From Succinivibrio dextrinosolvens DSM 3072 (GTDB lineage Bacteria; Pseudomonadota; Gammaproteobacteria; Enterobacterales; Succinivibrionaceae), in assembly GCF_900167015.1 (NCBI RefSeq), contig NZ_FUXX01000005.1:1-64000 (forward strand): a DNA stretch of 64,000 bases, written 5' to 3'. Positions 1-64,000 of this stretch are shown here, piece after piece (the stretch's first letter is position 1; the number at the start of each line of letters is the position of its first letter). Both the position numbers and the translations under genes were made by a program. The notes under the pieces were generated by a model, which saw only the letters and a program-made list of their open reading frames with translations, had not been told where the DNA came from and did no database searches.

Positions 1-214
1 ACTGTGCAAGCTGAGATTTAAGTCTAAACTTTCCTCTTATATTCCTGTACAGTACTTTATTGAGACTGAAGAAGTTCAAGTCAAAGGAATGGGTAAAAAC
101 GTATTCTGAAATAAAATTACATGCCTGTCGATACTGCTCCGTCATCTGACGTAACAGTGTTTCCTGTTCTGAAGGTACATTAATTCTTATTTTTAATGTT
201 TTTGTAAATTTCAA
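1..214 (-). CDS. TnpB-like protein (IS200/IS605 OrfB), N-terminal part only
   Basis: The minus strand reads an open frame of 71 codons that runs off the left edge. It begins at a TTG (214) preceded by GGAG about 7 bases upstream. The peptide starts MKFTKTLKIRI and continues with QMTEQYRQACNFISEY, which is the typical start of IS605 OrfB/TnpB proteins (beta strand, then a helix with E/Q-Y-R-x-A-x-N). TnpB is an RNA-guided nuclease carried by these transposons. The RuvC residues and the omegaRNA-encoding 3' end would lie outside the window, so whether the element is intact cannot be judged. The family call rests on a short stretch. Confidence 0.62.
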   Translation of the reverse strand, partial: MKFTKTLKIRINVPSEQETLLRQMTEQYRQACNFISEYVFTHSFDLNFFSLNKVLYRNIRGKFRLKSQLAQ

Positions 215-295
215 AACAGTTTTCTCCAAGCCATATAATCCCTATATTCTAACAGTTATTGTAAAGAAATTCTTTAAGATATATAGCCTGAGTTG

Positions 296-347
296 GCAGA
301 GCTCCGCCTCAGAATTAAGTCTGAGGTTTCCGCTCTGCTATTTTTTT
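296..347 (+). terminator. Strong intrinsic terminator without an upstream gene
   Basis: A two-part stem (GCAGAG 296-301 with CTCTGC 333-338; CCTCAGA 307-313 with TCTGAGG 320-326) is followed by a run of seven T. It points rightwards, but the only upstream gene is on the other strand. It lies 63 bases before the symporter start, so it is either a leader attenuator of that gene or the remnant of a gene displaced by the transposon. Confidence 0.7.
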
Positions 348-410
348 GATGAAGAATTGCTGATAAAATCGCCGACGATAATATTTTTGTTTTTTTTAAA
401 AGCTGGCTTT

Positions 411-1850
411 ATGTTTGTTTTAGTAATTTTACTTTCATACTTTGCAATCCTGTACACATACAGCTATTTTCACAGTTCAAAAAACTCCAATGAAACATTT
501 TTCAGAGGAAATAGAAATTCTCGCTGGTACCTGGTAGCCTTCGGAATGATCGGAGCTTCATTATCAGGTATTACCTTTGTGTCAGTTCCTGGTATGGTCA
601 TGTGGTCAGATATGACATATCTTCAGACATGTCTTGGCTATATTCTTGGATACTTTATCGTAGCCTTTGTGCTTCTACCTATTTTTTACCGACACAATCT
701 GACCACAATCTATTCTTTTCTTAAGATCAGACTTGGTGAAACATCATATAAGACCGGAGCCTTGTTCTTTCTGATTTCAAAACTTATTGGTGCAGCAGCA
801 AGATTCTATGTAGTCTGCCTGATTTTAGACAGATTCGTATTTAAGGAACTTAATATTCCTTTCTTTGTAACAGTGCCATTCCTGATGACACTTATCTGGC
901 TGTATACAAGAAATGGAGGAATCAGAACACTTGTTCATACTGACGTAATTCAGACCTTCTTCATGCTTCTCTCCCTTGGAGTAATCCTGTACGGAGTACT
1001 GGAGGTTTTAGACTTTAGTCTTGCTGATGCATACAAAGAAGTTATTTCAAGCGGACACAGCAGAATATTTGAATTCTCAGACATCAAATCACCACAGAAC
1101 TTCTTCAAACAGTTTATAAGTGGTGCATTTATTGTAGTGGTTATGACCGGACTTGATCAGGACATGATGCAGAAGAATCTTACCTGCAAGACACTGCATG
1201 AGGCAAAGAAGGACATGTGTACCTATGCATTTGCCTTTGCGCCTGTAAATCTCCTGTTTATGGTATTGGGAATTCTTCTTATCTGTGCTTTTAACACCAA
1301 AGGCATCGCTATACCAGAGAAATTCGACAATCTTCTGATCGATGTAATCTCCAATGGTACACTTGGAATGAATGCAAAAATATTCTTTATTATAGGAATT
1401 GTTTCTGCCGCTTTCTCAAGTGCAGATTCATCCCTCACAGCTCTGACAACCACCTACTGTGTAGATATAAAGGAAAAGAGCAGCGATGTTCGCCTAAGAA
1501 AGAATACACATGCCTTGATGGCTATTCTATTCGCTTTTGCAGTTCTGATTTTTAACTATTTCAATTCCACAAGTCTTATTGATGCCATCTTTATTCTATG
1601 CGGCTATACCTACGGTCCGCTGCTGGGACTATTCAGCTTTGCGATTTTAGGCAGGAGAACCGTTATGGACAAAGCAACACCATACATAGCTATGCTATCT
1701 CCAGTTGCCTGTTTTCTAATCTCGCAGCTGACTTTAAAGATGTTTGGATATAAGTTCGGTTATGAACTGCTGCTATTAAACGGAGCTCTGACCTTTGCAG
1801 GACTGTATGCCTTCAGTTCTGAGAAAAAGTGCGTATCTCTGGAAAATTAG
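411..1850 (+). CDS. Sodium:solute symporter (SSS family)
   Basis: Polytopic membrane transporter of the SSS/SLC5 family, which couples uptake of a small organic solute to Na+. About 12-13 hydrophobic segments are visible. The block reading AFGMIGASLSGITFVSVPG near the N terminus and the SAAFSSADSSLTAL segment near residue 345 are family hallmarks (Na+ site region). A longer frame opens at a TTG (357), but neither start has a clear ribosome site. I prefer the ATG at 411 because it places the first membrane helix at the N terminus, as is usual. The substrate cannot be told from sequence. The gene stands alone between an orphan terminator and a convergent HD hydrolase gene. Confidence 0.85.
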   Translation: MFVLVILLSYFAILYTYSYFHSSKNSNETFFRGNRNSRWYLVAFGMIGASLSGITFVSVPGMVMWSDMTYLQTCLGYILGYFIVAFVLLPIFYRHNLTTIYSFLKIRLGETSYKTGALFFLISKLIGAAARFYVVCLILDRFVFKELNIPFFVTVPFLMTLIWLYTRNGGIRTLVHTDVIQTFFMLLSLGVILYGVLEVLDFSLADAYKEVISSGHSRIFEFSDIKSPQNFFKQFISGAFIVVVMTGLDQDMMQKNLTCKTLHEAKKDMCTYAFAFAPVNLLFMVLGILLICAFNTKGIAIPEKFDNLLIDVISNGTLGMNAKIFFIIGIVSAAFSSADSSLTALTTTYCVDIKEKSSDVRLRKNTHALMAILFAFAVLIFNYFNSTSLIDAIFILCGYTYGPLLGLFSFAILGRRTVMDKATPYIAMLSPVACFLISQLTLKMFGYKFGYELLLLNGALTFAGLYAFSSEKKCVSLEN

Positions 1851-1888
1851 AGAATACGCCAGCACACATTCTTATTGCAGAAGAGATT

Positions 1889-2476
1889 CTACTGAGCAAT
1901 ATTGCCCTTTTTTATATTGTCCTTGAGGATACGATCGGTAAGCTCAAATAGAATCTCTGAGCCTTCACGGGTTCTGTTATGTCTTCCATAGACAAGATCT
2001 GCTTTCACTTTATGCTCTCTCCAGTCTGCACCATTATTGCTGTCATTAAGCATTAAAGGCTGGAGGTTATCCATGGCACGGGCAAACTTACCCTCAGGAG
2101 TCTTTGCCTCTTCAAACTCATCGAAAAGTGCTATCAGCTCCTTTTTCTGATCCTCTGGAAGCATAGAGAAAATACGTTCCTTAGCAGCATCCTCTCTCTC
2201 TTTCTGAGTTTCCTTACTCTTAGGATCATAGGCATAGGTGTCACCAGCATCTATTTCAACAATATCGTGAATCAGACACATCATCAGCACTCTTGCAATA
2301 TCAACCTTTTCGTTGGCATGTTCCTTTAAAAGATAAGCCATGATTGCCATATGCCAGGCATGTTCGGCATCATTTTCCCTACGGCCATTTCCTGACAAGT
2401 GAGTCTGACGAATAATGTTCTTTTCCTTGTCTATTTCTAAAGCAAATTCCATCTGCTTTTTTAGTCTTTCGTTCAT
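1889..2476 (-). CDS. HD-domain hydrolase (YfbR/HDDC2-like, probable 5'-deoxynucleotidase)
   Basis: A 195-residue metal-dependent phosphohydrolase. The HD signature is complete: NDAEHAWHMA (His about residue 39), then LIHDIVEIDAGD (HD about 69-70) and a C-terminal RAMDNLQP Asp. The 'H...HD...D' arrangement with E after HD matches the YfbR/HDDC2 group, which dephosphorylates deoxynucleoside monophosphates. The ATG follows AGGAGAG with good spacing. It is convergent with the symporter and 170 bases downstream of tkt, separated by a terminator, so it is likely transcribed alone. The precise substrate is inferred from the family. Confidence 0.82.
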   Translation of the reverse strand: MNERLKKQMEFALEIDKEKNIIRQTHLSGNGRRENDAEHAWHMAIMAYLLKEHANEKVDIARVLMMCLIHDIVEIDAGDTYAYDPKSKETQKEREDAAKERIFSMLPEDQKKELIALFDEFEEAKTPEGKFARAMDNLQPLMLNDSNNGADWREHKVKADLVYGRHNRTREGSEILFELTDRILKDNIKKGNIAQ

Positions 2477-2529
2477 TCTTCAACTCTCCTGATTATTAGC
2501 CTTTTAAGTGTATCCAACATTGATAACAA

Positions 2530-2561
2530 AAACAAAAAATCCATCTATGTAATTAGATGGA
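2530..2561 (-). terminator. Intrinsic terminator of tkt
   Basis: Read on the minus strand, TCCATCTA (2554-2561) pairs with TAGATGGA (2540-2547), followed by TTTTTTGTTTTTG. It lies 84 bases past the transketolase stop. Confidence 0.75.
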
Positions 2562-2644
2562 CTTTAGGGATTTCTCGGACCAATTCCAAAGGAGCAAGAA
2601 AAGGATCCGAGAAAACTTATTGAACAAGAAAGTTCAAATTCTTA

Positions 2645-4645
2645 CTATTTGATTACCTTCTTTGCTGCAGCAACAACGTTGTCAACAGTAAAGCCATACT
2701 TCTCAAACAGCTGACCTGCAGGAGCAGATGCACCATAGTGGTCAAGACATACTGTTGTGCCGTCAAGACCAACATACTTGAACCAGGTTGTTGAGATAGC
2801 AGCTTCAACTGCAACACGAGCACGTACAGCCTTAGGTAGTACAGACTCTTTGTATTCCTCTGACTGACGGTCAAATACATCAGTGCTTGGCATTGAAACA
2901 ACACGAGCCTTCTTGCCTTCAGCAGCCAGCTTCTCAGCAGCGTGGTAAGCTAAAGCAACTTCTGAACCGGTAGCCATCAGAATTACGTCTGGAGTACCAT
3001 CGCAATCCTTTAATACGTAACCACCGCGAGCAATGTTGTCAACCTGCTCTGAAGAACGAGGCATCTGCTCTAGAGTCTGACGTGATAGAATAATTGCACT
3101 TGGGCCATCCTGACGCTCAATCATCTTAGTCCATGCAGCACCGGTTTCAACCATATCACATGGACGCCACTCGTCGAAGTTTGGAATTAAACGTAGAGTT
3201 GCGATCTGCTCGATTGGCTCGTGGGTAGGACCATCCTCACCAACACCGATTGAATCGTGAGTGAATACGAACAGTGTAGGAATCTTCATCAGAGCAGACA
3301 TACGTAATGCATTCTTAGCGTAGTCAGAGAAGATCAGGAAGGTACCGCCGTATGGACGGAAGCCACCGTGTAACTGCATACCGTTCATAGCTGCACACAT
3401 AGCGAACTCACGAACACCCCAGTGGATGTAGTTACCGTTTAGCTCGTGTGGCTGAACTGATTTTGAAGACTGATTGATGGTTAGATTTGATGGAGCCAAG
3501 TCAGCTGAACCACCTACTAACTCAGGAAGAACTGAACCGAAGAAGTTTAGAGCAATCTGGCCTGCCTTACGGGTTGCAACCTTTGGATCCTCAGCTTTCT
3601 GTAATGACTGTACCCAGTCCTTTGCCTTAGCTGCGAAGTCAACAGGTAGCTTGCCTGACATACGACGCTCGAACTCTGAAGCTAACTCTGGGAACTGAGC
3701 CTTGTACTTAGCGAATAACTCATTCCATGAAGCCTCTAGCTTTGCACCCTTTTCAGTAGCATCCCACTCTTTGTAGATTTCCTGAGGAATCTCGAATGGA
3801 CCATACTTCCAGCCTAAAGCTGCCTTGGTTGCAGCAATTTCCTCTTCACCTAAAGGAGCTCCGTGAGAAGCTGAAGTACCAGCCTTCTTAGGAGAACCGA
3901 AACCGATAGTTGTAGGACAGATAATCAGTGATGGACGCTTAGTATCAGCCTTAGCCTGCTCGATAGCAACACGAACCTGTGCACCGTCGTTACCGTTGGC
4001 AACTTCAATTACCTGCCAGCCGTACCCCTCGAATCTCTTCTTGGTGTCATCAGCAAACCAGCCCTTAACAGAACCGTCGATAGAAATACCGTTTGAATCG
4101 TATAGAGCAATCAGTTTGCCTAAACCTAAAGTACCAGCAAGTGAGCAAGCTTCGTGAGAAATACCTTCCATTAAGCAGCCGTCACCCATGAATACATAGG
4201 TGTAGTGGTCAACAATATCAAGACCTTCACGGTTGAACTCATTAGCAAGCATACGCTCTGCCATTGCCATACCAACAGCATTACCGATACCCATACCAAG
4301 AGGACCGGTTGTTGTCTCAACACCAGGAACCTCGCCATATTCTGGGTGACCAGGAGTTTTTGAACCTAACTGACGGAAATTCTTCAGATCATCAATTGAT
4401 AGATCGTAGCCGGTTAAGTGAAGTAAAGAATAGATAAGCATTGAAGCATGACCGTTTGACAGAACGAAACGATCACGGTTAACGAATTTTGGATTCTTAG
4501 GATTGTGATTTAGGAATCCACGCCATAAAGCTTCAGCCATGTCAGCCATACCCATAGGTGCACCTGGGTGACCTGACTTAGCCTTCTGAACGCCATCCAT
4601 GCTCAATGCACGAACTGCATTGGCAAGCTCTCTGTAATCTGCCAT
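2645..4645 (-). CDS. tktA: Transketolase
   Basis: Thiamine-diphosphate enzyme moving two-carbon ketol units between sugar phosphates in the non-oxidative pentose phosphate pathway. Its 666 residues match E. coli TktA (663). Visible landmarks: [19 protein letters not shown] at residue 23, the ThDP-binding [10 protein letters not shown] near 152, the [15 protein letters not shown] loop near 460, and [11 protein letters not shown] with the catalytic Glu near 410. The ATG follows AAGGAG. The neighbouring gene, on the same strand 240 bases upstream, is a small transaldolase, so two pentose-phosphate steps sit together; rpiA is in the same window at 60402. Confidence 0.97.
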
Positions 4646-4852
4646 ACAAACTCCTTGGACAAGATTTTATTTGTATTGTTTATTGATAAGCGGCATTTTA
4701 TGCACTGCTGTTACTAACCGTTTGTTTAGTTTACTTGGTTTATACGTCATGTCAAAACATTTTGAAATTAAAGAGGAAATAGTTACTTTATTGAACAGAA
4801 CTTATAAAACCTGAAAACGATTAGATTAAAAAATAGTGTTCCATATAAACCA

Positions 4853-4876
4853 ATGCCGGACATAAAAATCCGGCAT
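4853..4876 (-). terminator. Hairpin after the transaldolase gene
   Basis: ATGCCGGA (4853-4860) and TCCGGCAT (4869-4876) form a perfect 8-bp stem 12 bases past the stop codon of the small transaldolase gene. The following sequence (TGGTTTATATGG on the minus strand) is only weakly T-rich, so termination may be incomplete. Confidence 0.5.
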
Positions 4877-4888
4877 CAGATTTAATTA

Positions 4889-5539
4889 TTAACCGAATAC
4901 TTTCTTGTAGTCAGCCTGGAACTTAGCGATACCCTGATCAGTTAGAGGGTGCTTAATCATGGTCTGGATAACACTGTATGGAACAGTAGCGATATCAGCA
5001 CCAGCTAATGCACACTGCATTACGTGGATTGGGTTACGTACTGAAGCACAGATAATCTGAGCCTTGATATCGTTGATTGCGAACATCTCAGAAATGGTTC
5101 TGATTAAATCTAAACCATCCTCAGAAATGTCATCTAGACGACCGATGAAAGGTGAAACATAGGTTGCACCAGCACGAGCTGCTAGAAGAGCCTGGTTAGC
5201 AGAGAAGATTAGGGTAACGTTGGTCTTGATGCCTTCCTTAGCACACTGATGGCAAGCCTTTAAACCTTCCTCAGTCATAGGAATCTTAACAACCATGTTT
5301 GGATGAATTGCAGCAATTTCACGAGCTTCCTTCATCATGCCTTCGAAATCAAGAGTTGTTGGCTTTACTTCACCTGAAATTGGGCCGTCAACGATAGAGG
5401 TAATCTCTTTGATAACCTCGTTAAAATCTAAACCTTCTTTTGCGATTAGTGATGGATTTGTGGTAACACCACAGATAACGCCTAAATCATTAGCCTTACG
5501 AATGTCTTCTACGTGAGCTGTGTCTAGAAAAAAGCGCAT
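4889..5539 (-). CDS. Small transaldolase / fructose-6-phosphate aldolase family (TalC/FSA)
   Basis: A 216-residue class I aldolase of the short transaldolase type. The N terminus [14 protein letters not shown] and the Schiff-base lysine in [13 protein letters not shown] (about residue 84) are characteristic. The family contains true transaldolases and fructose-6-phosphate aldolases; length and motifs do not separate them reliably. With transketolase next door and no long TalB in view, I infer it serves as the transaldolase of the non-oxidative pentose phosphate pathway. The ATG is preceded by AAAGGAG. Upstream is a long AT-rich promoter region shared with divergent metK. Confidence 0.92.
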
Positions 5540-5968
5540 GATAACTCCTTTTATTTAATTTAATTATTCTTGCTTTAAGAATTGATCTTTCAACGGAAAA
5601 GAATTTTACACTTTTTTCTTACGCAAACGTTTGTATTTTTTCAAATGTGTGATGTGTGCCATTATTTTTTTATTTAAAAGATATTGTTTAATGCGACATC
5701 TTGAAATTTAAAAATTTTTAATTTTCCACCCTTGCTTTGAAAAATTTTACAATGTTTAATTTGAACATTAATCCCAATTGCATTAAAAAAATTAATCCCA
5801 TAATTAATTGATATTTTTATATTGTTATATCAAATAGTTATATAATAATTTATTAATTTTTTTTATTATTTTTTTATATTTTTCTCATAAAAATATAGAA
5901 ATCTAAAACAAATAGACTATAATCAAAAAATAATTCAATGATTATGATTTGTGTAAGGAAAAAAATTC
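5540..5968. other. AT-rich divergent promoter region between the transaldolase gene and metK
   Basis: These 429 bases hold no gene. They are extremely AT-rich between 5690 and 5900. A TATAAT at 5918-5923, about 45 bases before the metK start, is a possible -10 box, but no good -35 partner is seen. I find neither a convincing MetJ box array nor a SAM riboswitch fold. Confidence 0.5.
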
Positions 5969-7114
5969 ATGTCAAGATTATTTACCTCTGAGTCAGTATC
6001 AGAAGGACATCCAGACAAAATCTGCGATCAGGTATCTGATGCTATTCTTGATGCTATTCTAGAGCAGGACAAGACAGCTCATGTTGCTTGCGAGACCCTG
6101 GTTAAAACCGGTCTGATTCTTGTTGCAGGCGAAGTTACCACTACCGCAAACGTAGATTTTGAAGCTGTTGCTCGTAAAACTGTATGTGATATCGGTTACA
6201 ACAATTCTGAAGTTGGTTTTGATGGTCATAACTGTGCATTCTTAAATGCATTAGGCAAACAGTCACCTGATATCAATCAGGGTGTTAGCCGTTCTCTTCC
6301 TGAGGATCAGGGTGCAGGTGACCAGGGTCTTATGTTCGGTTATGCAACTGACGAGACTCCTCAGTTTATGCCAGCAGCTATCACCTATGCCCACGAACTG
6401 ATGAAGCTTCAGGCTAAGTTAAGAAAGTATGGAACTATCTCATGGCTGCGTCCTGATGCCAAGAGCCAGGTTACTATGGCATACAAGGAAGATGGTTCAA
6501 TCGACTATGTTGATACCATCGTTCTGTCAACACAGCACAATGAAGATGTTTCACAGGAAATCGTTCACGAAGCTGTTTACGAAGAAATCATCAAGAAGGT
6601 TATCCCTGCAGAGTATCTAAGAAAGGAAACCAAGATCTTCATCAACCCAACCGGCAGATTCGTTATCGGCGGTCCTGTTGGTGATGCAGGTGTAACCGGT
6701 AGAAAGATCATTGTTGACACCTACGGTGGTGCAGCAAGACACGGTGGTGGTGCATTCTCCGGTAAGGATCCATCAAAGGTAGACCGTTCTGCAGCATACG
6801 CAGCAAGACATGTTGCCAAAAACATTGTTGCCGCAGGTTTAGCTCACAAGGCTGAAGTTCAGGTTTCATATGCAATCGGTGTTGCACAGCCTGTTTCAAT
6901 TTCAGTTAATACCTTCGGTACCGGCAAGATTGATGACAACAAGATTGCAGAGATCGTTCCTCACGTATTTGATTTAAGACCATACGGTCTAATCAAGGAT
7001 CTGGATCTGCTGAGACCAATCTACCAGAAGACTGCCTCTTATGGACATTTCGGTAGAGACGGCTTCAGCTGGGAAGAGTTAGATAAGGTTGATGCTTTAA
7101 AGCAGGCCTTATAA
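5969..7114 (+). CDS. metK: S-adenosylmethionine synthetase
   Basis: Makes S-adenosylmethionine from methionine and ATP. The 381 residues match E. coli MetK (384). The three family signatures are all visible: the N-terminal [17 protein letters not shown], the [12 protein letters not shown] hexapeptide region near residue 115, and the [19 protein letters not shown] phosphate loop near 260. The ATG follows AAGGAAAA. It is a single-gene unit closed by a strong terminator. Everything needed for activity appears to be present. Confidence 0.98.
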
Positions 7115-7135
7115 TCAGATAGAATTCACATCAGA

Positions 7136-7169
7136 ATCCTCAAATTCGTCTGAGTTTGAGGATTTTTTA
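7136..7169 (+). terminator. Intrinsic terminator of metK
   Basis: ATCCTCAAA (7136-7144) pairs with TTTGAGGAT (7155-7163), followed by a run of T. It overlaps the end of the convergent ArsR-type gene. Confidence 0.8.
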
Positions 7170-7472
7170 TGTTTTATTATCCTGGTGGCAGCAGCAAAGA
7201 TTAAGCTCGACACATTCAAGAAGCTTTTTTGTGTACTCTGAGCAAATCGAATACCAGATAATATTCCCCTCTCGCTTTCCTTCAATGATTTTTGCTTCTC
7301 TTAGAATCTTCACATGCTGAGAGACCAGCGCCTGACTTATATTCAGACGCTCTGACATGGTGTTAACGTTACATTTTCCATTGCGATACAGTCCACAGGC
7401 TATATTTAGTCTTATAGGGTGGCCTAGTGCAGCAAATATCTTTGTATATTCTTCTATATTTAATGTGTTCAT
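7167..7472 (-). CDS. ArsR-family repressor with SqrR/BigR-like cysteines
   Basis: A 101-residue winged-helix regulator: LGHPIRLNIACGL at the start of the fold, ISQALVSQHVKILREAKII as the recognition helix region, and a C-terminal ELNLCCCH. Cysteines fall where the persulfide sensors SqrR and BigR have their reactive pair (the Cys in the I-x-C-x-L helix, and a Cys in the last helix). I therefore infer sulfide/persulfide or other redox sensing rather than metal-only sensing. The open frame extends upstream into the divergent gene, so I take the ATG at 7472; an ATG at 7481 is an alternative. It is divergent from a persulfide-type reductase with 85 bases between, holding a palindrome over the promoter. 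Confidence 0.85.
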   Translation of the reverse strand: MNTLNIEEYTKIFAALGHPIRLNIACGLYRNGKCNVNTMSERLNISQALVSQHVKILREAKIIEGKREGNIIWYSICSEYTKKLLECVELNLCCCHQDNKT

Positions 7473-7501
7473 GGCGCGCATGTTATCAAAAATATAAGAA
7501 A

Positions 7502-7537
7502 TTGACAATATAGCAATATTGTAATATTCTAATATTG
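7502..7537 (+). promoter_or_regulatory. Promoter of the CoADR gene with overlapping ArsR-type operator
   Basis: TTGACA (7502-7507), a 17-base spacer and TATTCT (7525-7530) make a near-consensus sigma-70 promoter for the gene starting at 7558. CAATATT...AATATTG (7514-7537) is an inverted repeat covering the -10 box, with a third AATATT in the middle. This is the expected geometry for repression by the divergent ArsR-type protein. Confidence 0.7.
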
Positions 7538-7557
7538 TTATATTCAAGGAGATATTC

Positions 7558-9174
7558 ATGAAAACATTGATTATTGGTGGCGGCGCTGCTGGAGCCAGCT
7601 GTGCAGCGAGATTGCGCAGAAACGATGAAAAAGCAGAAATTACAGTTTTAGAACAGTCAGATGAAATATCCATCGCAAACTGTGGTCTGCCATATTACAT
7701 AGGAAATGTAATCAATTCTGAGGAAACAATGCACGTCTCAGACGTAAACAAATTCAGAAACTGGTTCAATATCAATGTTCTTCTAAATACAAAAGCTGTC
7801 TCTATAGATAGAAATAACAGAACCGTAAAAACAGCAGATAATCAGGAATTCTCATACGACAGACTTGTTATTGCCACCGGAGCCACTCCTTTTGTGCCTC
7901 CTTTTGAGGGATTAAACAAGGATAAGACATTTACACTGAGAACACTCTCTGATGCAAACAGCATAAAGAACTATATAAAAGAACACGAAGTATCTAAAGC
8001 TGTTGTTGTAGGTGCAGGCTTCATCGGTGTAGAAATGGCAGAGAACCTTTGCGAACCTGGGATCAGAACCACAATCGTCGAACTGTCCAGTCACATCATG
8101 CCTAACGTTGATATTGAGGTAGCAACTGTTGCTCAGAACAAACTTAAGGAAAAAGGTATAGAGATCATCCTCAATGATGGTGTTAAAGCCTTCTCAGATG
8201 ATAAGGTTATTTTAACCTCAGGAAATACTGTCGATTTTGATATAGTTATCATGTCCATTGGTGTAATGCCTCAGATTGAACTTGCAAAGGAAGCAGGTCT
8301 TGAAGTATCCAGAGGAATAGTGGTAGACAGCACACTTAAGACCTCTGATGAGTATATATATGCTGCAGGCGACAATGTTGAGATTACAGACTTTACTACA
8401 GGCTCAAAAGCTCTTATTCCTCTGGCGGGGCCTGCCAATCGTCAGGGACGAATCATTGCAGACAACATCTGCGGTAAAACTGAAACCTATAAAAATACTC
8501 AGGGCTCCTCTGTTGTAAAAATCTTCGAGCTGACGCTGGCAGCTGTTGGAGCAAACGAGGATAGATTAAAGAAACTGAATATCCCTTATTTAAAGACCTT
8601 TATCTATTCAAATTCACATGCAGGATATTACCCAGGAGCAAAACAGATACTCTATAAGATGCTTTTTACTAAAGAAGGCAGAATTCTTGGACTTCAGGCA
8701 ATTGGAGAAGAAGGTGTGGAAAAGAGAGTAGATGTTGTTGCAACCGTAATGAGACTGAACGGCAGCGTACACGATCTTCTGGATGCAGAGCTATGCTATG
8801 CGCCACCATTCAACAGCGCAAAGGATGCTGTGAACATTCTGGGAATGAATGCTCTTAATATCATAGATGGCAAAGTAAGAATGGCCTTCCCTGAAGATCT
8901 GAAAGACAGCTATCTTATCGATGTAAGACCAAAGGCTGTATTTATGAATGAGACAATTGACGGAGCTGTAAATATTCCTATTACCGAGATTAGAAACAGA
9001 CTTGATGAGATTCCAAGAGACAGAAAGGTGGTAATGTTCTGCAACACTGGATATACAAGCTATGTGGCATCCAGAATTGTAAATCAGAATGGATTTGAAA
9101 ATGTATACTCCTTTGGAGGAGGAATAGTTTTTTTTAAATCTCAACAAAACTTTCTCAATTCAAATAATAGTTAA
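7558..9174 (+). CDS. CoA-disulfide/persulfide reductase with C-terminal rhodanese domain
   Basis: FAD- and NAD(P)H-dependent reductase of the CoADR-Rhd (Npsr) type, which reduces CoA disulfide, CoA persulfide or polysulfide. Domains in order: FAD-binding GGGAAGASCAARLRR at residue 7, the redox-active Cys42 in IANCGLPYY, NAD-binding VVGAGFIGVEMAENL near 150, a dimerisation domain to about 445, then a rhodanese domain (YLIDVRP near 452, active loop Cys495 in FCNTGYTSY). The ATG follows AAGGAGA. The last residues after FGGGIV (FFKSQQ...) do not resemble the usual ending, so the tail may be slightly altered at a run of eight T. Divergent from an ArsR-type sensor, which suggests induction by reactive sulfur. 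Confidence 0.9.
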   Translation: MKTLIIGGGAAGASCAARLRRNDEKAEITVLEQSDEISIANCGLPYYIGNVINSEETMHVSDVNKFRNWFNINVLLNTKAVSIDRNNRTVKTADNQEFSYDRLVIATGATPFVPPFEGLNKDKTFTLRTLSDANSIKNYIKEHEVSKAVVVGAGFIGVEMAENLCEPGIRTTIVELSSHIMPNVDIEVATVAQNKLKEKGIEIILNDGVKAFSDDKVILTSGNTVDFDIVIMSIGVMPQIELAKEAGLEVSRGIVVDSTLKTSDEYIYAAGDNVEITDFTTGSKALIPLAGPANRQGRIIADNICGKTETYKNTQGSSVVKIFELTLAAVGANEDRLKKLNIPYLKTFIYSNSHAGYYPGAKQILYKMLFTKEGRILGLQAIGEEGVEKRVDVVATVMRLNGSVHDLLDAELCYAPPFNSAKDAVNILGMNALNIIDGKVRMAFPEDLKDSYLIDVRPKAVFMNETIDGAVNIPITEIRNRLDEIPRDRKVVMFCNTGYTSYVASRIVNQNGFENVYSFGGGIVFFKSQQNFLNSNNS

Positions 9175-9326
9175 AAGTTGAATCACAAAATTAGCATGGT
9201 CATGGATTTTTTTGTAAAAAAACTCGCAAAATCCATGATATACCCAACATTTTTGAATAAATGATCGCTACACAGATAGCATCTTTTGAACATTCATTTT
9301 TATTTATATAGGGGTTTTTGATATTC

Positions 9327-9426
9327 TCACATCATTGTTAGTTGTCCTTGTTGGATAAAATCTAACTGATGAATTTGATGTTGTGATTGGATATTGCAGT
9401 GCCGGCTTTGACACTGCAATTTTTTT
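9327..9426 (+). ncRNA. Candidate small structured RNA ending in an intrinsic terminator
   Basis: TCACATCA...TTAG (from 9327) can pair with CTAA...TGATG...TGTGA (to about 9387), giving a long imperfect stem. It is followed directly by the hairpin ATTGCAGTG/CACTGCAAT (9393-9420) and seven T. The terminator is 219 bases past the previous stop codon, which is far for a simple gene end. The sequence could instead be the long 3' end of the reductase mRNA. No family is recognised. Confidence 0.35.
9393..9426 (+). terminator. Intrinsic terminator
   Basis: Perfect 9-bp stem ATTGCAGTG (9393-9401) / CACTGCAAT (9412-9420) followed by TTTTTTT. Confidence 0.85.
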
Positions 9427-9614
9427 GTCTGAATTCAGTGCAGAACAAAGCATATAAACTGATAACTTCGAGTTAAATCACAAAAACGAACATTAATAGT
9501 TACAATTATTCCTCAATAAAATCTTTAAGAATCAATCAAATCATTTTCACTCCATAAAAGACAAGATATTCATATTTCCCCTAGAAACTGCATGTAAAAT
9601 ACATTAACCAAGAT

Positions 9615-9663
9615 TTGACTGTTTTCAGTCAATCCTATTTATTCATAGGTGTAAAACAGTCAA
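9615..9663. promoter_or_regulatory. Inverted repeat, candidate operator of the acid-sugar operon
   Basis: TTGACTGTTTT (9615-9625) recurs inverted as AAAACAGTCAA (9653-9663), and the first arm is itself half of the palindrome GACTGTTTTCAGTC. It lies about 150-200 bases before the kinase start. A DeoR-type regulator sits downstream of the operon, but no link can be shown from sequence. Confidence 0.35.
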
Positions 9664-9812
9664 AAAAGTGAGCATAAATACCTTTTAAATACAGTCTACC
9701 GCATTTATTTACAAGTAGTTTTTGTAACAATCTGGGATATACTTAAAGTAGATTTAAATCAGTCAATATAACTATATATAACCATCAATTAAACAAACAT
9801 ATCGGAGTTTTT

Positions 9813-11117
9813 ATGACACAGTGTGTTGTTATAGCTGACGATCTGACAGGAGGAAACGCCACCGGCGTCCAGCTAAAACAGAGTGACTTCAACTCAATAA
9901 GTATCCTTAACTCGTCAATGATAGATAATATGAAATCAGACGACGTTGACTGTATTATCTATCCTACAGACAGCAGAGCAATTCCAAAGAAAGAAGCCTA
10001 CAACAGAATATATGAAGTCTGCGAAAAACTTAAAAGTCGTGACACCAAGGTATATTCAAAAAGAATCGACAGCACCTTAAGAGGAAACATTGGCGCTGAG
10101 ACGGATGCTATGCTCGATTCTCTTGGTGAGGAGTATACGGCAATTGTGGTTCCAACTTTCCCATCTTCAGGAAGAACTGTAGTAGGTGGATATCTTTTGG
10201 TTAACGGAGCTCTCCTGCATAAGACCGATATCGCAATCGATCCTAAATGTCCCGTCAAAGTAGCTAAAGTCTCCACCATCATCAAACAGCAGTCTAAATA
10301 CAGAACCACAAATATTTACTCTGAAGACATGATGAATGGAAAGCATCATCTTGCAGACATCATCAAAGAGAAAATCAGTAAAGGAAATCGCATCATCATC
10401 TTTGATGCTGTAACCCAGGAAGATCTTGATCTGATTGCTGATGCTGTCATGACAAGTAAGCAGAAGGTGCTTGCTGTAGACTCAGGTGCCTTTACTGCGG
10501 CACTTGCCCGTAAGGCAATCAAACCTAAAAACCAGATTGCCAAGAGTCACGTTCTAGTTGTTGTAGGAAGTGTTCATCCAACCACTGCAAGACAGGTCGA
10601 CAAACTTAAGATTATGCAGAGAACTGTAAGCGAAACAGTGGTAACAAAAGAATTTTTAGAATCTCCAGAGCGACGCGAAAAGGAGATCTGCAGAGTTGTC
10701 GATTCAATTGTTGAAAACTATGACAAGTTCCCTATCTCAACCGTGATTGGAGATGGTCTTGATCTTAAGAAAAGAATTGATTTTAAACCTTATATGAAGA
10801 AAATGAATCTTTCATTGGATGAAGTATCAGCAATCATTAACGATGCCTTTGCTGAAATCACGATTCGTATCTTTGAAAAGGTTAAAGCCTTCAAGGGACT
10901 TTACTGCTGTGGAGGAGATATCACCGTGGCGGTATGCGAGAAGGTTAAGGCTGCAGGTATCGCCCTCGAGGATGAGGTTCTGCCTCTTGCAGCGTACGGA
11001 TACATAAAGGGAGGACCTTTGGATGGCTGCCATATAGTTACCAAAGGCGGAAGTCAGGGAAATCAGGACGCGCTCATCGACTGCGTCAATTACCTGAAGA
11101 AGAGATTATCAATTTAA
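9813..11117 (+). CDS. dtnK: Four-carbon acid sugar kinase (DUF1537; D-threonate/D-erythronate kinase type)
   Basis: ATP-dependent kinase phosphorylating a four-carbon sugar acid at the C4 hydroxyl. The N-terminal ADDLTGGNATGVQL and KRIDSTLRGNIGAE (about residue 85) mark the sugar-binding domain (DUF1537). The C-terminal nucleotide-binding half shows VVGSVHPTTARQ near 248, CCGGDITVAV near 366 and a final KGGSQGNQDAL. Length 434 is normal. ATG after ATCGGAG. First gene of a tight operon with a PdxA2-type dehydrogenase and a GntP-type permease. The PdxA2 partner points to D-threonate as substrate; D-erythronate remains possible. Confidence 0.88.
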   Translation: MTQCVVIADDLTGGNATGVQLKQSDFNSISILNSSMIDNMKSDDVDCIIYPTDSRAIPKKEAYNRIYEVCEKLKSRDTKVYSKRIDSTLRGNIGAETDAMLDSLGEEYTAIVVPTFPSSGRTVVGGYLLVNGALLHKTDIAIDPKCPVKVAKVSTIIKQQSKYRTTNIYSEDMMNGKHHLADIIKEKISKGNRIIIFDAVTQEDLDLIADAVMTSKQKVLAVDSGAFTAALARKAIKPKNQIAKSHVLVVVGSVHPTTARQVDKLKIMQRTVSETVVTKEFLESPERREKEICRVVDSIVENYDKFPISTVIGDGLDLKKRIDFKPYMKKMNLSLDEVSAIINDAFAEITIRIFEKVKAFKGLYCCGGDITVAVCEKVKAAGIALEDEVLPLAAYGYIKGGPLDGCHIVTKGGSQGNQDALIDCVNYLKKRLSI

Positions 11118-11141
11118 CAGAATGTTTAGGAGTAAGAGGAA

Positions 11142-12140
11142 ATGACAAAACCACTAATTGCTGTACCAATCGGAGATCCAGCAGGTGTTGGTCCAGAGAT
11201 TGTTGTAAAGACACTTGTCTCTGATGAAGCAATGGATGTTGCTGATGTAATAGTTATTGGTGATCATCAGATCATCGAACAGGCAATAAAAATCACAAAT
11301 GTAAAACTGACAGTAAATATTGTTAATTCACCAAAAGACGGAAAATACCAGAAAGGTGTTCTTAATCTGATTGACCTTAACAATATTGATATGTCCAGAT
11401 TTGCTTTTGGAAAAGTAAACGGCATGTGCGGCAAAGCTGCCTATGAATACATTGCAAAATCCATAGAGCTTGCAATGAACCGTGAGGTTCTGGCAGTGGC
11501 AACACCACCAATCAATAAAGAATCACTTCGTGCTGGAAATATCAATTTCATCGGTCATACCGAAATCTTCGGAGCTCTTACAAAGACACCAGATCCTCTT
11601 ACCCTATTCCAGGTACATAAGCTTCGTGTGTTCTTCCTGACAAGACATGTTTCTCTTCTGGAAATGCTTGGCATGATTAAGAAGGACCGCATCAAGGATT
11701 ATGTAAAGCGCTGCACCGATGCTCTAAAGAAGCTGGGTGTAACAGAAGGAACTATGGCAGTTGCAGGTCTGAATCCTCACTCAGGAGAGCATGGTCTGTT
11801 CGGATGGGAAGAGGTAAATGTAATTGCTCCTGCATGTAAAGAGCTTCAGGATGAAGGCTTTAATGTAGTAGGACCTGTTCCTGCTGATTCAGTTTTCCAC
11901 CAGGCTCATCAGGGAAGATACAACAGTGTACTGTCTCTTTATCACGATCAGGGACATATCGCCACCAAGACACTGGATTTTGAACGAACCATTTCCATTA
12001 CAGCGGGCATGCCTATTCTGAGAACCTCAGTTGATCATGGCACTGCCTTTGATATTGCCGGAAAGAATATTGTCAGCGAGGTAAGTATGGTGGAAGCCGT
12101 TAAACTGGCAGCCGAATACGGACCAAACTACAACAGATAA
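11142..12140 (+). CDS. pdxA2: 4-phospho-D-threonate (PdxA2-type) dehydrogenase
   Basis: PdxA-family NAD-dependent oxidative decarboxylase. In D-threonate pathways it converts 4-phospho-threonate to dihydroxyacetone phosphate and CO2. [13 protein letters not shown] at residue 9, metal-binding histidines in [20 protein letters not shown] and LYHDQGH, and the ending [14 protein letters not shown] are all present. Length 332 matches the family. The gene follows the kinase by 24 bases and precedes a permease, a context typical of PdxA2 rather than the pyridoxal-pathway PdxA. A housekeeping PdxA role cannot be fully excluded from sequence. Confidence 0.9.
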
Positions 12141-12180
12141 ATAAAAACCACAAACACAAACAAAAACAAAGGAGTTAATT

Positions 12181-13581
12181 ATGATTGAAGGACTAAGTGG
12201 AGGCCAGATGCTGCTGGGTCTGTTTGTCGGACTTGCAGTTTTATTCTTCCTGGTACTCAAAACCAAGGTTCATAGCTTTATAGCACTGATCATTGCAACT
12301 GTAATCATAGGCGTTGTTGGAGGAATGCCTGTTAACACCACTAAATTTGCAGACGGAAATACCCTTGGAATTATAAAATCTATCACCTCAGGTTTCGGAG
12401 GAACTTTAGGTGGTATAGGTATCATCATCGGCTTTGGTGTTATCTTAGGACAGATATTTGAAATGTCCGGAGCTGCAAAGCGTATGGCATATACCTTTAT
12501 CAAGCTGTTCGGAAAGAAAAAGGAAGAAGAGGCAATGGCAATTACCGGATTCTTCGTTTCAATTCCAATTTTCTGCGACTCTGGTTTCGTTATCCTCTCA
12601 CCTATTGCCAAGGCAATTGCAAGAGTTGTAAATAAATCAGTTGTTGCAATCGGTGCAGCTTTAGCAGCAGGTCTTGTTATCACCCACACCATGGTGCCAC
12701 CTACTCCAGGTCCTCTTGGCGTAGCAGGTATCTTTGACATTGATGTCGGTACATTCATTCTAATCAACCTGGTACTATCAATTCCTATGGTATTAGGTGT
12801 ACTGTTCTATGCAAAGACATATCTGACCAAGCACTTTGATCTTGTTCCAAACGACAAGGGCTTATTAGAGAAGATTGTAGGCGACTATAACCCAGATGCA
12901 GCATTTAACGAGGATGACTCAAATCTTCCAAGTGCATTCATGGCATTTACCCCACTGGTACTTCCAATCATTCTGATTCTGATGAACACCATTCTTTCAG
13001 CATTAGGATTAAAGGAAGGAATCTTCAACATCATTATCTTCTTAGGTCAGCCAATTATCGCTGTAGGATTAGGTCTGCTGGTTGCAATTGCAACTCTGAT
13101 TCCTACTGTTGATAAGGAAACTGCAGTAAAGGAGATGGAAAAAGGCATGGCATCAGCAGGTATTATCCTTCTGGTTACCGGCGCCGGTGGTGCATTAGGT
13201 CAGATTATCAAGGATTCAGGCCTTGGAACCTACATCGCTCAGGGCTTTGCCGCAGCAAGCATTCCTGTAGTTCTACTGCCAATGATTATTGCAACCTGCG
13301 TCCGCTTCATTCAGGGTTCAGGTACCGTAGCAATGATTACTGCAGCAGGTATTACCGCTCCAATCGTAATTGCAGCCGGAGCAAATCCAATGCTGGGTGC
13401 AATTGCATGCTGCGTAGGCTCATTATTCGCAAGCTACTTTAATGACTCATTCTTCTGGGTTGTTAACAGATTACTGGGAATCAGTCAGGTAAAGGATCAG
13501 TTAAAGGTCTGGACTGCACCAACAACCATTGCCTGGGCAATCGGCTGTGTTGAGGTACTGATACTTTCAGTATTCATGTAA
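12181..13581 (+). CDS. GntP-family permease (four-carbon sugar acid uptake)
   Basis: Inner-membrane transporter of the gluconate:H+ symporter family, 466 residues and about 12-14 membrane segments. Signature regions include FFVSIPIFCDSGFVILSP near residue 120, HTMVPPTPGPLGVAGIF near 168, and the C-terminal ACCVGSLFASYFNDSFFWVVNR. It is the third gene of the operon, 40 bases after pdxA2 with GGAG before the ATG. I infer uptake of D-threonate or a related acid from the operon partners. The operon is closed by two consecutive hairpins. Confidence 0.92.
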   Translation: MIEGLSGGQMLLGLFVGLAVLFFLVLKTKVHSFIALIIATVIIGVVGGMPVNTTKFADGNTLGIIKSITSGFGGTLGGIGIIIGFGVILGQIFEMSGAAKRMAYTFIKLFGKKKEEEAMAITGFFVSIPIFCDSGFVILSPIAKAIARVVNKSVVAIGAALAAGLVITHTMVPPTPGPLGVAGIFDIDVGTFILINLVLSIPMVLGVLFYAKTYLTKHFDLVPNDKGLLEKIVGDYNPDAAFNEDDSNLPSAFMAFTPLVLPIILILMNTILSALGLKEGIFNIIIFLGQPIIAVGLGLLVAIATLIPTVDKETAVKEMEKGMASAGIILLVTGAGGALGQIIKDSGLGTYIAQGFAAASIPVVLLPMIIATCVRFIQGSGTVAMITAAGITAPIVIAAGANPMLGAIACCVGSLFASYFNDSFFWVVNRLLGISQVKDQLKVWTAPTTIAWAIGCVEVLILSVFM

Positions 13582-13592
13582 AAGACAATAAT

Positions 13593-13665
13593 GCAGAGCA
13601 TCTCCGTTCTCAATGCTCTGCAGATTAAGTGTATATGAGCTCCTGTTTTAGGAGCTCATTTTTTT
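13593..13665 (+). terminator. Double hairpin terminator of the acid-sugar operon
   Basis: First hairpin GCAGAGCAT/ATGCTCTGC (13593-13621) has no T run. The second, TGAGCTCCT (13636-13644) / AGGAGCTCA (13650-13658), is followed by seven T and is a strong intrinsic terminator. It runs into the end of the convergent toxin gene. Confidence 0.8.
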
Positions 13666-14077
13666 AGATGTCAATACGTTCTAAAAACTCTAAAGGTGTA
13701 TATGCTGGGATTGAACTTTTGAGAAAATCTTTAACATTTCTCGTAATTATAAATTCAGCTCTTACCCGATAAGCAGTCTGCATCTGAACACTGTCCTCAA
13801 AGTCTGGAAGTCCCATTATCAGAGCGCTTTTTATGTCGTCTTCCGTGAGATCTTCAAAGGTAAAAATCATGGAAAGAGAATAAAAAACTTCCTTAATTTT
13901 TTCTGGTGTTAGTTCCTTACGCAGAATATAAACAATATTCATAAAAGAAAGAACAGAAACATACCCCGTAATCTTTTTAGTTTCACATAATTTCCAGACA
14001 ATAGCAGAAGCTCTTAAATGAGGTTCCCTTTTCTGAAGAACATCAAGAATAATATTTGCATCAATCAAGACTTTCAT
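13664..14077 (-). CDS. PIN-domain toxin (VapC-like)
   Basis: A 137-residue PIN nuclease, probably an RNA-cleaving toxin. The acidic site is complete: MKVLIDANIILDVL (first Asp), a Glu in the middle helices, DFEDSVQMQTAYR and FIITRNVKDF. The final segment YTPLEFL also matches PIN toxins paired with Phd/YefM-type partners. Its start overlaps the antitoxin gene by 17 bases, so translation is probably coupled. It is convergent with the permease operon. Confidence 0.85.
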   Translation of the reverse strand: MKVLIDANIILDVLQKREPHLRASAIVWKLCETKKITGYVSVLSFMNIVYILRKELTPEKIKEVFYSLSMIFTFEDLTEDDIKSALIMGLPDFEDSVQMQTAYRVRAEFIITRNVKDFLKSSIPAYTPLEFLERIDI

Positions 14078-14303
14078 ATTTCTTCCTTAATGCTTCTTCC
14101 TTTTCTTTCTCATAATCATAATTACCTTTAATTATGCCTGTAAGAGAGTCTGTCAAATATGAAACAACCTTAGTCTTAGGAATAATACGTCCGATTTCCT
14201 GTCCATTTTTAGTCAGAATCACTTCATTACCATCAATAACCATCTGCAAATATTTTCCTAAATGATTCTTCAGCTCGGTAGCCGTTGCGAAAGCTTCAAT
14301 CAT
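14061..14303 (-). CDS. Phd/YefM-family antitoxin
   Basis: An 80-residue antitoxin. The N-terminal part (TATELKNHLGKYLQMVIDGNEVILTKNGQEIGRIIP) is the typical Phd/YefM DNA-binding fold with the 'VILTKNGQxIGRI' strand. The charged C-terminal tail (YDYEKEKEEALRKKYESLD) would wrap the PIN toxin. Upstream lies a pair of identical TTAGCTAA palindromes suited to autoregulation. Confidence 0.85.
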   Translation of the reverse strand: MIEAFATATELKNHLGKYLQMVIDGNEVILTKNGQEIGRIIPKTKVVSYLTDSLTGIIKGNYDYEKEKEEALRKKYESLD

Positions 14304-14603
14304 AATATAGTCCTCCGTTATTAGCTAATTTAAGTATAAAGTAAATTAGCTAATTTTTCATTTTATATAATTTTTAACATTTTTAGATGGACATTAAGAT
14401 AGTATTCATCACCGTTTCCACCCTAGATTAGGTCTAAACAGTACATTCAGAGGTTTATTTAAAAATCAAATGAGATCTCAAGAAAACAAGAAATGTGTTC
14501 GATACGAACAGAGAAGAAAACAGCGGACCTTAAAACTTAAGATAGTTTTAAGGCTGGTTATAACTCTGAGCTTCTAACTCAGAGTATGAAGATAGATTAA
14601 TGT
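14304..14603. other. Intergenic region after the TA promoter
   Basis: Beyond the palindromes listed separately, this stretch shows only an ACTCTGAG/CTCAGAGT hairpin near 14562-14586, just past the end of the small gene at 14604, without a T run. I see no gene. Confidence 0.4.
14321..14353 (-). promoter_or_regulatory. Paired palindromes, candidate operator of the Phd/PIN module
   Basis: Two TTAGCTAA palindromes (14321-14328 and 14346-14353) 25 bases apart, about 20-50 bases upstream of the antitoxin start. Both extend as AATTAGCTAATT-like sequences. Two-site operators of this kind are usual for Phd-type autoregulation. Confidence 0.6.
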
Positions 14604-14846
14604 CTAGCCTTTGAAGAAAACTTCAGTACGGGCGTCACGACTTTCCTTCAGATACTCATCAAAATCAATCTTGAGATTGATGTAGTCTTCATAAGGTTTT
14701 ACCAGACGAGGATCAGGATTTCCCTTCATGTTAATGTCGAAAAATGCCTTAATTGAAGCCATTTCTTCAATACGTCTGTTTTTTTCAATCAGCTGTGCAG
14801 AAGTTAGTTCAGCTGATGGTAGTTCTGCTGTAGATAGTTCGCTCAT
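14604..14846 (-). CDS. Small protein, possibly VbhA-like antitoxin; orphan
   Basis: An 80-residue protein with a repetitive N terminus (S-[TS]-A-E-L type units, residues 3-18), then a helical part with NRRIEEMASIKAFFDINMKG and YEDYINLKIDFDEYL. The 'P-x-x-Y-x-x-Y-I-x-x-x-I-x-x-x-E-Y' pattern resembles the anti-Fic helix region of VbhA-type antitoxins, but the inhibitory S/T-x-x-x-E-G motif is not clear and no Fic gene lies nearby. AAGGAG precedes the ATG. Real gene likely; function unknown. Confidence 0.55.
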   Translation of the reverse strand: MSELSTAELPSAELTSAQLIEKNRRIEEMASIKAFFDINMKGNPDPRLVKPYEDYINLKIDFDEYLKESRDARTEVFFKG

Positions 14847-15104
14847 AAAGTGCTCCTTAATGTTATTTTTGTTTTATTGTTTGTCCCCATTTTCACAGAA
14901 CAGAAAGAATAAATCTTCAAACGCAGTCATAAAAACAAACATTTGTCCAATACAAAAGCGTATCTAATTTACGCTCTTTTTTCAGCAGTAAAACTGCCAA
15001 CTACGGTTAAAGTTTAGAACTTAAGAATTTGGATAGTATTAGCAAAAAAGTGAATCAGAATATCAGTCATTGCAGATAAGTATGAAATTATCCTTTAATA
15101 GACT
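14847..15104. other. Intergenic region with an orphan plus-strand terminator
   Basis: AGCGTA (14957-14962) and TACGCT (14970-14975), followed by CTTTTTT, form a small terminator-like hairpin pointing right with no plus-strand gene before it. An antisense or small transcript from within 14850-14980 is possible. Nothing else is seen. Confidence 0.35.
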
Positions 15105-15132
15105 GAAAAAACTCTCGAAAAGGACGAGAGTT
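15105..15132 (-). terminator. Intrinsic terminator of the DeoR-type gene
   Basis: ACTCTCG (15111-15117) and CGAGAGT (15125-15131) form a stem that, read on the minus strand, is followed by TTTTTTC. It lies 16 bases past the stop codon. Confidence 0.75.
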
Positions 15133-15147
15133 CAGAAGAGTAAGCCT

Positions 15148-15906
15148 TTAGACTCTGAGCATGGTAATACCGCGTTTCTTTAAAGCTTCACAGATATCGT
15201 CAGGAAGCCCCCTATCAGTAATAACCATATCAAGATCATCTATATCGCATATTTTATAAAGACTGGTGGCTCCATACTTACTTGAATCGACAACCAGAAC
15301 TTTCTTGGCATATCTCTTCAATAGAGCTTTCTTGATTATTACCTTCGAATAGCTTGGAGTTGATACTCCAGGACTTTCATCAATCCAGGCATTACATGCC
15401 AGGAACACCAGATTAGGATTGATTTTATCAAAATACTGTTTAGTGTCATCTCCTGAACAGGATTTTGTAGTTTTATCTATATGTCCTCCGGTTACGATTA
15501 CATCTACCAGAGGCAGTTCTGAGAGTACAAGAGCTATATTAAGATCAGGTGTAAAAACGGTTAAAGGTATATTAGGAATGTTGCGGGCTATCTCCATAGT
15601 AGTAGTTCCTGCATCAAGAATAATGCAGTCACCTTCCTTGATAAGAGAAGCTGCTTTTTTTCCGATTAATGCCTTATCCTGATGTCTGGTTACAGCCTTC
15701 TCCGTGACTGGTGTCTGAATAGGGATGTAGCGATTTAAAGTTGCTCCGCCGTGAACTCTGCTGATTGTGCCCTTTCTGGTAAGCTTAGCCAGCTCTCTTC
15801 TGATTGTAGAAGGAGAAGCACCTGTTACCTCAACAAGTTCCTCTACTGTTACAAGGTTATGCAGTTTTAGGTGATTTAAGATCGTCTCAACTCTATCATT
15901 ACTCAT
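15148..15906 (-). CDS. DeoR/GlpR-family transcriptional regulator
   Basis: A 252-residue repressor: N-terminal helix-turn-helix (TVEELVEVTGASPSTIRRELAKLTRKGTI), the linker ISRVHGGAT typical of DeoR proteins, then a sugar-phosphate-sensing domain with DAGTTTMEIARNI and KVLVVDSSKYG. The open frame continues upstream to 15984, but the ATG at 15906 (MSNDRVETIL, preceded by AAGGA) gives the normal family length. It is the nearest regulator to the acid-sugar operon, 1.6 kb away; that it controls that operon is only a guess. It could equally control an unlinked sugar operon. Confidence 0.88.
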   Translation of the reverse strand: MSNDRVETILNHLKLHNLVTVEELVEVTGASPSTIRRELAKLTRKGTISRVHGGATLNRYIPIQTPVTEKAVTRHQDKALIGKKAASLIKEGDCIILDAGTTTMEIARNIPNIPLTVFTPDLNIALVLSELPLVDVIVTGGHIDKTTKSCSGDDTKQYFDKINPNLVFLACNAWIDESPGVSTPSYSKVIIKKALLKRYAKKVLVVDSSKYGATSLYKICDIDDLDMVITDRGLPDDICEALKKRGITMLRV

Positions 15907-16238
15907 CGCATGTATCCTTATGTCTCTGATTAGGATTATATTCAAGAGCAGATAATTTAGTAGTGAGCCTGTACGTATTCTCAAAAAAAGATGAAGTGAA
16001 GATATCAGAACAAAGCTGACAAAATATCGAATATTGCACGTGAAAGATTAAGACAAATGTATGTATTTTTTCAGATATACGGAAATTTTACCTATATATC
16101 AGATAGTTGCCATTATTATTTCTGATAAAAATCTGGCTGTATACTTCATTAACCAACAAAAAAATCTAAGTTTCTTCTAAGAGATCAAGCCTATTCTTCA
16201 AACAAACATACAACCTGTCTGTTTAGGAGAATATAAAA
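15907..16238. other. Divergent promoter region (DeoR-type gene / His-rich protein gene)
   Basis: 330 bases without a gene. AGGAGA at 16225-16230 is the ribosome site of the His-rich protein gene. No convincing -35/-10 pair, palindrome or metal-regulator box stood out. Confidence 0.4.
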
Positions 16239-16721
16239 ATGAAATTCAAGGCAGTATTAGTGTTAGCAGCTTTAGCATCTGCAGTTAATCTTGCAAATGC
16301 AGCAGATGATACCTCAATTGATGTAACCTACAATACCGGTGATACATCAATCAGCGTAAGTAAGAATTCAAGTACAGGATCTTCGGCTCCACTTCCACCT
16401 CATCATGCACCAAAGACTCATGATTTAGACGGACATCATCCAGACTTTGCACATGAGCCTCCTCATGACGGCAAGGGACCACACCATCCTGATGGTAAAG
16501 AACCGGCTCATTTTGACGGAAAAGGTCCTGCTCACCCAGATGGGAAAGCACCAGAGTTTCACGCTAAGGATGGCAAGCATGAAAAACCAGATATGAAAAA
16601 AGATCTTCATGAGAAGAATACTGCTCACAACGGAAAGTTAGATCATAAAAACCAGATCGATGCTAAGCATGAGGCCCCAAAAGCATCCAATCAGTATAAG
16701 GATCTAAGAAAAAAAGGTTAG
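16239..16721 (+). CDS. Secreted histidine-rich repeat protein, candidate metal binder
   Basis: 160 residues. A clear Sec signal peptide (MKFKAVLVLAALASAVNLANA, cut after residue 21) is followed by a short Ser/Thr-rich part and then a low-complexity region rich in His, Asp, Lys and Pro. Four near-copies of an eight-residue unit of the form x-H-x-D-G-K-x-P occur between about residues 75 and 104. More HAKDGKHEKP-like segments follow, and the end is positively charged. Such proteins commonly bind zinc, nickel or copper, but no family is recognised. Good AGGAGA site before the ATG, single-gene unit with its own terminator. Periplasmic or extracellular location is inferred. Confidence 0.75.
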   Translation: MKFKAVLVLAALASAVNLANAADDTSIDVTYNTGDTSISVSKNSSTGSSAPLPPHHAPKTHDLDGHHPDFAHEPPHDGKGPHHPDGKEPAHFDGKGPAHPDGKAPEFHAKDGKHEKPDMKKDLHEKNTAHNGKLDHKNQIDAKHEAPKASNQYKDLRKKG

Positions 16722-16750
16722 AAAGATTTAAACTATGAAGCTATAGTTAT

Positions 16751-16780
16751 CTGCCTCAGAGAAAACTGAGGCAGTTTTTT
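16751..16780 (+). terminator. Intrinsic terminator of the His-rich protein gene
   Basis: CTGCCTCAG (16751-16759) / CTGAGGCAG (16766-16774) followed by TTTTTT. It also sits at the end of the convergent pyridoxamine kinase gene. Confidence 0.85.
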
Positions 16781-16781
16781 A

Positions 16782-17597
16782 TTAAAGCAGATCAAGACAG
16801 CTCTCTACAGGAAGTCCTTCTAGCTTATCTTCCTTGGTTTTGAATCTATCAACCATCTTGCCTACTGCAGTCATAGCTATTTCAATACTCTGCTTTACAG
16901 GCTCACCTTTTAGAATATGACCCATGAATACAGAGCAGAAGATGTCACCGGTTCCAGAGAAAGAAACAGGAATCTCATCATAAGGCAGATTGAAGTATTC
17001 ATCAGACTTAGGATCATAGCAGCAGACCTGCTTTTTGTTGTCCACGAAGGCACTGGTTACAACGATAGTGCCTGATGTGTATTTTCTTAATGAGTCTATC
17101 AGCTTTCGCATTTCATCAGAGGATACAGAACCGCTCTGATAAGGAATACCAGCAAGGAAACATGCTTCTGTGTAGTTAGGAACAATATAGTCTGCTACAC
17201 CAATCAGCTCGCGCATATAGCTTACGATGCTCTCGGAAATACCATTGTACAGCTCACCGTTGTCAGCCATAACAGGATCAGAGAATATGGTAATACCCTT
17301 GGTTTTCAGGAACTTGCAGTACTCATTTACAATCTCAAGCTGCTCATGAGAAATAACAATACCGGTTCCTACGGCATCGAATCTGAAATCAAGCTTCTGC
17401 CATACAGAGATAGACTTACGCATGTACTCTGTTGTATCTAAAAGAGCATAATCTCCATATGCAAAGTTATTTGATACAAGTGCAGTTGGAAGATTAAAAA
17501 GACTGTATCCCATATGAGATAGAATCGGAATCATGGCAGTCATTGCAACCTTGGTCTGACCGGCCATATCAGTGATAAGTAAAACTCTTTTCGGCAT
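16782..17597 (-). CDS. pdxY: Pyridoxamine/pyridoxal kinase
   Basis: Ribokinase-like ATP-dependent kinase of the PdxK/PdxY branch, salvaging vitamin B6. The start KRVLLITDMAG, the central DPVMADNGELYNG (substrate and phosphate contacts), PNYTEACFLAGI and the catalytic FSGTGDIFCSVFMG near residue 222 are family hallmarks. Length 271 fits. PdxY and other pyridoxal kinase types cannot be separated with certainty. It follows the DUF5718 gene on the same strand, but a terminator hairpin lies between them. Confidence 0.85.
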   Translation of the reverse strand: MPKRVLLITDMAGQTKVAMTAMIPILSHMGYSLFNLPTALVSNNFAYGDYALLDTTEYMRKSISVWQKLDFRFDAVGTGIVISHEQLEIVNEYCKFLKTKGITIFSDPVMADNGELYNGISESIVSYMRELIGVADYIVPNYTEACFLAGIPYQSGSVSSDEMRKLIDSLRKYTSGTIVVTSAFVDNKKQVCCYDPKSDEYFNLPYDEIPVSFSGTGDIFCSVFMGHILKGEPVKQSIEIAMTAVGKMVDRFKTKEDKLEGLPVESCLDLL

Positions 17598-17608
17598 AGA
17601 ATCGCTCT

Positions 17609-17635
17609 AAAAATAAATCCTCAAATATATGAGGA
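17609..17635 (-). terminator. Intrinsic terminator of the DUF5718 gene
   Basis: TCCTCA (17618-17623) pairs with TGAGGA (17630-17635); on the minus strand it is followed by TTTATTTTTA. It lies just before the pdxY start. Confidence 0.65.
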
Positions 17636-17698
17636 CTTATTCTACTACAAAGAATCACATCAGCCTATCAGCGGACCAATGTGATGCAAATATGTTTA

Positions 17699-18541
17699 TT
17701 AAACAACTACAGTCTGGGTTAGAACACTGACCTCAGGATCGTTTAAGGTACCGTTCTCCACAGCCTTAACAATATCAGTCTGTGAATACTTATCCTCAGG
17801 ATAAACAACAACCACAGCCTTATCCTGATTCTGCAGGAAGTTATGCTCACCGTATTCTGTATAGCGAGTAGCACCTACAGAAACCATGATCTGTGATGGG
17901 AAACCTGCCTCAGCAAGATAGCTGTTAATCATTTCAGCAGGACCTTCATTCTGCTGATTATTAAGCTTGTCAATAAGCCACTCAATCAGCTTGCCGTAAA
18001 TATAGCTGTAATCACGGACTGCACTGTCCTCTCCATAAGGATGAACAACCCCGTCACGAACCAGGAATGAAGCAATTCTGTATCTGTTTAAGATACCCTT
18101 GTCATCAAAACGGTCGATGGCAATTGCGTTGTCAGAAAAGCCCTTTGATGATGGTCCCCAGTTTTTCTTCTGAGAAATCTTCTTAGCTCCTTCCTTGCGG
18201 ATAGAGCAGTCATTTGATGCACCGAAGAAAACAGGTGTCAGAGCAACAACCTTGCCTTCAGCCCACTCAACATTGCAGATAATTGCACACTCAGGTTCAA
18301 TCTGAAGCTTCTGCTCTCCCTGAGGGAAAATAATCTTGGTAGAATCAAAAGGAAATACGCCTAAAAACTCAGGGGTAACTTTTGAAGCATGAGGAATGAA
18401 TGTTGGGAACACAGCCTTTGGAGCCTTGGCTTCTGCTGTTTTAACATTAGTAAAATCAACAGCCTCACCAGCCTGTTCCAGATGTCCGGTAAAATTACCC
18501 GCTACGCCGAAGGTAGCCATCATTTTCAAGTTAATAGCCAT
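17699..18541 (-). CDS. DUF5718 family protein (fumarylacetoacetase-like fold?)
   Basis: 280 residues beginning with the family-typical GVAGNFTGHLEQAGEA. IEPECAIICN (near residue 80) and GASNDCSIRKEGAKKISQKKNWG (near 125) recall the metal-binding E-P-E and N-D-x-S elements of fumarylacetoacetase-fold proteins. The conserved VGATRYTEYGEHNFL follows near 222. I recognise it as DUF5718 from memory of these segments; its reaction is not known to me. AAGGAG before the ATG. Monocistronic by the terminator downstream. Confidence 0.75.
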   Translation of the reverse strand: MAINLKMMATFGVAGNFTGHLEQAGEAVDFTNVKTAEAKAPKAVFPTFIPHASKVTPEFLGVFPFDSTKIIFPQGEQKLQIEPECAIICNVEWAEGKVVALTPVFFGASNDCSIRKEGAKKISQKKNWGPSSKGFSDNAIAIDRFDDKGILNRYRIASFLVRDGVVHPYGEDSAVRDYSYIYGKLIEWLIDKLNNQQNEGPAEMINSYLAEAGFPSQIMVSVGATRYTEYGEHNFLQNQDKAVVVVYPEDKYSQTDIVKAVENGTLNDPEVSVLTQTVVV

Positions 18542-18703
18542 AAAAAACTCCTTAATTCACTGAGGCTATTTTAGCAATTTTTTGCCTTAATTACATTGAT
18601 GTTACGCCATACCGCTCTTAAAATATACGCATAAAAACAGAAAATGAAGACTCAGATAACTCTTATAAACACAAGACTAAATCAGAATTCTCAAAAATAT
18701 TAC

Positions 18704-19480
18704 ATGAAAAAATTACTGCTAATTCCCCTTCTTACTCTTCTGTGCAGCTGCAGCGTAAACACACCAAAGGCAGAGCTTCAGCATAAATCCTTTCGAGAAG
18801 CCAAGCTAAACATGGTAGAAATCTTCAGAGAGATGGATAACCCAAGGACACTGTACTGCGGATGCAATATCAAATTTCCAAAGCGCGGTGGTTATATGCC
18901 TGATCCTGAAAGTTGCGGCTATCACTCCGACAGATACGCAAAAAACGCAAAAAGGATTGAGGCTGAACACATCATGCCGGCATGGGAGTTTGGGCATAAG
19001 AGACGCTGCTGGGTAAAGGGACACAGAAGAAACTGTGAACACAATGATGCAGAATTTCAGGCAATGCATGCAGATCTGCACAATCTCTACCCTGCTATAG
19101 GAGAGGTTAACAGCGACCGCAACAACTACAGTTTCACTGATAGTCTTTCAGATGATAACTATCATAAAGACTTTATCTCGGGCAAAAAAGTCAGAAATCA
19201 TTCAAGACACAAAGTCAGAGGCTACGGTCAGTGTGAAATGGTAATAGACAGATCAAAGGAAGAGGCAATGCCTCCAGTTAGAGCCCGAGGCATTATCGCC
19301 AGAGCCTATCTTTATATGAGTTCAAGATATAATATAGAACTAGAAAAAGATAAAAAGCATCTTTTCCAAAAATGGGATAAAATGTACGCTCCTGATAAAA
19401 ATGAGTGCCTGAGAAACAGCCGGGTCAGACAAATCCAGGGACATGACAATCCTTTTGTCAGCAGGCAGTGTCATTATTAA
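18704..19480 (+). CDS. endA: Endonuclease I (EndA/DNase I family), predicted lipoprotein
   Basis: Periplasmic or surface DNA endonuclease of the His-Me finger (Endonuclease_1) family. The catalytic region EAEHIMPAWEFG (His/Glu) near residue 84, CGCNIK, the HRRNCEHND cysteine and DLHNLYPAIGEVNSDRNNY are all visible. The frame extends upstream to an ATG at 18644, but the ATG at 18704 places an N-terminal signal (KKLLLIPLLTLLCSCS) with a lipobox-like LLCSC, so I favour export as a lipoprotein. E. coli EndA is a soluble periplasmic protein, so the lipid anchor is unusual and unproven. Neither start has a strong ribosome site. Confidence 0.88.
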   Translation: MKKLLLIPLLTLLCSCSVNTPKAELQHKSFREAKLNMVEIFREMDNPRTLYCGCNIKFPKRGGYMPDPESCGYHSDRYAKNAKRIEAEHIMPAWEFGHKRRCWVKGHRRNCEHNDAEFQAMHADLHNLYPAIGEVNSDRNNYSFTDSLSDDNYHKDFISGKKVRNHSRHKVRGYGQCEMVIDRSKEEAMPPVRARGIIARAYLYMSSRYNIELEKDKKHLFQKWDKMYAPDKNECLRNSRVRQIQGHDNPFVSRQCHY

Positions 19481-19558
19481 AATCAGAAAAAGAGCTTAAG
19501 CCCAGACTATATAAAAACGAATTTCAGCTCGTTTGAGATTTTTTAGCCGAGTTTATAT

Positions 19559-20287
19559 ATGAGAACAGTAAGAATTTGCCAGTATAACGCTAACCTTGCA
19601 GAAAACGTTGAGCTAGAGCTTGATGAAGATGGCTTCGGACACCTTGTTAGAGTTTTACGCTTCAAAGAGAATGATCCCTTTGTGGTTTTTGACGGCAACG
19701 GACACGAGTACGAGGCTGTAATCTGTTCAGCATCAAAATCAAAGGCTACCTATAAATGTGTAAAGGAGATTCAAAGAAACGTTGAGTCCCCTCTTTATAT
19801 TGAACTAGGCCAGGTTATAAGCCGTGGCGATAAGATGGAATTCACTATTCAGAAAGCCTGTGAGCTGGGAATCAGTGAGATAACTCCTCTTTATTCCGCA
19901 AGATGCGGAGTTAAGCTTGATGAAAAGCGCCAGTCTAAAAAGGTTGAGCAGTGGCAGAAGATTGCTATCTCTGCCTGTGAGCAGTCAGGAAGAAATGTGG
20001 TGCCTAAAGTAAATGACATCACCAATATTGACGACTGGTATACACAGAATCCCGAGGCTCTTTCATTAACCCTTGATCCAAGAGCAGACAAGAAACTGAC
20101 TGAGCTTGAAATCAGACAGCATTTAAGACTGTTAATCGGACCTGAAGGCGGCCTTGATGCAGAGGAAATTGCAAAGGCAGCAGAAAACCGTTTTGTCGGC
20201 GTAACCTTAGGACCTAGAATTTTAAGAACCGAGACCGCAGCCCTGGCTGCATTGTGTATTCTCGGAAGCAAATACGGAGACCTTTAA
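19559..20287 (+). CDS. rsmE: 16S rRNA m3U1498 methyltransferase
   Basis: SPOUT-class RNA methyltransferase modifying U1498 of 16S rRNA. The N-terminal PUA-like part contains HLVRVLRFKENDPF. The C-terminal knot has IGPEGGLDAEEI (near residue 190), LGPRILRTETAALAAL and an SAM-binding loop. Length 242 matches E. coli RsmE (243). Its stop TAA shares a base with the queF ATG (TAATG), so the two genes are translationally coupled. Confidence 0.95.
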   Translation: MRTVRICQYNANLAENVELELDEDGFGHLVRVLRFKENDPFVVFDGNGHEYEAVICSASKSKATYKCVKEIQRNVESPLYIELGQVISRGDKMEFTIQKACELGISEITPLYSARCGVKLDEKRQSKKVEQWQKIAISACEQSGRNVVPKVNDITNIDDWYTQNPEALSLTLDPRADKKLTELEIRQHLRLLIGPEGGLDAEEIAKAAENRFVGVTLGPRILRTETAALAALCILGSKYGDL

Positions 20288-21114
20288 TGGAGAACTCACC
20301 ATTAGTTCTTGGAAAGAATACCACCTACGATAACGAATACGCTCCATCAAGACTTCACAGAATTGAAAGAGCGCTTGGCCGTTCAGCAATTAAGCATTTA
20401 AAAAGCTTCAACGGTATGGATATCTGGCGTCTGTATGAAATGACCTATCTGAATTTAAACGGTCTGCCAGAGGTCTGCATGGGTATTATGAAGGTTCCTG
20501 CATCCAGCAGATATATCGTGGAATCAAAGTCCCTAAAGCTTTATGAGCTGTCATTCACCATGACAAAATTTGAGTCTCTAAAAGATGTGGAGACCGTTTT
20601 TGCAAGAGATCTGTCAAGACTTCTTGAATGTGAGGTCGAAGTAAAGCTGTTTGAGGTTAAGAACAAGGAATTTGCCTTTGAGAGTCCAAAGGGAATCTGT
20701 CTTGAAGAGCAGGATTTTGCCAAGAGTATGAGCTTTAAGAGCTACGAGTATTCTCCAAAGGTTCTTACTCTTGCCGAAGGTAAGAAAACTGTCTCAAAGA
20801 TCTATTACACCAATCTCTTCAGATCACTGTGCCCTGTCACCTCTCAGCCGGATCACGCAACAGTAATGATTGAATATAAGGGACTAGCCCCTAACGAAGA
20901 GTCTCTTCTGAATTATCTGGTTTCACTTAGAAATCATCAGGGCTTCCATGAGCAGTGTGTTGAGCTTATCTACTCTGATATCATGCACGCATTAGAGCCT
21001 TCAGAACTTACCGTTTCAGCATTCTTCACCAGAAGAGGCGGTATTGATATCAATCCTGTCAGAACCAATCTAAAAGATCAGAAATTCACTTCTGTAAGAT
21101 TTATTAGACAATAA
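20287..21114 (+). CDS. queF: NADPH-dependent preQ0 reductase, long QueF type
   Basis: Reduces 7-cyano-7-deazaguanine to 7-aminomethyl-7-deazaguanine for queuosine synthesis in tRNA. The 275 residues show the two-halved (tandem T-fold) long form typical of Gammaproteobacteria. The E-S-K-S-x-K-L-Y motif (NADPH site) is near residue 78. The catalytic cysteine lies in LCPVTSQPDHA near 180, and a Glu lies in the C-terminal FHEQCVE segment. A longer frame starts at 20254 inside rsmE, but the TAATG overlap start gives the normal length (E. coli 282). Confidence 0.95.
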   Translation: MENSPLVLGKNTTYDNEYAPSRLHRIERALGRSAIKHLKSFNGMDIWRLYEMTYLNLNGLPEVCMGIMKVPASSRYIVESKSLKLYELSFTMTKFESLKDVETVFARDLSRLLECEVEVKLFEVKNKEFAFESPKGICLEEQDFAKSMSFKSYEYSPKVLTLAEGKKTVSKIYYTNLFRSLCPVTSQPDHATVMIEYKGLAPNEESLLNYLVSLRNHQGFHEQCVELIYSDIMHALEPSELTVSAFFTRRGGIDINPVRTNLKDQKFTSVRFIRQ

Positions 21115-21219
21115 CCACTTAAAAATACAGTATTTTTTACAAAAAGCTGTACACGTCAAATCATGGCCCGCACCTGCGGGCTATAATCTAATGGTAATTA
21201 TTATAAATAAGGAGCCCAT

Positions 21220-22596
21220 ATGAGTATTGTAGATGTATGGCCATCAGGTTCCATGGCTTTGTTAACCCAAAGCGAAGCCGATGCTTTGTCCCTGTCGAGC
21301 AAGGGAGAGCTTTATGAGCTCTATCGTAACTGCTCTTTAGCTGTTTTAAACAGCGGAAACATTACAGACAATTCAAAGGAATTGCTGGATAATTTCAGTG
21401 ATTTTGAAATAAGCATCATTAGAAACGAGCGAGGTTTAAAACTAGAGCTTATCAATCCACCTAAGAGTGCTGTTGTAGAAGGTGTCGTAATTAAAAAACT
21501 TCGTAACCACCTTTATTCAGTTCTAAGAGATATCGTACAGTTACAGTCCTTAGGTAAGGATGGAGAGAATTTTCTTCGTAAACAGTACGAGTCAGAAAGT
21601 GCATATATTACTAACCTGATCTTTATCATTCTGCGTAATGCAGGTGTACTTAAGGCAGGTGTAAAACCAAATATCGCTGTATGCTGGGGCGGTCATTCTA
21701 TTTCCAAGTCAGAATATGAATACGCCTATAATGTCGGCCTGGAGCTTGGTTTAAGAAAAATCGATATCTGCACAGGCTGCGGACCTGGTGTAATGGAAGC
21801 TCCTATGAAAGGTTCCTTCCAGGGCTTCTCCGAGCAGTGTGAGCAGGATAAATGCCGCATGATTGGTCTTACCGAACCATCAATCATTGCGGCAGAACCA
21901 CCTAATGCAATGGTTTCTGATCTGGTTATTCTGCCTGATATCGAAAAACGTCTTGAGGCTTTTGTAAGATTAGGTCACACAATGATTATCTTTCCGGGCG
22001 GACCAGGAACCGCAGAAGAGCTGCTGTATATTCTTGCCATTAAGATGAGTGGAGAGAATAAACATAACTATCTGCCTTTAATCCTGACCGGCAACAAGGA
22101 ATCAGAAGAGTATTTCAATGCCTTAACAGAATTTTTAGTACTCTGCTTTGGTCCTGATGTAACCAGATATTACGATCTGATTATTGATGATCCTGTAGCT
22201 GTAGCAACCAAGGTTAAGCAGAATAATGAGTCTGTACTTGATCACAGAACCATTACTCACGATTCCTACTGCTTTAACTGGACATTAAAGATCCCTTATG
22301 AGCTGCAGATTTCTAATCCTGTTTCTCATGAATTCATGGCTAAACTGAACCTCAAGCGAGACCAGGAACCTTGGAAGCTTGCCTGCAATCTGAGAGCAGC
22401 CTTCTCTGGTATCGTGGCAGGTAACGTTAAGGAATACGGTATCAAGCTTGTCGCTCAGAAAGGACCATTCAAGCTCCACGGTGACAAGGATATCATCAGA
22501 TCAATGGATAAGCTTCTGCGAAGCTATATCAAGCAGGGACGTGTACTTCTGTCAAAGAAGGAGTACAAGCCATGTTACGAACTGTGCAAGGACTAA
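21220..22596 (+). CDS. ppnN: Nucleotide 5'-monophosphate nucleosidase PpnN (YgdH)
   Basis: Cleaves the N-glycosidic bond of purine and pyrimidine monophosphates; in E. coli it is alarmone-regulated. 458 residues versus 454 for YgdH. A helical N-terminal domain (residues 1-140) is followed by the LOG Rossmann core with CWGGHSISKSEYEYA, GCGPGVMEAPMKG near 190, and the catalytic PGGPGTAEE near 268. The C-terminal domain ends in KLLRSYIKQGRVLLS. ATG after AAGGAG. Confidence 0.95.
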   Translation: MSIVDVWPSGSMALLTQSEADALSLSSKGELYELYRNCSLAVLNSGNITDNSKELLDNFSDFEISIIRNERGLKLELINPPKSAVVEGVVIKKLRNHLYSVLRDIVQLQSLGKDGENFLRKQYESESAYITNLIFIILRNAGVLKAGVKPNIAVCWGGHSISKSEYEYAYNVGLELGLRKIDICTGCGPGVMEAPMKGSFQGFSEQCEQDKCRMIGLTEPSIIAAEPPNAMVSDLVILPDIEKRLEAFVRLGHTMIIFPGGPGTAEELLYILAIKMSGENKHNYLPLILTGNKESEEYFNALTEFLVLCFGPDVTRYYDLIIDDPVAVATKVKQNNESVLDHRTITHDSYCFNWTLKIPYELQISNPVSHEFMAKLNLKRDQEPWKLACNLRAAFSGIVAGNVKEYGIKLVAQKGPFKLHGDKDIIRSMDKLLRSYIKQGRVLLSKKEYKPCYELCKD

Positions 22597-22659
22597 GCTG
22601 AAAAGAAAACAGAGAGCTCAAAGACAATATACTCTGAGTTCTCTGTATTACTTGTCTAG

Positions 22660-22679
22660 AGTTAATCTCCCGATTAACT
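22660..22679. repeat. Perfect hairpin between convergent ppnN and the AhpF-like gene
   Basis: AGTTAATC (22660-22667) / GATTAACT (22672-22679), covering the stop codon of the minus-strand gene. No T run follows on either strand, so a terminator role is doubtful. Another weaker inverted repeat (GAGAGCTCA / TGAGTTCTC) lies just left. Confidence 0.4.
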
Positions 22680-24309
22680 ACAGAGTTGAAATCAGCTCAA
22701 CAAAATCTCCAGCATTCTTCTTACCGAAAACCACCTTTGAATCATTCAGAATAATACAAGGAACACTCATGATATTGTATTTATCCTTCAAATCAGGATA
22801 GTACTGAATATCAAACATCTGAGCCTTAACCTTCTCACTCAAGGAGGCAATTCGCTGAGAGCCCATTACCGCTTCAGGACACATGGTGCAGCTTAAGGAC
22901 ACGACAACCTTGATATCAACATCCTTATCTATTGCCTTAATTGATGACAGAAGAGCATCATCAATTGCCTGCCCAGGACCTGCGGTATTGTATAAAGCCA
23001 CAATAAAGGAATTGAACTCGTGCCCTCCTGGTACGCCATGGAATACTATTCTGTCTGACGAACCATCATGATTCAGAATATGAATACCAGGCTCTGAGTC
23101 GGTATTTATAACTTCATAATGAATTCGCTCTGAGAGGGATGAGAACTCTTCACTAAAGCCCTTAAGCTTTGCGGCTAGCTCAGAGTTATCATCGTGAACT
23201 CTAATAATCACATCATTCTCAAATTTTGCGATTACAGCCCCAACCTGAGCCTTTATTTCTGCCGACAGGAAGGAATCAGAGTCTTCACTCTCTGTAGAAA
23301 TAACCTTTGCTGAAGGAGCACTCTTACTGTCTGAAGATGATTTCTCCTGCTTGAATTCAGGCAGACTCAGCTCATCATGAAGCTTTGAGATATGCTTTTC
23401 TGCTGCAGTTGCACTGATAGCGCCATCGGATACGGCAGTTACAACCTGACGCAGATTCTTGACACACAGATCACCTGCGGCATAAACACCTTCAACAGAA
23501 GTCATTCTGTTCTCATCTGTGATTACATATCCGTTTTCATCTAATGTAATCTTACCCTTAAACAGAGAGGTATTAGGAACATAGCCTGCGAATACGAAAA
23601 CTCCGAAATTCTGTCCATCTGAAGATCTGAAATCAGATTCTTCACGTGTAACATTATTGATTAGTTTTGCATATTCAACAGAGTTCTCTCCGTCCACCTT
23701 TAGAACTTCAGTATTGAAACGGACTTTTATTGATGGGTATTTTTTAAGCTCATCGCTGACACTTCTGGCACATTTAAAATCGTCAGAACGAACACAGATG
23801 GTTATAGAGCGGGCATATTTAGTCAGAAAGATACTCTCTTCAACTGCAGCAAAGCCACCTCCGATAACCAGAAGATCTTTTCCTGTAAAGAATTCGCCAT
23901 CACAGGTTGCACAGTACGCAACGCCCCTACCCTGGAATTTATCCTCGCCTTCAAAACCAACTCTTCTTGGATTTGCGCCTGTGGCAATAATTACAGATAG
24001 AGATTTCAGGAGGCCTTTTGAGGTGGTGATTTCTTTGATTTTATCGTTAAGATTCAGAGAAGTAACATCAGCACTTAGGAATTCGGCTCCAAAATTATGA
24101 GCCTGCTGATACATGGTGGAGGTAAGTTCTGTACCGCTGGTACTGATAATACCAGGGTAATTTACGACTTCAGAAGTTATGGTAATCTGACCGCCGATTT
24201 TCTCTTTTTCAACAACTAATACTTTATATCTTGCTCTTGCCAGGTATATAGCGGCGGTTAGCCCCGCTGGGCCACCGCCGATAATAATGGCATCATACAT
24301 TTTATCCAT
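22678..24309 (-). CDS. Thioredoxin reductase/AhpF-like flavoprotein with C-terminal tandem thioredoxin-fold domain
   Basis: 543 residues. Residues 1-315 are a thioredoxin-reductase module: FAD site IIIGGGPAGLTAA, redox pair CATC (133-136), NAD site VIGGGFAAVEE and GVYAAGDLC. After a Ser-rich linker (about 318-350), the C-terminal 190 residues resemble the N-terminal domain of AhpF, with a thioredoxin-fold redox pair CTMC at 474-477 and a cis-Pro SVPC. In classical AhpF this domain comes first; here the order is reversed. It lies 20 bases after ahpC, so it should be the electron donor of that peroxidase. Confidence 0.88.
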   Translation of the reverse strand: MDKMYDAIIIGGGPAGLTAAIYLARARYKVLVVEKEKIGGQITITSEVVNYPGIISTSGTELTSTMYQQAHNFGAEFLSADVTSLNLNDKIKEITTSKGLLKSLSVIIATGANPRRVGFEGEDKFQGRGVAYCATCDGEFFTGKDLLVIGGGFAAVEESIFLTKYARSITICVRSDDFKCARSVSDELKKYPSIKVRFNTEVLKVDGENSVEYAKLINNVTREESDFRSSDGQNFGVFVFAGYVPNTSLFKGKITLDENGYVITDENRMTSVEGVYAAGDLCVKNLRQVVTAVSDGAISATAAEKHISKLHDELSLPEFKQEKSSSDSKSAPSAKVISTESEDSDSFLSAEIKAQVGAVIAKFENDVIIRVHDDNSELAAKLKGFSEEFSSLSERIHYEVINTDSEPGIHILNHDGSSDRIVFHGVPGGHEFNSFIVALYNTAGPGQAIDDALLSSIKAIDKDVDIKVVVSLSCTMCPEAVMGSQRIASLSEKVKAQMFDIQYYPDLKDKYNIMSVPCIILNDSKVVFGKKNAGDFVELISTL

Positions 24310-24329
24310 GAGACACCATCCTTTGTGTT

Positions 24330-24914
24330 TTAGATTAAACCAACCAGATCAAATGAAGGCTTTAAGGTTTCCTTACCAGGCTGCCACTTAGCAGGACATA
24401 CCTCATCACCGTGCTCCGCTACAAACTGCAGAGCCTGAACCTTACGAAGAAGCTCTTCAGCGTTACGTCCTACATTGCCTGCACTAACCTCGTAAGCTGC
24501 AATCTTACCCTCAGGATTGATGATGTAAGTTCCACGCTCTGCCATACCGGCATCCTCGATATAGGCATCAACATCACGAGCCAGCGCTCCGGTTGGATCG
24601 CCAATCATAGGATAGCAGATCTTGCCAACCTTCTCGGAGCTCTCATGCCATGCCTTGTGAACAAAGTGAGTATCACAGGAAACAGAGTAGATTTCACAGC
24701 CAATCTTCTTGAAGTTAGCATACTGGTTTTCCAGATCCTCAAGTTCTGTTGGACATACGAATGTAAAGTCAGCTGGATAGAAGAACAGTACTGACCACTT
24801 ACCTAATAAATCAGCCTTGGTAATCTCTCTGAACTCACCCTTGCCTTTTACACCGTCTTTATTCTGGTATACGTTTACTTTGAAGTCTGCTAGCTCTTTA
24901 TTGATTAATGACAT
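24330..24914 (-). CDS. ahpC: Alkyl hydroperoxide reductase C (2-Cys peroxiredoxin)
   Basis: 194-residue typical 2-Cys peroxiredoxin reducing H2O2 and organic peroxides. Peroxidatic cysteine in FTFVCPTELEDL (about residue 53), resolving cysteine in GDEVCPAKW (about 172), and the GTYIINPEGKI strand are all present. First gene of an operon with the AhpF-like reductase. The upstream region has a perfect inverted repeat and a weak Fur-like box. Confidence 0.95.
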   Translation of the reverse strand: MSLINKELADFKVNVYQNKDGVKGKGEFREITKADLLGKWSVLFFYPADFTFVCPTELEDLENQYANFKKIGCEIYSVSCDTHFVHKAWHESSEKVGKICYPMIGDPTGALARDVDAYIEDAGMAERGTYIINPEGKIAAYEVSAGNVGRNAEELLRKVQALQFVAEHGDEVCPAKWQPGKETLKPSFDLVGLI

Positions 24915-25195
24915 AATTAAAACTCCTAGTTAATATATAACTTACTAAAATTAAAAACCTTTTAAATTATCTAATGCTAACTCATATTAGCATTAGATAA
25001 CTCTTATCACTAAAAAAAAGAGAAAGTTTTACAACCTGAATCAAACTTCTCGTTCATTTCATGTTAAGAATAATACCATTTAATTTAATCAAATTGAACG
25101 CTATTGATAATCATTCTTAATAAGAATTAAGATACATTTATAATTCAGATAGTTAGTAATAAAATTTTGTATATATGGGAATTAACTATGATGAA
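24915..25195. other. Promoter region of ahpC, beyond fliR
   Basis: 280 bases without a gene, holding a 34-base perfect inverted repeat (24967-25000, listed separately). TGATAATCATTCTTA at 25105-25119 matches the 7-1-7 Fur box (TGATAATnATTATCA) except at two positions. I could not assign an OxyR site with confidence. Confidence 0.4.
24967..25000. promoter_or_regulatory. Perfect 14-bp inverted repeat upstream of ahpC
   Basis: TTATCTAATGCTAA (24967-24980) and TTAGCATTAGATAA (24987-25000) with a 6-base spacer, 53 bases before the ahpC start. It could be an operator for a peroxide regulator or an mRNA leader hairpin. No T run suited to a terminator follows directly. Confidence 0.5.
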
Positions 25196-25990
25196 CTAAT
25201 GCAGGACGTCAGAACATTCTCTTCCAACAAGAGAACATGCTGTTGAGAACAGCTCGTTAAAGTTGTTGTAGAAATTGCTCATGAATGCGCCTAGTGAGAA
25301 GGTAAGAACAGCAATACCAACAATCATGGAGATTGCAAAACCTAAAGAGAAAATGTTCAGCTGAGGAGCAGCCTTGGTCATAACACCAAGAGTAAAGTTA
25401 ACCACCAGCATGGTACAGATTGCACTCATGGACATGGCAAGACCTGCTTTGAACATTGAACCTGAGAAAAACATCAGATCATTTAAGCTGTTAGTTGGGA
25501 TAAATGATCCCATAGGTAAGGTGGTAAAGCTTTCCAAAAGCAGGTTGAAAAAGAGTAAATGTCCATTTATGGAAAAGAAAACCAGAGTACACAGAACTGT
25601 GAAGAACTGACCTACAACAGGAGTATTGGTACCAGACACAGGATCAACCAGTGAAGCGAAACCTAAGCCTGTCTGCATAGCAACAGCCTGACCTGCAATG
25701 ATAAAAGCCTGGGATACAAACAGAGTAACCATTCCCAGAGCAAGACCGATTAGAACCTCTTTGATAGTAACCAGAATTCCATAAACACTGAATGGCTCAG
25801 TATTAGGAGCCAGATCAGGAATATTTGGAAGCATGCACAGAGTAATAGCCAGAGCAGTAAGAGCCTTAGTCAGCGTAGGAATACTACGTGACGAAATCGC
25901 AAACATACTGCCAAAAAATGCGCCTATTCTGCACAGAGGCCAGACAAGCTGAGCAATAGCAGTTAATGAAATCGGCTCTAAAAAATTCAT
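25196..25990 (-). CDS. fliR: Flagellar export apparatus protein FliR
   Basis: 264-residue polytopic membrane component of the flagellar type III export gate, forming the FliPQR helical pore. The opening PISLTAIAQLVWPLCRIGAFFGSMF and the centre VAMQTGLGFASLVDPVSGTNTPVVGQF are typical. Start overlaps the fliQ stop by one base. It is the last gene of the fli block: flhB and flhA, which often follow, are not here, and ahpC comes next instead. Confidence 0.93.
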   Translation of the reverse strand: MNFLEPISLTAIAQLVWPLCRIGAFFGSMFAISSRSIPTLTKALTALAITLCMLPNIPDLAPNTEPFSVYGILVTIKEVLIGLALGMVTLFVSQAFIIAGQAVAMQTGLGFASLVDPVSGTNTPVVGQFFTVLCTLVFFSINGHLLFFNLLLESFTTLPMGSFIPTNSLNDLMFFSGSMFKAGLAMSMSAICTMLVVNFTLGVMTKAAPQLNIFSLGFAISMIVGIAVLTFSLGAFMSNFYNNFNELFSTACSLVGRECSDVLH

Positions 25991-26259
25991 TACCCAATCG
26001 ACTGAGGAATCAGCTCAATAATAAGTCTGAAGAATGACATCAGCTTTTCAAGGCCCCAGTGAGCACCGAAAATCAGAGCTCCAACAGTAACAACCAGACG
26101 AGGCAGAAAGGATAAGGTCTGCTCGTTAATTGAGGTTGCAGCCTGAAAAACAGACACAATCAAACCGACACACAAAGAAGGAATAATACTGGCACTAACC
26201 AGAATAGCCACCAGTCCTAACGCTTCTCGAACAATATCAATAAAGACCTCGGCTTCCAT
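25990..26259 (-). CDS. fliQ: Flagellar export apparatus protein FliQ
   Basis: 89-residue, two-helix membrane subunit of the export gate. EVFIDIVREALGLVAILVSASIIPSLCVGLIVS followed by FQAATSINEQTLSFLPR is the family signature. Tightly packed between fliP and fliR. Confidence 0.94.
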   Translation of the reverse strand: MEAEVFIDIVREALGLVAILVSASIIPSLCVGLIVSVFQAATSINEQTLSFLPRLVVTVGALIFGAHWGLEKLMSFFRLIIELIPQSIG

Positions 26260-26260
26260 A

Positions 26261-27082
26261 TTATGTTCCTCCGACGCCTATACCAAAGCTTGTCATCAGA
26301 GTACCCATGATGAGAGACCAGCCGTCAACCAGAACAAACAGCATCAGCTTAAAAGGCAGAGACACAATCATTGGCGACAGCATCATCATACCCATAGCCA
26401 TCAGAATGGATGCTACAACCAGGTCAATAATCAGAAATGGCAGGAACAGCATAAAGCCAATCTGGAAGGCTGTCTTAAGCTCACTGATGATAAATGCAGG
26501 AATTACAACTCTCATTGGTACATCATCAAGTTTGTCAATTTTTACATTGGCATACTCTGAGAATGCATTCAGATCAGTCAGTCTGGTCTGAGTTATCATG
26601 AATTTGTGAAGAGGCTTCTGGGCAAGTGAGAAGGCTTCCCTGGCCTCAATCTTCTCTTCCATATAGGGTTCGATAGCAGTGGTGTACATATCATCAAAAA
26701 CGGGAGTCATCACAAACACTGTCATAAACAGAGCTATACCGACAACAACCTGATTTGAAGGTGCGGCCTGCAGACCGATTGCCTGACGAAGAATACTGAT
26801 TACGATTACAATTCTGGTAAAAGAGGTCATCATCACCAGAATAGATGGGATAAATGACAGAAGTCCCATCAGAATAACAACCTGCAGACTTAATGCATAA
26901 TCTGAGGTGCCATCCGGATTGATTTTCACAGTAAAGGCGTTAATATCAAGATTGCCTGCAGCTGAGGCAGTAGGAATAAAATACAGAACGGCAGCACTTA
27001 CAATTGCAATGCAGAGACTGACTGCAAACGTCTTCTTAAGGGAAGCAAGAGTTTTAAGTAAAGCCCTGGTATTTCCCATCAT
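26261..27082 (-). CDS. fliP: Flagellar export apparatus protein FliP
   Basis: Core export-gate subunit. Segments [25 protein letters not shown] and [22 protein letters not shown] are diagnostic. The C-terminal part carries [23 protein letters not shown]. The N terminus has a cleavable signal peptide ending near TASAAG. A longer frame begins at 27112 inside fliO, but AAAGG sits 9 bases before the ATG at 27082, so I use that start (273 residues). Confidence 0.93.
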
Positions 27083-27089
27083 CTCATGA

Positions 27090-27506
27090 TTATTCGCCTT
27101 TTGTAGAATCATTCTCTTTCACGCTCTTTTGTGTCTGCTCATCTGCACCAGACATTATTCTTTCAAATTCTAGTTTTACATCATCGACATCTGTAAGGTA
27201 GGTAATCTGATTCTGGGTAACACCAAGCAGAACCCTTTTGCTTCCGGCCTTTACAATAACCACTCTCTGCTTAGGACCAACATAAAGCTGGTTTTCAATT
27301 CCTAAAGTTCCTTTGTTGACTTTAACAAAACGGGTCTTTTTAAGCAGGTATGCCAGAGCGACAATCAATGACAGGATAACAAAGGTGGACAATACCCAGG
27401 AAAAAATAGAGGCTGTGTCCAATACTGGACCACCAGCCTTATCCTCTGCAGCAAGAACATCTGTTACTGCAAAAAAACTAAAAGCGCATACTATACGTCT
27501 AATCAT
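27090..27506 (-). CDS. fliO: Flagellar protein FliO
   Basis: Short single-pass membrane protein that helps assemble FliP. After the ATG at 27506 come a hydrophobic signal-like start, a second membrane helix ([21 protein letters not shown]) and the cytoplasmic [18 protein letters not shown] segment typical of FliO. A longer frame to 27554 overlaps fliN and is less likely. About 138 residues. Confidence 0.85.
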
Positions 27507-27513
27507 ACATTCT

Positions 27514-27921
27514 TTACTGCAACTTCTTAATACGCTCAACCTGACTGATAACATCAGTTAAACGGATACCAAACTTATCGTTAACTACAACAACTTCTCC
27601 GTGAGCAATCAGTGTACCGTTTACCAGCACATCCAGTGGCTCGCCAGCCATACGCTCAAGCTCGATAACAGAGCCCTGATTGAGCTGTAGAAGATTTCTG
27701 ATGGATATCTTTGCGTGACCAACTTCCATGGTAATGGTAACCGGAATATCTAAAATAGAATCCAGTTTCTTACGCTCTTCTGCAGTTAGAGGAGCTTTAC
27801 CAGGAGCACCATTCTCTTCTTCAAATTCTTCGACAGGAGGTGCAACAGCCTCTTCGTTACCACCTTCCTGAGCACCTAGAGCAGCAGCCCACTCGTCGGC
27901 TAATTTCTGATCTTCTGACAT
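27514..27921 (-). CDS. fliN: Flagellar motor switch protein FliN
   Basis: 135-residue C-ring protein. An acidic, Glu/Pro-rich N terminus precedes the SpoA domain: ILDIPVTITMEVGHAKISIRNLL, GSVIELERMAGEPLDVLVNG and VVVNDKFGIRLTDV. It works with FliM and FliG to set rotation direction and to dock the export ATPase complex. Positioned between fliM and fliO as in polar flagellar clusters. Confidence 0.95.
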   Translation of the reverse strand: MSEDQKLADEWAAALGAQEGGNEEAVAPPVEEFEEENGAPGKAPLTAEERKKLDSILDIPVTITMEVGHAKISIRNLLQLNQGSVIELERMAGEPLDVLVNGTLIAHGEVVVVNDKFGIRLTDVISQVERIKKLQ

Positions 27922-27931
27922 ACATCACCTT

Positions 27932-28978
27932 CTAATCGTCATCAAAATCTTCAATCTCATCATCATCAGCAATATTAACTCCATTACCTTTAATAAAGCT
28001 GAAGTCATTCTTAGCACTCTTAGGTCTTTCCAGTACCTCAGAGATTCTGATGGCCATTTTATCTTTTGACTGTCCAAGCTTGGCATGATAGCTTGGCAGA
28101 TCCTCTACATATACTAACAGATTATCAGGAATATCAACGTTTAAAACATCGCCAACCTTAAAATCCATCACATCTCGCAATGAAACCAGAGTATCAAGAA
28201 GCTTTACCTTCATATCAACGCTGACATCCATTACCTCTTCACGCAGAGCTTTATTCCATCTTACATCAGTATCGCCCTTGTCAGACTGAACACCAGCATC
28301 CAAAAGCTCTCTGATAGGCTCGATCATTGAGTATGGGAAGCAGATGTGAAGATCACCGCCGCCACCATCAAGATCAACATGGAACTGATTTACTACCAGC
28401 ACCTCTGAAGGAGAAACAATGTTCGCCATCGAAGGGTTAACTTCAGAATCCAGGTATTCAAACTCAACATCCATTACAGGAGACCATGCTTCCTTGTAAT
28501 CTGCGAATACCATCTTCAGAAGTTTCTGGGTAATTCTTCTTTCTGTTGGAGTAAATTCACGACCCTCAATCTTGGTTCTGAATCTACCCTCGCCACCGAA
28601 AAAGTTTTCTACCAGAATAAATACCAGTCGAGCTTCCAGTGTGATCAGAGCTGTACCCTTTAGAGGACGGAAACGAACCATGTTCAAAGAGGTAGGCACG
28701 AACAGAGTCTGGGTGTATTCACCAAACTTCATCATATTCACGCCTGTCCAGGTAACTTCGGCACTGTGACGCATCATGTTGAAAAGACTGATACGCATGT
28801 GACGGGCGAAACGTTCGTCAACCAGCTCCAAAGTTGGCATACGACCACGAACAATACGTTCCTGTGAGCCAAAATCAAAGCTCTTGACGCCCGTAGTTTC
28901 CTGGGGCTTTTCCTCTTCTACATCATCCGCTCCGTGCAACAGAGCATCGATTTCGTCCTGAGTTAAAAACTCGGTCAC
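27932..28978 (-). CDS. fliM: Flagellar motor switch protein FliM
   Basis: 348-residue C-ring protein. The N-terminal LTQDEIDALLHG is the CheY-P binding peptide. The middle domain has GRMPTLELVDERFARHMRISLFNMMR and GGEGRF, and the C-terminal SpoA domain includes LLDTLVSLRDVMDFKVGDVLNVDIP. Length is slightly above E. coli FliM (334) because of an acidic C-terminal tail. CheY control of rotation is therefore expected. Confidence 0.95.
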   Translation of the reverse strand: MTEFLTQDEIDALLHGADDVEEEKPQETTGVKSFDFGSQERIVRGRMPTLELVDERFARHMRISLFNMMRHSAEVTWTGVNMMKFGEYTQTLFVPTSLNMVRFRPLKGTALITLEARLVFILVENFFGGEGRFRTKIEGREFTPTERRITQKLLKMVFADYKEAWSPVMDVEFEYLDSEVNPSMANIVSPSEVLVVNQFHVDLDGGGGDLHICFPYSMIEPIRELLDAGVQSDKGDTDVRWNKALREEVMDVSVDMKVKLLDTLVSLRDVMDFKVGDVLNVDIPDNLLVYVEDLPSYHAKLGQSKDKMAIRISEVLERPKSAKNDFSFIKGNGVNIADDDEIEDFDDD

Positions 28979-28990
28979 GTTATAAGCTCC

Positions 28991-29539
28991 TTACTGAAGA
29001 ACAAAGCTGGTAAACAGAATCTGGTCTACGACCGGAGTCTTGTTAAGCTCAGACATCTTTGCTCTTACAGCATCCAGTAGTTCACGCTTTAATCTCTGTC
29101 TTCCAGATGGAAGCAGTAAAGCTTCATATGACTGGGCTGAAAGTCTCTCGAAAATAACACTGTTCATTAAGGTCAGATGTTTCTTGGCTAAAGCTTCGTT
29201 TTCCTCGCCAATAACAACCAGCACAACCTGAACCTGTCCGGTATGAATTCTTCTGTCGCTCTTGATAGAGAACGTAAAAGTCTGATCGAAAGGAACATAG
29301 ATATCGCGCTGAAGCAACATCTTTTCCTTTTCCTCAGCTGCCTTCTGTGCGGCAATTTCCTCAGGGGTTGGCCCAGGAGGTTCAAAAGGAGGGAGATGCA
29401 TGAAATATGCAGCACCGAAATAACCGCCTGCACCGATAATAAGTAGCAGAAGAATAGCTATGATTAAGAAAAGCTTACCTTTCTTTTTAGGAGCGTCATC
29501 TGAATCTGCTACATCAACATCATCTTTTTCTTTAGCCAT
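28991..29539 (-). CDS. fliL: Flagellar basal body protein FliL
   Basis: 182-residue single-pass protein associated with the stators. A charged cytoplasmic N terminus is followed by a membrane helix (LFLIIAILLLLIIGAGGYFG) and a periplasmic stomatin-like part ending in VDQILFTSFVLQ. I start at the ATG at 29539, which has GGAGAG 7 bases before it. The frame's earlier ATG (29572) would place that ribosome site inside the gene. Confidence 0.9.
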   Translation of the reverse strand: MAKEKDDVDVADSDDAPKKKGKLFLIIAILLLLIIGAGGYFGAAYFMHLPPFEPPGPTPEEIAAQKAAEEKEKMLLQRDIYVPFDQTFTFSIKSDRRIHTGQVQVVLVVIGEENEALAKKHLTLMNSVIFERLSAQSYEALLLPSGRQRLKRELLDAVRAKMSELNKTPVVDQILFTSFVLQ

Positions 29540-29605
29540 AATTCTCTCCTTTTTTTTTATATTATGGCACACAGATAAAAATATTCATTTAGTTATCATA
29601 TATTT

Positions 29606-31573
29606 CTATGCAAAATAGCTTACTGTATTGCTATTTTGTGAGATATCTAAATTTTCATTATTCTCTTCATGATGGTTTTCTGACACCTCGACATTAATTT
29701 TACCTCCTGCAAAGAGTGTGCCGTTATCAGATTGATTTTCTTCATTTTCTTTTTTCTGCTGCTGATTATGGCCGGAATTCTCTGCAAAATTCTCTGAAGA
29801 AGAGCCTTCAAATGCGCTTTCATCACCATATTCAGAGACTTCGGTTCTTGCAAAAATATTATTGGATTCAAGAAGATTCTTCAGAACGTCAATACCGCTT
29901 TCAAGCATTGCACGTGTTCCTGAATGAGATGCACTGATGGAAATCTTGGAAATTTCATCTGCTGAAGTTGCATCAATAAGAATTCTCATTTTTCCTAAAC
30001 CTTCTGGATTCAATGTCAGATCAAGAGATTTCAGATTACGTGATGACATCTCCATTACCTTCATTGCCAGAGCCCTTGCATTTTCCTTAAGATCTGATGA
30101 CATATTCAGTAAATCAAGCTTTGAACCTTCAAATGCAGTCATGCCCAGATCACCACCTGTCTTCATTGCAGATGCCAGTGAGCCATATCCGTTAGGATTT
30201 GACTGTGAGAACATTGATGATTTGCCCTGCTCTGAGAATGAACCGGACATAAAGCCATCAGGATTCAGATTTATACTGCTTTCAGTCAGTGAGCGAGGAT
30301 TGATGGCAAATGCATCAACTCTTGATGAAGGGATCTCACTCTTAACCTCAGACTCTAAAGATGCTGCACTCACTACCTTCTGAAGCAGAGCTACAGATTT
30401 TTCAAGAGAACTCTGAAGACTGTCCTTCTTACTATCAATAATTGAATTTATCTTGGTCTTAACATCCTCTTTGGAAAGGATCTCATCCATACTTAATGAT
30501 GCCTTGATACTGTCTTCAATTACCTCAAAATCACGGGCACCGAAATCTTCAGTTACCGAGAACAGAGGCTTTTCATTATTGATTTTTACTGTTCCATCAA
30601 GATCCTTAAGCATGCTCATCACATCGTCTAAAGCTGCAAACGGCTTAACCTGAGGAGCACTCTCTGTACTTTGGAGTGAATCAAATGACTTAAGATCTCC
30701 CTTTAAGAAAAGAGCAGCAGCCTTCTCAAATTCTCTGGTATCAAATTCTGTCAAAGGAGAAGATGACATCTTGTACACAAGATCATTTAGGACCTTTGGA
30801 TCAACTGTAGTCAGATCAATTCCATTCTCAGCTGCGATCTCAGAGATCTTAGAGAACAGGCTGTGTACATCATCAGAGATGATGACATTATCTAACTGTG
30901 TTCCAGAGTCGCTGAAGGTATCGTTTTTTGCTGCCACATCAGTCAGTACAGATGATTTTACGGTTGTATCAACTGCAGATTCTGCAGATGAAACAGTATT
31001 AACAGCTGCCTCTGAAACTTCAGCAGTATCGACACGGATTAGTTCATCCTGAAGCTGTAGAGGCTCAGAAACATCAATCTGTTTTTCCCCATTTGTTTCA
31101 CGGATGAATTTTCTCTTAGATGTAATATCCGCAGAATCCTCTGAATCTGCTTCACTGATAACAGCTTTAGCGTCCATAGATTCATCTGTATCATATCTCT
31201 TATCTGAGACTTTTCCTAAATCCTTATCTGAGACTTCATCTGAGACCTGATTCAACTGATTACGTGTATTTAAGCTATCTGCCTCCACCTCTCTCTTAGA
31301 TGAATTATCACTGCAATTCTTATTTAGACTGATGCCATCATTCCTGCCTTTCTGTTCTGGCACGGACTTTTCCCTTCTAATCTCTCTGGCTACAAACTGT
31401 CGGCTTTGAACCTCAGAAGAATCTCTTTGAGAAGCTTTCTTCTGCACAGAAGCACAGTCCTTGAGAATTTTAGAAAAATCCACTCCAGAATTCAGGGCAG
31501 CCTGACTCTTAAGATTGCCACTTATGGCAACCTTTGCATCATCAAGTTGATATGAGCTGCTTACCGCCTGCAT
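29606..31573 (-). CDS. fliK: Flagellar hook-length control protein FliK (long)
   Basis: 655 residues, much longer than E. coli FliK (375). The first 450 residues are a low-complexity, Ser/Asp/Lys-rich ruler-like region. The C-terminal Flg_hook domain is clear: LKSLDLTLNPEGLGKMRILI near residue 510 and a final part with MLESGIDVLKNLLE. FliK measures hook length and switches export specificity, so a long linker may mean a long hook. AAGGAGATG just before the ATG; a strong sigma-54 promoter match lies 103 bases upstream. Confidence 0.88.
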   Translation of the reverse strand: MQAVSSSYQLDDAKVAISGNLKSQAALNSGVDFSKILKDCASVQKKASQRDSSEVQSRQFVAREIRREKSVPEQKGRNDGISLNKNCSDNSSKREVEADSLNTRNQLNQVSDEVSDKDLGKVSDKRYDTDESMDAKAVISEADSEDSADITSKRKFIRETNGEKQIDVSEPLQLQDELIRVDTAEVSEAAVNTVSSAESAVDTTVKSSVLTDVAAKNDTFSDSGTQLDNVIISDDVHSLFSKISEIAAENGIDLTTVDPKVLNDLVYKMSSSPLTEFDTREFEKAAALFLKGDLKSFDSLQSTESAPQVKPFAALDDVMSMLKDLDGTVKINNEKPLFSVTEDFGARDFEVIEDSIKASLSMDEILSKEDVKTKINSIIDSKKDSLQSSLEKSVALLQKVVSAASLESEVKSEIPSSRVDAFAINPRSLTESSINLNPDGFMSGSFSEQGKSSMFSQSNPNGYGSLASAMKTGGDLGMTAFEGSKLDLLNMSSDLKENARALAMKVMEMSSRNLKSLDLTLNPEGLGKMRILIDATSADEISKISISASHSGTRAMLESGIDVLKNLLESNNIFARTEVSEYGDESAFEGSSSENFAENSGHNQQQKKENEENQSDNGTLFAGGKINVEVSENHHEENNENLDISQNSNTVSYFA

Positions 31574-32120
31574 TCCACATCTCCTTTTTTCATTGAATAA
31601 TTCCAGATATTACATTTAATATCAAACAGTTATGAATCATTAACCTTAAAAATTCAAAACTCACGTCAACATAAATGCAATTTATCTGCCAATTTCAAAA
31701 GATGTCTTTTTTGGAGCATGGAGAGAGAGTTTTTTACAAGAATAGTAATATTTATACAAAAAAATATGTTATCAAAATCCCATATAAATCAATATACTTA
31801 TATAAATATTTTCGCTTTTAGGCAATTTTTTAATAAAATTAGGCATGTTTTTTTTAAATTCAGTTGTGTATATTTTGTGATACAGATTCCAAATTTAGTC
31901 AGGACAGCCTTTTAGGAAGTCAGGACTATCAAATAAAAAAATACAGACATTCGGAGTTATACGGTTAAATCGCTAGTTCTCCTATGGGCTTACAGCTATT
32001 TTCAAAGAACTATCGAACAGGAAACTCCATCTTCTTTAAGAAGAGGTATGTCTGAATCTTATTTCACATAAATAGTTTCCTTTTAACATAGGCTGATAAC
32101 TTTTCATCAGGGTTGAAAGA
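31574..32120. other. Intergenic region splitting the fli cluster
   Basis: Contains the fliK sigma-54 promoter (31676-31692), then AT-rich sequence and, from about 31900, a region that could be a structured leader of the small plus-strand gene. AGTCAGGAC occurs twice about 25 bases apart (near 31897 and 31918). AGGAAACT (32019-32026) can pair with AGTTTCCT (32074-32081), and TCTTCTT with AAGAAGA lies inside. A frame at 31718-31915 looks like non-coding AT-rich sequence. Confidence 0.45.
31676..31692 (-). promoter_or_regulatory. Sigma-54 promoter for fliKLMNOPQR
   Basis: On the minus strand TTGGCAGATAAATTGCA keeps the -24 TGGCA and -12 TTGCA elements with exact RpoN spacing. It lies about 100 bases before fliK. 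RpoN control of this class of genes is established for polar flagella of Vibrio and Pseudomonas. Confidence 0.75.
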
Positions 32121-32309
32121 ATGAAACCAATTTTTACTACTCTTGCAATTATTACTTGCATTGTATTTTTCTTCGGATATCTATTTTTCAATGACAAGAT
32201 TTTATGGGAAGCAGTTGCCGCTCTAATTTCACTTGCTTTCTATGCAGTATCACCATGCACTCTATTACTTGATCGCAATGGTGTACCAAGAATGGATACT
32301 GTTGAATAA
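32121..32309 (+). CDS. Small membrane protein inside the fli cluster, opposite strand
   Basis: 62 residues with two hydrophobic segments (about 7-24 and 29-50) and a short polar end. No family recognised. It sits alone, antisense to and between fliJ and fliK, after a leader with inverted repeats. GAAAGA before the ATG is a modest ribosome site. It looks like a later insertion or an independent small gene between two flagellar operons. Confidence 0.5.
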   Translation: MKPIFTTLAIITCIVFFFGYLFFNDKILWEAVAALISLAFYAVSPCTLLLDRNGVPRMDTVE

Positions 32310-32321
32310 GAGATCAATTCT

Positions 32322-32358
32322 AAGATCAGCTTTTTTTCTCGTAATTAAAGCTGATCTT
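32322..32358. repeat. 12-bp perfect inverted repeat between the small gene and fliJ
   Basis: AAGATCAGCTTT (32322-32333) / AAAGCTGATCTT (32347-32358). The loop holds a T run on the plus strand but none follows the stem, so it is not a standard terminator. A second hairpin, GAATAGA/TCTATTC (32378-32398), lies nearer the fliJ end. Confidence 0.45.
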
Positions 32359-32410
32359 GATTGGTAGATTACAGAAAGAATAGACAAAAAATCTATTCAG
32401 GAAACAAATC

Positions 32411-32863
32411 CTACTTCATCTTCTGAATAAAAATTCTTGCCTGTTTTGATGAGACAATATCATCACTGAGCTTCTGTTCTGCTCTGGCCTCAAGGCGTTC
32501 GCGCTCAATGCGATGTTTTTCAATAAGAGATTCGATAATTTTACGCTGTTTCTGCTTGTCAAGATAATTGGAACGAGCACGGTTTTCCTGCTCCTGAAGC
32601 TTTACAAGACCAGCTTCCTGTCGCTCCTTAATTCTCTCAAGCTTGTTGATAAACTGCTGATATCCAAGGTAGGTGCCCATTCCCATCTGAAACTGGGATT
32701 TAGACTTCATCTCTTCAGTATAGATATTTTCAAATTCCTTTAGCTGAGCAATCTGCCGTTCAAAGGATGCAACATTGTTCTGAGCTTCAATCAGAAGCTC
32801 TAATGCCTCATCCTCCTCTCGTTTTCTTAAATCTAAAACCAGATTAAGAGCTTTATCACTCAT
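32411..32863 (-). CDS. fliJ: Flagellar export chaperone FliJ
   Basis: 150-residue, almost wholly helical coiled-coil protein (LNLVLDLRKREEDEALELL..., heptads throughout, R/K/E-rich end) as expected for the export stalk protein that contacts the ATPase FliI and FlhA. Starts 7 bases after fliI stops. Confidence 0.9.
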   Translation of the reverse strand: MSDKALNLVLDLRKREEDEALELLIEAQNNVASFERQIAQLKEFENIYTEEMKSKSQFQMGMGTYLGYQQFINKLERIKERQEAGLVKLQEQENRARSNYLDKQKQRKIIESLIEKHRIERERLEARAEQKLSDDIVSSKQARIFIQKMK

Positions 32864-32870
32864 AGGCTAA

Positions 32871-34301
32871 CTACTGCTCTCTGACAAACTGATTTGTATT
32901 ACCCTGAGCCTTATTATTAGCCACAGGAACATTTCCTTTCTTGACAGTCAGCGCATCAACTCTTTTCTGAGCATCATTGATAAGAATCATTGAAAGCTGC
33001 TCCAGGCCGTCCAGAGACTGTTTGAAAGGAACAATCTCCTTCATATCCTGAACAGTAAACTCATCAATGTAAGGCTTAATCATAATTGCCTGGTCGATAT
33101 TAGGATCAGAACCTTTCTGATAAGCACCGATCTGAATGAGTTCCTTACTCTGAGAATACTGAGATACACACTGTCTTATGGTTCTTGCCATAATCATATG
33201 TTCTGCAGTAACCACAGCAGGCATAACACGGCTTACAGACTTTTCAATATCTATAGCAGGGAAATGACCGGAGTCTGCAAGCTGACGGGATAATACAATA
33301 TGGCCGTCTAAAATTGCTCTGGCAGAATCGGCAATTGGATCCTGAAGATCATCACCTTCAACAAGAACAGTAAAGAAAGCTGTAATTGAGCCCTGACCTT
33401 CTCCACCGTTACCAGCGCGCTCAACCAGAGCAGGCATTTTTGCAAACACTGATGGAGGATAACCTTTGGTTGCAGGAGGTTCGCCCACTGCAAGTGCGAT
33501 CTCACGCTGAGCCATAGCATAACGGGTAAGCGAGTCAATCATTAACAGGACGTTGTATCCCTGATCACGGAAGTACTCGGCAATGGAAAGAGTTGTCTCA
33601 CAGCCCTTAAGACGCATTAAAGGAGAAGAATCAGCAGGAGCTGCAACCACAACCGCACGGGCTCTGCCTTCCTCACCTAGAATATCATCAATAAATTCCT
33701 TAACCTCACGGCTACGCTCACCGATCAGACCTACAACTACTACATCCGCATTGGTTCCTCTGGTCATCATACCTAAAAGAACAGACTTACCAACACCGGA
33801 ACCTGCAAACAGACCAATACGCTGCCCCTGTCCTATGGTCAGCATTGAATTGATTGCCTTGATACCAACATCCAGAGGCTTTTTGATCGGTCTTCTGGCC
33901 ATTGGATTCAGTTTGACAGGATTCCATTTGGTTGCAGTTTCTGAGGTTAACGGGCCCTTATCGTCAATAGGATTACCAAGACCATCCACGACTCTGCCAA
34001 GAAGATGCAGACCATATGGATATGATTCAGTACTGGAGATAGGAGTAACCAGATCGCCATTCTGTACATCAATGATTTCTGTAGTTGGCATAAGATAAGT
34101 GGTTTCACCAGAGAAACCTACAACCTCAGCCAGCATAGGACCACTTTCTGTATCAATACGGCATCTCTGGCCTATTGGCACCTTGATGCCGACAGCCTCT
34201 AAAGTAAGACCGACCACTCTGGTCAGTCTTCCTGATAAAACAGGGCTCTCCTCACGGCTTGGCAGGCTTATGGACTGCAGACGGGATAAAAGATTACTCA
34301 T
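32871..34301 (-). CDS. fliI: Flagellar export ATPase FliI
   Basis: 476-residue F1-beta-like ATPase powering flagellar type III export. Walker A GLFAGSGVGKSVLLG (near residue 165), Walker B VLLMIDSLTRYAMAQREIA (near 255) and GEPPATKGYPPSVFAKMP are all present. Operon position after fliH is standard. Confidence 0.96.
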   Translation of the reverse strand: MSNLLSRLQSISLPSREESPVLSGRLTRVVGLTLEAVGIKVPIGQRCRIDTESGPMLAEVVGFSGETTYLMPTTEIIDVQNGDLVTPISSTESYPYGLHLLGRVVDGLGNPIDDKGPLTSETATKWNPVKLNPMARRPIKKPLDVGIKAINSMLTIGQGQRIGLFAGSGVGKSVLLGMMTRGTNADVVVVGLIGERSREVKEFIDDILGEEGRARAVVVAAPADSSPLMRLKGCETTLSIAEYFRDQGYNVLLMIDSLTRYAMAQREIALAVGEPPATKGYPPSVFAKMPALVERAGNGGEGQGSITAFFTVLVEGDDLQDPIADSARAILDGHIVLSRQLADSGHFPAIDIEKSVSRVMPAVVTAEHMIMARTIRQCVSQYSQSKELIQIGAYQKGSDPNIDQAIMIKPYIDEFTVQDMKEIVPFKQSLDGLEQLSMILINDAQKRVDALTVKKGNVPVANNKAQGNTNQFVREQ

Positions 34302-34313
34302 AGTCTGCCCCTG

Positions 34314-35735
34314 CTAAACTCCGGCCTGAGGTTCTGCCACTGCTTCAACCTCAGCCCCGTTTTCAATAGGCACACCATTTTCATCCACATAGACACGATT
34401 GTTGTTTTCATCAAAATAGTAAAGCTGTCCATCAGGAGACTGATAAACAGGATGACCAAAATCATCGACATATGGAGCAGGATCATCTGTTAGAGGAGAC
34501 TGAGCCTGCATACTCTGAGCTATATTATCATGATCCAACGGTGCTGTTCCTTCAGCGCTTTGAACCTGTGGAGCTACAGGAGCATTCTGTTCGGCTTTGC
34601 TCTTCAGAGCACCGCTTATATCGTCAAGATTTCTAGGAGCAAGAGACTTCTTTGGCAGTTCATTATATTCAGGACAGCCTTCAATGGATTCTCTCAGTGC
34701 CGAATCTACTGCGGGATAGACCTTGGAGAGAAACTCATCTAAAAGAGAGTCTATTCTGTCATTGATTCTCCAGTTAACCACGGAATTCTTGTTAACGACC
34801 TTGATATCGCCGATATCAAGGTTGGCAGATTCCTGAAGGTCCCAGCCCTGCTCTTTAATGTAATCACTGCCGATAGCTGCATTTATAACAGCATAATCAT
34901 CAGGATTCAGATAAATGGATACAGGATTATCTGCAGATGGAAGAATTGAAAGAGCGTACTCAATACTCTTTTTAAGGAAATCAGCATTTGAAGCAATTTC
35001 CTTCTGAATAATCACCTTTGCAAGTCTTGAGATAATGTAGGCAATCTCATCGGTTACCTCTTTATCGACCTCACGCAGAGGATTTGCAAGAGAGTCTGCA
35101 AGATACCTAAAACGCTCTACCTGCTCTAAGACAACCTTCTGTCCAGATTCAAGGCCTTCATCATGGCCCTTTTCAAAGCCTTCGGCCCTTCCCTGTTCAA
35201 GACCAAGAGCATAGCCTTCCTCTTTGCCCTTCTCAAGACCTTCATCATGTCCCTGTTTTTCACCATCAGCTCTGCCTTCCTCAAGACCTGTCTGATAGCC
35301 TTCATCATGGCCCTGAGACTTTCCTTCCTCATAGGCATCGCTTCTGATTTTTTCAACTTCTTCAATAGTGATGCTGGTAATACCGCGTGCAGCTCTGTCA
35401 GCGGCTTCTTCCTCCTCAAGGATCTTGTGAGCATCTAAAATCAGCTGCACTTCCTCAAGATAATCATTACGTCTCTTCTCCAGTCGCATCAGGGCCCGCT
35501 TGCGCTCAACCATCTCCACATTCATGCCCAGAGCATTGGTGCCGGTCACGAAATCACCAGGGAGTGTTGGCCATACCTTAACCTTATAGTTTGAGACGTT
35601 GGCAGCAGGTGTAACAGTAGAAATCTTCTTGTCATAGCGTATATCGACACGGCCTGGCTTATCTTTGGCCAGGTCAGAAGCATTAGCTACATCGCCATCC
35701 GCTGCTGCGGCGTTCTTCTGAAAAAAATCACTCAT
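34314..35735 (-). CDS. fliH: Flagellar assembly protein FliH, extended
   Basis: 473 residues, about twice the usual length (E. coli 235). The middle has the FliH hallmark G-x-x-x-G/E-G repeats (GRADGEKQGHDEGLEKGKEE and onward, about residues 145-205), then the conserved C-terminal domain (REVDKEVTDEIAYIISRLAKVIIQ). After this core there is an extra, acidic Pro/Gln-rich tail of about 115 residues ending in YQSPDGQLYYFDENNNRVYV-type tyrosine/asparagine repeats. FliH regulates FliI; the tail has no role known to me. Confidence 0.88.
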   Translation of the reverse strand: MSDFFQKNAAAADGDVANASDLAKDKPGRVDIRYDKKISTVTPAANVSNYKVKVWPTLPGDFVTGTNALGMNVEMVERKRALMRLEKRRNDYLEEVQLILDAHKILEEEEAADRAARGITSITIEEVEKIRSDAYEEGKSQGHDEGYQTGLEEGRADGEKQGHDEGLEKGKEEGYALGLEQGRAEGFEKGHDEGLESGQKVVLEQVERFRYLADSLANPLREVDKEVTDEIAYIISRLAKVIIQKEIASNADFLKKSIEYALSILPSADNPVSIYLNPDDYAVINAAIGSDYIKEQGWDLQESANLDIGDIKVVNKNSVVNWRINDRIDSLLDEFLSKVYPAVDSALRESIEGCPEYNELPKKSLAPRNLDDISGALKSKAEQNAPVAPQVQSAEGTAPLDHDNIAQSMQAQSPLTDDPAPYVDDFGHPVYQSPDGQLYYFDENNNRVYVDENGVPIENGAEVEAVAEPQAGV

Positions 35736-35753
35736 ACGAGAACTGCCTTATTA

Positions 35754-36872
35754 TTAAACAAAGTCACCACCGCCACCTCCACGGCTGAGCATAATGGCAC
35801 CTGAATCATTAAGTTTTCTAGCAATGGTAAGAATTTCCTTCTGAGCAGCCTCAACATCGGACAGCTTGGTAGGACCCATAGATGCAAGATCTTCCTTCAT
35901 AGATGCAGCAGCACGAGAAGACATGTTCTTGAAGAACTTCTCCTTGAGGCCGTCATCAGCGCCCTTAAGAGCCTTCTGCAGAACATCTGATGGAATATCA
36001 CGCAGCAGAGTCTGAATAGAACGGTCGTCCACAGTATTGAGGTTCTCGAATACGAACATAAGATCCTGGATCTGACCACCGATTTCCTTGTCCTGAGACT
36101 GAATAGCATTCATCAGCTGAGTCTCGGTTGAGCTGTCTAAGTAGTTCATGATATCTGCAGCACTCTTCAGACCACCAATCTTGGCTGTCTGAGAACCTGC
36201 GGCACCAGCGAACTGTTTCTCCATAATCTCGTTTAACTCCTGCAAAGCTGCTGGCTGAACTTCCTCTAAGGTTGCAATACGCATAATCAGATCAAGTCTT
36301 ACTGTTTCATTGAACTGAGACAGAATCTCAGCAGACTGTTCAGGCTCCAGATAGGAGAGCACGATAGTCTGAATCTGAGGATGCTCGTTCTGAATAATGG
36401 TTGCCACCTGTCTTGCGTCCATCCACTTTAAGGAATCCAGACCACGAGAACCGGTACCAAGAGAAATCTGTTCGATAAGGTTGTTGGCCTTTTCTGAACC
36501 CAGAGCAGAAACCAGAGCATGACGAACAAAGTCTGAATTTCCAAGACCAAGATTTGAATGCTTGGTTACTTCCTTTAAAAAGGATTTATGAACCGCATTA
36601 ACCTGATCCTGAGAGAAGGTTGCCATTTCAGACATTCTTATACCAAGCTTCTGAACCTGTTTAGGCTCCAGATTCTTGAAGATCTGAGCAGCATCCTCCT
36701 CTGAAAGAGACAGCATCAGAAGAACAGCCTTGTCCATACCGGACATATTCTCCAGTGCTGTTTTTTCATCATCAGAGAATTCTAGTAAAGCATTCTGTCC
36801 GCCACCGATTGGTGGCATTGCAGCTGGAGCAGGAGCTGGTGCTGGAGCTGCTGAAACCTTTTCATCTGACAT
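35754..36872 (-). CDS. fliG: Flagellar motor switch protein FliG
   Basis: 372-residue torque-generating C-ring protein. MSGMDKAVLLMLSLSEEDAAQIF starts the N-terminal domain, after an Ala/Pro-rich extension of about 40 residues. The middle domain has NEHPQIQTIVLSYLEPEQSAEIL, and the C-terminal domain has LMFVFENLNTVDDRSIQTLLRDI with charged torque residues. Slightly longer than E. coli FliG (331). Confidence 0.95.
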   Translation of the reverse strand: MSDEKVSAAPAPAPAPAAMPPIGGGQNALLEFSDDEKTALENMSGMDKAVLLMLSLSEEDAAQIFKNLEPKQVQKLGIRMSEMATFSQDQVNAVHKSFLKEVTKHSNLGLGNSDFVRHALVSALGSEKANNLIEQISLGTGSRGLDSLKWMDARQVATIIQNEHPQIQTIVLSYLEPEQSAEILSQFNETVRLDLIMRIATLEEVQPAALQELNEIMEKQFAGAAGSQTAKIGGLKSAADIMNYLDSSTETQLMNAIQSQDKEIGGQIQDLMFVFENLNTVDDRSIQTLLRDIPSDVLQKALKGADDGLKEKFFKNMSSRAAASMKEDLASMGPTKLSDVEAAQKEILTIARKLNDSGAIMLSRGGGGGDFV

Positions 36873-36881
36873 AGTACTACC

Positions 36882-38723
36882 CTAGTTCTTATCCTTAAAA
36901 TCAGCGTTAAGCCATTCTTTTATAACTTCCGCAGTCAGCTGAGGTTCATTGGAAGCCAGAGTTCTGACAGCCTTGAGCAGATCAGCTTCTTTATGAAGGT
37001 TAGGAAGCTCAATACCGCCGTCATTGTTGATAGTGTATACCTGATCAGCAAGTTCCTTGTTCTTGGCTATCAGGTTGAAATCGTCATAGCCGTCAAGTGC
37101 AGACTGAGAATCGAGCTCGTCCTGCTCTGCCTCTGGAGACATATCCTCCTCGTCCTTGTGCAGCAGCTTGTTGAGCAGAGGACGTATCACGAAGATAACC
37201 ACAATCAGCACAACAATAACAGATCCGCCGATACGTACAAGTCTGTAGAAGAACTCCTGCTCGTACCAAGGTAGTGGAGGCTTAACATCGCCATGAGGGA
37301 AACATACAGTCTCAACCTTTACAAAGTCACCGCGAGTCTCATTCAGGCCTAAACCACCGCGAACCAGATCAGCGATCTTATCTAGATCCTGCTGTGAACG
37401 AGGCTCATATTTAACACCGCCTTCAGCATCCACAATACGGTCATAGTCAACTGCAACAGATACAGTCAGACGGGATACGATATTTGATGGACGAACAGTA
37501 TGTCTTACTGTGGTATCAACTTCGTAGTTACGAACAGCTTCACGGCTTTCCTTACGATTTGAGGTTGAATCCGAAGAGCTTCCTGTACCGTCCTTCAGCT
37601 GCTGTGGAATTGCAGCGTTTGCAGGAGGCTGATTAGAAAGAGAGCCAGGAACACCGTAAGGATTCTTCTTATCCTCATTACCAGACTGTTCCTTTAAGGT
37701 CTCTGAACGTACTGCCTGAGAATCAGGATTATAAAGCTGAGCTGTTTCCTCCTGTACGGTGGTATCAAGAGTTACATCAACCTCGGCAGAGTAACGGCCA
37801 AGACCAAGCATTGGCATCAGTATTGAATCAAGCTTATCGCGATACTGAGCCTCACGCATGGTTCTCATTTCAAACTCACGCTGAATCTTGCTCTCAGGAG
37901 TATCCCCCTTTACCTCGGCGCTTAACTGACGGCCATTATGATCGGTAACAGTAACATCCTTTGACAGAAGATTATGTACTGAGGATGCTACAAGGAATCT
38001 GATGGAATTAACATTCTCTGGAGACAGATAGGTATTTGGCTTTAGAGTAACAACTACAGCAGCACTTGGTCTGCTCTTCTCTCTTGCAAATACATTGTCC
38101 TTTGGAATTGCTAAAAGTACGGTTGCATGTGAAATACCGTCAATACGCTCAATGGCTCTTGCAAGCTGAACCTCACGGCTGTGCTTGATTCTCTCGTTTT
38201 CCATTCTCTGGGAAACACCGAAGCCAGAGTCGGTCATAATAATCTGATCACCCTCGTCGGTTGCCTCCTGAGGAAGAGCAATACCCTTACGCAGCATCTG
38301 CTCGGTAATATCGCTGTACTCGTTTGCATCCACGATAATGGTGTTATTGTTTGCAAGCTTGTATTTGTAGCCTTCAGTATCTAAAAAGTCCAGTACGTTT
38401 CCGATTTCCTGAGATGAGTACTGTCCAAGCTTTCTCTCTGTATCAGGGGTCTTGCCGCCTGTTGAGGTGAAGCTTATAACCGCAAAAATGATACCCGCAA
38501 CAAAGATAACCAGGAAAATGAGGATCACCAGACGGCGAACCATTTCGCCATCCTTAAAGAAACTCTTTATAGCCGAGTGCTTCTCAGGAATACCGGTACT
38601 AGGAACAGGAGCGGAATCTGATACAGCAATATCAGTTGATGATGCATCAGCACCATCAGTTGTAGCTGGCAGATTGCTTTCATCCTGATTTCCTGGAGCA
38701 ACTGGGAATCCGTTTTCTGACAT
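36882..38723 (-). CDS. fliF: Flagellar MS-ring protein FliF
   Basis: 613-residue MS-ring subunit. Two membrane helices flank the periplasmic ring-building motifs: one near residues 70-92, the second near 497-517 (GGSVIVVLIVVIFVIRPLL). The periplasmic part includes SQRMENERIKHSREVQLARAIE and ARERSRPSA-like segments. The C terminus (residues 560-613) holds the FliG-binding stretch. Length is in the normal range (E. coli 552). Confidence 0.95.
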   Translation of the reverse strand: MSENGFPVAPGNQDESNLPATTDGADASSTDIAVSDSAPVPSTGIPEKHSAIKSFFKDGEMVRRLVILIFLVIFVAGIIFAVISFTSTGGKTPDTERKLGQYSSQEIGNVLDFLDTEGYKYKLANNNTIIVDANEYSDITEQMLRKGIALPQEATDEGDQIIMTDSGFGVSQRMENERIKHSREVQLARAIERIDGISHATVLLAIPKDNVFAREKSRPSAAVVVTLKPNTYLSPENVNSIRFLVASSVHNLLSKDVTVTDHNGRQLSAEVKGDTPESKIQREFEMRTMREAQYRDKLDSILMPMLGLGRYSAEVDVTLDTTVQEETAQLYNPDSQAVRSETLKEQSGNEDKKNPYGVPGSLSNQPPANAAIPQQLKDGTGSSSDSTSNRKESREAVRNYEVDTTVRHTVRPSNIVSRLTVSVAVDYDRIVDAEGGVKYEPRSQQDLDKIADLVRGGLGLNETRGDFVKVETVCFPHGDVKPPLPWYEQEFFYRLVRIGGSVIVVLIVVIFVIRPLLNKLLHKDEEDMSPEAEQDELDSQSALDGYDDFNLIAKNKELADQVYTINNDGGIELPNLHKEADLLKAVRTLASNEPQLTAEVIKEWLNADFKDKN

Positions 38724-38751
38724 ATTAGTTCCTCATCATCCGAATATGCAG

Positions 38752-39177
38752 TTAAATCTGCATCTGAGATATGGTTCTGTAAGCTTCAATCATCTTGTTT
38801 CTAATCTGAACGGTAGCGTCAAAAGATAGACTGGCCTTCTGAGTTGCCAGCATTACGTCTGACAGGGTGACCTTTCTGTCACCAAGATCGAAACGTGTCT
38901 GTTTATTGGCGGCATCGTTCTGAATGGTATTAACATTCTCAAAAGCTTCATGAAGCATGTTGGCAAAGGCACCAATGTTATCCTTGGTCTGAACTGAATC
39001 ACTCTTGTCTGACTCAGACTGACCTGGCACCATTACCGGAGCATTTTCAATCTTCTGCTGCAATGTATCTTTCATGCCAGTTGATGCAACCTGCAAAGAA
39101 CGCATATTCTGCTGCATTCTCTGAAGCTGATTTAACATTGTAGGGTTAGCTACTAAAGGATTGATCATTAAACTCAT
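38752..39177 (-). CDS. fliE: Flagellar hook-basal body protein FliE
   Basis: 141 residues (usually 104-110, so an extended N terminus). The C-terminal DVMLATQKASLSFDATVQIRNKMIEAYRTI is diagnostic. FliE links the MS ring to the rod. First gene of the fli block. AGGAGG before the ATG. Confidence 0.93.
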   Translation of the reverse strand: MSLMINPLVANPTMLNQLQRMQQNMRSLQVASTGMKDTLQQKIENAPVMVPGQSESDKSDSVQTKDNIGAFANMLHEAFENVNTIQNDAANKQTRFDLGDRKVTLSDVMLATQKASLSFDATVQIRNKMIEAYRTISQMQI

Positions 39178-39226
39178 AGATTCCTCCTGTCAAAAAACTG
39201 ACAGACACATATTGCTACGAGTATCT

Positions 39227-39244
39227 AATCAATTAGCATGCCAA
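39227..39244 (-). promoter_or_regulatory. Possible sigma-54 promoter for fliEFGHIJ
   Basis: On the minus strand TTGGCATGCTAATTGATT has the -24 TGGCA and a -12 TTGA (consensus TTGC) at exactly the RpoN spacing, 50 bases before fliE. The mismatched -12 C makes it weaker than the fliK promoter. Confidence 0.5.
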
Positions 39245-39348
39245 CTTTCAAATCATACTCACGAAAAGATAACACTACTAGTTTAATCGTACTTACTTTT
39301 AAACAAATACAAAAAGAAAAATTATCAAAGAGTTGAGTTGAATCGCAT

Positions 39349-39377
39349 AAAAAAAGGCCGATTATAGTTAACCGGCC
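39349..39377 (-). terminator. Intrinsic terminator of the asparaginase gene
   Basis: GGCCG (39356-39360) / CGGCC (39373-39377); on the minus strand followed by a run of seven T. Confidence 0.8.
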
Positions 39378-39407
39378 TATTATTTTATTTACGGATAGAA
39401 TCAGATA

Positions 39408-40553
39408 TTAGTACTTGTCAAAAATCTTCTGGATTTCAGCCTTCTTTGAAGTCTTGGTCAGAGCAAGTCTTAGTAGAACTGCAGCCTTCTGTGGCTGAAG
39501 ATCATCGCAGCGAAGTACGTTTGCAATATCGTAGTCATCACTTGCTGATACATAACCTGAACCTACACGGGTACTGCGAACCACAATCATCTCAGGATGT
39601 CTTGCAATTGCCTCTTTCCAGCTTACGCTGTACTCACCGCTGCCGGCACCTGCGATAACAATACCCTTATAGCCCTTCTGAGCATAGTAATCAATAATTG
39701 AACCGTCGGTATCTACGTTAAAGTAAAGAACAGCAACTTTAGGTAAGGTCTTCAGATTTGAAACATTAAACTCGGTGTTTACTGTGTGCTTCTTTACAGG
39801 CTGACTGTAGAACAGAACATTATCATCAATTACATAGCCCATACAGCCGTAATCGCCAGAATTAAAAGCATTTACATTGAAGGTGTTAATCTTGCGGATG
39901 TCACGTGCACCATAGATTCTGTCAGAAATAACAGCCATTACGCCCTTACCCTTGGCACTTGGATTAGAAGCCAGAGCTACAGACTGATGAAGATTTAATG
40001 GACCATCTGCAGAGATTGCAGTTGAAGGTCTCATAGAACCGGTTACAACAACAGGCTTGTCAGTCTTTAGTACAAGATTCAGGAAATATGCAGTCTCATC
40101 TAAGGTATCAGTTCCATGGGTAATTACAAAGCCGGATACAGATGAATCCTTAGCAAGTTTATTTATGCGGTTTGCAATCTGTAACCAGATCTCTGAGGTA
40201 ATGTCGTCTGAATTGATGTTGCAGATCTGCTCGCCATGAACATTAGCTACATCAGATAGCTTTGCAGCCTCTGCCAGAGCCTCAACATTCAGCTGACCTG
40301 GCTTGTAGTTGGTTGACTTACCCTCAGCACCGGTACCGGCAATGGTGCCGCCGGTTGCAAGAATTGCAACAGTTGGAAGATTCTTCTTAACCTGTTTCTT
40401 CTCAGGAGCAGGAGTGCTTACAACGGTAGTTGCGCCTGTGGTTGCAGACACAGCTGTGGACTGAGCTTCGGTGTTTGTAGCACAGCCTGTTGTAATTGCT
40501 AAAGCTAAAGCTATTGGTAGAATAGCTACACCTTTAAATAGATTTTTTTTCAT
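39408..40553 (-). CDS. ansB: L-asparaginase (type II), predicted lipoprotein
   Basis: Hydrolyses L-asparagine to aspartate and ammonia. The catalytic threonines lie in ILATGGTIAGTG (near residue 68) and FVITHGTDTLDETAYFL. VVTGSMRPSTAISADGP and the C-terminal GAGSG/RSTRVGSG segments also fit type II enzymes. The N terminus has a signal with a lipobox (ITTGC, Cys24) and a Ser/Thr/Ala-rich spacer of about 35 residues, so the enzyme is probably membrane-anchored in the periplasm or on the surface. A hairpin in the leader (40581-40606) may regulate it. Confidence 0.92.
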   Translation of the reverse strand: MKKNLFKGVAILPIALALAITTGCATNTEAQSTAVSATTGATTVVSTPAPEKKQVKKNLPTVAILATGGTIAGTGAEGKSTNYKPGQLNVEALAEAAKLSDVANVHGEQICNINSDDITSEIWLQIANRINKLAKDSSVSGFVITHGTDTLDETAYFLNLVLKTDKPVVVTGSMRPSTAISADGPLNLHQSVALASNPSAKGKGVMAVISDRIYGARDIRKINTFNVNAFNSGDYGCMGYVIDDNVLFYSQPVKKHTVNTEFNVSNLKTLPKVAVLYFNVDTDGSIIDYYAQKGYKGIVIAGAGSGEYSVSWKEAIARHPEMIVVRSTRVGSGYVSASDDYDIANVLRCDDLQPQKAAVLLRLALTKTSKKAEIQKIFDKY

Positions 40554-41229
40554 AAATAAACTCCAATTGTTTGAGACATTTTTCTTTACGTTTCAGCGTA
40601 AAGAAAAGAAATATCCTCTTAACGCATAAACCATCAGTAAAAAGGATAATCTTTTACTGTTAGCTCTGACTGACGCTGATATGTGTTTGATTTTATGTTG
40701 TTATTTATAAAAAACAACCTGACACCATCATTTCTCCCTATTAAAGGACACAATGAATTATTTACATGCACAAAATCACTTTTGAGGTGCAGATTCACCG
40801 AAAGAACAGAATGTCGTGTATCAGTTAAATTCGCCCCACAAGAAACCGTGCGTAAATTTAGTGCAAAGTCCCAAGGTCTAGTATAAAGTTGCTCAAAAAA
40901 TTAAATTTTGACGAGATTCAATAAATTGATAAAAAGAAAAAACTTAGGATAATTATTTGAATTTAAAACGAGTTTTATTAAAAATTAATTTAAAGTTCTA
41001 ATATAAAACTTACCTTTTCCTACGAAAATTATTAAAAGCAAAAATACTGTTTTCTTTTGATGGTTATTATGATTCTGAGCTTTATTCATCTATGCCTTAA
41101 GATGACTAGAGAAGAGGCTTATGACATATTTTTTCACAGTTGTTTTTAAGATTCAGACAGTTATATCAGCTCTTTTTCAAAATTTATCCTATATTTGTAT
41201 AAGTACACTGGTATTTCTCGGAGTTTATT
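40554..41229. other. Intergenic region upstream of ansB
   Basis: 676 bases without a credible gene. TTTCTTTACG (40581-40590) / CGTAAAGAAA (40597-40606) is a perfect 10-bp inverted repeat 28 bases before the ansB start, on the ansB leader. A frame at 40683-40886 has no ribosome site or recognisable protein. The rest is AT-rich sequence before the small membrane protein gene at 41230. Confidence 0.45.
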
Positions 41230-41649
41230 ATGCTGTTAAATGTTGCATATGTAGTAGCTGGAGTTCTGCTGCTGTTCTTTATCTATGATATGTTTTTGAA
41301 GAAAAAACCTAATTTTCGCAGCCTAACGATTTTTGTGGCTGGCATCCTGAGTGTTGCCGCCTGCACCTATATTCTATCCACCAATATTGAGGAACATCTT
41401 GATAATGCGCTACATCAGGGACAGCCTCGTTCTGTTTCCTGCATGTTCAATAATCCTGTGGTAAATCCTAAATCATTCACAGACGATGTGGCTCGATACG
41501 CTGCAATGTGTAAGGATGATTATGAGAAGAAATATGGAGATTCAATCAGGATTCTGCCTTCATATGAATACTCATTCATAGATTCAGGTGCATATCTTGA
41601 TGTTACCTTTGATGTGATTGAACTTATAAAAGATAAAGAACAAAAATAA
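41230..41649 (+). CDS. Small membrane protein of unknown function
   Basis: 139 residues. Two membrane segments (about 3-22 and 31-50) are followed by a soluble domain of some 85 residues with two cysteines (SCMFNNP, AAMCKDD) and a FIDSGAYLDVTFDVIEL strand. Upstream sequence TCGGAG fits a ribosome site. Followed by its own terminator. No family recognised; topology suggests a periplasmic C-terminal domain. Confidence 0.6.
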   Translation: MLLNVAYVVAGVLLLFFIYDMFLKKKPNFRSLTIFVAGILSVAACTYILSTNIEEHLDNALHQGQPRSVSCMFNNPVVNPKSFTDDVARYAAMCKDDYEKKYGDSIRILPSYEYSFIDSGAYLDVTFDVIELIKDKEQK

Positions 41650-41671
41650 CAGCTAGGTAAACCTCCTTCAA

Positions 41672-41698
41672 AAAGCTATCGTAAAGATAGCTTTTTTT
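41672..41698 (+). terminator. Intrinsic terminator
   Basis: AAAGCTATC / GATAGCTTT (41672-41693) followed by TTTTT. Confidence 0.8.
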
Positions 41699-41720
41699 AT
41701 TCCATAATATTTTTACTCGG

Positions 41721-41918
41721 TTAAAACCGACTCGGTTGTGATCGAGTAAAAACACAGAAGTTAAATCCTAAGCCTGTAAACCAGCGCAGATTCTGTCCGG
41801 CAATAAGACTAGCACTGCTGACAATGAACACAGTCAGGACCAGAAAGATCATCGCATAGGCTTTAATTTTAATAGATGGATCTGCAGATTTTTTTACCTG
41901 CAGATCATAGAAAGACAA
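41721..41918 (-). CDS. Doubtful small membrane protein after HigA
   Basis: 65 residues with one hydrophobic segment (AMIFLVLTVFIVSSASLIAG). The start would be a TTG without a ribosome site, 16 bases after the HigA stop. It may be a third gene of the TA operon or no gene at all. Confidence 0.28.
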   Translation of the reverse strand: MSFYDLQVKKSADPSIKIKAYAMIFLVLTVFIVSSASLIAGQNLRWFTGLGFNFCVFTRSQPSRF

Positions 41919-41934
41919 CTAGTGTTTTGAAAAA

Positions 41935-42216
41935 TTAAACTAGGGAAACCTGAAGTTTCTTTCCAAGGCCCTTTGCAAGTTTTAAAAGTGTATTCAAAGA
42001 AGGATTTGCATTGCCGTTTTCAATTTTTGACAAATCGGCCTGAGTAATACCTGTCAGCTCTGAAAGCTCCTTCTGAGTAAGATTCTTCTCTTTACGAGCA
42101 AGAATAATACTTTCAATCAGAGCATATTTTGACTCTAATGCATCGTATTCCTTCTTTACTTTTGGATCTTTTAGCTGCTCTGCAAGAAAATCTTCAAATT
42201 TATTACTCATTTTCAT
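41935..42216 (-). CDS. HigA-like XRE-family antitoxin
   Basis: 93-residue helix-turn-helix protein. LTQKELSELTGITQADLSKIENGNANPSLNTLLKLAKGLGKKL is the XRE DNA-binding domain at the C-terminal side; a helical arm (FEDFLAEQLKDPKVKKEYDAL) precedes it, as in HigA antitoxins of RelE/HigB-type pairs. AAGGAG before the ATG. Overlaps the end of the toxin gene by 14 bases. A 20-bp palindrome upstream of the toxin start would be its operator. Confidence 0.82.
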   Translation of the reverse strand: MKMSNKFEDFLAEQLKDPKVKKEYDALESKYALIESIILARKEKNLTQKELSELTGITQADLSKIENGNANPSLNTLLKLAKGLGKKLQVSLV

Positions 42217-42578
42217 TGCTCCTTCTTAAAAAATCTTCTCTGTATTTTTTCGCAATCTCTATTTCTTTTCGTGGAGTTTTTTGAGTTTTCTTAATAAAAC
42301 CATTGGTTAATACAGCTTTTTTACCGACGTAAAAGAAATAAAGGACTCTTGTTAGATTCGTTCCAACTTTAGTACGAATTTCAAGGATTCCATCATCTAA
42401 AGGCGATGATTCCGGCTTTCTAAGTGCAGGGCCAACTTTAGCCAACAGCCAACAGATTAATGTTGCGTAAAGTTTTTGCTTTTAATTTTTCATCAAGACC
42501 TAATAAAAAGTCCCTTGCCGGCATAGAGCCATCTTCTTTTTCATAGAAAATGACCGAAAATTCTGATTGCTGGTCCAT
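42203..42578 (-). pseudogene. HigB/Gp49-like toxin gene broken by a 7-bp tandem duplication
   Basis: Reading starts at ATG 42578 (MDQQSEFSVIFYEKEDG...) and stops at 42438 after 46 residues. The rest of the toxin continues in the next frame: AKVGPALRKPESSPLDDGILEIR, then RVLYFFYVGKKAVLTNGFIKK, the RelE/HigB core ending in TPRKEIEIAKKYREDFL. At the junction AGCCAAC occurs twice in tandem (42440-42453); removing one copy joins the two parts into one normal-length toxin. The 3' half alone has a TTG start but no ribosome site, so the toxin is probably inactive or phase-switched. Confidence 0.8.
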
Positions 42579-42614
42579 AATTGTTAAAATACCTTTCTTC
42601 TTATATATTGAGGT

Positions 42615-42634
42615 ATATATGTTATAACATATAT
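42615..42634. promoter_or_regulatory. 20-bp perfect palindrome, candidate HigA operator
   Basis: ATATATGTTATAACATATAT, 37 bases before the toxin start codon. Confidence 0.6.
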
Positions 42635-42788
42635 TTACATGATAAATAGAGCCTTTTTATTTGAATAGATTTTTTTCTGGGACGCTTTTTTGTGCGATGA
42701 GAAGAAGGAGCTAACAATTTAGAAAATAAACAAAAAAAAATGAGACTTTTCATCTTAATATGTTATTTAAAACTGGAACGATAATGAG

Positions 42789-42974
42789 CTATAAAGCCAA
42801 AACAATAGAGGTAACAATAAGAGGAACAATAAAGAGCATAAGAAATATAATCAGATGATTCTTGAGAGTTGTTCCGTCCTGAGATTTCTTATCTTCTTTA
42901 AGAGAAAGATTGAACAACGGATAATCGACTATACAGATTATTAAAACAATCAGAATTAACTTAGTAAGAGTCAT
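42789..42974 (-). CDS. Two-helix small membrane protein (paralogue of the one at 48525)
   Basis: 61 residues: hydrophobic segment 5-20, a charged loop (LKEDKKSQDGTTLKNH), and a second hydrophobic segment 41-60. Shares the order L-x-P/L...LK-x-D...T-x-K-x-HL-x-IF-x-LFI-x-P-x-IV with the 65-residue protein at 48525. GAGGGGA lies before the ATG. Function unknown. Confidence 0.6.
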   Translation of the reverse strand: MTLTKLILIVLIICIVDYPLFNLSLKEDKKSQDGTTLKNHLIIFLMLFIVPLIVTSIVLAL

Positions 42975-43018
42975 ATAGTTCCCCTCTCTGTTACCTTAAG
43001 TATAATCTCTGCAGGAAC

Positions 43019-43043
43019 AGATATCAGAATCTGGAATAGTCAT
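43019..43043 (+). repeat. Leader repeat, copy 1
   Basis: AGATATCAGAATCTGGAAT and onward; near-identical to 48444-48468. Both copies lie 39-57 bases upstream of a plus-strand small membrane protein gene. Confidence 0.6.
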
Positions 43044-43081
43044 CTTCTATAATATAATCATGGGAAACAGAGGAGGCTGCT

Positions 43082-43321
43082 ATGTCTCAGAAAGAACCTG
43101 CCTATTACGGTTATGAACTGAAGAAAGTTTCTTATGATGAGTACATCAGAGAGCGTACAGATACTCCTCTGTGGAGAAAGGTGCTGGCTCGGTTTATTCT
43201 TGCCTTTTTCGCTTTCTTGTCAGTTCTAATAAAATTTTTCAGTGTAATCTTAGAACCAGAAGTTTTTGCTTTCCTATTATTTACAGCTGTAGCTGTTTTC
43301 TTCTGTTATAACATTATCTGA
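43082..43321 (+). CDS. Small membrane protein of unknown function
   Basis: 79 residues. A soluble N-terminal part with Tyr-rich AYYGYELKKVSYDEYIRER is followed by two hydrophobic segments (about 34-53 and 59-78). A strong ribosome site GAGGAGG precedes the ATG. Shares its upstream sequence element with the small membrane gene at 48525, but the proteins are not clearly related. Confidence 0.65.
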   Translation: MSQKEPAYYGYELKKVSYDEYIRERTDTPLWRKVLARFILAFFAFLSVLIKFFSVILEPEVFAFLLFTAVAVFFCYNII

Positions 43322-43421
43322 AAAACTACGTTTCAATACTGCTTTCTATATACCTAAATTTAAGCATTTAATTCTCCTACTCCTAGTGTTTTTTTTATTT
43401 AAGCTAATCGTCTATACTTAT

Positions 43422-43448
43422 AAGTAGGAAAATATGAAATTCCTACTT
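43422..43448 (+). promoter_or_regulatory. Inverted repeat, candidate operator of the AbrB-type antitoxin
   Basis: AAGTAGGAA (43422-43430) / TTCCTACTT (43440-43448), immediately before the ribosome site AGAGGA of the gene at 43465. A third half-site-like TCCTACTCC lies near 43376. Confidence 0.6.
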
Positions 43449-43464
43449 TTAAAGAGGATTTACG

Positions 43465-43752
43465 ATGTCAGAATCATTGTTTGTAAATGACGCCAGAGTA
43501 ATGGCAAAGGGTCAGGTTACAATTCCTAAGAAAATACGAGCTATTCTTGGAATTGAATCAGGAGATCGTGTTTCTTTTGTTGTATCTGGTAATGAAGTAA
43601 AAATTGTAAATTCGGCTGTTTATGCAATGATGCAGCTGCAGAAGCAGATGAAAGGTGCAGGAAAGAAAGCAGGCCTAATAACAGAGGAAGATGTTGCAAA
43701 GTGGATCACTGAGTCTCGTGCAAAGGATTCAAATGATAAAGGTAATGCTTGA
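43465..43752 (+). CDS. AbrB/MazE-type antitoxin
   Basis: 95 residues. Swapped-hairpin DNA-binding domain with ARVMAKGQVTIPKKIRAILGIESGDRVSFVV, then a C-terminal toxin-binding tail. Its 3' end overlaps an ATG that opens a PIN toxin frame, but the toxin is cut to a stub (next entry), so this antitoxin is an orphan. Confidence 0.85.
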   Translation: MSESLFVNDARVMAKGQVTIPKKIRAILGIESGDRVSFVVSGNEVKIVNSAVYAMMQLQKQMKGAGKKAGLITEEDVAKWITESRAKDSNDKGNA

Positions 43753-43831
43753 TACCAACATCTTTATCTCCGCAACTTTTTTTTCAAATAGGAAGGCAAG
43801 GATTAACTTACCTTCCTTTGATTTGCTGTGA
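43733..43831 (+). pseudogene. Truncated PIN-domain toxin (N-terminal stub)
   Basis: Opens at ATG 43733, overlapping the antitoxin gene by 20 bases, and reads MIKVMLDTNIFISATFFSN: the first strand and catalytic Asp of PIN toxins. It then diverges and stops after 32 residues. The remaining about 100 residues are absent. GGAAGG/CCTTCC inverted repeats (43791-43816) lie at the break. This is a decayed AbrB-PIN pair. Confidence 0.7.
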
Positions 43832-43895
43832 CAGCTAAACTAAGCTAACAGGTTGTTACATAAAGAAATTTAAATAATTTGAGGACTAATTTAAT

Positions 43896-44675
43896 TTAGA
43901 GCTCCTTTATCGCTGAAAAATCTATACTCCAGTCAATCTCACTTGGAGATTTATTTAGAATCGCTGCAACTTCCCTGCATCCGCAATCACACATATCAAG
44001 TTTGCTGCAGTCTCTGCAAAAGGAAGGATGGTAATCACTGTTAGCAAAAATCCGCCAGTAATCAAGGTTGGAAACAATGTTTTCATCAAAAACGCTGCCG
44101 ACTATTACCGGAGAATGATTGCAACATCTTACCTGACCTGCAGGATCAATTACAAAGAAATCTTTTGCGGCTGCACATTTATACCCTATTGATATATGCT
44201 TATATTTGGAAGGCTCTTTAATTACACATAAAGGAATTTCTGTTCCGACATGCCCATATCGACCAGCCTCTGATAAAACATCCTCGGCAACATCTAGCAT
44301 TTCATTTATCTGTTCGTTAGTCAAAAGAAGCTCTTCCATATAGGAAAGGCCTCTTCCTCCAGGAAGAAAGCGATTCAGAAGAATACTTGAGGCCCCATTC
44401 AAAAGAGCAAGAGCTAAGGTTTCATATAACTCTGAAATATTAAGTTTTGTAACAGTGACGTTGCAGGTAGTTTCCATTCCTAAAGCTTTAGCTCTTTGAA
44501 ACCAGTAAAGAACATTTTCAGCGTTATCAACACCAGTGAGTTTTTTGAAATTGCTAAAACCCGGAAGGCTCATACTTAGATGTACATTAACCTCTTTGAA
44601 AAGCTTCAGGTATTCCTCACTCATGAGTAGTCCGTTTGAGATCAGGACAAATGACTGAGGTAAGCCTAGTTTTTT
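43896..44675 (-). pseudogene. Radical SAM/SPASM protein, 3' part (interrupted by IS110)
   Basis: Reads on from the IS junction as HKKLGLPQSFVLISNGLLMSEEY, then the radical SAM barrel (CNVTVTKLNISELYE, LLNRFLPGGRG) and a C-terminal SPASM iron-sulfur domain: CAAAKDFFVIDPAGQVRCC near the start, then CRDCSKLDMCDCGC. All cysteines for auxiliary clusters seem present. An internal ATG at 44624 could give a fragment lacking the radical SAM cysteines, which could not be active. Together with 46459-46716 it makes a gene of about 345 codons. Confidence 0.82.
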
Positions 44676-44776
44676 ATGAAAGCACCATAAGACTTAAATC
44701 TTCACGGCACAATAAAATCCTAGCCTCAGATTTGAGGCTTAAAAATCCCTTATAACTTCAAGTGGTTAGTTATACC

Positions 44777-46153
44777 TTAACAATAGGGACTAGAAGTCTG
44801 GTGTTTAACTTCATTCCTAGCTTTATGTATAACTTTAACAATGCCACTTGCTATATCTGTAACCTCAACGTCATTGCAAACTAAGCCTACCTGCTTAAGA
44901 CCCGCAATAGCATTTGTCGCTTTTGCCAACCTATGGTCTTTCAAAACAGGCTTATTCTGCTCTACATATGAAGTTCTGTGGGATATAACATTAAATATAA
45001 TTCTGCACAGCTTATGAGCTATTGCCACATTAGCTTTCTTTTGCCCTCGTCGTTCTTTTAACTTCTGATGCACCTCATGTAAATAACCAGTCTTCATCAA
45101 ACCGATTCCTGCGGCAGCCTCAATCAGTAAAACCTTCAGATATTTATTACCAGGAGTGGTTTTACCCGAACGACGTTTTCCTGCTGACTCATTATTTCCT
45201 GGGGCAAGTCCAATCCATTTTGCAAATTTACGAATTGATGTAAATTGAGATAAATCATCTCCCAATTCACATATAAGCCCCATTGCGGTCATCTCTTTTA
45301 CCGCAGGAATTGTTGTCAGTAACTCAATCAGTTTCCTATAAGGCGAGAGTTGCTGTTTTAAATTTTCCTCAGACTCTTTTAACTGAATATCAATGAATTT
45401 TATGTGGTTCAAATGTTTCCTTATGGAAAACCATACAAGACTGTCCATATCTGCCTGAAGGGCATCATATATCATTGCAGGGCTAGCCTTTAATTTTCCC
45501 TTGGAACTTTTCATTATCGAAACTATGCTACAGCGCAGTTTCTCTCCACACTCTCCACTTATAAGACATTCAAGTATTTTCGAGGCTGTCTTTCCTCTAA
45601 TGTCACTGAATACACTTGAGGCCCTGCATCCAACCTGACAGAGCTGCTTGTGCAGAATGTTTAATAACCTCTTACGCGTATTCTTCAATGTAGAGAATGA
45701 TCTCCATAAACATCGAAGCTGTCTTACAAACTTTTCTGGAACAAAAGATGCTCTGTAGCTTCCCTGTCTTGCAATCTCGGCTAAATGGATTGCATCAGAA
45801 ATATCAGTCTTACTTCCACGACGATTCTTTACATCTCGGGCATTTACAACAATCAGTTGTGATTTTGTAAAGCCTTTATCTTCCAGAGCCTCATATAAAG
45901 ACTGCCAATATACACCTGTGGACTCCATTATCAGAACCTCAGGATCTTTGCTTTTACACCATTCAGCAAATTTCACTAATTCAGTTTTTGACGCGGTTCC
46001 AGACCAGGTATCCCCTTCAACAACATTATTTCCAAACTCTCCTTTCTGGAATACTGCAACAATCAAATTCGAATGAACATCGATCCCGATTGCACTTTGA
46101 TGAAGAGCGTGGAAAACAGCCATTCTTTTATTGTCATTATGCGCTATACTCAT
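44777..46153 (-). CDS. IS110-family DEDD transposase
   Basis: 458-residue recombinase. N-terminal RuvC-like part: IGIDVHSNLIVAVF (Asp), EVLIMESTGVYW (Glu), and GSKTDISDAIHLAEIA (Asp pair). C-terminal Transposase_20 part: LLTTIPAVKEMTAMGLICELGD and WIGLAPGNNESAGKRRSGK with the conserved serine. GGAGGAGC before the ATG. Longer than most IS110 transposases (about 330-420). It appears intact. Confidence 0.93.
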   Translation of the reverse strand: MSIAHNDNKRMAVFHALHQSAIGIDVHSNLIVAVFQKGEFGNNVVEGDTWSGTASKTELVKFAEWCKSKDPEVLIMESTGVYWQSLYEALEDKGFTKSQLIVVNARDVKNRRGSKTDISDAIHLAEIARQGSYRASFVPEKFVRQLRCLWRSFSTLKNTRKRLLNILHKQLCQVGCRASSVFSDIRGKTASKILECLISGECGEKLRCSIVSIMKSSKGKLKASPAMIYDALQADMDSLVWFSIRKHLNHIKFIDIQLKESEENLKQQLSPYRKLIELLTTIPAVKEMTAMGLICELGDDLSQFTSIRKFAKWIGLAPGNNESAGKRRSGKTTPGNKYLKVLLIEAAAGIGLMKTGYLHEVHQKLKERRGQKKANVAIAHKLCRIIFNVISHRTSYVEQNKPVLKDHRLAKATNAIAGLKQVGLVCNDVEVTDIASGIVKVIHKARNEVKHQTSSPYC

Positions 46154-46185
46154 AGTGCTCCTCCATTAAAAGACTGTAGGAGTTG

Positions 46186-46387
46186 AGCTCTTCTCTATGA
46201 GTGCAGTATAAAGAAACTTAAATTACACCTTAGAATCCAAGAAGCTAAGATGTATTCCGTTTTTTTATACGAGATCATAAATAGGTTGTTATGTCTTCAA
46301 GCTGTTGTACAGCACAGCACTCGCCTTAATTTTTTGTCGGAGTAATCGAATGCTCACAAAAAAAGGGACAAGGTCCAGAGAAGAGCT
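46186..46387 (-). ncRNA. Candidate bridge RNA (seekRNA) of the IS110 element
   Basis: In IS110-group elements the non-coding segment before the transposase gene encodes the bridge RNA that pairs with target and donor DNA. Here an 11-bp perfect inverted repeat, AGCTCTTCTCT (46186-46196) / AGAGAAGAGCT (46377-46387), brackets about 200 bases; inside, ACACCTTAG/CTAAGATGT forms a stem-loop (46225-46253). A stretch at 46324-46337 resembles the sequence around the insertion point. Boundaries are uncertain. Confidence 0.45.
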
Positions 46388-46458
46388 TCTTTCTTAAGCA
46401 TAGTTCAACTAAGACTTCGCTTTCATGAGCTGTTGTGAACGTAACTGCGCTCATGATA

Positions 46459-46716
46459 TTTTTTGCTTTGAGAATTGAGATATTCCAGAACAACAGGAAG
46501 ATCTTTATATAAAAGGCATTCTCCGCCTGAAATTGATATTGTTTTCACCCCAAGAGCATATAATTTGTCAATCACTCTGCACCAGTCTTCTCCGGACAGT
46601 TCAGCTCCTTTAGGATAACTTCCCCCTTTGTTCTCCCAGGGACAAGAACAGAACTTGCAGAAATGATTACATCTGTACGTAAGTTCTAAAACAGCAGATT
46701 TAGGAAAGGAAACCAT
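46459..46716 (-). pseudogene. Radical SAM/SPASM protein, 5' part (interrupted by IS110)
   Basis: Starts ATG 46716 with MVSFPKSAVLELTYRCNHFCKFCSCPW: the radical SAM cluster motif C-x3-C-x2-C followed by an extra C. Then TISISGGECLLYKDLPVVLEYL (GGE motif for SAM) and ends at SQSKK, where IS110 sequence takes over and the frame closes at 46423. Its start is 5 bases after the stop of the cysteine-pair protein gene, so they were co-transcribed. Radical SAM/SPASM enzymes often modify peptides or proteins. Confidence 0.82.
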
Positions 46717-46721
46717 AAAGA

Positions 46722-47408
46722 TTATAATCCAAGAAGATGTTTAATCAATTCGCAACAATCCGTTAACATGTGGATCTCATCTCTATCTCCCACGTAAGCA
46801 TTATTACCATTCAAAAAATCCAACATTAACTCACAGTCCTCTAAAGAGACTATATTTCTGGTGTATTCATCTGTAGATTTAAATCTAAATGATAGAACGC
46901 TCACTGAATCATTTGATTCAAGAATACGCTCATAAACTTTTTCTGATTCACACTCAAGGTTTTCTTCCTCTGATTCATACTCACAAGAATATTCTATATG
47001 AATAGGAGCTTTCCCATATTCTTGCTGGTAACAAAAACCACACATGTGCTCAACCTGAATGTCATACCCGATTTTCTTTATTTCATTCACAATTTCACTA
47101 ATTTTCTTTTGTATTATTTCGTGAGGATTATGTCTAGAGTCTACATATGTATATAGACCATATTGATACATACGACCGCAGTGTGGGCATATATTTGTAT
47201 AAATTCTTGCTTCTGTATGGGCTGGGCTATAGCACATAGCTCCAGTCGACAAAAAATGATCGCAGGAATATTCAGCAATAGATTTTAGGCGTTTTTTTAA
47301 TTCTTCTTTTGACTCTGCTTTGTGTGCTTTTACGCCAATGATGATTTTTTCAGAATCCTTCACTTCTGAATTAAAATCTTCAACAGCCTTTTTTATGTTT
47401 TTATTCAT
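46722..47408 (-). CDS. Unrecognised cysteine-pair protein upstream of the radical SAM gene
   Basis: 228 residues, no family recognised. A helical, Lys/Glu-rich first 50 residues is followed by a cysteine-bearing core: CDHFLSTGAMC, ICPHCGRMYQYGLYTY, HMCGFCYQQEYG and EYSCEYESEEENLEC. The C-x2-C pairs resemble a zinc ribbon or iron-sulfur site. The last 60 residues look like a separate helical part. The five-base gap to the radical SAM gene suggests a functional partnership, as substrate, scaffold or co-enzyme. That is inference. Confidence 0.7.
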   Translation of the reverse strand: MNKNIKKAVEDFNSEVKDSEKIIIGVKAHKAESKEELKKRLKSIAEYSCDHFLSTGAMCYSPAHTEARIYTNICPHCGRMYQYGLYTYVDSRHNPHEIIQKKISEIVNEIKKIGYDIQVEHMCGFCYQQEYGKAPIHIEYSCEYESEEENLECESEKVYERILESNDSVSVLSFRFKSTDEYTRNIVSLEDCELMLDFLNGNNAYVGDRDEIHMLTDCCELIKHLLGL

Positions 47409-47531
47409 GCAGATTCACCTGAATAGTTCTTTAATATGAGTTTTACTTATCCATTATTATGCTTTCTAAACTATAGTATTTAAGTAATCAGACCTAAGCC
47501 AATAGCTGAGCTATATTTCATAGGTACACCA

Positions 47532-48170
47532 TTATTTCTTTTGAATATATTTTTCCTGAAATATGCAAAATCTTTGTTTATTCCCTTTTGTCAGTTTTAC
47601 AAGAATACCTTGTGGTGTTTTTTCTTCATAATAAGCATTCCAATCTTTATAAGCAGAAAGATTAATAATAAGAGAATCACCTTTGGTAAGACCATTCCTA
47701 TTGAGTTTGATATAAGTTTTAAAATCTACTCCACTAAGAGTTTGTATTTCTGTTTTAACAGACTTATCCTTGTACTTAGTAAAAACTCTAATTGCGTTTT
47801 GAGGAGCAGGAGCACTCTCTGTATCTGGTACTGTATTTTTTATATTAGTAGGTGGCTCGATGTTTTCTGTTGTAGCTTCACTAGTTATTTTTCTAAGGTG
47901 ATTAACGATATAGATACGCTCACCAAGTTTTACCTTCAAATTATTTTCACATCTTTCGATAAATATTACCTTTTGACCGTTAATTCCTGAAGAAGGATCT
48001 TCAACAAAATAGAACTCACCAGGACTTAGCTCTATACGAACTTGTCTTGTTCTTTTCGTCCGAGATTTCTTATCCTTCCTTTTTCGAAAGATAAAATCAT
48101 TATCTTCGTTAATTCTCCGCCTTGGATATTCAATATGCCAAGGAGATCCTTGTAACTGACTAATTCCCAT
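47532..48170 (-). CDS. Unrecognised basic protein, first gene of the radical SAM operon
   Basis: 212 residues, no family recognised. A strongly basic N terminus (residues 14-45, many Arg/Lys), a beta-rich stretch (FYFVEDPSSGINGQKVIFIER, KVKLGERIYIV), a Pro/Thr/Glu-rich linker (about 95-122), then a second beta-rich part with DSLIINLSAYKDWNAYY. The ribosome site is poor. It lies 123 bases before the cysteine-pair gene on the same strand, so an operon is likely but not certain. Confidence 0.55.
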   Translation of the reverse strand: MGISQLQGSPWHIEYPRRRINEDNDFIFRKRKDKKSRTKRTRQVRIELSPGEFYFVEDPSSGINGQKVIFIERCENNLKVKLGERIYIVNHLRKITSEATTENIEPPTNIKNTVPDTESAPAPQNAIRVFTKYKDKSVKTEIQTLSGVDFKTYIKLNRNGLTKGDSLIINLSAYKDWNAYYEEKTPQGILVKLTKGNKQRFCIFQEKYIQKK

Positions 48171-48524
48171 ATTCTTAGATTTTGATATATGTTAAAAAGA
48201 CTTGATATATATATTATAGGAGGTAACTTTCTATTATTATTTTGTATTGCTTTAATTTGAGTATATTTGAAATCTTTATGGTTACGTAGGTCTAGCAGTG
48301 TTTATTGGATTAAACATGGTAAGCAAATTAAAAATAATCCACCGCACAGATAAGATAATTAAAAAAATAATGGAACAGTTATTCAGATCTGGAACGATTA
48401 TATGCATATCGGAATAAGCTGCAGTTTTGATAAATTTCCGGATAGATATCAGAATCAGGAATGATGATTTCTTATACTTTAGGAAAGCGCCTATTTTCTC
48501 TAATTTCCGTAGAGGAGAAATGAA
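48171..48524. other. Divergent promoter region
   Basis: No gene. TATAAT-like sequence near 48211-48216 on the minus strand may serve the gene at 47532. The plus-strand leader repeat lies at 48444-48468. Confidence 0.4.
48444..48468 (+). repeat. Leader repeat, copy 2
   Basis: AGATATCAGAATCAGGAAT and onward, differing from the copy at 43019-43043 at only four or five positions. It lies 57 bases before the small membrane gene at 48525. Confidence 0.6.
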
Positions 48525-48722
48525 ATGAGTAAACTGCAGGTACTTCTTTTCTTCGTGGCATATTTTATTTGTGCAACTCCATTTGTTAGGCTTATGCTCA
48601 AATGGGATTCAGATAATGCCGACAGAAAGAACGATACAAAATGCCATCTGCTGATGATTTTTACTCTTTTCATACTTCCCGTAATTGTTAATATTCCGTT
48701 CTATTACTGGTGCCACAAGTAG
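48525..48722 (+). CDS. Two-helix small membrane protein (paralogue of the one at 42789)
   Basis: 65 residues with hydrophobic segments at about 5-22 and 43-60, separated by a charged loop (LKWDSDNADRKNDTK). The second half (TKCHLLMIFTLFILPVIV) parallels the 61-residue protein at 42789 (LKNHLIIFLMLFIVPLIV). GAGGAGAAATG gives a good ribosome site. Function unknown. Confidence 0.65.
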   Translation: MSKLQVLLFFVAYFICATPFVRLMLKWDSDNADRKNDTKCHLLMIFTLFILPVIVNIPFYYWCHK

Positions 48723-48761
48723 CGGTATTGGTTTTCTTTATTTATAAGGAGAGATTTATCT

Positions 48762-48935
48762 ATGTTTAGAGAACCAAGAGACATGATGGAATATGCTTCC
48801 GATGTTACTCTCGAAAATTTTATTTACGGGTTGATTCTGTTAGGTGTTTTATGGATAGCATACCAGTTTCTAATAGAGTTTATTTTTGAAGGTATAAAAA
48901 AGATTTCTGACTTTATAAAGAAGTTTTTAGACTAA
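48762..48935 (+). CDS. Very small membrane protein
   Basis: 57 residues. Starts MFREPRDMMEYASD, has one hydrophobic segment (IYGLILLGVLWIAYQFLIEFIF) and an amphipathic, Lys-rich end (GIKKISDFIKKFLD). AAGGAG lies 11 bases before the ATG; the gene is 39 bases after the previous small membrane gene, so the two are likely co-transcribed. No family recognised. The size and layout would also suit a membrane-acting toxin or a regulatory subunit. Confidence 0.6.
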   Translation: MFREPRDMMEYASDVTLENFIYGLILLGVLWIAYQFLIEFIFEGIKKISDFIKKFLD

Positions 48936-48969
48936 TGCTTAATGACCATTATTTTTGAAAATTAACTCT

Positions 48970-49695
48970 ATGAAATATGCATTATTTGAAGGACACAGAA
49001 TCGAACCTAAAAAAGGTCTTCGGGCTGTTTGTCCATACTGTGAAAATGAAGTAATTTCAAAATGCGGGTCTGTGAAGATGCATCATTGGGCTCATAAAAA
49101 TGATTTAAATTGTGATATCTGGAAGGAGAATGAACTCCAATGGCATCGCAATTGGAAGAATCAATTCCCTGCAGAGTGGCAAGAGAGAATATTCACAGAT
49201 ACACAGACCGGAGAAAAGCATATTGCCGATGTTTGTACAGACAATAATTTTATAATTGAATTCCAACATTCTCCAATTTCTGAGGAAGAGAAAGTATCAA
49301 GAGAGACTTTCTATAAAGAGATGTGCTGGATAGTTGATGCCAGCGGCGTCAGATTTCGTAAAAGATTCTTTGAGAAGGGGTTAATTTATCCATATACACA
49401 ACTTCCAGGCTTTTATTTTATTGATAATCCCCCAAATGCTCTTCCTCCTCAATGGCTTCAAAGAAACTCTTTTGTTTTTCTTGATTTCAAAGGAGACTCT
49501 GACGAAAGGCAGTTTGACGATTTATGGTGCCTTGTTCCAACAACGGTGAAAACGACAAATACTCTAGCCCTTCGAATTGCAAGAATAGATTTTGTTGAAA
49601 TGACAAAAAATAACGTCTTACCGTCTTACTTAATTAGTTTGAGGGACGGACTTAGCAAAACATTGGAAGCAAGAAAAAAAAGATGGCACCTTTAG
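48970..49695 (+). CDS. CoiA-like nuclease-fold protein
   Basis: 241 residues. N-terminal zinc-finger-like region (VCPYCENEVISKCGSVKMHHWAH) followed by a nuclease-like core: ELQWHRNWKNQFP, HIADVCTDNNFIIEFQHSPIS and RETFYKEMCWIVD. The D...E-x-Q-x-S arrangement is that of CoiA-type proteins (PD-(D/E)xK fold), known from competence and also seen in defence islands. I start at the ATG at 48970; a TTG at 48955 is the first start in the frame. It is convergent with the defence cassette. Confidence 0.75.
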   Translation: MKYALFEGHRIEPKKGLRAVCPYCENEVISKCGSVKMHHWAHKNDLNCDIWKENELQWHRNWKNQFPAEWQERIFTDTQTGEKHIADVCTDNNFIIEFQHSPISEEEKVSRETFYKEMCWIVDASGVRFRKRFFEKGLIYPYTQLPGFYFIDNPPNALPPQWLQRNSFVFLDFKGDSDERQFDDLWCLVPTTVKTTNTLALRIARIDFVEMTKNNVLPSYLISLRDGLSKTLEARKKRWHL

Positions 49696-49763
49696 TTAAG
49701 TTTTCTCAATCTAAAAAGAAAATTTCGCCTTAAATAGACAATAAATCTGAGAGAATACATTAT

Positions 49764-50966
49764 TTAATTATGGCAGCATGTGTCTTTTTTTCTAAATTCT
49801 TCCAATTTTCTTTTGGCCCAAAGAGTAAATTTTAAATGAGCTGACATTAGCTCTTTATTCTTTATTTCTGAAGAAATGAAAGACCTATCAGTAGATTGCA
49901 TAGATATTTCATTCAATGCTTCAGGAGATAATCTTGGAAAAATTGAATCTTTACCGTTCAATTCTTGATCTTTAAATAGACTAAACTCTTGTTCATCTTC
50001 AAAGAAAAGAATTGTTTTAACTTTTGCTTCAAATCTTCCCCAAAAATGAAGATCTGAAGTTATTCCTCCTAAAACTAATGAAAGGAGATATCTTGTTGAG
50101 TTTTTTATATAGTAATGGAATAAGATTCCTTTTCCATTAATCCGTGCATCACTTACACAGCATTCCGGTGCAACAATTGAAGATACTCCACCATCAAGCT
50201 CAACTCCTTTAAAATATCGCAATACTGTATCGTGGTAGTATACGTATACATCTGTCCACAAAGGGGTAGGATTTAGAAATTCTCCCATATATAACTCTTG
50301 CGCATTTCCAGAATCATCAGCTCGAATTCTTATAGTAAACTCAGGAAAATCTTCGTGATACTTTATCTTTAAATAAGAATTTTTATTCTCTAAATAAGGA
50401 CAATCAACCCACTTCTCAGGACTCATTAACAGAGAATCAAGTCGTTCAAGAGGAGTTTTATCTATACCGAAGCGTTTTCTCCAAAGTGACTCAACTTTAT
50501 CAATATCGGCAGAACCATTTTTATCAGTATTTGAATCTACAACTCTTGTATAAATATGATAAGGATAAAGATTTCTATAATCTGATTTGACACTTGTTAA
50601 ATATAAAGGTGTTTTCAAGCATCTTTTGATTATGATGATATCTATTGTTTTATCACCAATATCAAAAGATCTTACCTCTGTTAATGGTCTTATATTTCCT
50701 GCAAAAGGCTTGTCTTTTAAATAATTATTTAGTTGTTGCGTATTTTTTCTATTTTTATCATCAGCTCGTACCCCTTCTATTTCACAGGTTTCATCTCTTA
50801 TTCCGATAATAATATAAGCATCTCTATCTTCTAAATTATTTGACATACAAATAATATCATGAAGAAGAGAGCCTCCTTCAGTAGTTGGCCACTGGAGTTT
50901 AAAATCCCAATATGCCCCCTCATTATGAGAGTCAATAAGAGATTGAATTTCCTCTACAAAGCTCAC
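49764..50966 (-). CDS. AlbA_2/Schlafen-domain protein
   Basis: 400 residues. The N-terminal AlbA_2 (Schlafen-type) domain is clear: EGAYWDFKLQWPTTEGGSLLHDIICMSNN near residue 16 and DAYIIIGIRDETCEIEGV near 49. The remaining 250 residues are a mixed domain I do not recognise. Schlafen-like proteins include nucleases and regulators and are frequent in defence islands. Start is one base past the stop of the GIY-YIG gene, so it is the last member of the cassette. Confidence 0.8.
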   Translation of the reverse strand: MSFVEEIQSLIDSHNEGAYWDFKLQWPTTEGGSLLHDIICMSNNLEDRDAYIIIGIRDETCEIEGVRADDKNRKNTQQLNNYLKDKPFAGNIRPLTEVRSFDIGDKTIDIIIIKRCLKTPLYLTSVKSDYRNLYPYHIYTRVVDSNTDKNGSADIDKVESLWRKRFGIDKTPLERLDSLLMSPEKWVDCPYLENKNSYLKIKYHEDFPEFTIRIRADDSGNAQELYMGEFLNPTPLWTDVYVYYHDTVLRYFKGVELDGGVSSIVAPECCVSDARINGKGILFHYYIKNSTRYLLSLVLGGITSDLHFWGRFEAKVKTILFFEDEQEFSLFKDQELNGKDSIFPRLSPEALNEISMQSTDRSFISSEIKNKELMSAHLKFTLWAKRKLEEFRKKDTCCHN

Positions 50967-50967
50967 T

Positions 50968-52299
50968 TTATTTTCTCTTTAATTTACCCTGAATCTTATC
51001 AATGTAGTAATCAGCTATATCTCCTGCAAAAAGATGATCTATGATGTCACTTGCAGTTTCTACACTGACAGTAAACCATTCCCTTGGTCTAAAGGTATTA
51101 CCATTAATATCTTTTAATTCGACATGTAATTTGTGACTAGCAAGAATAGTATGCAGTACATCCTCAAGGTTTCTTGGGTCGAAGTTATAACACTGAAATG
51201 TTTTTAACACGTTAACAGGTGCGCATAGATATGTAGGATCTTTCTCCGCATTAGCAATTCTGGTTGCAACGTCAGTTGTGCAGTATCCGATTTTTACAAG
51301 ACTACTCTGTTCTGTAAATTTCTTAATTACAGGATGCTTACTCCTTGAGGAAAGAATATAAATATATCCCGTCATAATTGCATTTGCTGAACCTTCACTT
51401 GTTTTCATAAGTTCATTTCTCATATCTTCAATGAAATTTAAACCAATAGGATCAGCATGAATTATTCTTCTGCCAGGAATATCAGATTTTGCATAAAACG
51501 TTGTTTTAATGGATGTACTTAGAGGTGTTGATTCTGTTCCATTTATAAAAATCTGTTTTACTCGGTAGGTTAGCTTTCGTGAAGATTTTATCTTATAAGT
51601 TGAATCATCATCTACATCAGCTATTATGCTCATTACTCCGTTCACAACAAAGATATCGGCTAATTGAATAGATGCATTATCTCCATGAATTGGAACCGAG
51701 ATTAAATGTCCCTCTGATAGCAAGCGGTTTATTTCATCAAAGTACCTTTGATATTTGAAGAAATCCTTGCAGACTTTTTGTTTTGCGACTTTTCCATCAA
51801 CGGTGGAGGATGATTCTTCTCTATCTTTATGCCATGATTCTTCTTCAACAGCCTTATCACCGACATCACTTAACAGCCCCAATGGATCATCATTAAAGAT
51901 GTCATCAACACTGTTATATTCTGTAGTCTCCATTTTTTCGATATGAGCATCAAGTGCTTTTTCTTTTGAAAAGATATGCATTCCTTCCAGAAGATTTTTA
52001 TCCTTGTTTTCTTCTAAAAATGACTCACAGTATGTTTTACCTTCAGGGGCATCCTTAATAAGGGCATTAAATTTTTCTGCTAGAAGTTCTTCATCAAAAT
52101 CATCACTATCTACAGAAGGAAGTCTATTGTTTGACTTTACAAAGTCTGCAATTTCTTCGAATGCTGCTTTAATTTTGTCAGAGACAGACATAGAAAGTCG
52201 CTTTTCTCCAACGTTTGCTAAAAGTCCAAACGGATCATCCAGAAGAAGTTCATCAAAAGACTCTGGTTTTTTAAATTCTTTTTTTGAAGTTAACTTCAT
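50968..52299 (-). CDS. GIY-YIG (T5orf172/MUG113) nuclease-like protein
   Basis: 443 residues. The C-terminal domain (309-410) is a GIY-YIG type fold: GYIYIL at 311, LVKIGYC at 334, R347, LEDVLH (Glu) at 378 and REWF at 406. Upstream, D-D-P-x-G-L-L motifs occur twice (residues 21-27 and 137-143). Residues 43-80 (IKAAFEEIADFVKSNNRLP and on) resemble the C-terminal end of the helicase encoded upstream. It overlaps the helicase gene by 4 bases. I infer it supplies the DNA-cutting activity of the cassette. Confidence 0.8.
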   Translation of the reverse strand: MKLTSKKEFKKPESFDELLLDDPFGLLANVGEKRLSMSVSDKIKAAFEEIADFVKSNNRLPSVDSDDFDEELLAEKFNALIKDAPEGKTYCESFLEENKDKNLLEGMHIFSKEKALDAHIEKMETTEYNSVDDIFNDDPLGLLSDVGDKAVEEESWHKDREESSSTVDGKVAKQKVCKDFFKYQRYFDEINRLLSEGHLISVPIHGDNASIQLADIFVVNGVMSIIADVDDDSTYKIKSSRKLTYRVKQIFINGTESTPLSTSIKTTFYAKSDIPGRRIIHADPIGLNFIEDMRNELMKTSEGSANAIMTGYIYILSSRSKHPVIKKFTEQSSLVKIGYCTTDVATRIANAEKDPTYLCAPVNVLKTFQCYNFDPRNLEDVLHTILASHKLHVELKDINGNTFRPREWFTVSVETASDIIDHLFAGDIADYYIDKIQGKLKRK

Positions 52300-54431
52300 T
52301 TATTACCTTCCGCTTTTTCTTTTGCATTACGTTTACGTCTTTCTTCTTTCAACATTGCCAGAGCTATAGCTAAACGTCTTTCAAAATCATTTGTAGAGTT
52401 TAGTTCTGGCTCTCTCTTTTGTTCTTTCACAAATTTATTGATATAAGGCCAGAGTTCTAAAGCTTTTTGTAAGGTCATTTTCTCTCGCATTTGGGCTGTT
52501 TGCTCCTGAATGCGTTTCAAAAGCTCAGGTTCAATCGCCTTAGAGACAAACTGATAAGCGTTGGCAAAAGGGTTTATTGATTCGATTAAACTAAAATCAA
52601 GATCATCAACATTTATAAACTTTCCATTGATATTCACAAACTGCGTGTTATCTTCACCAACGACAACAAATGGTCCTGTTCCCTGTCCAGTACCTGTAGG
52701 AGGATTTCCTTCTTGACCTCCTTCAGGATTATCTGTTGGTCTATGACTTGTGGCCTTAAGGATTACGGTAGTTGCAATGGCTTTTGCCATTGCACTAATA
52801 TCTTCGTCAGTTAATTCAGGATGCATTTCCTTAATAACGTCAACAATTGCATCCTCAGCTAATTCCTGAGATATTCCCTCTCCTCCATTAGCAATAGCGC
52901 TTTTTACTGCAGGTGAATCGTTAATAAGTCTGTTAATAATATCGTTTCCTTCCTGATTGATGATATCAATAGCAGTATTACTTACTCCGTCATCATCTAT
53001 TGTTATTGTAATATTACTGGTATCAATAGGAGGATTATCACCATCTCGATGACCAGTGTTAATTTCAACACCATTAGTACCAGACGTTTGAGATGGACCG
53101 TTATCTTCACCTCGTTTTCTAAAATGAACATTTGGGGCAAGAACCTGCTCCATTAAAAGAGATAGAGTAATTGCCTTTAACAAAGTATTTACCGCATCGG
53201 TTACATCATCAAGTAAGGCATTTGGCATTGCCAAGAGATTTGTAAATTGGGCATGACTCTTACCAGGACAGTCACGGGTTGCTCTTCCAATAATCTGTAC
53301 AACTTCAGTTAATGATGCTCTGTAGCCTACAGTTAAAGCATATTCACATTGAGGCCAGTCAAAACCTTCTTTTGCCATGCCTAACGCAATAATAATGTTT
53401 AGTTCTTTGAGGTTTGCTTCATTACGTAAAGCCGCAAGAGTGACTCCCTGCATATTATCGGTATCAGTAACTAAATCAGCGACCTTTAGAAGTTTGCCGT
53501 TATGAGCTTTAATTGTATAAATACCAGTATCCCCATCTCTTGAAATAACATGTCCAAGAGAGTCAAACAAGACACTAACCTCGTTTGTTTTATCTCCGGT
53601 TGATTCTCTAGAGTTTACGCTTGGAATATGGATAATCATCTTCTTATCAGTGTCGATAAGTTTTTTAACAGCATTAACCCATTTTCCACTGTAAAAAGCA
53701 TAGTCAATTCCCAGACTTTTAAGGTATTTATAACCGTTTAACTGTTCGTAATAAGTGTAGGTCACTCTATCAAACAGTCTTTCATCTTCAGGTGATAGTA
53801 CTGGAACACTATCTCCTCTGAAGTATGAACCTGTCATGGCAATAACATGACAGGAAGATTCAGTCATCAGAGAATGTATGACGTTACCAAGTCTGTTTTC
53901 TGCATCTTCTGAGACATGGTGAAATTCATCTACTGCAACAAGGGCATCATCAAACTTGGAGATATCCTTTACCCTGTCAAAGAAATAAGTTAGTGTTGCA
54001 TGAGAGCACAGAAGATAATGGGCATCTGGATCGTCTAAAAACTCGACTGCACGTTGAACTTTCTGTGCATCTCCTCCTGGGGTACAAAGATTATATTTTG
54101 GGTTAACCGCCCAGTCTGCGAAGAAGCCATTCTCAGATAGTTTGGTGTCAGCAAAACTGGAGCCAATGGCAATCTGAGGAACTGCAATAAATACCTTTTT
54201 TATCCCCTGATTTATAACCTTATCTAAAGCCAAAAACATTAAGGCTCTGGATTTTCCACATGCAGGAGGAGCCTGAATTAACAAATACTTTGAATGTCTT
54301 TTGGCAAAGGCACGAGCCTGCATCTCGCGCATTCCCATGTCATTTTCTTTAGTACTATTGCCAGTCTGAGCAAAGGTGTATCTGCCAATGTTATGGACTT
54401 CAACATTGTCCTCATTTTTCATATCAGTCAT
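52296..54431 (-). CDS. SF2 (DEAD/DEAH-type) helicase of the defence cassette
   Basis: 711 residues. Walker A PPACGKSRA (55-63), Walker B VAVDEFHH (166-172, DEFH), motif III-like MTGSYF, and motif VI QIIGRATRD (379-387). After the helicase core, a low-complexity Gly/Asn/Asp-rich linker (about 430-600) leads to a helical C-terminal end, LWPYINKFVKEQKREPELN and onward. Type I/III restriction and similar anti-phage systems use such helicases to translocate DNA. Overlaps the methyltransferase gene by 1 base and the GIY-YIG gene by 4, so all are coupled. Confidence 0.87.
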   Translation of the reverse strand: MTDMKNEDNVEVHNIGRYTFAQTGNSTKENDMGMREMQARAFAKRHSKYLLIQAPPACGKSRALMFLALDKVINQGIKKVFIAVPQIAIGSSFADTKLSENGFFADWAVNPKYNLCTPGGDAQKVQRAVEFLDDPDAHYLLCSHATLTYFFDRVKDISKFDDALVAVDEFHHVSEDAENRLGNVIHSLMTESSCHVIAMTGSYFRGDSVPVLSPEDERLFDRVTYTYYEQLNGYKYLKSLGIDYAFYSGKWVNAVKKLIDTDKKMIIHIPSVNSRESTGDKTNEVSVLFDSLGHVISRDGDTGIYTIKAHNGKLLKVADLVTDTDNMQGVTLAALRNEANLKELNIIIALGMAKEGFDWPQCEYALTVGYRASLTEVVQIIGRATRDCPGKSHAQFTNLLAMPNALLDDVTDAVNTLLKAITLSLLMEQVLAPNVHFRKRGEDNGPSQTSGTNGVEINTGHRDGDNPPIDTSNITITIDDDGVSNTAIDIINQEGNDIINRLINDSPAVKSAIANGGEGISQELAEDAIVDVIKEMHPELTDEDISAMAKAIATTVILKATSHRPTDNPEGGQEGNPPTGTGQGTGPFVVVGEDNTQFVNINGKFINVDDLDFSLIESINPFANAYQFVSKAIEPELLKRIQEQTAQMREKMTLQKALELWPYINKFVKEQKREPELNSTNDFERRLAIALAMLKEERRKRNAKEKAEGNK

Positions 54432-57331
54432 TATTTAGACTCCTTTTTTGCAATAGCCTCAGAATACAAATCTAAAAGGAGTTCTAGACGTTCATCATCA
54501 TCTTTAAATGGTTCTGCTCTGTATGCTTTCTCAACAGCCATATCAAGATTGTTATGAGCTTCTTTTAAATCTTCAGGCATTTTATCTGGGTTATACATAT
54601 CGCCTAATGAAATTGATTCTCCAAATAATCTTGCTCTAATCCTACGAATTTGTTTAGCGAGATTGGTAATTTCTTCTTTTTGTGTCTCATTTGTGTTAGG
54701 CCAAATGAAGGTATTGAACGTTAAATCACGTGAATAGTTAAAATCTGATTTTAATCTTCCTGAAGTCAACCTCATCCATACCATATGCATTCTTGAGGTT
54801 AATATTCCAAAATCGTAATTAGATGCATTAGGTAGCATGAATGCACGATCATTTACAATTGAATCGCCTTTAATAAAATCCATTGGGACATATGGCCTAT
54901 TTTCTGATGTTACACGGGGAATAACCAAAGCAGTTTCGGGGTTAGAAGGATTTGCAAGTTCACCGAAACGCCATGGAACTTCTGCATTTTTAACTGTGAT
55001 ACTTCTAGTTGACTTCAATCTAAATGATTTAACGTTTTCCACTCTTCTTTTAATTTCTTCATTTTTTTGAGCCTCGTCCTTATTGTTTTCATTAAGCCAT
55101 AAACAGTATCTGAACTCAGATTTCATGAGTTCACTACTGCCAATGAATTTTTTAATAAATGGTTTTGCCTCAGGATAATCTTCTAAGAATTTCTGACCTT
55201 CTGCGTATTCAAACAATAAATTTCCATCATCAGCTGACATATTTCCGAATGATAAATTTAATTTTGTTGATAGAGCTTTAGTTTGTCTTCCTATAATTAT
55301 TGGCTTAATACAATTTGTTAAGTAAGGCGAAATACATGAACAGTTGGTTTTATAAGACTGTTTTTCTTTACTATCGTAAGAAATAATCCAAGGGTTATTT
55401 CTATCGTTATACGAAAATCCAACAATTATGCAAGTTACAACAGCTTTATTCGCAGCATCATTTCTCCAAGGAAATGATGAATATGCAAAATTAATCTTTA
55501 TACCTTTCTCTAATAATAATCCCCATAAAGTATCAACCTGCTGGCCCTGACAAATTGAGTTTGTTGATACAAATGCGGTTTCAATTTTTTTATTTTTTTG
55601 CATGTAGTTTGAGGCCTTTATATACCAAGCGGTTACATAATCAGCCCTATCAATTTTATATTTTGGAGGATAACAATCTTGTAACCATTTTTTTTGTTCT
55701 TTTGTTACAGTCAAAGCACCACCAAAAGGAGGGTTACCTAGGATATAAGAGCAATCTTCTGCGGGGAGAATCGTATTCCAATCTGTTGTCAAAGCGTTTG
55801 TTGTTACAATAGTTGCAGATGTTTTTAATGGGATAGACTGTATGTTTGAACCAAAACGTTGATTAGCCTCCTGATTCATTAAATGCTGCATCAACCACAT
55901 GGATACATGAGCAATTTCAGCAGGCCAGTCTTCAATTTCTATCCCATAGAACTGATTGATGCTGATATATGAATCAGTAAAAGCTCCTTCGTTAATGTAG
56001 CTAAGAACTTCATTTTCAAGTTTTCTTAACTCTTTGTACGAAATCAGAAGAAAGTTTCCGCATCCACATGCAGGATCAAGGAATTTCATTTTGCCAATGC
56101 GAGTAAGAAAATCTTTGAATACCTGACGACGCTGAGTTTCAAGTTCAATAGCCTCGTTGCTCCAATACCTAAAATCACCAGATATGGTTATTCCTTCGTA
56201 AGAAGAACGAGCTCTCTTCATTTCTGGTAGAGCTTTTATTTTCTCTTGTAGAGGTGCTGTATCTTTCTTTAATTGCTCAAATTCTTCATAAAGCTTATCC
56301 AAGAACAGCGGTTTTACGATTTTAAGAATGTTTTCCTCTGAAGTGTAGTGTGCTCCGAGAGTTCTTCTATCATCCTTTTTCATTGCTCCCTGGAACATAG
56401 CGCCAAAAATAGCAGGTGAGATTTCGTGCCAGGCTAATCGGCCACAGTCTAGCAACTGGTTTCTGGTAGCAATATCAAAATCAGGAATAAAGCCCTGATC
56501 TTTAAACAGTCCTCCGTTAACGTAAGGAAAGGCCATTATCGTTGCATCCACTACATGACCATTTCTCTCTCTTTCTTTTTTTAATGCATCTCTTTCTACA
56601 TTCTTAGTATTTAGAACAGTAAAGAGATCCTCAAAGAAAGTTTTTGCATTAGTTCCATGTTTATCCACAAGTTTATCGAAAGCATTGGTAAACATATTCT
56701 CTATGCTTGGATTAAAAATACCAGTATCTTCAGCAAAGAAACAGAACAGAATTCTTCTGATAAAAGAATTCAGTTTCTGCATATTATTTGGCTCAATGGA
56801 ATTATGTTTAGCAAGCGTATCAAGAAGTCTGGTTAACTTTAAACAAGCTTTTTTATCTGCTTCTTGAGTCGACACAATGGTATCTCTACGACCGTCTTTA
56901 ATTGGTAAAAGAAAAGAATAATTATCAGGCAAATCATCTAAATCAATAGAAAGGCTATCATTTAATACAAGGTCATATAAACAAAGGCTATTTGAACTGC
57001 AGCAGATAATAAATTGGATTCTGTTTTTCTGATTCTGGACTTCTTTTAACTGTTTTACTTTTTCAACTGCTGGAACAACATCTTCATCTTTTTTTAGAAA
57101 GCGGAAGTATGCTCTTTGTCTTATGGCTAAATCAGCACTTTCCATAGAATCATCAGTAAATTCTGATGCTACATTTACAGACCTGTCGTTTAATACTGCC
57201 TGTTCTACAGATCGATCTGCGGTTCCGTAAATTTTCAGAAGAGTCTTAAAGAAAGTGATTGGTTCCCAATGTTTCTTCATTGATTGAACCAAATCATAGA
57301 CCTGTACTGATAATTCTTGTTCTTTTGCCAT
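54431..57331 (-). CDS. MmeI-like DNA adenine methyltransferase, nuclease motif not visible
   Basis: 966 residues. Family landmarks: FGAMFQ and HYTS (309-331), SAM motif FLDPACGCGNFLLISYKEL (418-435), catalytic NPPFGGAL (533-540), and C-terminal target-recognition and MmeI-type C-terminal regions to residue 966. In MmeI and type IIG enzymes the N-terminal domain carries a D...E-x-K nuclease motif. Here residues 40-120 correspond to that region, but no E-x-K is recognisable. It would then be a methylation-only partner of the helicase and GIY-YIG protein. N6-adenine methylation is inferred from NPPF. Confidence 0.85.
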   Translation of the reverse strand: MAKEQELSVQVYDLVQSMKKHWEPITFFKTLLKIYGTADRSVEQAVLNDRSVNVASEFTDDSMESADLAIRQRAYFRFLKKDEDVVPAVEKVKQLKEVQNQKNRIQFIICCSSNSLCLYDLVLNDSLSIDLDDLPDNYSFLLPIKDGRRDTIVSTQEADKKACLKLTRLLDTLAKHNSIEPNNMQKLNSFIRRILFCFFAEDTGIFNPSIENMFTNAFDKLVDKHGTNAKTFFEDLFTVLNTKNVERDALKKERERNGHVVDATIMAFPYVNGGLFKDQGFIPDFDIATRNQLLDCGRLAWHEISPAIFGAMFQGAMKKDDRRTLGAHYTSEENILKIVKPLFLDKLYEEFEQLKKDTAPLQEKIKALPEMKRARSSYEGITISGDFRYWSNEAIELETQRRQVFKDFLTRIGKMKFLDPACGCGNFLLISYKELRKLENEVLSYINEGAFTDSYISINQFYGIEIEDWPAEIAHVSMWLMQHLMNQEANQRFGSNIQSIPLKTSATIVTTNALTTDWNTILPAEDCSYILGNPPFGGALTVTKEQKKWLQDCYPPKYKIDRADYVTAWYIKASNYMQKNKKIETAFVSTNSICQGQQVDTLWGLLLEKGIKINFAYSSFPWRNDAANKAVVTCIIVGFSYNDRNNPWIISYDSKEKQSYKTNCSCISPYLTNCIKPIIIGRQTKALSTKLNLSFGNMSADDGNLLFEYAEGQKFLEDYPEAKPFIKKFIGSSELMKSEFRYCLWLNENNKDEAQKNEEIKRRVENVKSFRLKSTRSITVKNAEVPWRFGELANPSNPETALVIPRVTSENRPYVPMDFIKGDSIVNDRAFMLPNASNYDFGILTSRMHMVWMRLTSGRLKSDFNYSRDLTFNTFIWPNTNETQKEEITNLAKQIRRIRARLFGESISLGDMYNPDKMPEDLKEAHNNLDMAVEKAYRAEPFKDDDERLELLLDLYSEAIAKKESK

Positions 57332-57404
57332 TTTTACACCTTATTTTAGATATATATATTTCTAGTATTTGAGCGTTCCAAATCTTAATAACTAATCAAA
57401 TTAC

Positions 57405-58538
57405 TTACATATCTTTTTGTTCTTTAACAATAAATTCTTCAAGTTCTTCTTTACTTGGCAGATGTAGCATATAGGTAGAGACAAATAATTTGTTATCAAG
57501 CCCCGATAATGCATATTCAACCATCTTCTTTTTATTTCCTCTCTTTGCACACAAAAGAATTCCTATTGGAGGATTATCGCCAGGATTCATCTCATTTTCC
57601 TTGAAGTAGGCAACATAAGCATTCAGTTGGCCGATGTTCTCGTGAGAGAATTCATCATTTTTAAGTTCAATAATGACGTGGCAATGTAGAATTCGATGAT
57701 AAAAGACAAGGTCTGGAAAATAATATTCGTCGTCAATTAAGATTCTTTTTTGTCTAGCTTCAAAACAAAATCCTTTTCCAAGTTCAAGCAGGAATTCTTG
57801 TAGATGATCTATTAAAGCTTGCTCAAGATCATCTTCTGTTATGGCTAGTTTTGCATCAAGCCCTAGAAACTCAAGAGCAAACGGTTCTTTTACAGTTATA
57901 TCTGGAGAAGGATTTCGCAGATTATCAAATAATAATTCTGGTTTCTTGCTTGCTCCTACCCTGAAATACAGATTGGTACTAATCTGTCTTCTGAGTTCTC
58001 TAACTGACCAGTTTGATTTTATACATTCAACCTCATAGAAATATCTTTCTAAATCATCATCTATCATAATTAACTCTCTTATATGAGAATATGAAAGATT
58101 TGAGATTAAATAATCACCGTCTGTTTTGAATTTTCTCGACACTGTCGAGAATTTCTTTTGTTCCTGTTTCGTATGAGTTTTTTCAGGAGATTCTATGGTT
58201 AATTGCTTTATTTCTTCCTGTAATCCTAGTGATTGTAATTTTCTCGACACTGTCGAGAAAATCTGAGGATAGACTAAATAGAACTTACGATACGAATATA
58301 ATGTTTTTTCACTAAGATTTAATTGCTCAAGTTTGCATCCAAGCTCTTTTAGTAAATTGTCACCATATAAAGCCTTATCATTGCCATTTTGTTCATATTC
58401 AACAATGTAATAGCCGATAACCCAATTTCTTAATGTTAAAAGCTGATTAACAGCACTCTTCGCATTTGTACTTGTTATTTTATGAATGTATTCTAGATGT
58501 TCTACTAGTCCTTCAAAAGAAGGATTGTTTTTATTCAT
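57405..58538 (-). CDS. DUF1016/YhcG-type PD-(D/E)xK nuclease-domain protein
   Basis: 377 residues. N-terminal DUF1016 domain with LLTLRNWVIGYYIVEYEQ and NLSEKTLYSYRKFYLVYP, then LSYSHIRELIMIDDDLERYFYEVE and WSVRELRRQI. The C-terminal nuclease domain has YYFPDLVFYH (Asp276) and VIIELK (Glu291, Lys293). The linker carries the same peptide (FSTVSRK) twice, encoded by an identical 22-bp palindromic repeat. Near restriction-type genes these proteins are common accessory factors. It is 73 bases before the methyltransferase gene. Confidence 0.85.
   Translation of the reverse strand: MNKNNPSFEGLVEHLEYIHKITSTNAKSAVNQLLTLRNWVIGYYIVEYEQNGNDKALYGDNLLKELGCKLEQLNLSEKTLYSYRKFYLVYPQIFSTVSRKLQSLGLQEEIKQLTIESPEKTHTKQEQKKFSTVSRKFKTDGDYLISNLSYSHIRELIMIDDDLERYFYEVECIKSNWSVRELRRQISTNLYFRVGASKKPELLFDNLRNPSPDITVKEPFALEFLGLDAKLAITEDDLEQALIDHLQEFLLELGKGFCFEARQKRILIDDEYYFPDLVFYHRILHCHVIIELKNDEFSHENIGQLNAYVAYFKENEMNPGDNPPIGILLCAKRGNKKKMVEYALSGLDNKLFVSTYMLHLPSKEELEEFIVKEQKDM
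58130..58151. repeat. Palindromic repeat within DUF1016 gene, copy 1
   Basis: ATTTTCTCGACACTGTCGAGAA; core TTCTCGACA/TGTCGAGAA is an inverted repeat around one C. Confidence 0.75.
58238..58259. repeat. Palindromic repeat within DUF1016 gene, copy 2
   Basis: Identical to 58130-58151, 108 bases apart and in the same reading frame. Confidence 0.75.
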
Positions 58539-58622
58539 AATGTTTTCTCTTATTCTTTAGTTACTATAAGCTGAAATGAATTTTCTCTAAACTGTATAGA
58601 ATTTTCAGAAAAAATTGAAAAT

Positions 58623-59198
58623 CTAGTGTGTTAGATCTGCTTTTAATTCTCTATATACTGTCATTCTGGATACACCAAGATCTTTTGCAATTCTAGTCAT
58701 TGGAATTCCTAATGCATATTTCTCATGACAGATCTTCTTTTTTTCATCTGTCATTACCACAGGTCTTCCAGATTTATATGTACCCCTGGCCTTTGCAGCA
58801 GCAATACCTTCTAAAACTCTACTTCTTATAAGTGCTGCTTCAAATTCGGCCAATCCTCCAATTACCTGCAGCATCAATTTTGCAGTAGGATTATTGTCAT
58901 CATTGGAGAACTCCAGATGTTGCTGAACAAAGTGGATAGTACAACCTTTATCGGTTATTTCTTTTACAAGATCAAGAAGATCTCTTAAATTGCGTGCAAG
59001 ACGATCCATCGAGTGGACATATATATGATCACCTTCACGACAGTAGGAAAGCATATTTTTTAATACAGGTCTTTCTCTTGTTCTTCCACTGATTTTTTCT
59101 TCAAAGACCTTATCGAAAGTCATTCCGTCGAGTTGTCGATCAAAACTTTGGTCTATCGTTGATACGCGAATATAGGCTATGCGTTGAAATTTACTCAT
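58623..59198 (-). CDS. Serine recombinase (resolvase/invertase family)
   Basis: 191-residue small serine recombinase. IAYIRVSTIDQSFDRQ gives the catalytic Ser13. HSMDRLARNLRDL has the conserved Arg residues, GGLAEFEAALIRSRVLEGIAAAKARG is the long E helix, and the C-terminal helix-turn-helix is MTRIAKDLGVSRMTVYRELK. Upstream palindromes are suited as recombination subsites. It could resolve cointegrates or invert or mobilise the defence cassette beside it. Confidence 0.92.
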   Translation of the reverse strand: MSKFQRIAYIRVSTIDQSFDRQLDGMTFDKVFEEKISGRTRERPVLKNMLSYCREGDHIYVHSMDRLARNLRDLLDLVKEITDKGCTIHFVQQHLEFSNDDNNPTAKLMLQVIGGLAEFEAALIRSRVLEGIAAAKARGTYKSGRPVVMTDEKKKICHEKYALGIPMTRIAKDLGVSRMTVYRELKADLTH

Positions 59199-59511
59199 AA
59201 TCCATTACAAAAAGAAGAGAATGTTATATCCATGTAACATTATATCATTTTTATAGTTTGTTATATTGTGAGCAATGCTGAATTTATCAAGTAAAGGCGA
59301 GCAATTAAAAGTGTAACAATAACTATAGTTATGGTTATATTTGCCTATATTAAGCCATAATAAAAAGAATCCCACAAAATTCATACCACCACTATATAGT
59401 GCACGGTGGAATTCTTGCAGTATTTAGTTAGATTACGATGAATATTAGATGTTTGTTTCAGAATATTCGTATATGTGGTAAATTAACTGCTTTGAAGTTG
59501 ATGGAATTATT
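59199..59511. other. Resolvase upstream region with palindromic sites (candidate res/att region)
   Basis: Contains AATGTTA/TAACATT (59220-59241) with three TTATAT copies around it, ATAACTATAGTTAT (59319-59332), and CCACC...GGTGG enclosing CACTATATAGTG (59386-59409). Small serine recombinases bind several such dyads upstream of their own gene. TTGAAG-like sequence before 59512 belongs to the rhodanese gene promoter. Confidence 0.5.
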
Positions 59512-59859
59512 ATGGCAGACATTACAATTAACGCGGGCATAACAAAAATTGATTATCCTACAGCCTATTCTCTTATAGAATCAGGAAAATGTATTCTTAT
59601 TGATATACGTGAAAAGGAAGAATATGAATCAGGCTTCATTCCAGGAGCTATTCACCTGTCTCTAAATGAAATGACCTTGGAAACAACCAAAAAAGTTGCG
59701 CCTGACTTTGCAACTCCACTTATCATATATTGCCGTTCTGGCAGAAGAACCATAGAAGCAGGAAAAAAACTTAAACAGATGGGATATTACTACATTCTTG
59801 ATATGGGAGGAATTTCAAACTGGCCATATCAGATAGAATTTCCCCAAAACAGAAATTAA
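59512..59859 (+). CDS. Rhodanese-like sulfurtransferase
   Basis: 115-residue single rhodanese domain: CILIDIREKEEYESGFIPGAIHLSL and the active-site loop YCRSGRRTIEAGKKL with catalytic Cys. It may be a sulfur carrier, in line with the reactive-sulfur enzyme at 7558, but nothing links them directly. Cytoplasmic, no signal peptide. Probably marks the return to core chromosome after the island. Confidence 0.88.
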   Translation: MADITINAGITKIDYPTAYSLIESGKCILIDIREKEEYESGFIPGAIHLSLNEMTLETTKKVAPDFATPLIIYCRSGRRTIEAGKKLKQMGYYYILDMGGISNWPYQIEFPQNRN

Positions 59860-60066
59860 ATAACATTGACTGAAAACGTATGATTTTATGGTGAAGCCAG
59901 ATCCATTAGAAAGCAATCTATCTGGATTCTGACTCGAAAGAATAGCTCACAAGGCTTGAATTGTATTTCGAATTTTTGAAATTACTATAGGTTATTAAAA
60001 ACAGAAAAACTGCACTTTGGAGCTTTTTAAATCTTAACAATTCCAGCCATTCTTTTGGGAATTACA

Positions 60067-60270
60067 CTAATCCAGATTAATAACAGGACCAGAGAAAAAG
60101 ATATAGCTTAAAAAAGTAATACTGAACACTATTCCGATACCGCAAATCAGAAGGGCGATAACCATAAAAATGACCATGGCCTTTTCATTGCGGGAATCAA
60201 AAGCAGATTCTTCAGGTAATAATGGTTCGTACTCTAGAGAAGACTTATACTGGTTATTCCTCTTAAACAT
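60067..60270 (-). CDS. Small single-pass membrane protein
   Basis: 67 residues: a polar N terminus of about 30 residues, then one long hydrophobic stretch (AMVIFMVIALLICGIGIVFSI and on, about 31-58). No family recognised and no strong ribosome site. Moderately likely to be real. Confidence 0.45.
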   Translation of the reverse strand: MFKRNNQYKSSLEYEPLLPEESAFDSRNEKAMVIFMVIALLICGIGIVFSITFLSYIFFSGPVINLD

Positions 60271-60302
60271 TTTTAATTCTTATCGCTTTTATCATTCTAT
60301 AC

Positions 60303-60369
60303 ATAGTGATCATCCTCGCCTTATAGGCGGATCATCACTAAAAAAGCCTTCATGTTTGCCATGAAAGCT
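60303..60369 (-). terminator. rpiA terminator and adjacent second hairpin
   Basis: On the minus strand AGCTTTCATG (60360-60369) / CATGAAGGCT (60345-60354) is followed by TTTTTT: an intrinsic terminator 33 bases past rpiA. A second long hairpin, TAGTGAT...ATCACTA (60304-60340) with a GCC/GGC core, follows at once. Confidence 0.75.
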
Positions 60370-60401
60370 TGATTCTTATAATTATTTTTTTGGTGTAAAG
60401 A

Positions 60402-61064
60402 CTAGCTGCGCTTTAAAACCTTAACACCTTCTTCAGTTGCATAAAGCACAATATCAGCACCTTTAGCAGCAAACAGACCTACGGTTACTACACCAGGGAT
60501 CTGGTTAATCTTCTGTTCTAAAGCCAGAGGATCAGTGATCTTAAGACCGTGAACATCAAGAATCTCACAGCCATTATCAGTGATGCAGTCCTTACGCAGA
60601 ACAGGCTCGCCGCCTAATGCACGCAGAGTTCTTGCAACCTGCTCACGTGCCATAGGAATAATCTCTACAGGAAGAGGGAACTTACCTAAAGTATCAACAA
60701 GCTTTGACTTATCTACAATACAGATAAACTTCTTGGCCATTGAGGTCAGGATCTTCTCTCTTGTCAGGCAGGCACCGCCGCCCTTAATCATATTGAAGTT
60801 AGGATCAACCTCATCAGCACCATCGATATATACGTCATAAGGCTGTGTTTCGTTAGGGTCAACAACATTAACGCCAATTGACTTTAATGCTTCAGTGGTC
60901 TTGTTTGATGAACTTACTGCAGCAGCAACAGGAACCTTGTTGATTCCGATCTGCTCAATAAACTTCATAACGGTTGAACCGCTGCCAACACCTAAAACAC
61001 TTCCTGCTGGAATATAATCTAAGGCTGCCTTGGCAACCATTACCTTCAATTCATCCTGTGTCAT
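60402..61064 (-). CDS. rpiA: Ribose-5-phosphate isomerase A
   Basis: Interconverts ribose 5-phosphate and ribulose 5-phosphate. 220 residues (E. coli 219). VLGVGSGSTVMKFIE near residue 19, YIDGADEVDPNFNMIKGGGACLTREKI near 80 with catalytic Asp/Glu/Lys, and the C-terminal PGVVTVGLFA are all present. Same strand as and 26 bases after tyrS. Confidence 0.97.
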   Translation of the reverse strand: MTQDELKVMVAKAALDYIPAGSVLGVGSGSTVMKFIEQIGINKVPVAAAVSSSNKTTEALKSIGVNVVDPNETQPYDVYIDGADEVDPNFNMIKGGGACLTREKILTSMAKKFICIVDKSKLVDTLGKFPLPVEIIPMAREQVARTLRALGGEPVLRKDCITDNGCEILDVHGLKITDPLALEQKINQIPGVVTVGLFAAKGADIVLYATEEGVKVLKRS

Positions 61065-61090
61065 AAAACTATTCCTTAATGTTTGAAAAT

Positions 61091-62278
61091 TTAGGCAACT
61101 GTAACCTTTGCAAAACGACGCTTGCCAACCTGCCAGATAGCTGTGCCCTTTTCTACAGGAGCATTCTTATCGGTAATAACCTTACCGTCACACTTAACAG
61201 CATTCTGCTTAAGCATACGCATTGCTTCAGAAGTTGATTCACAAAGACCTGCATCCTTCAGAAGATTTGGAATGGTCTGTGAATTAACGGTAACTTCCTG
61301 GATGTCATCAGGCAGAGCGCCCTTGGCGAACTGGGACTTGAAGCCCTCAACAGCCTCGTTGGCTGCCTCTTCACCGTGATATCTTGCAACAATTTCACGA
61401 CCAAGTTCAATCTTGGCATCACGTGGGTTCTTACCGTTTACAAGGCAGTCATCCTTGATAGCCTTAATCTCATCTACAGTCTTGAATGACAGTAAATCGT
61501 AGTATGACCACATCAGATCATCTGAGATAGACATGATCTTGCCGAACATCTCCTTTGGAGCCTCGGTAACGCCGATGTAGTTGTGCTTTGATTTTGACAT
61601 CTTAACAACACCGTCAAGACCGACTAGAAGAGGCATCATCAGAACACACTGTGGTTCCATACCTGCATCTTTCTGAAGCTCACGGCCCATCAGCAGATTG
61701 AATTTCTGATCAGTACCGCCAAGCTCAACATCTGCCTTGATAGCAACAGAGTCATAGCCCTGGAATAATGGGTACAGGAACTCATGAATTGAAATTGGCT
61801 GTTTTGCAGCAAATCTCTTTGAGAAATCATCGCGCTCTAACATACGGGCAACAGTAAGTTTTGCAGCAAGCTTAATGGTACCGGCAGCACCTAGCTTTTC
61901 ACACCACTCGCTGTTGTAACGAATCTCGGTTAAATCCTTGTCCAGAATCTTGAATGCCTGTTCAGCATAGGTCTTTGCATTCTCAAGAATCTGCTCACGA
62001 GGTAACTCTGGACGGGTTGCATTTTTACCAGATGGATCACCGATTGCAGCGGTAAAGTCACCAATGATAAGCACAATCTTGTGACCTAATTTCTGGAAGG
62101 TACGAAGCTTGTTTAGGATAACGGTGTGTCCTAAATGAATATCAGGAGCAGTTGGATCCATACCCAGTTTAATAACTAACTGTTTACCTGACTCCAGTTT
62201 CTTTTTAAGTTCATCTAGAGGAATGATTTCCTCTGCACCACGAGTAATTTCACGTAATGCATTTTCGATATCAGACAT
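61091..62278 (-). CDS. tyrS: Tyrosyl-tRNA synthetase
   Basis: Class I aminoacyl-tRNA synthetase. The HIGH motif appears as PDIHLGHTV (near residue 44) and KMSKS as [12 protein letters not shown] (near 226). The C-terminal S4 RNA-binding domain includes [18 protein letters not shown]. The frame extends to 62485, but the ATG at 62278 ([14 protein letters not shown] before it) gives 395 residues, the normal length for the TyrZ-like type. Confidence 0.96.
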
Positions 62279-62424
62279 CGTATAACCTTTTAAATAATTA
62301 AAAACGTTGCAAAATTTGCATAAAAAAAAATATAAGTCGCAATATTTTAATATAATTTGGTCATGATCTAAACAAAAAAAAGCACTATTTGGCTTAAAAA
62401 AAGCTGAATCATAAGGAAAGAATA

Positions 62425-63555
62425 ATGGGTGAGCTTTATATAGGATTGATGTCTGGAACCAGTATCGATGGCATCGACGCAGCACTGGTCGAATTTAATG
62501 GCGATACAAGCAGAATAATAATGAGCACCAGTGTAGATTATGATGAGGATACACGTAAGCTTCTGCACTCTTTATGCTCATCCTCTGATGATGAAATTGA
62601 AAAGGCAGGTGTTGCCAGAGTAAAAATCGCTCAGTATGAGGCAAAAGCTGTTAATACACTTTTGGATAAGGCAAAACTCAAGGCAAAGGATATAAAGGCT
62701 ATCGGATCACATGGTCAGACAGTTAGACATCGTCCTGCAAAAGGTTTTTCCCTGCAGCTTGATAACGGAGCACTTCTCTGTGCCTTAACCGGAATTGATA
62801 CAGTCTGTGATTTTCGTTCAGCAGACATTGCTCATGGAGGAAACGGAGCACCTCTGACACAGGCCTTTCACAGCATGCAGTTTAAAGATGAGAATGAAGT
62901 CTCAATGGTTCTTAACATGGGAGGCATTTCCAATCTTACAGTAATTGATACTGACGGCAGAATACTTGAAGCCTTTGACACAGGGCCTGCCAATACACTT
63001 ATTGATGGCGCCTGCAGAACTCTGCTAAATATTCCCTATGACAAAGATGCTAAATTAGCTTTTAAGGGTAAGGTTGTCCCTGCTCTGCTTGAAAAATACA
63101 TGCAGTCCCCATACCTGAAACTTGAACCTCCAAAATCAACCGGACGAGAGGATTTCGGTCTTGATTTTATTAAGGAAGAACTGCTTTTTGCTACACAGGA
63201 TGAGGATTTCATCAGCGATCTTATAGCAACCCTTACCGAGTTTACTGTAATGGTTAATGTGAATGCAGTCAGAATGTGCATGTACCGACATAAAATAACT
63301 AAAACAAGACTTATCCTATGCGGAGGAGGAGCCTATAATCCATATATAAGAGAAGGTCTTTCAAAGAATCTTCAGAAAAACAGTGTAACAGTAATGACAG
63401 CAGAAGATCTCGGTGTAAACTCAAAGCTTTTAGAAGCACATGCCTTTGCCTACTTTGCATACAAGTTTATGCACAGAGAATGCCTGAATCTTGGAGATTC
63501 AACTGGAGCAAAGGAGCCTTCTATTTTAGGATGCCTGTATCCGGCCACACATTAA
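62425..63555 (+). CDS. anmK: Anhydro-N-acetylmuramic acid kinase
   Basis: Phosphorylates 1,6-anhydro-MurNAc for cell-wall recycling. 376 residues (E. coli 369). ATP and substrate signatures: [21 protein letters not shown] at the N terminus, [11 protein letters not shown] near 94, [12 protein letters not shown] near 162 and [11 protein letters not shown] near 185. AAGGAAAG before the ATG. Divergent from tyrS and followed closely by a membrane phosphoesterase gene. Confidence 0.96.
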
Positions 63556-63564
63556 GAGAGATAT

Positions 63565-64000
63565 ATGCTAGCGTTTAAGATATTTCCATTTATCCAGGCT
63601 CTTGTAATTATTCTGTGCTTTATCCTGCCTCTAAAAAAGGTTAGCCTGAAGTACAAAATTCTTTTAGCCATTATATTTGGACTTGGCAGTCTTAAACAGT
63701 ACATCTATATCTTCTCAGGCGGAGATATGATGGATCCGAAGCTCTCAAGATACCCAGCTATCTTCTTTGATACCATCTATTTCAGCTCTATATTTCTGTT
63801 TCTTCTGACTCTTATCAGAATGATTATCAATGGAGTGTACAAGCTCTCAAGGCTGAATCCAGGTAAATTCATAATTCCAGCTCAGTCCACCCGATATGCA
63901 GCACTGTTTCTGCTTATAGCCTGTCTTATCGGAGGAAGAGCAGTATTCAACGGCTTTGCCCCTCCAGTAGATAAATTCTACGAGATTACCGTTAAGAATC
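63565..64000 (+). CDS. Membrane-anchored metallophosphoesterase, N-terminal part
   Basis: Runs off the right edge: 145 codons. Four hydrophobic segments (about residues 8-22, 33-50, 70-90 and 112-128), then PVDKFYEITVKN. This last stretch is the usual lead into the calcineurin-like phosphoesterase domain of YaeI-like membrane proteins. The metal-binding motifs lie outside the window. AGAGAG before the ATG; 10 bases after anmK. Confidence 0.6.
   Translation, partial: MLAFKIFPFIQALVIILCFILPLKKVSLKYKILLAIIFGLGSLKQYIYIFSGGDMMDPKLSRYPAIFFDTIYFSSIFLFLLTLIRMIINGVYKLSRLNPGKFIIPAQSTRYAALFLLIACLIGGRAVFNGFAPPVDKFYEITVKN

What the first reader, a model, noticed from the sequence alone, without database searches (positions are those of the whole stretch)
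48970..59198. Possible unrecognised anti-phage cassette: methylase, helicase, GIY-YIG, AlbA/Schlafen, DUF1016, plus CoiA-like and resolvase
Seen: four minus-strand genes are fused end to end (overlaps of 1 and 4 bases, gap of 1): MmeI-like methyltransferase, SF2 helicase, GIY-YIG protein, AlbA_2 protein. A DUF1016 nuclease and serine recombinase lie upstream and a CoiA-like gene converges from the other side. Known: MmeI-type enzymes normally carry their own E-x-K nuclease. Inference: here cutting has moved to a separate GIY-YIG subunit and translocation to a helicase, making a split restriction system, different from textbook types I, II, III, BREX and DISARM in gene content. Similar loci may already be catalogued under another name.
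Basis: partly seen in the sequence, partly recalled or inferred. Interest (0 to 1): 0.78.

Follow-up and report, generated by a model that had tools for sequence, protein, structure and literature searches.

The report
DnmA-YeeB-YeeC restriction operon plus passengers
A gut bacterium carries a widespread three-gene DNA-methylation-and-cutting operon already described in Bacillus and Vibrio, here with unrelated defence genes attached at its ends, so the cassette is real but its core is not new.

Summary
On the minus strand, an MmeI-like methyltransferase, an SF2 helicase, a GIY-YIG/T5orf172 protein and an AlbA_2 protein lie end to end (1-base overlap, 4-base overlap, 1-base gap). A DUF1016 nuclease and a resolvase lie upstream, and a CoiA-like gene converges from the other side.

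The first three genes are the published DnmA(YeeA)-YeeB-YeeC cluster. My census found the nuclease directly downstream of the helicase in 138 of 141 loci with room, and the methyltransferase upstream in 119 of 140 distinct loci, from proteobacteria to archaea.

The fourth gene is not a component. It matches PADLOC candidate PDC-S50 over its full length, but no other sampled triad has it. None of the 24 other PDC-S50 loci examined has any triad gene; one lies in what looks like a Vibrio-type integron array.

AlbA_2, DUF1016 and CoiA-like genes do recur as inserted genes inside other triads, so here they are best read as swappable accessories.

Verdict: a new member of a known kind with an unusual accessory set.

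The parts
54431..57331 (-). DnmA/YeeA-type MmeI-like N6-adenine methyltransferase, 966 aa, with target-recognition domain and no N-terminal E-x-K nuclease motif
   Evidence: Pfam, PADLOC PDLC03598 928 bits, PDB 5hr4 MmeI E 7.4e-165, motif test; motifs DPACGCGNF and NPPF intact
52296..54431 (-). YeeB-type SF2 helicase, 711 aa
   Evidence: PF00270; Walker A PPACGKS, DEFH box, MTGS and QIIGRATR in the window sequence; these motifs are 99-100% invariant in 136 relatives, except that C58 is usually S and single positions such as I381 (96%) and A384 vary
50968..52299 (-). YeeC-type T5orf172/GIY-YIG nuclease, 443 aa, catalytic-type domain about residues 309-410
   Evidence: PF10544, PF13455; G311, Y314, K336, G338, R347, E379, H383 98-100% conserved in 133 relatives and all present here
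49764..50966 (-). AlbA_2/Schlafen-domain protein of PADLOC candidate family PDC-S50, 400 aa; accessory gene at the operon tail
   Evidence: PF04326, PDLC05032 E 3.8e-104 over the full length; fold matches to a RecG-N-type AlbA_2 domain and, weaker, to SLFN13/5/14; not found at other triads
57405..58538 (-). DUF1016/YhcG PD-(D/E)XK protein (PADLOC PDC-S02), accessory gene 73 bases upstream of the methyltransferase
   Evidence: PF06250, PF17761, PDC-S02 E 1.5e-115; homologues embedded in triads at L081 and L177
48955..49695 (+). CoiA-like protein (Zn-finger-like N-terminus plus PD-(D/E)XK-type region), convergent
   Evidence: PF25164; homologue L161:457-1290 lies between methyltransferase and helicase of a triad
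58623..59198 (-). Serine recombinase (resolvase/invertase type), probably mobility-related
   Evidence: PF00239 128 bits; serine recombinase homologues also lie within about 10 kb of several other triads

Best explanation
The core is a DnmA-YeeB-YeeC restriction-modification-like operon: an MmeI-type methyltransferase that has lost its own nuclease motif (shown), an SF2 helicase with intact ATPase motifs (shown), and a GIY-YIG/T5orf172 protein with the conserved catalytic-type residues (shown). Proposed working, inferred: the methyltransferase reads a short non-palindromic site and marks an adenine on one strand. On unmarked incoming DNA it recruits or licenses the helicase, which moves along the DNA, and the GIY-YIG subunit cuts, in the manner of a Type I or Type ISP enzyme. 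The AlbA_2, DUF1016 and CoiA-like genes are independent candidate defence genes that have joined the operon or its edges, as unrelated accessory genes do at other triads; they are not subunits of the core machine.
For: Core linkage: GIY-YIG next downstream in 138 of 141 helicase loci with at least 1.2 kb of room, methyltransferase within 1.5 kb upstream in 109 of 126 and, counting loci with an inserted gene, in 119 of 140 distinct loci. Catalytic-type residues conserved. Published identity, the Type I-like proposal and the V. crassostreae phage-sensitivity phenotype. Accessory reading of AlbA_2: PDC-S50 in 3 of 299 genomes and only the window genome has both; the congener G005 (helicase 88% identical over its partial match) has no PDC-S50 hit and a different downstream gene; 0 of 24 other PDC-S50 loci have a triad gene nearby. 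32 of 119 triads carry genes between methyltransferase and helicase; among 43 embedded proteins scanned: RhuM 7, AlbA_2 and HATPase_c_4 7 each, Fic 5, DUF1016 2, CoiA 1.
Against: In B. subtilis, deleting dnmA, yeeB or yeeC did not change phage susceptibility (three phages), deleting dnmA did not change plasmid uptake, and the authors call it a relic (PMC9973331, PMC7261158), so activity cannot be assumed for any one copy. No enzyme activity, complex or methylated motif is shown here. Foldseek found no PDB match for YeeC below E 0.001, so the GIY-YIG call rests on Pfam and residue conservation. The 1-base gap makes co-translation of AlbA_2 with the triad likely, so a functional link cannot be excluded.
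Confidence: 0.8

Rival explanations
1. A true four-gene system: the AlbA_2 protein is a functional subunit, for example an RNase fired when the restriction core engages phage DNA, so that the cassette combines DNA cutting with abortive infection.
For: 1-base gap to the GIY-YIG gene on the same strand. Acidic residues E16 and D21 invariant and position 58 always D or E in 11 relatives, with a spacing like the Schlafen RNase triad (spacing recalled from the literature, not tested). Fold matches to SLFN13, SLFN5 and SLFN14. AlbA_2-domain genes embedded in 7 other triads.
Against: PDC-S50 occurs at no other sampled triad and stands alone elsewhere, including an apparent Vibrio integron cassette. 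The embedded AlbA_2 genes elsewhere are a different, mostly longer subfamily with an ATPase-type C-terminus.
Confidence: 0.12
2. A decayed or orphan system: only the methyltransferase still matters, acting in gene regulation, as claimed for B. subtilis DnmA.
For: B. subtilis knock-outs show no phage or uptake phenotype.
Against: All three window ORFs are full-length with intact motifs; the order is preserved across phyla, which relics would not maintain; V. crassostreae homologues have a phage phenotype.
Confidence: 0.15
3. A categorically new restriction type not described before.
For: PADLOC profiles match the methyltransferase as type IIG, while helicase and nuclease get only weak partial hits, so a profile tool could miss the three-gene unit.
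Against: The cluster and the split-function idea are published.
Confidence: 0.03

Closest known systems
B. subtilis DnmA (YeeA)-YeeB-YeeC
   Same: Same three families, order and orientation; methyltransferase lacks the nuclease motif
   Different: Here flanked by DUF1016, AlbA_2 (PDC-S50) and a CoiA-like gene; B. subtilis has yefB/yefC recombinases and toxin-antitoxin pairs. The paper says B. subtilis YeeB and YeeC lack stretches in their C-terminal domain compared with V. crassostreae; I did not compare them with this copy
V. crassostreae DnmA-YeeB-YeeC homologues
   Same: Same three genes; deleting dnmA or yeeB raises sensitivity to some phages (PMC9973331 citing its ref. 35)
   Different: Primary paper was not held, so its flanking genes were not compared
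MmeI (Type IIL)
   Same: Methyltransferase, spacer, target-recognition and C-terminal domains; E 7.4e-165 to 5hr4
   Different: No E-x-K nuclease; separate helicase and nuclease genes
PADLOC PDC-S50 and PDC-S02 candidates
   Same: AlbA_2 protein and DUF1016 protein match these profiles over full length
   Different: The other PDC-S50 loci examined have no triad gene
DISARM, BREX, classical Type I
   Same: Methyltransferase plus helicase plus nuclease idea; weak DrmMI and PglX similarity of the methyltransferase
   Different: No PglZ, BrxC, DrmA/B/C or HsdS/HsdR in the cassette

Membership tests
DnmA-YeeB-YeeC cluster | MmeI-like methyltransferase without PD-ExK motif | tested here: met
   Pfam MmeI domains; motif not conserved, R77/L79 at about the E80/K82 positions
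DnmA-YeeB-YeeC cluster | SF2 helicase immediately downstream | tested here: met
   1-base overlap; invariant motifs
DnmA-YeeB-YeeC cluster | T5orf172/GIY-YIG protein next downstream | tested here: met
   4-base overlap; PF10544; 138 of 141 relatives
DnmA-YeeB-YeeC cluster | m6A at a non-palindromic site | not testable with these tools
   needs long-read methylome data
DnmA-YeeB-YeeC cluster | phage restriction | not testable with these tools
   published results differ between V. crassostreae and B. subtilis
Type IIL MmeI enzymes | fused N-terminal PD-(D/E)XK nuclease | tested here: not met
DISARM | DrmA/DrmB/DrmC genes | tested here: not met
   no such PADLOC hits in the cassette proteins
BREX | PglZ and BrxC/PglY genes | tested here: not met
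   Pfam and PADLOC scans of the cassette proteins
Type I restriction | HsdS and HsdR subunits | tested here: not met
   no HsdS or HsdR profile hit in the cassette proteins
PDC-S50 | full-length profile match | tested here: met
   residues 3-394 on profile 5-384 of 387, E 3.8e-104
Schlafen-type RNase | AlbA_2 fold with three acidic residues | tested here: inconclusive
   E16 and D21 invariant, position 58 always acidic; model pLDDT 73, one hit below E 0.001 (RecG-N AlbA_2 domain) and weaker Schlafen hits; activity not testable

The most novel reading that the evidence does not exclude
DnmA-YeeB-YeeC operons act as landing sites for swappable second-line effectors (AlbA_2/Schlafen-type, RhuM, Fic, DUF1016, CoiA) inserted between methyltransferase and helicase or at the operon tail and kept under its control; in this window a Schlafen-like RNase fires when the restriction core is engaged or defeated.
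Probability: 0.15. Interest if true: 0.55.

Novelty: new member of a known kind. Interest (0 to 1): 0.3.

Why it matters
The DnmA-YeeB-YeeC triad is very widespread, yet I found no published in vitro test of its cutting mechanism, and two published hosts disagree on whether it restricts phage. This copy is full-length, with all motifs intact, and would be a good test case. The recurring inserted genes suggest where to look for further candidate defence genes, as has been done for genes embedded in other immune systems (Payne et al. 2024, cited in PMC12629846).

Tried and rejected
Four-gene system: rejected as a general unit by forward and reverse censuses. BREX, DISARM and Type I: no defining partners. 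Operon promoter from consensus scan: 42 sites against 49.4 in shuffles, uninformative. Fold search with YeeC against PDB: no match below E 0.001. PDB sequence search with AlbA_2: none; with GIY-YIG: only a chance-level hit at E 0.81. tRNA integration site: no tRNA in the window. Primary papers of Morgan 2009, Piel 2022 and Payne 2024 are not held; their claims are taken from papers that cite them, or, where marked, from memory.
Full report
What is there. On the minus strand, in order of transcription: resolvase 59198-58623, DUF1016 58538-57405, MmeI-like methyltransferase 57331-54431, SF2 helicase 54431-52296, GIY-YIG/T5orf172 52299-50968 and AlbA_2 50966-49764. A CoiA-like gene 48955-49695 converges on the plus strand. 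Pfam supports each assignment. PADLOC gives type IIG for the methyltransferase (928 bits), PDC-S50 for AlbA_2 (347 bits, full length) and PDC-S02 for DUF1016 (384 bits).

The core is known. The three genes methyltransferase-helicase-GIY-YIG are the DnmA(YeeA)-YeeB-YeeC cluster of B. subtilis. According to PMC7261158, Morgan et al. 2009 placed YeeA among MmeI homologues that lack the endonuclease motif and are flanked by yeeB- and yeeC-like genes, and suggested a Type I-like restriction system. PMC9973331 showed the conserved neighbourhood, noted that Makarova et al. had listed YeeB and YeeC homologues as putative antiphage genes, found no phage phenotype in B. subtilis, and cited a Vibrio crassostreae study in which deleting dnmA or yeeB raised phage sensitivity.

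Census of the core. The GIY-YIG gene follows directly in 138 of 141 loci with room, and the methyltransferase lies within 1.5 kb upstream in 109 of 126. Allowing inserted genes, 119 of 140 distinct loci have the methyltransferase. Loci include Gammaproteobacteria, Bacteroidota, Bacillota, Actinomycetota, Planctomycetes and an archaeal MAG. The sample is biased towards sequences similar to the query, so these fractions are not prevalences. In an even sample of the phylum 16 of 299 genomes have the helicase.

Active sites. The methyltransferase has DPACGCGNF and NPPF. MmeI's nuclease residues are V69-D70...E80-M81-K82 (PMC4833311). Counting back from the aligned block, the E and K positions are about R77 and L79 here, and no D...E-x-K pattern is conserved in 106 homologues. 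The helicase motifs are near-invariant in 136 sequences (most positions 99-100%; C58 of PPACGKS is usually serine). In 133 GIY-YIG proteins G311, Y314, K336, G338, R347, E379 and H383 are 98-100% conserved, all present here. This is what a working restriction arm would need, but activity is not shown.

The fourth gene. Three tests separate AlbA_2 from the core. First, no other triad locus has a homologue by sequence search, and among relatives of the host only the window genome has a full-length PDC-S50 match. The congener G005, with a helicase 88% identical over its partial match, has another gene after the nuclease; that genome is 88% complete. Second, in the phylum sample PDC-S50 is in 3 genomes and the helicase in 16, and only the window genome has both. 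Third, of 24 other PDC-S50 loci (7 plasmid, 2 genome, 15 viral), none has a triad gene in its flanks. One of these, L199, lies in what looks like a Vibrio-type integron cassette array, judged by eye from repeated leader peptides of the CVAHALTHRYM kind. The protein's predicted fold matches a RecG-N-type AlbA_2 domain (the only hit below E 0.001) and, more weakly, Schlafens (model pLDDT 73). E16 and D21 are invariant and position 58 is always acidic in its relatives. A nuclease role is plausible but inferred.

Accessory genes. In 32 of 119 triads one or more same-strand genes sit between methyltransferase and helicase, often with overlaps of a few bases. The Pfam tally of 43 such proteins is RhuM 7, AlbA_2 7 and HATPase_c_4 7 (largely one protein cluster), Fic 5, DUF1016 2, CoiA 1, plus single FRG, KAP and Abi_C proteins. 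Examples: DUF1016 at L177:6883-7944, overlapping both neighbours, and CoiA at L161:457-1290, which is homologous to the window's CoiA gene. After the GIY-YIG gene, 56 of 125 loci have a close same-strand gene, almost always a different one. So the window's three extra genes belong to families, or superfamilies in the AlbA_2 case, that visit this operon repeatedly. Embedding of defence genes within immune operons is a described theme (Payne et al. 2024, title cited in PMC12629846; from memory, the PADLOC PDC candidates derive from that work). I could not read that paper, so I do not claim the embedding in YeeABC operons as new.

Mechanism. Shown: gene content, order, lost and kept motifs. From known families: MmeI relatives protect by methylating one strand (PMC7261158). 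Inferred: helicase-driven movement from unmodified sites and cutting by the GIY-YIG subunit; accessory genes acting on their own. The B. subtilis negative result warns that a given copy may be inactive.

Verdict. It is a new member of a known kind with modest added interest from its accessory genes.

Noticed in passing
43896-46716: An IS110-family transposase (44777-46153) appears to split a radical-SAM gene: the N-terminal half is 46423-46716 and the C-terminal half 43896-44624.
   Followed up: no
50968-52299 (YeeC N-terminus): A short acidic motif occurs twice (DELLLDDPFGLL at residue 16, DDIFNDDPLGLL at residue 132). Of 133 relatives, 56 have at least one copy and 16 have two, against 8 single hits in 2660 shuffled sequences; possibly a docking motif.
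   Followed up: partly
L161:457-1290, L177:6883-7944, L127:1520-2572, L098:8243-9889: Unrelated genes (CoiA, DUF1016, RhuM, an AlbA_2-cluster protein) are inserted between methyltransferase and helicase of YeeABC operons, often with overlaps of a few bases.
   Followed up: partly
L052:4772-10046: Two methyltransferase-matching ORFs lie in tandem upstream of one helicase.
   Followed up: no
L026:5337-7988: In Ligilactobacillus salivarius the MmeI-like protein is split: a separate 167-aa ORF annotated MmeI precedes the methyltransferase.
   Followed up: no
L199:8803-9999: A PDC-S50 gene stands alone in an apparent Vibrio-type integron cassette array.
   Followed up: partly
46722-47408 and 47532-48170: Two ORFs of 228 and 212 aa next to the cassette have no Pfam or PADLOC match and no convincing NCBIfam match.
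   Followed up: no
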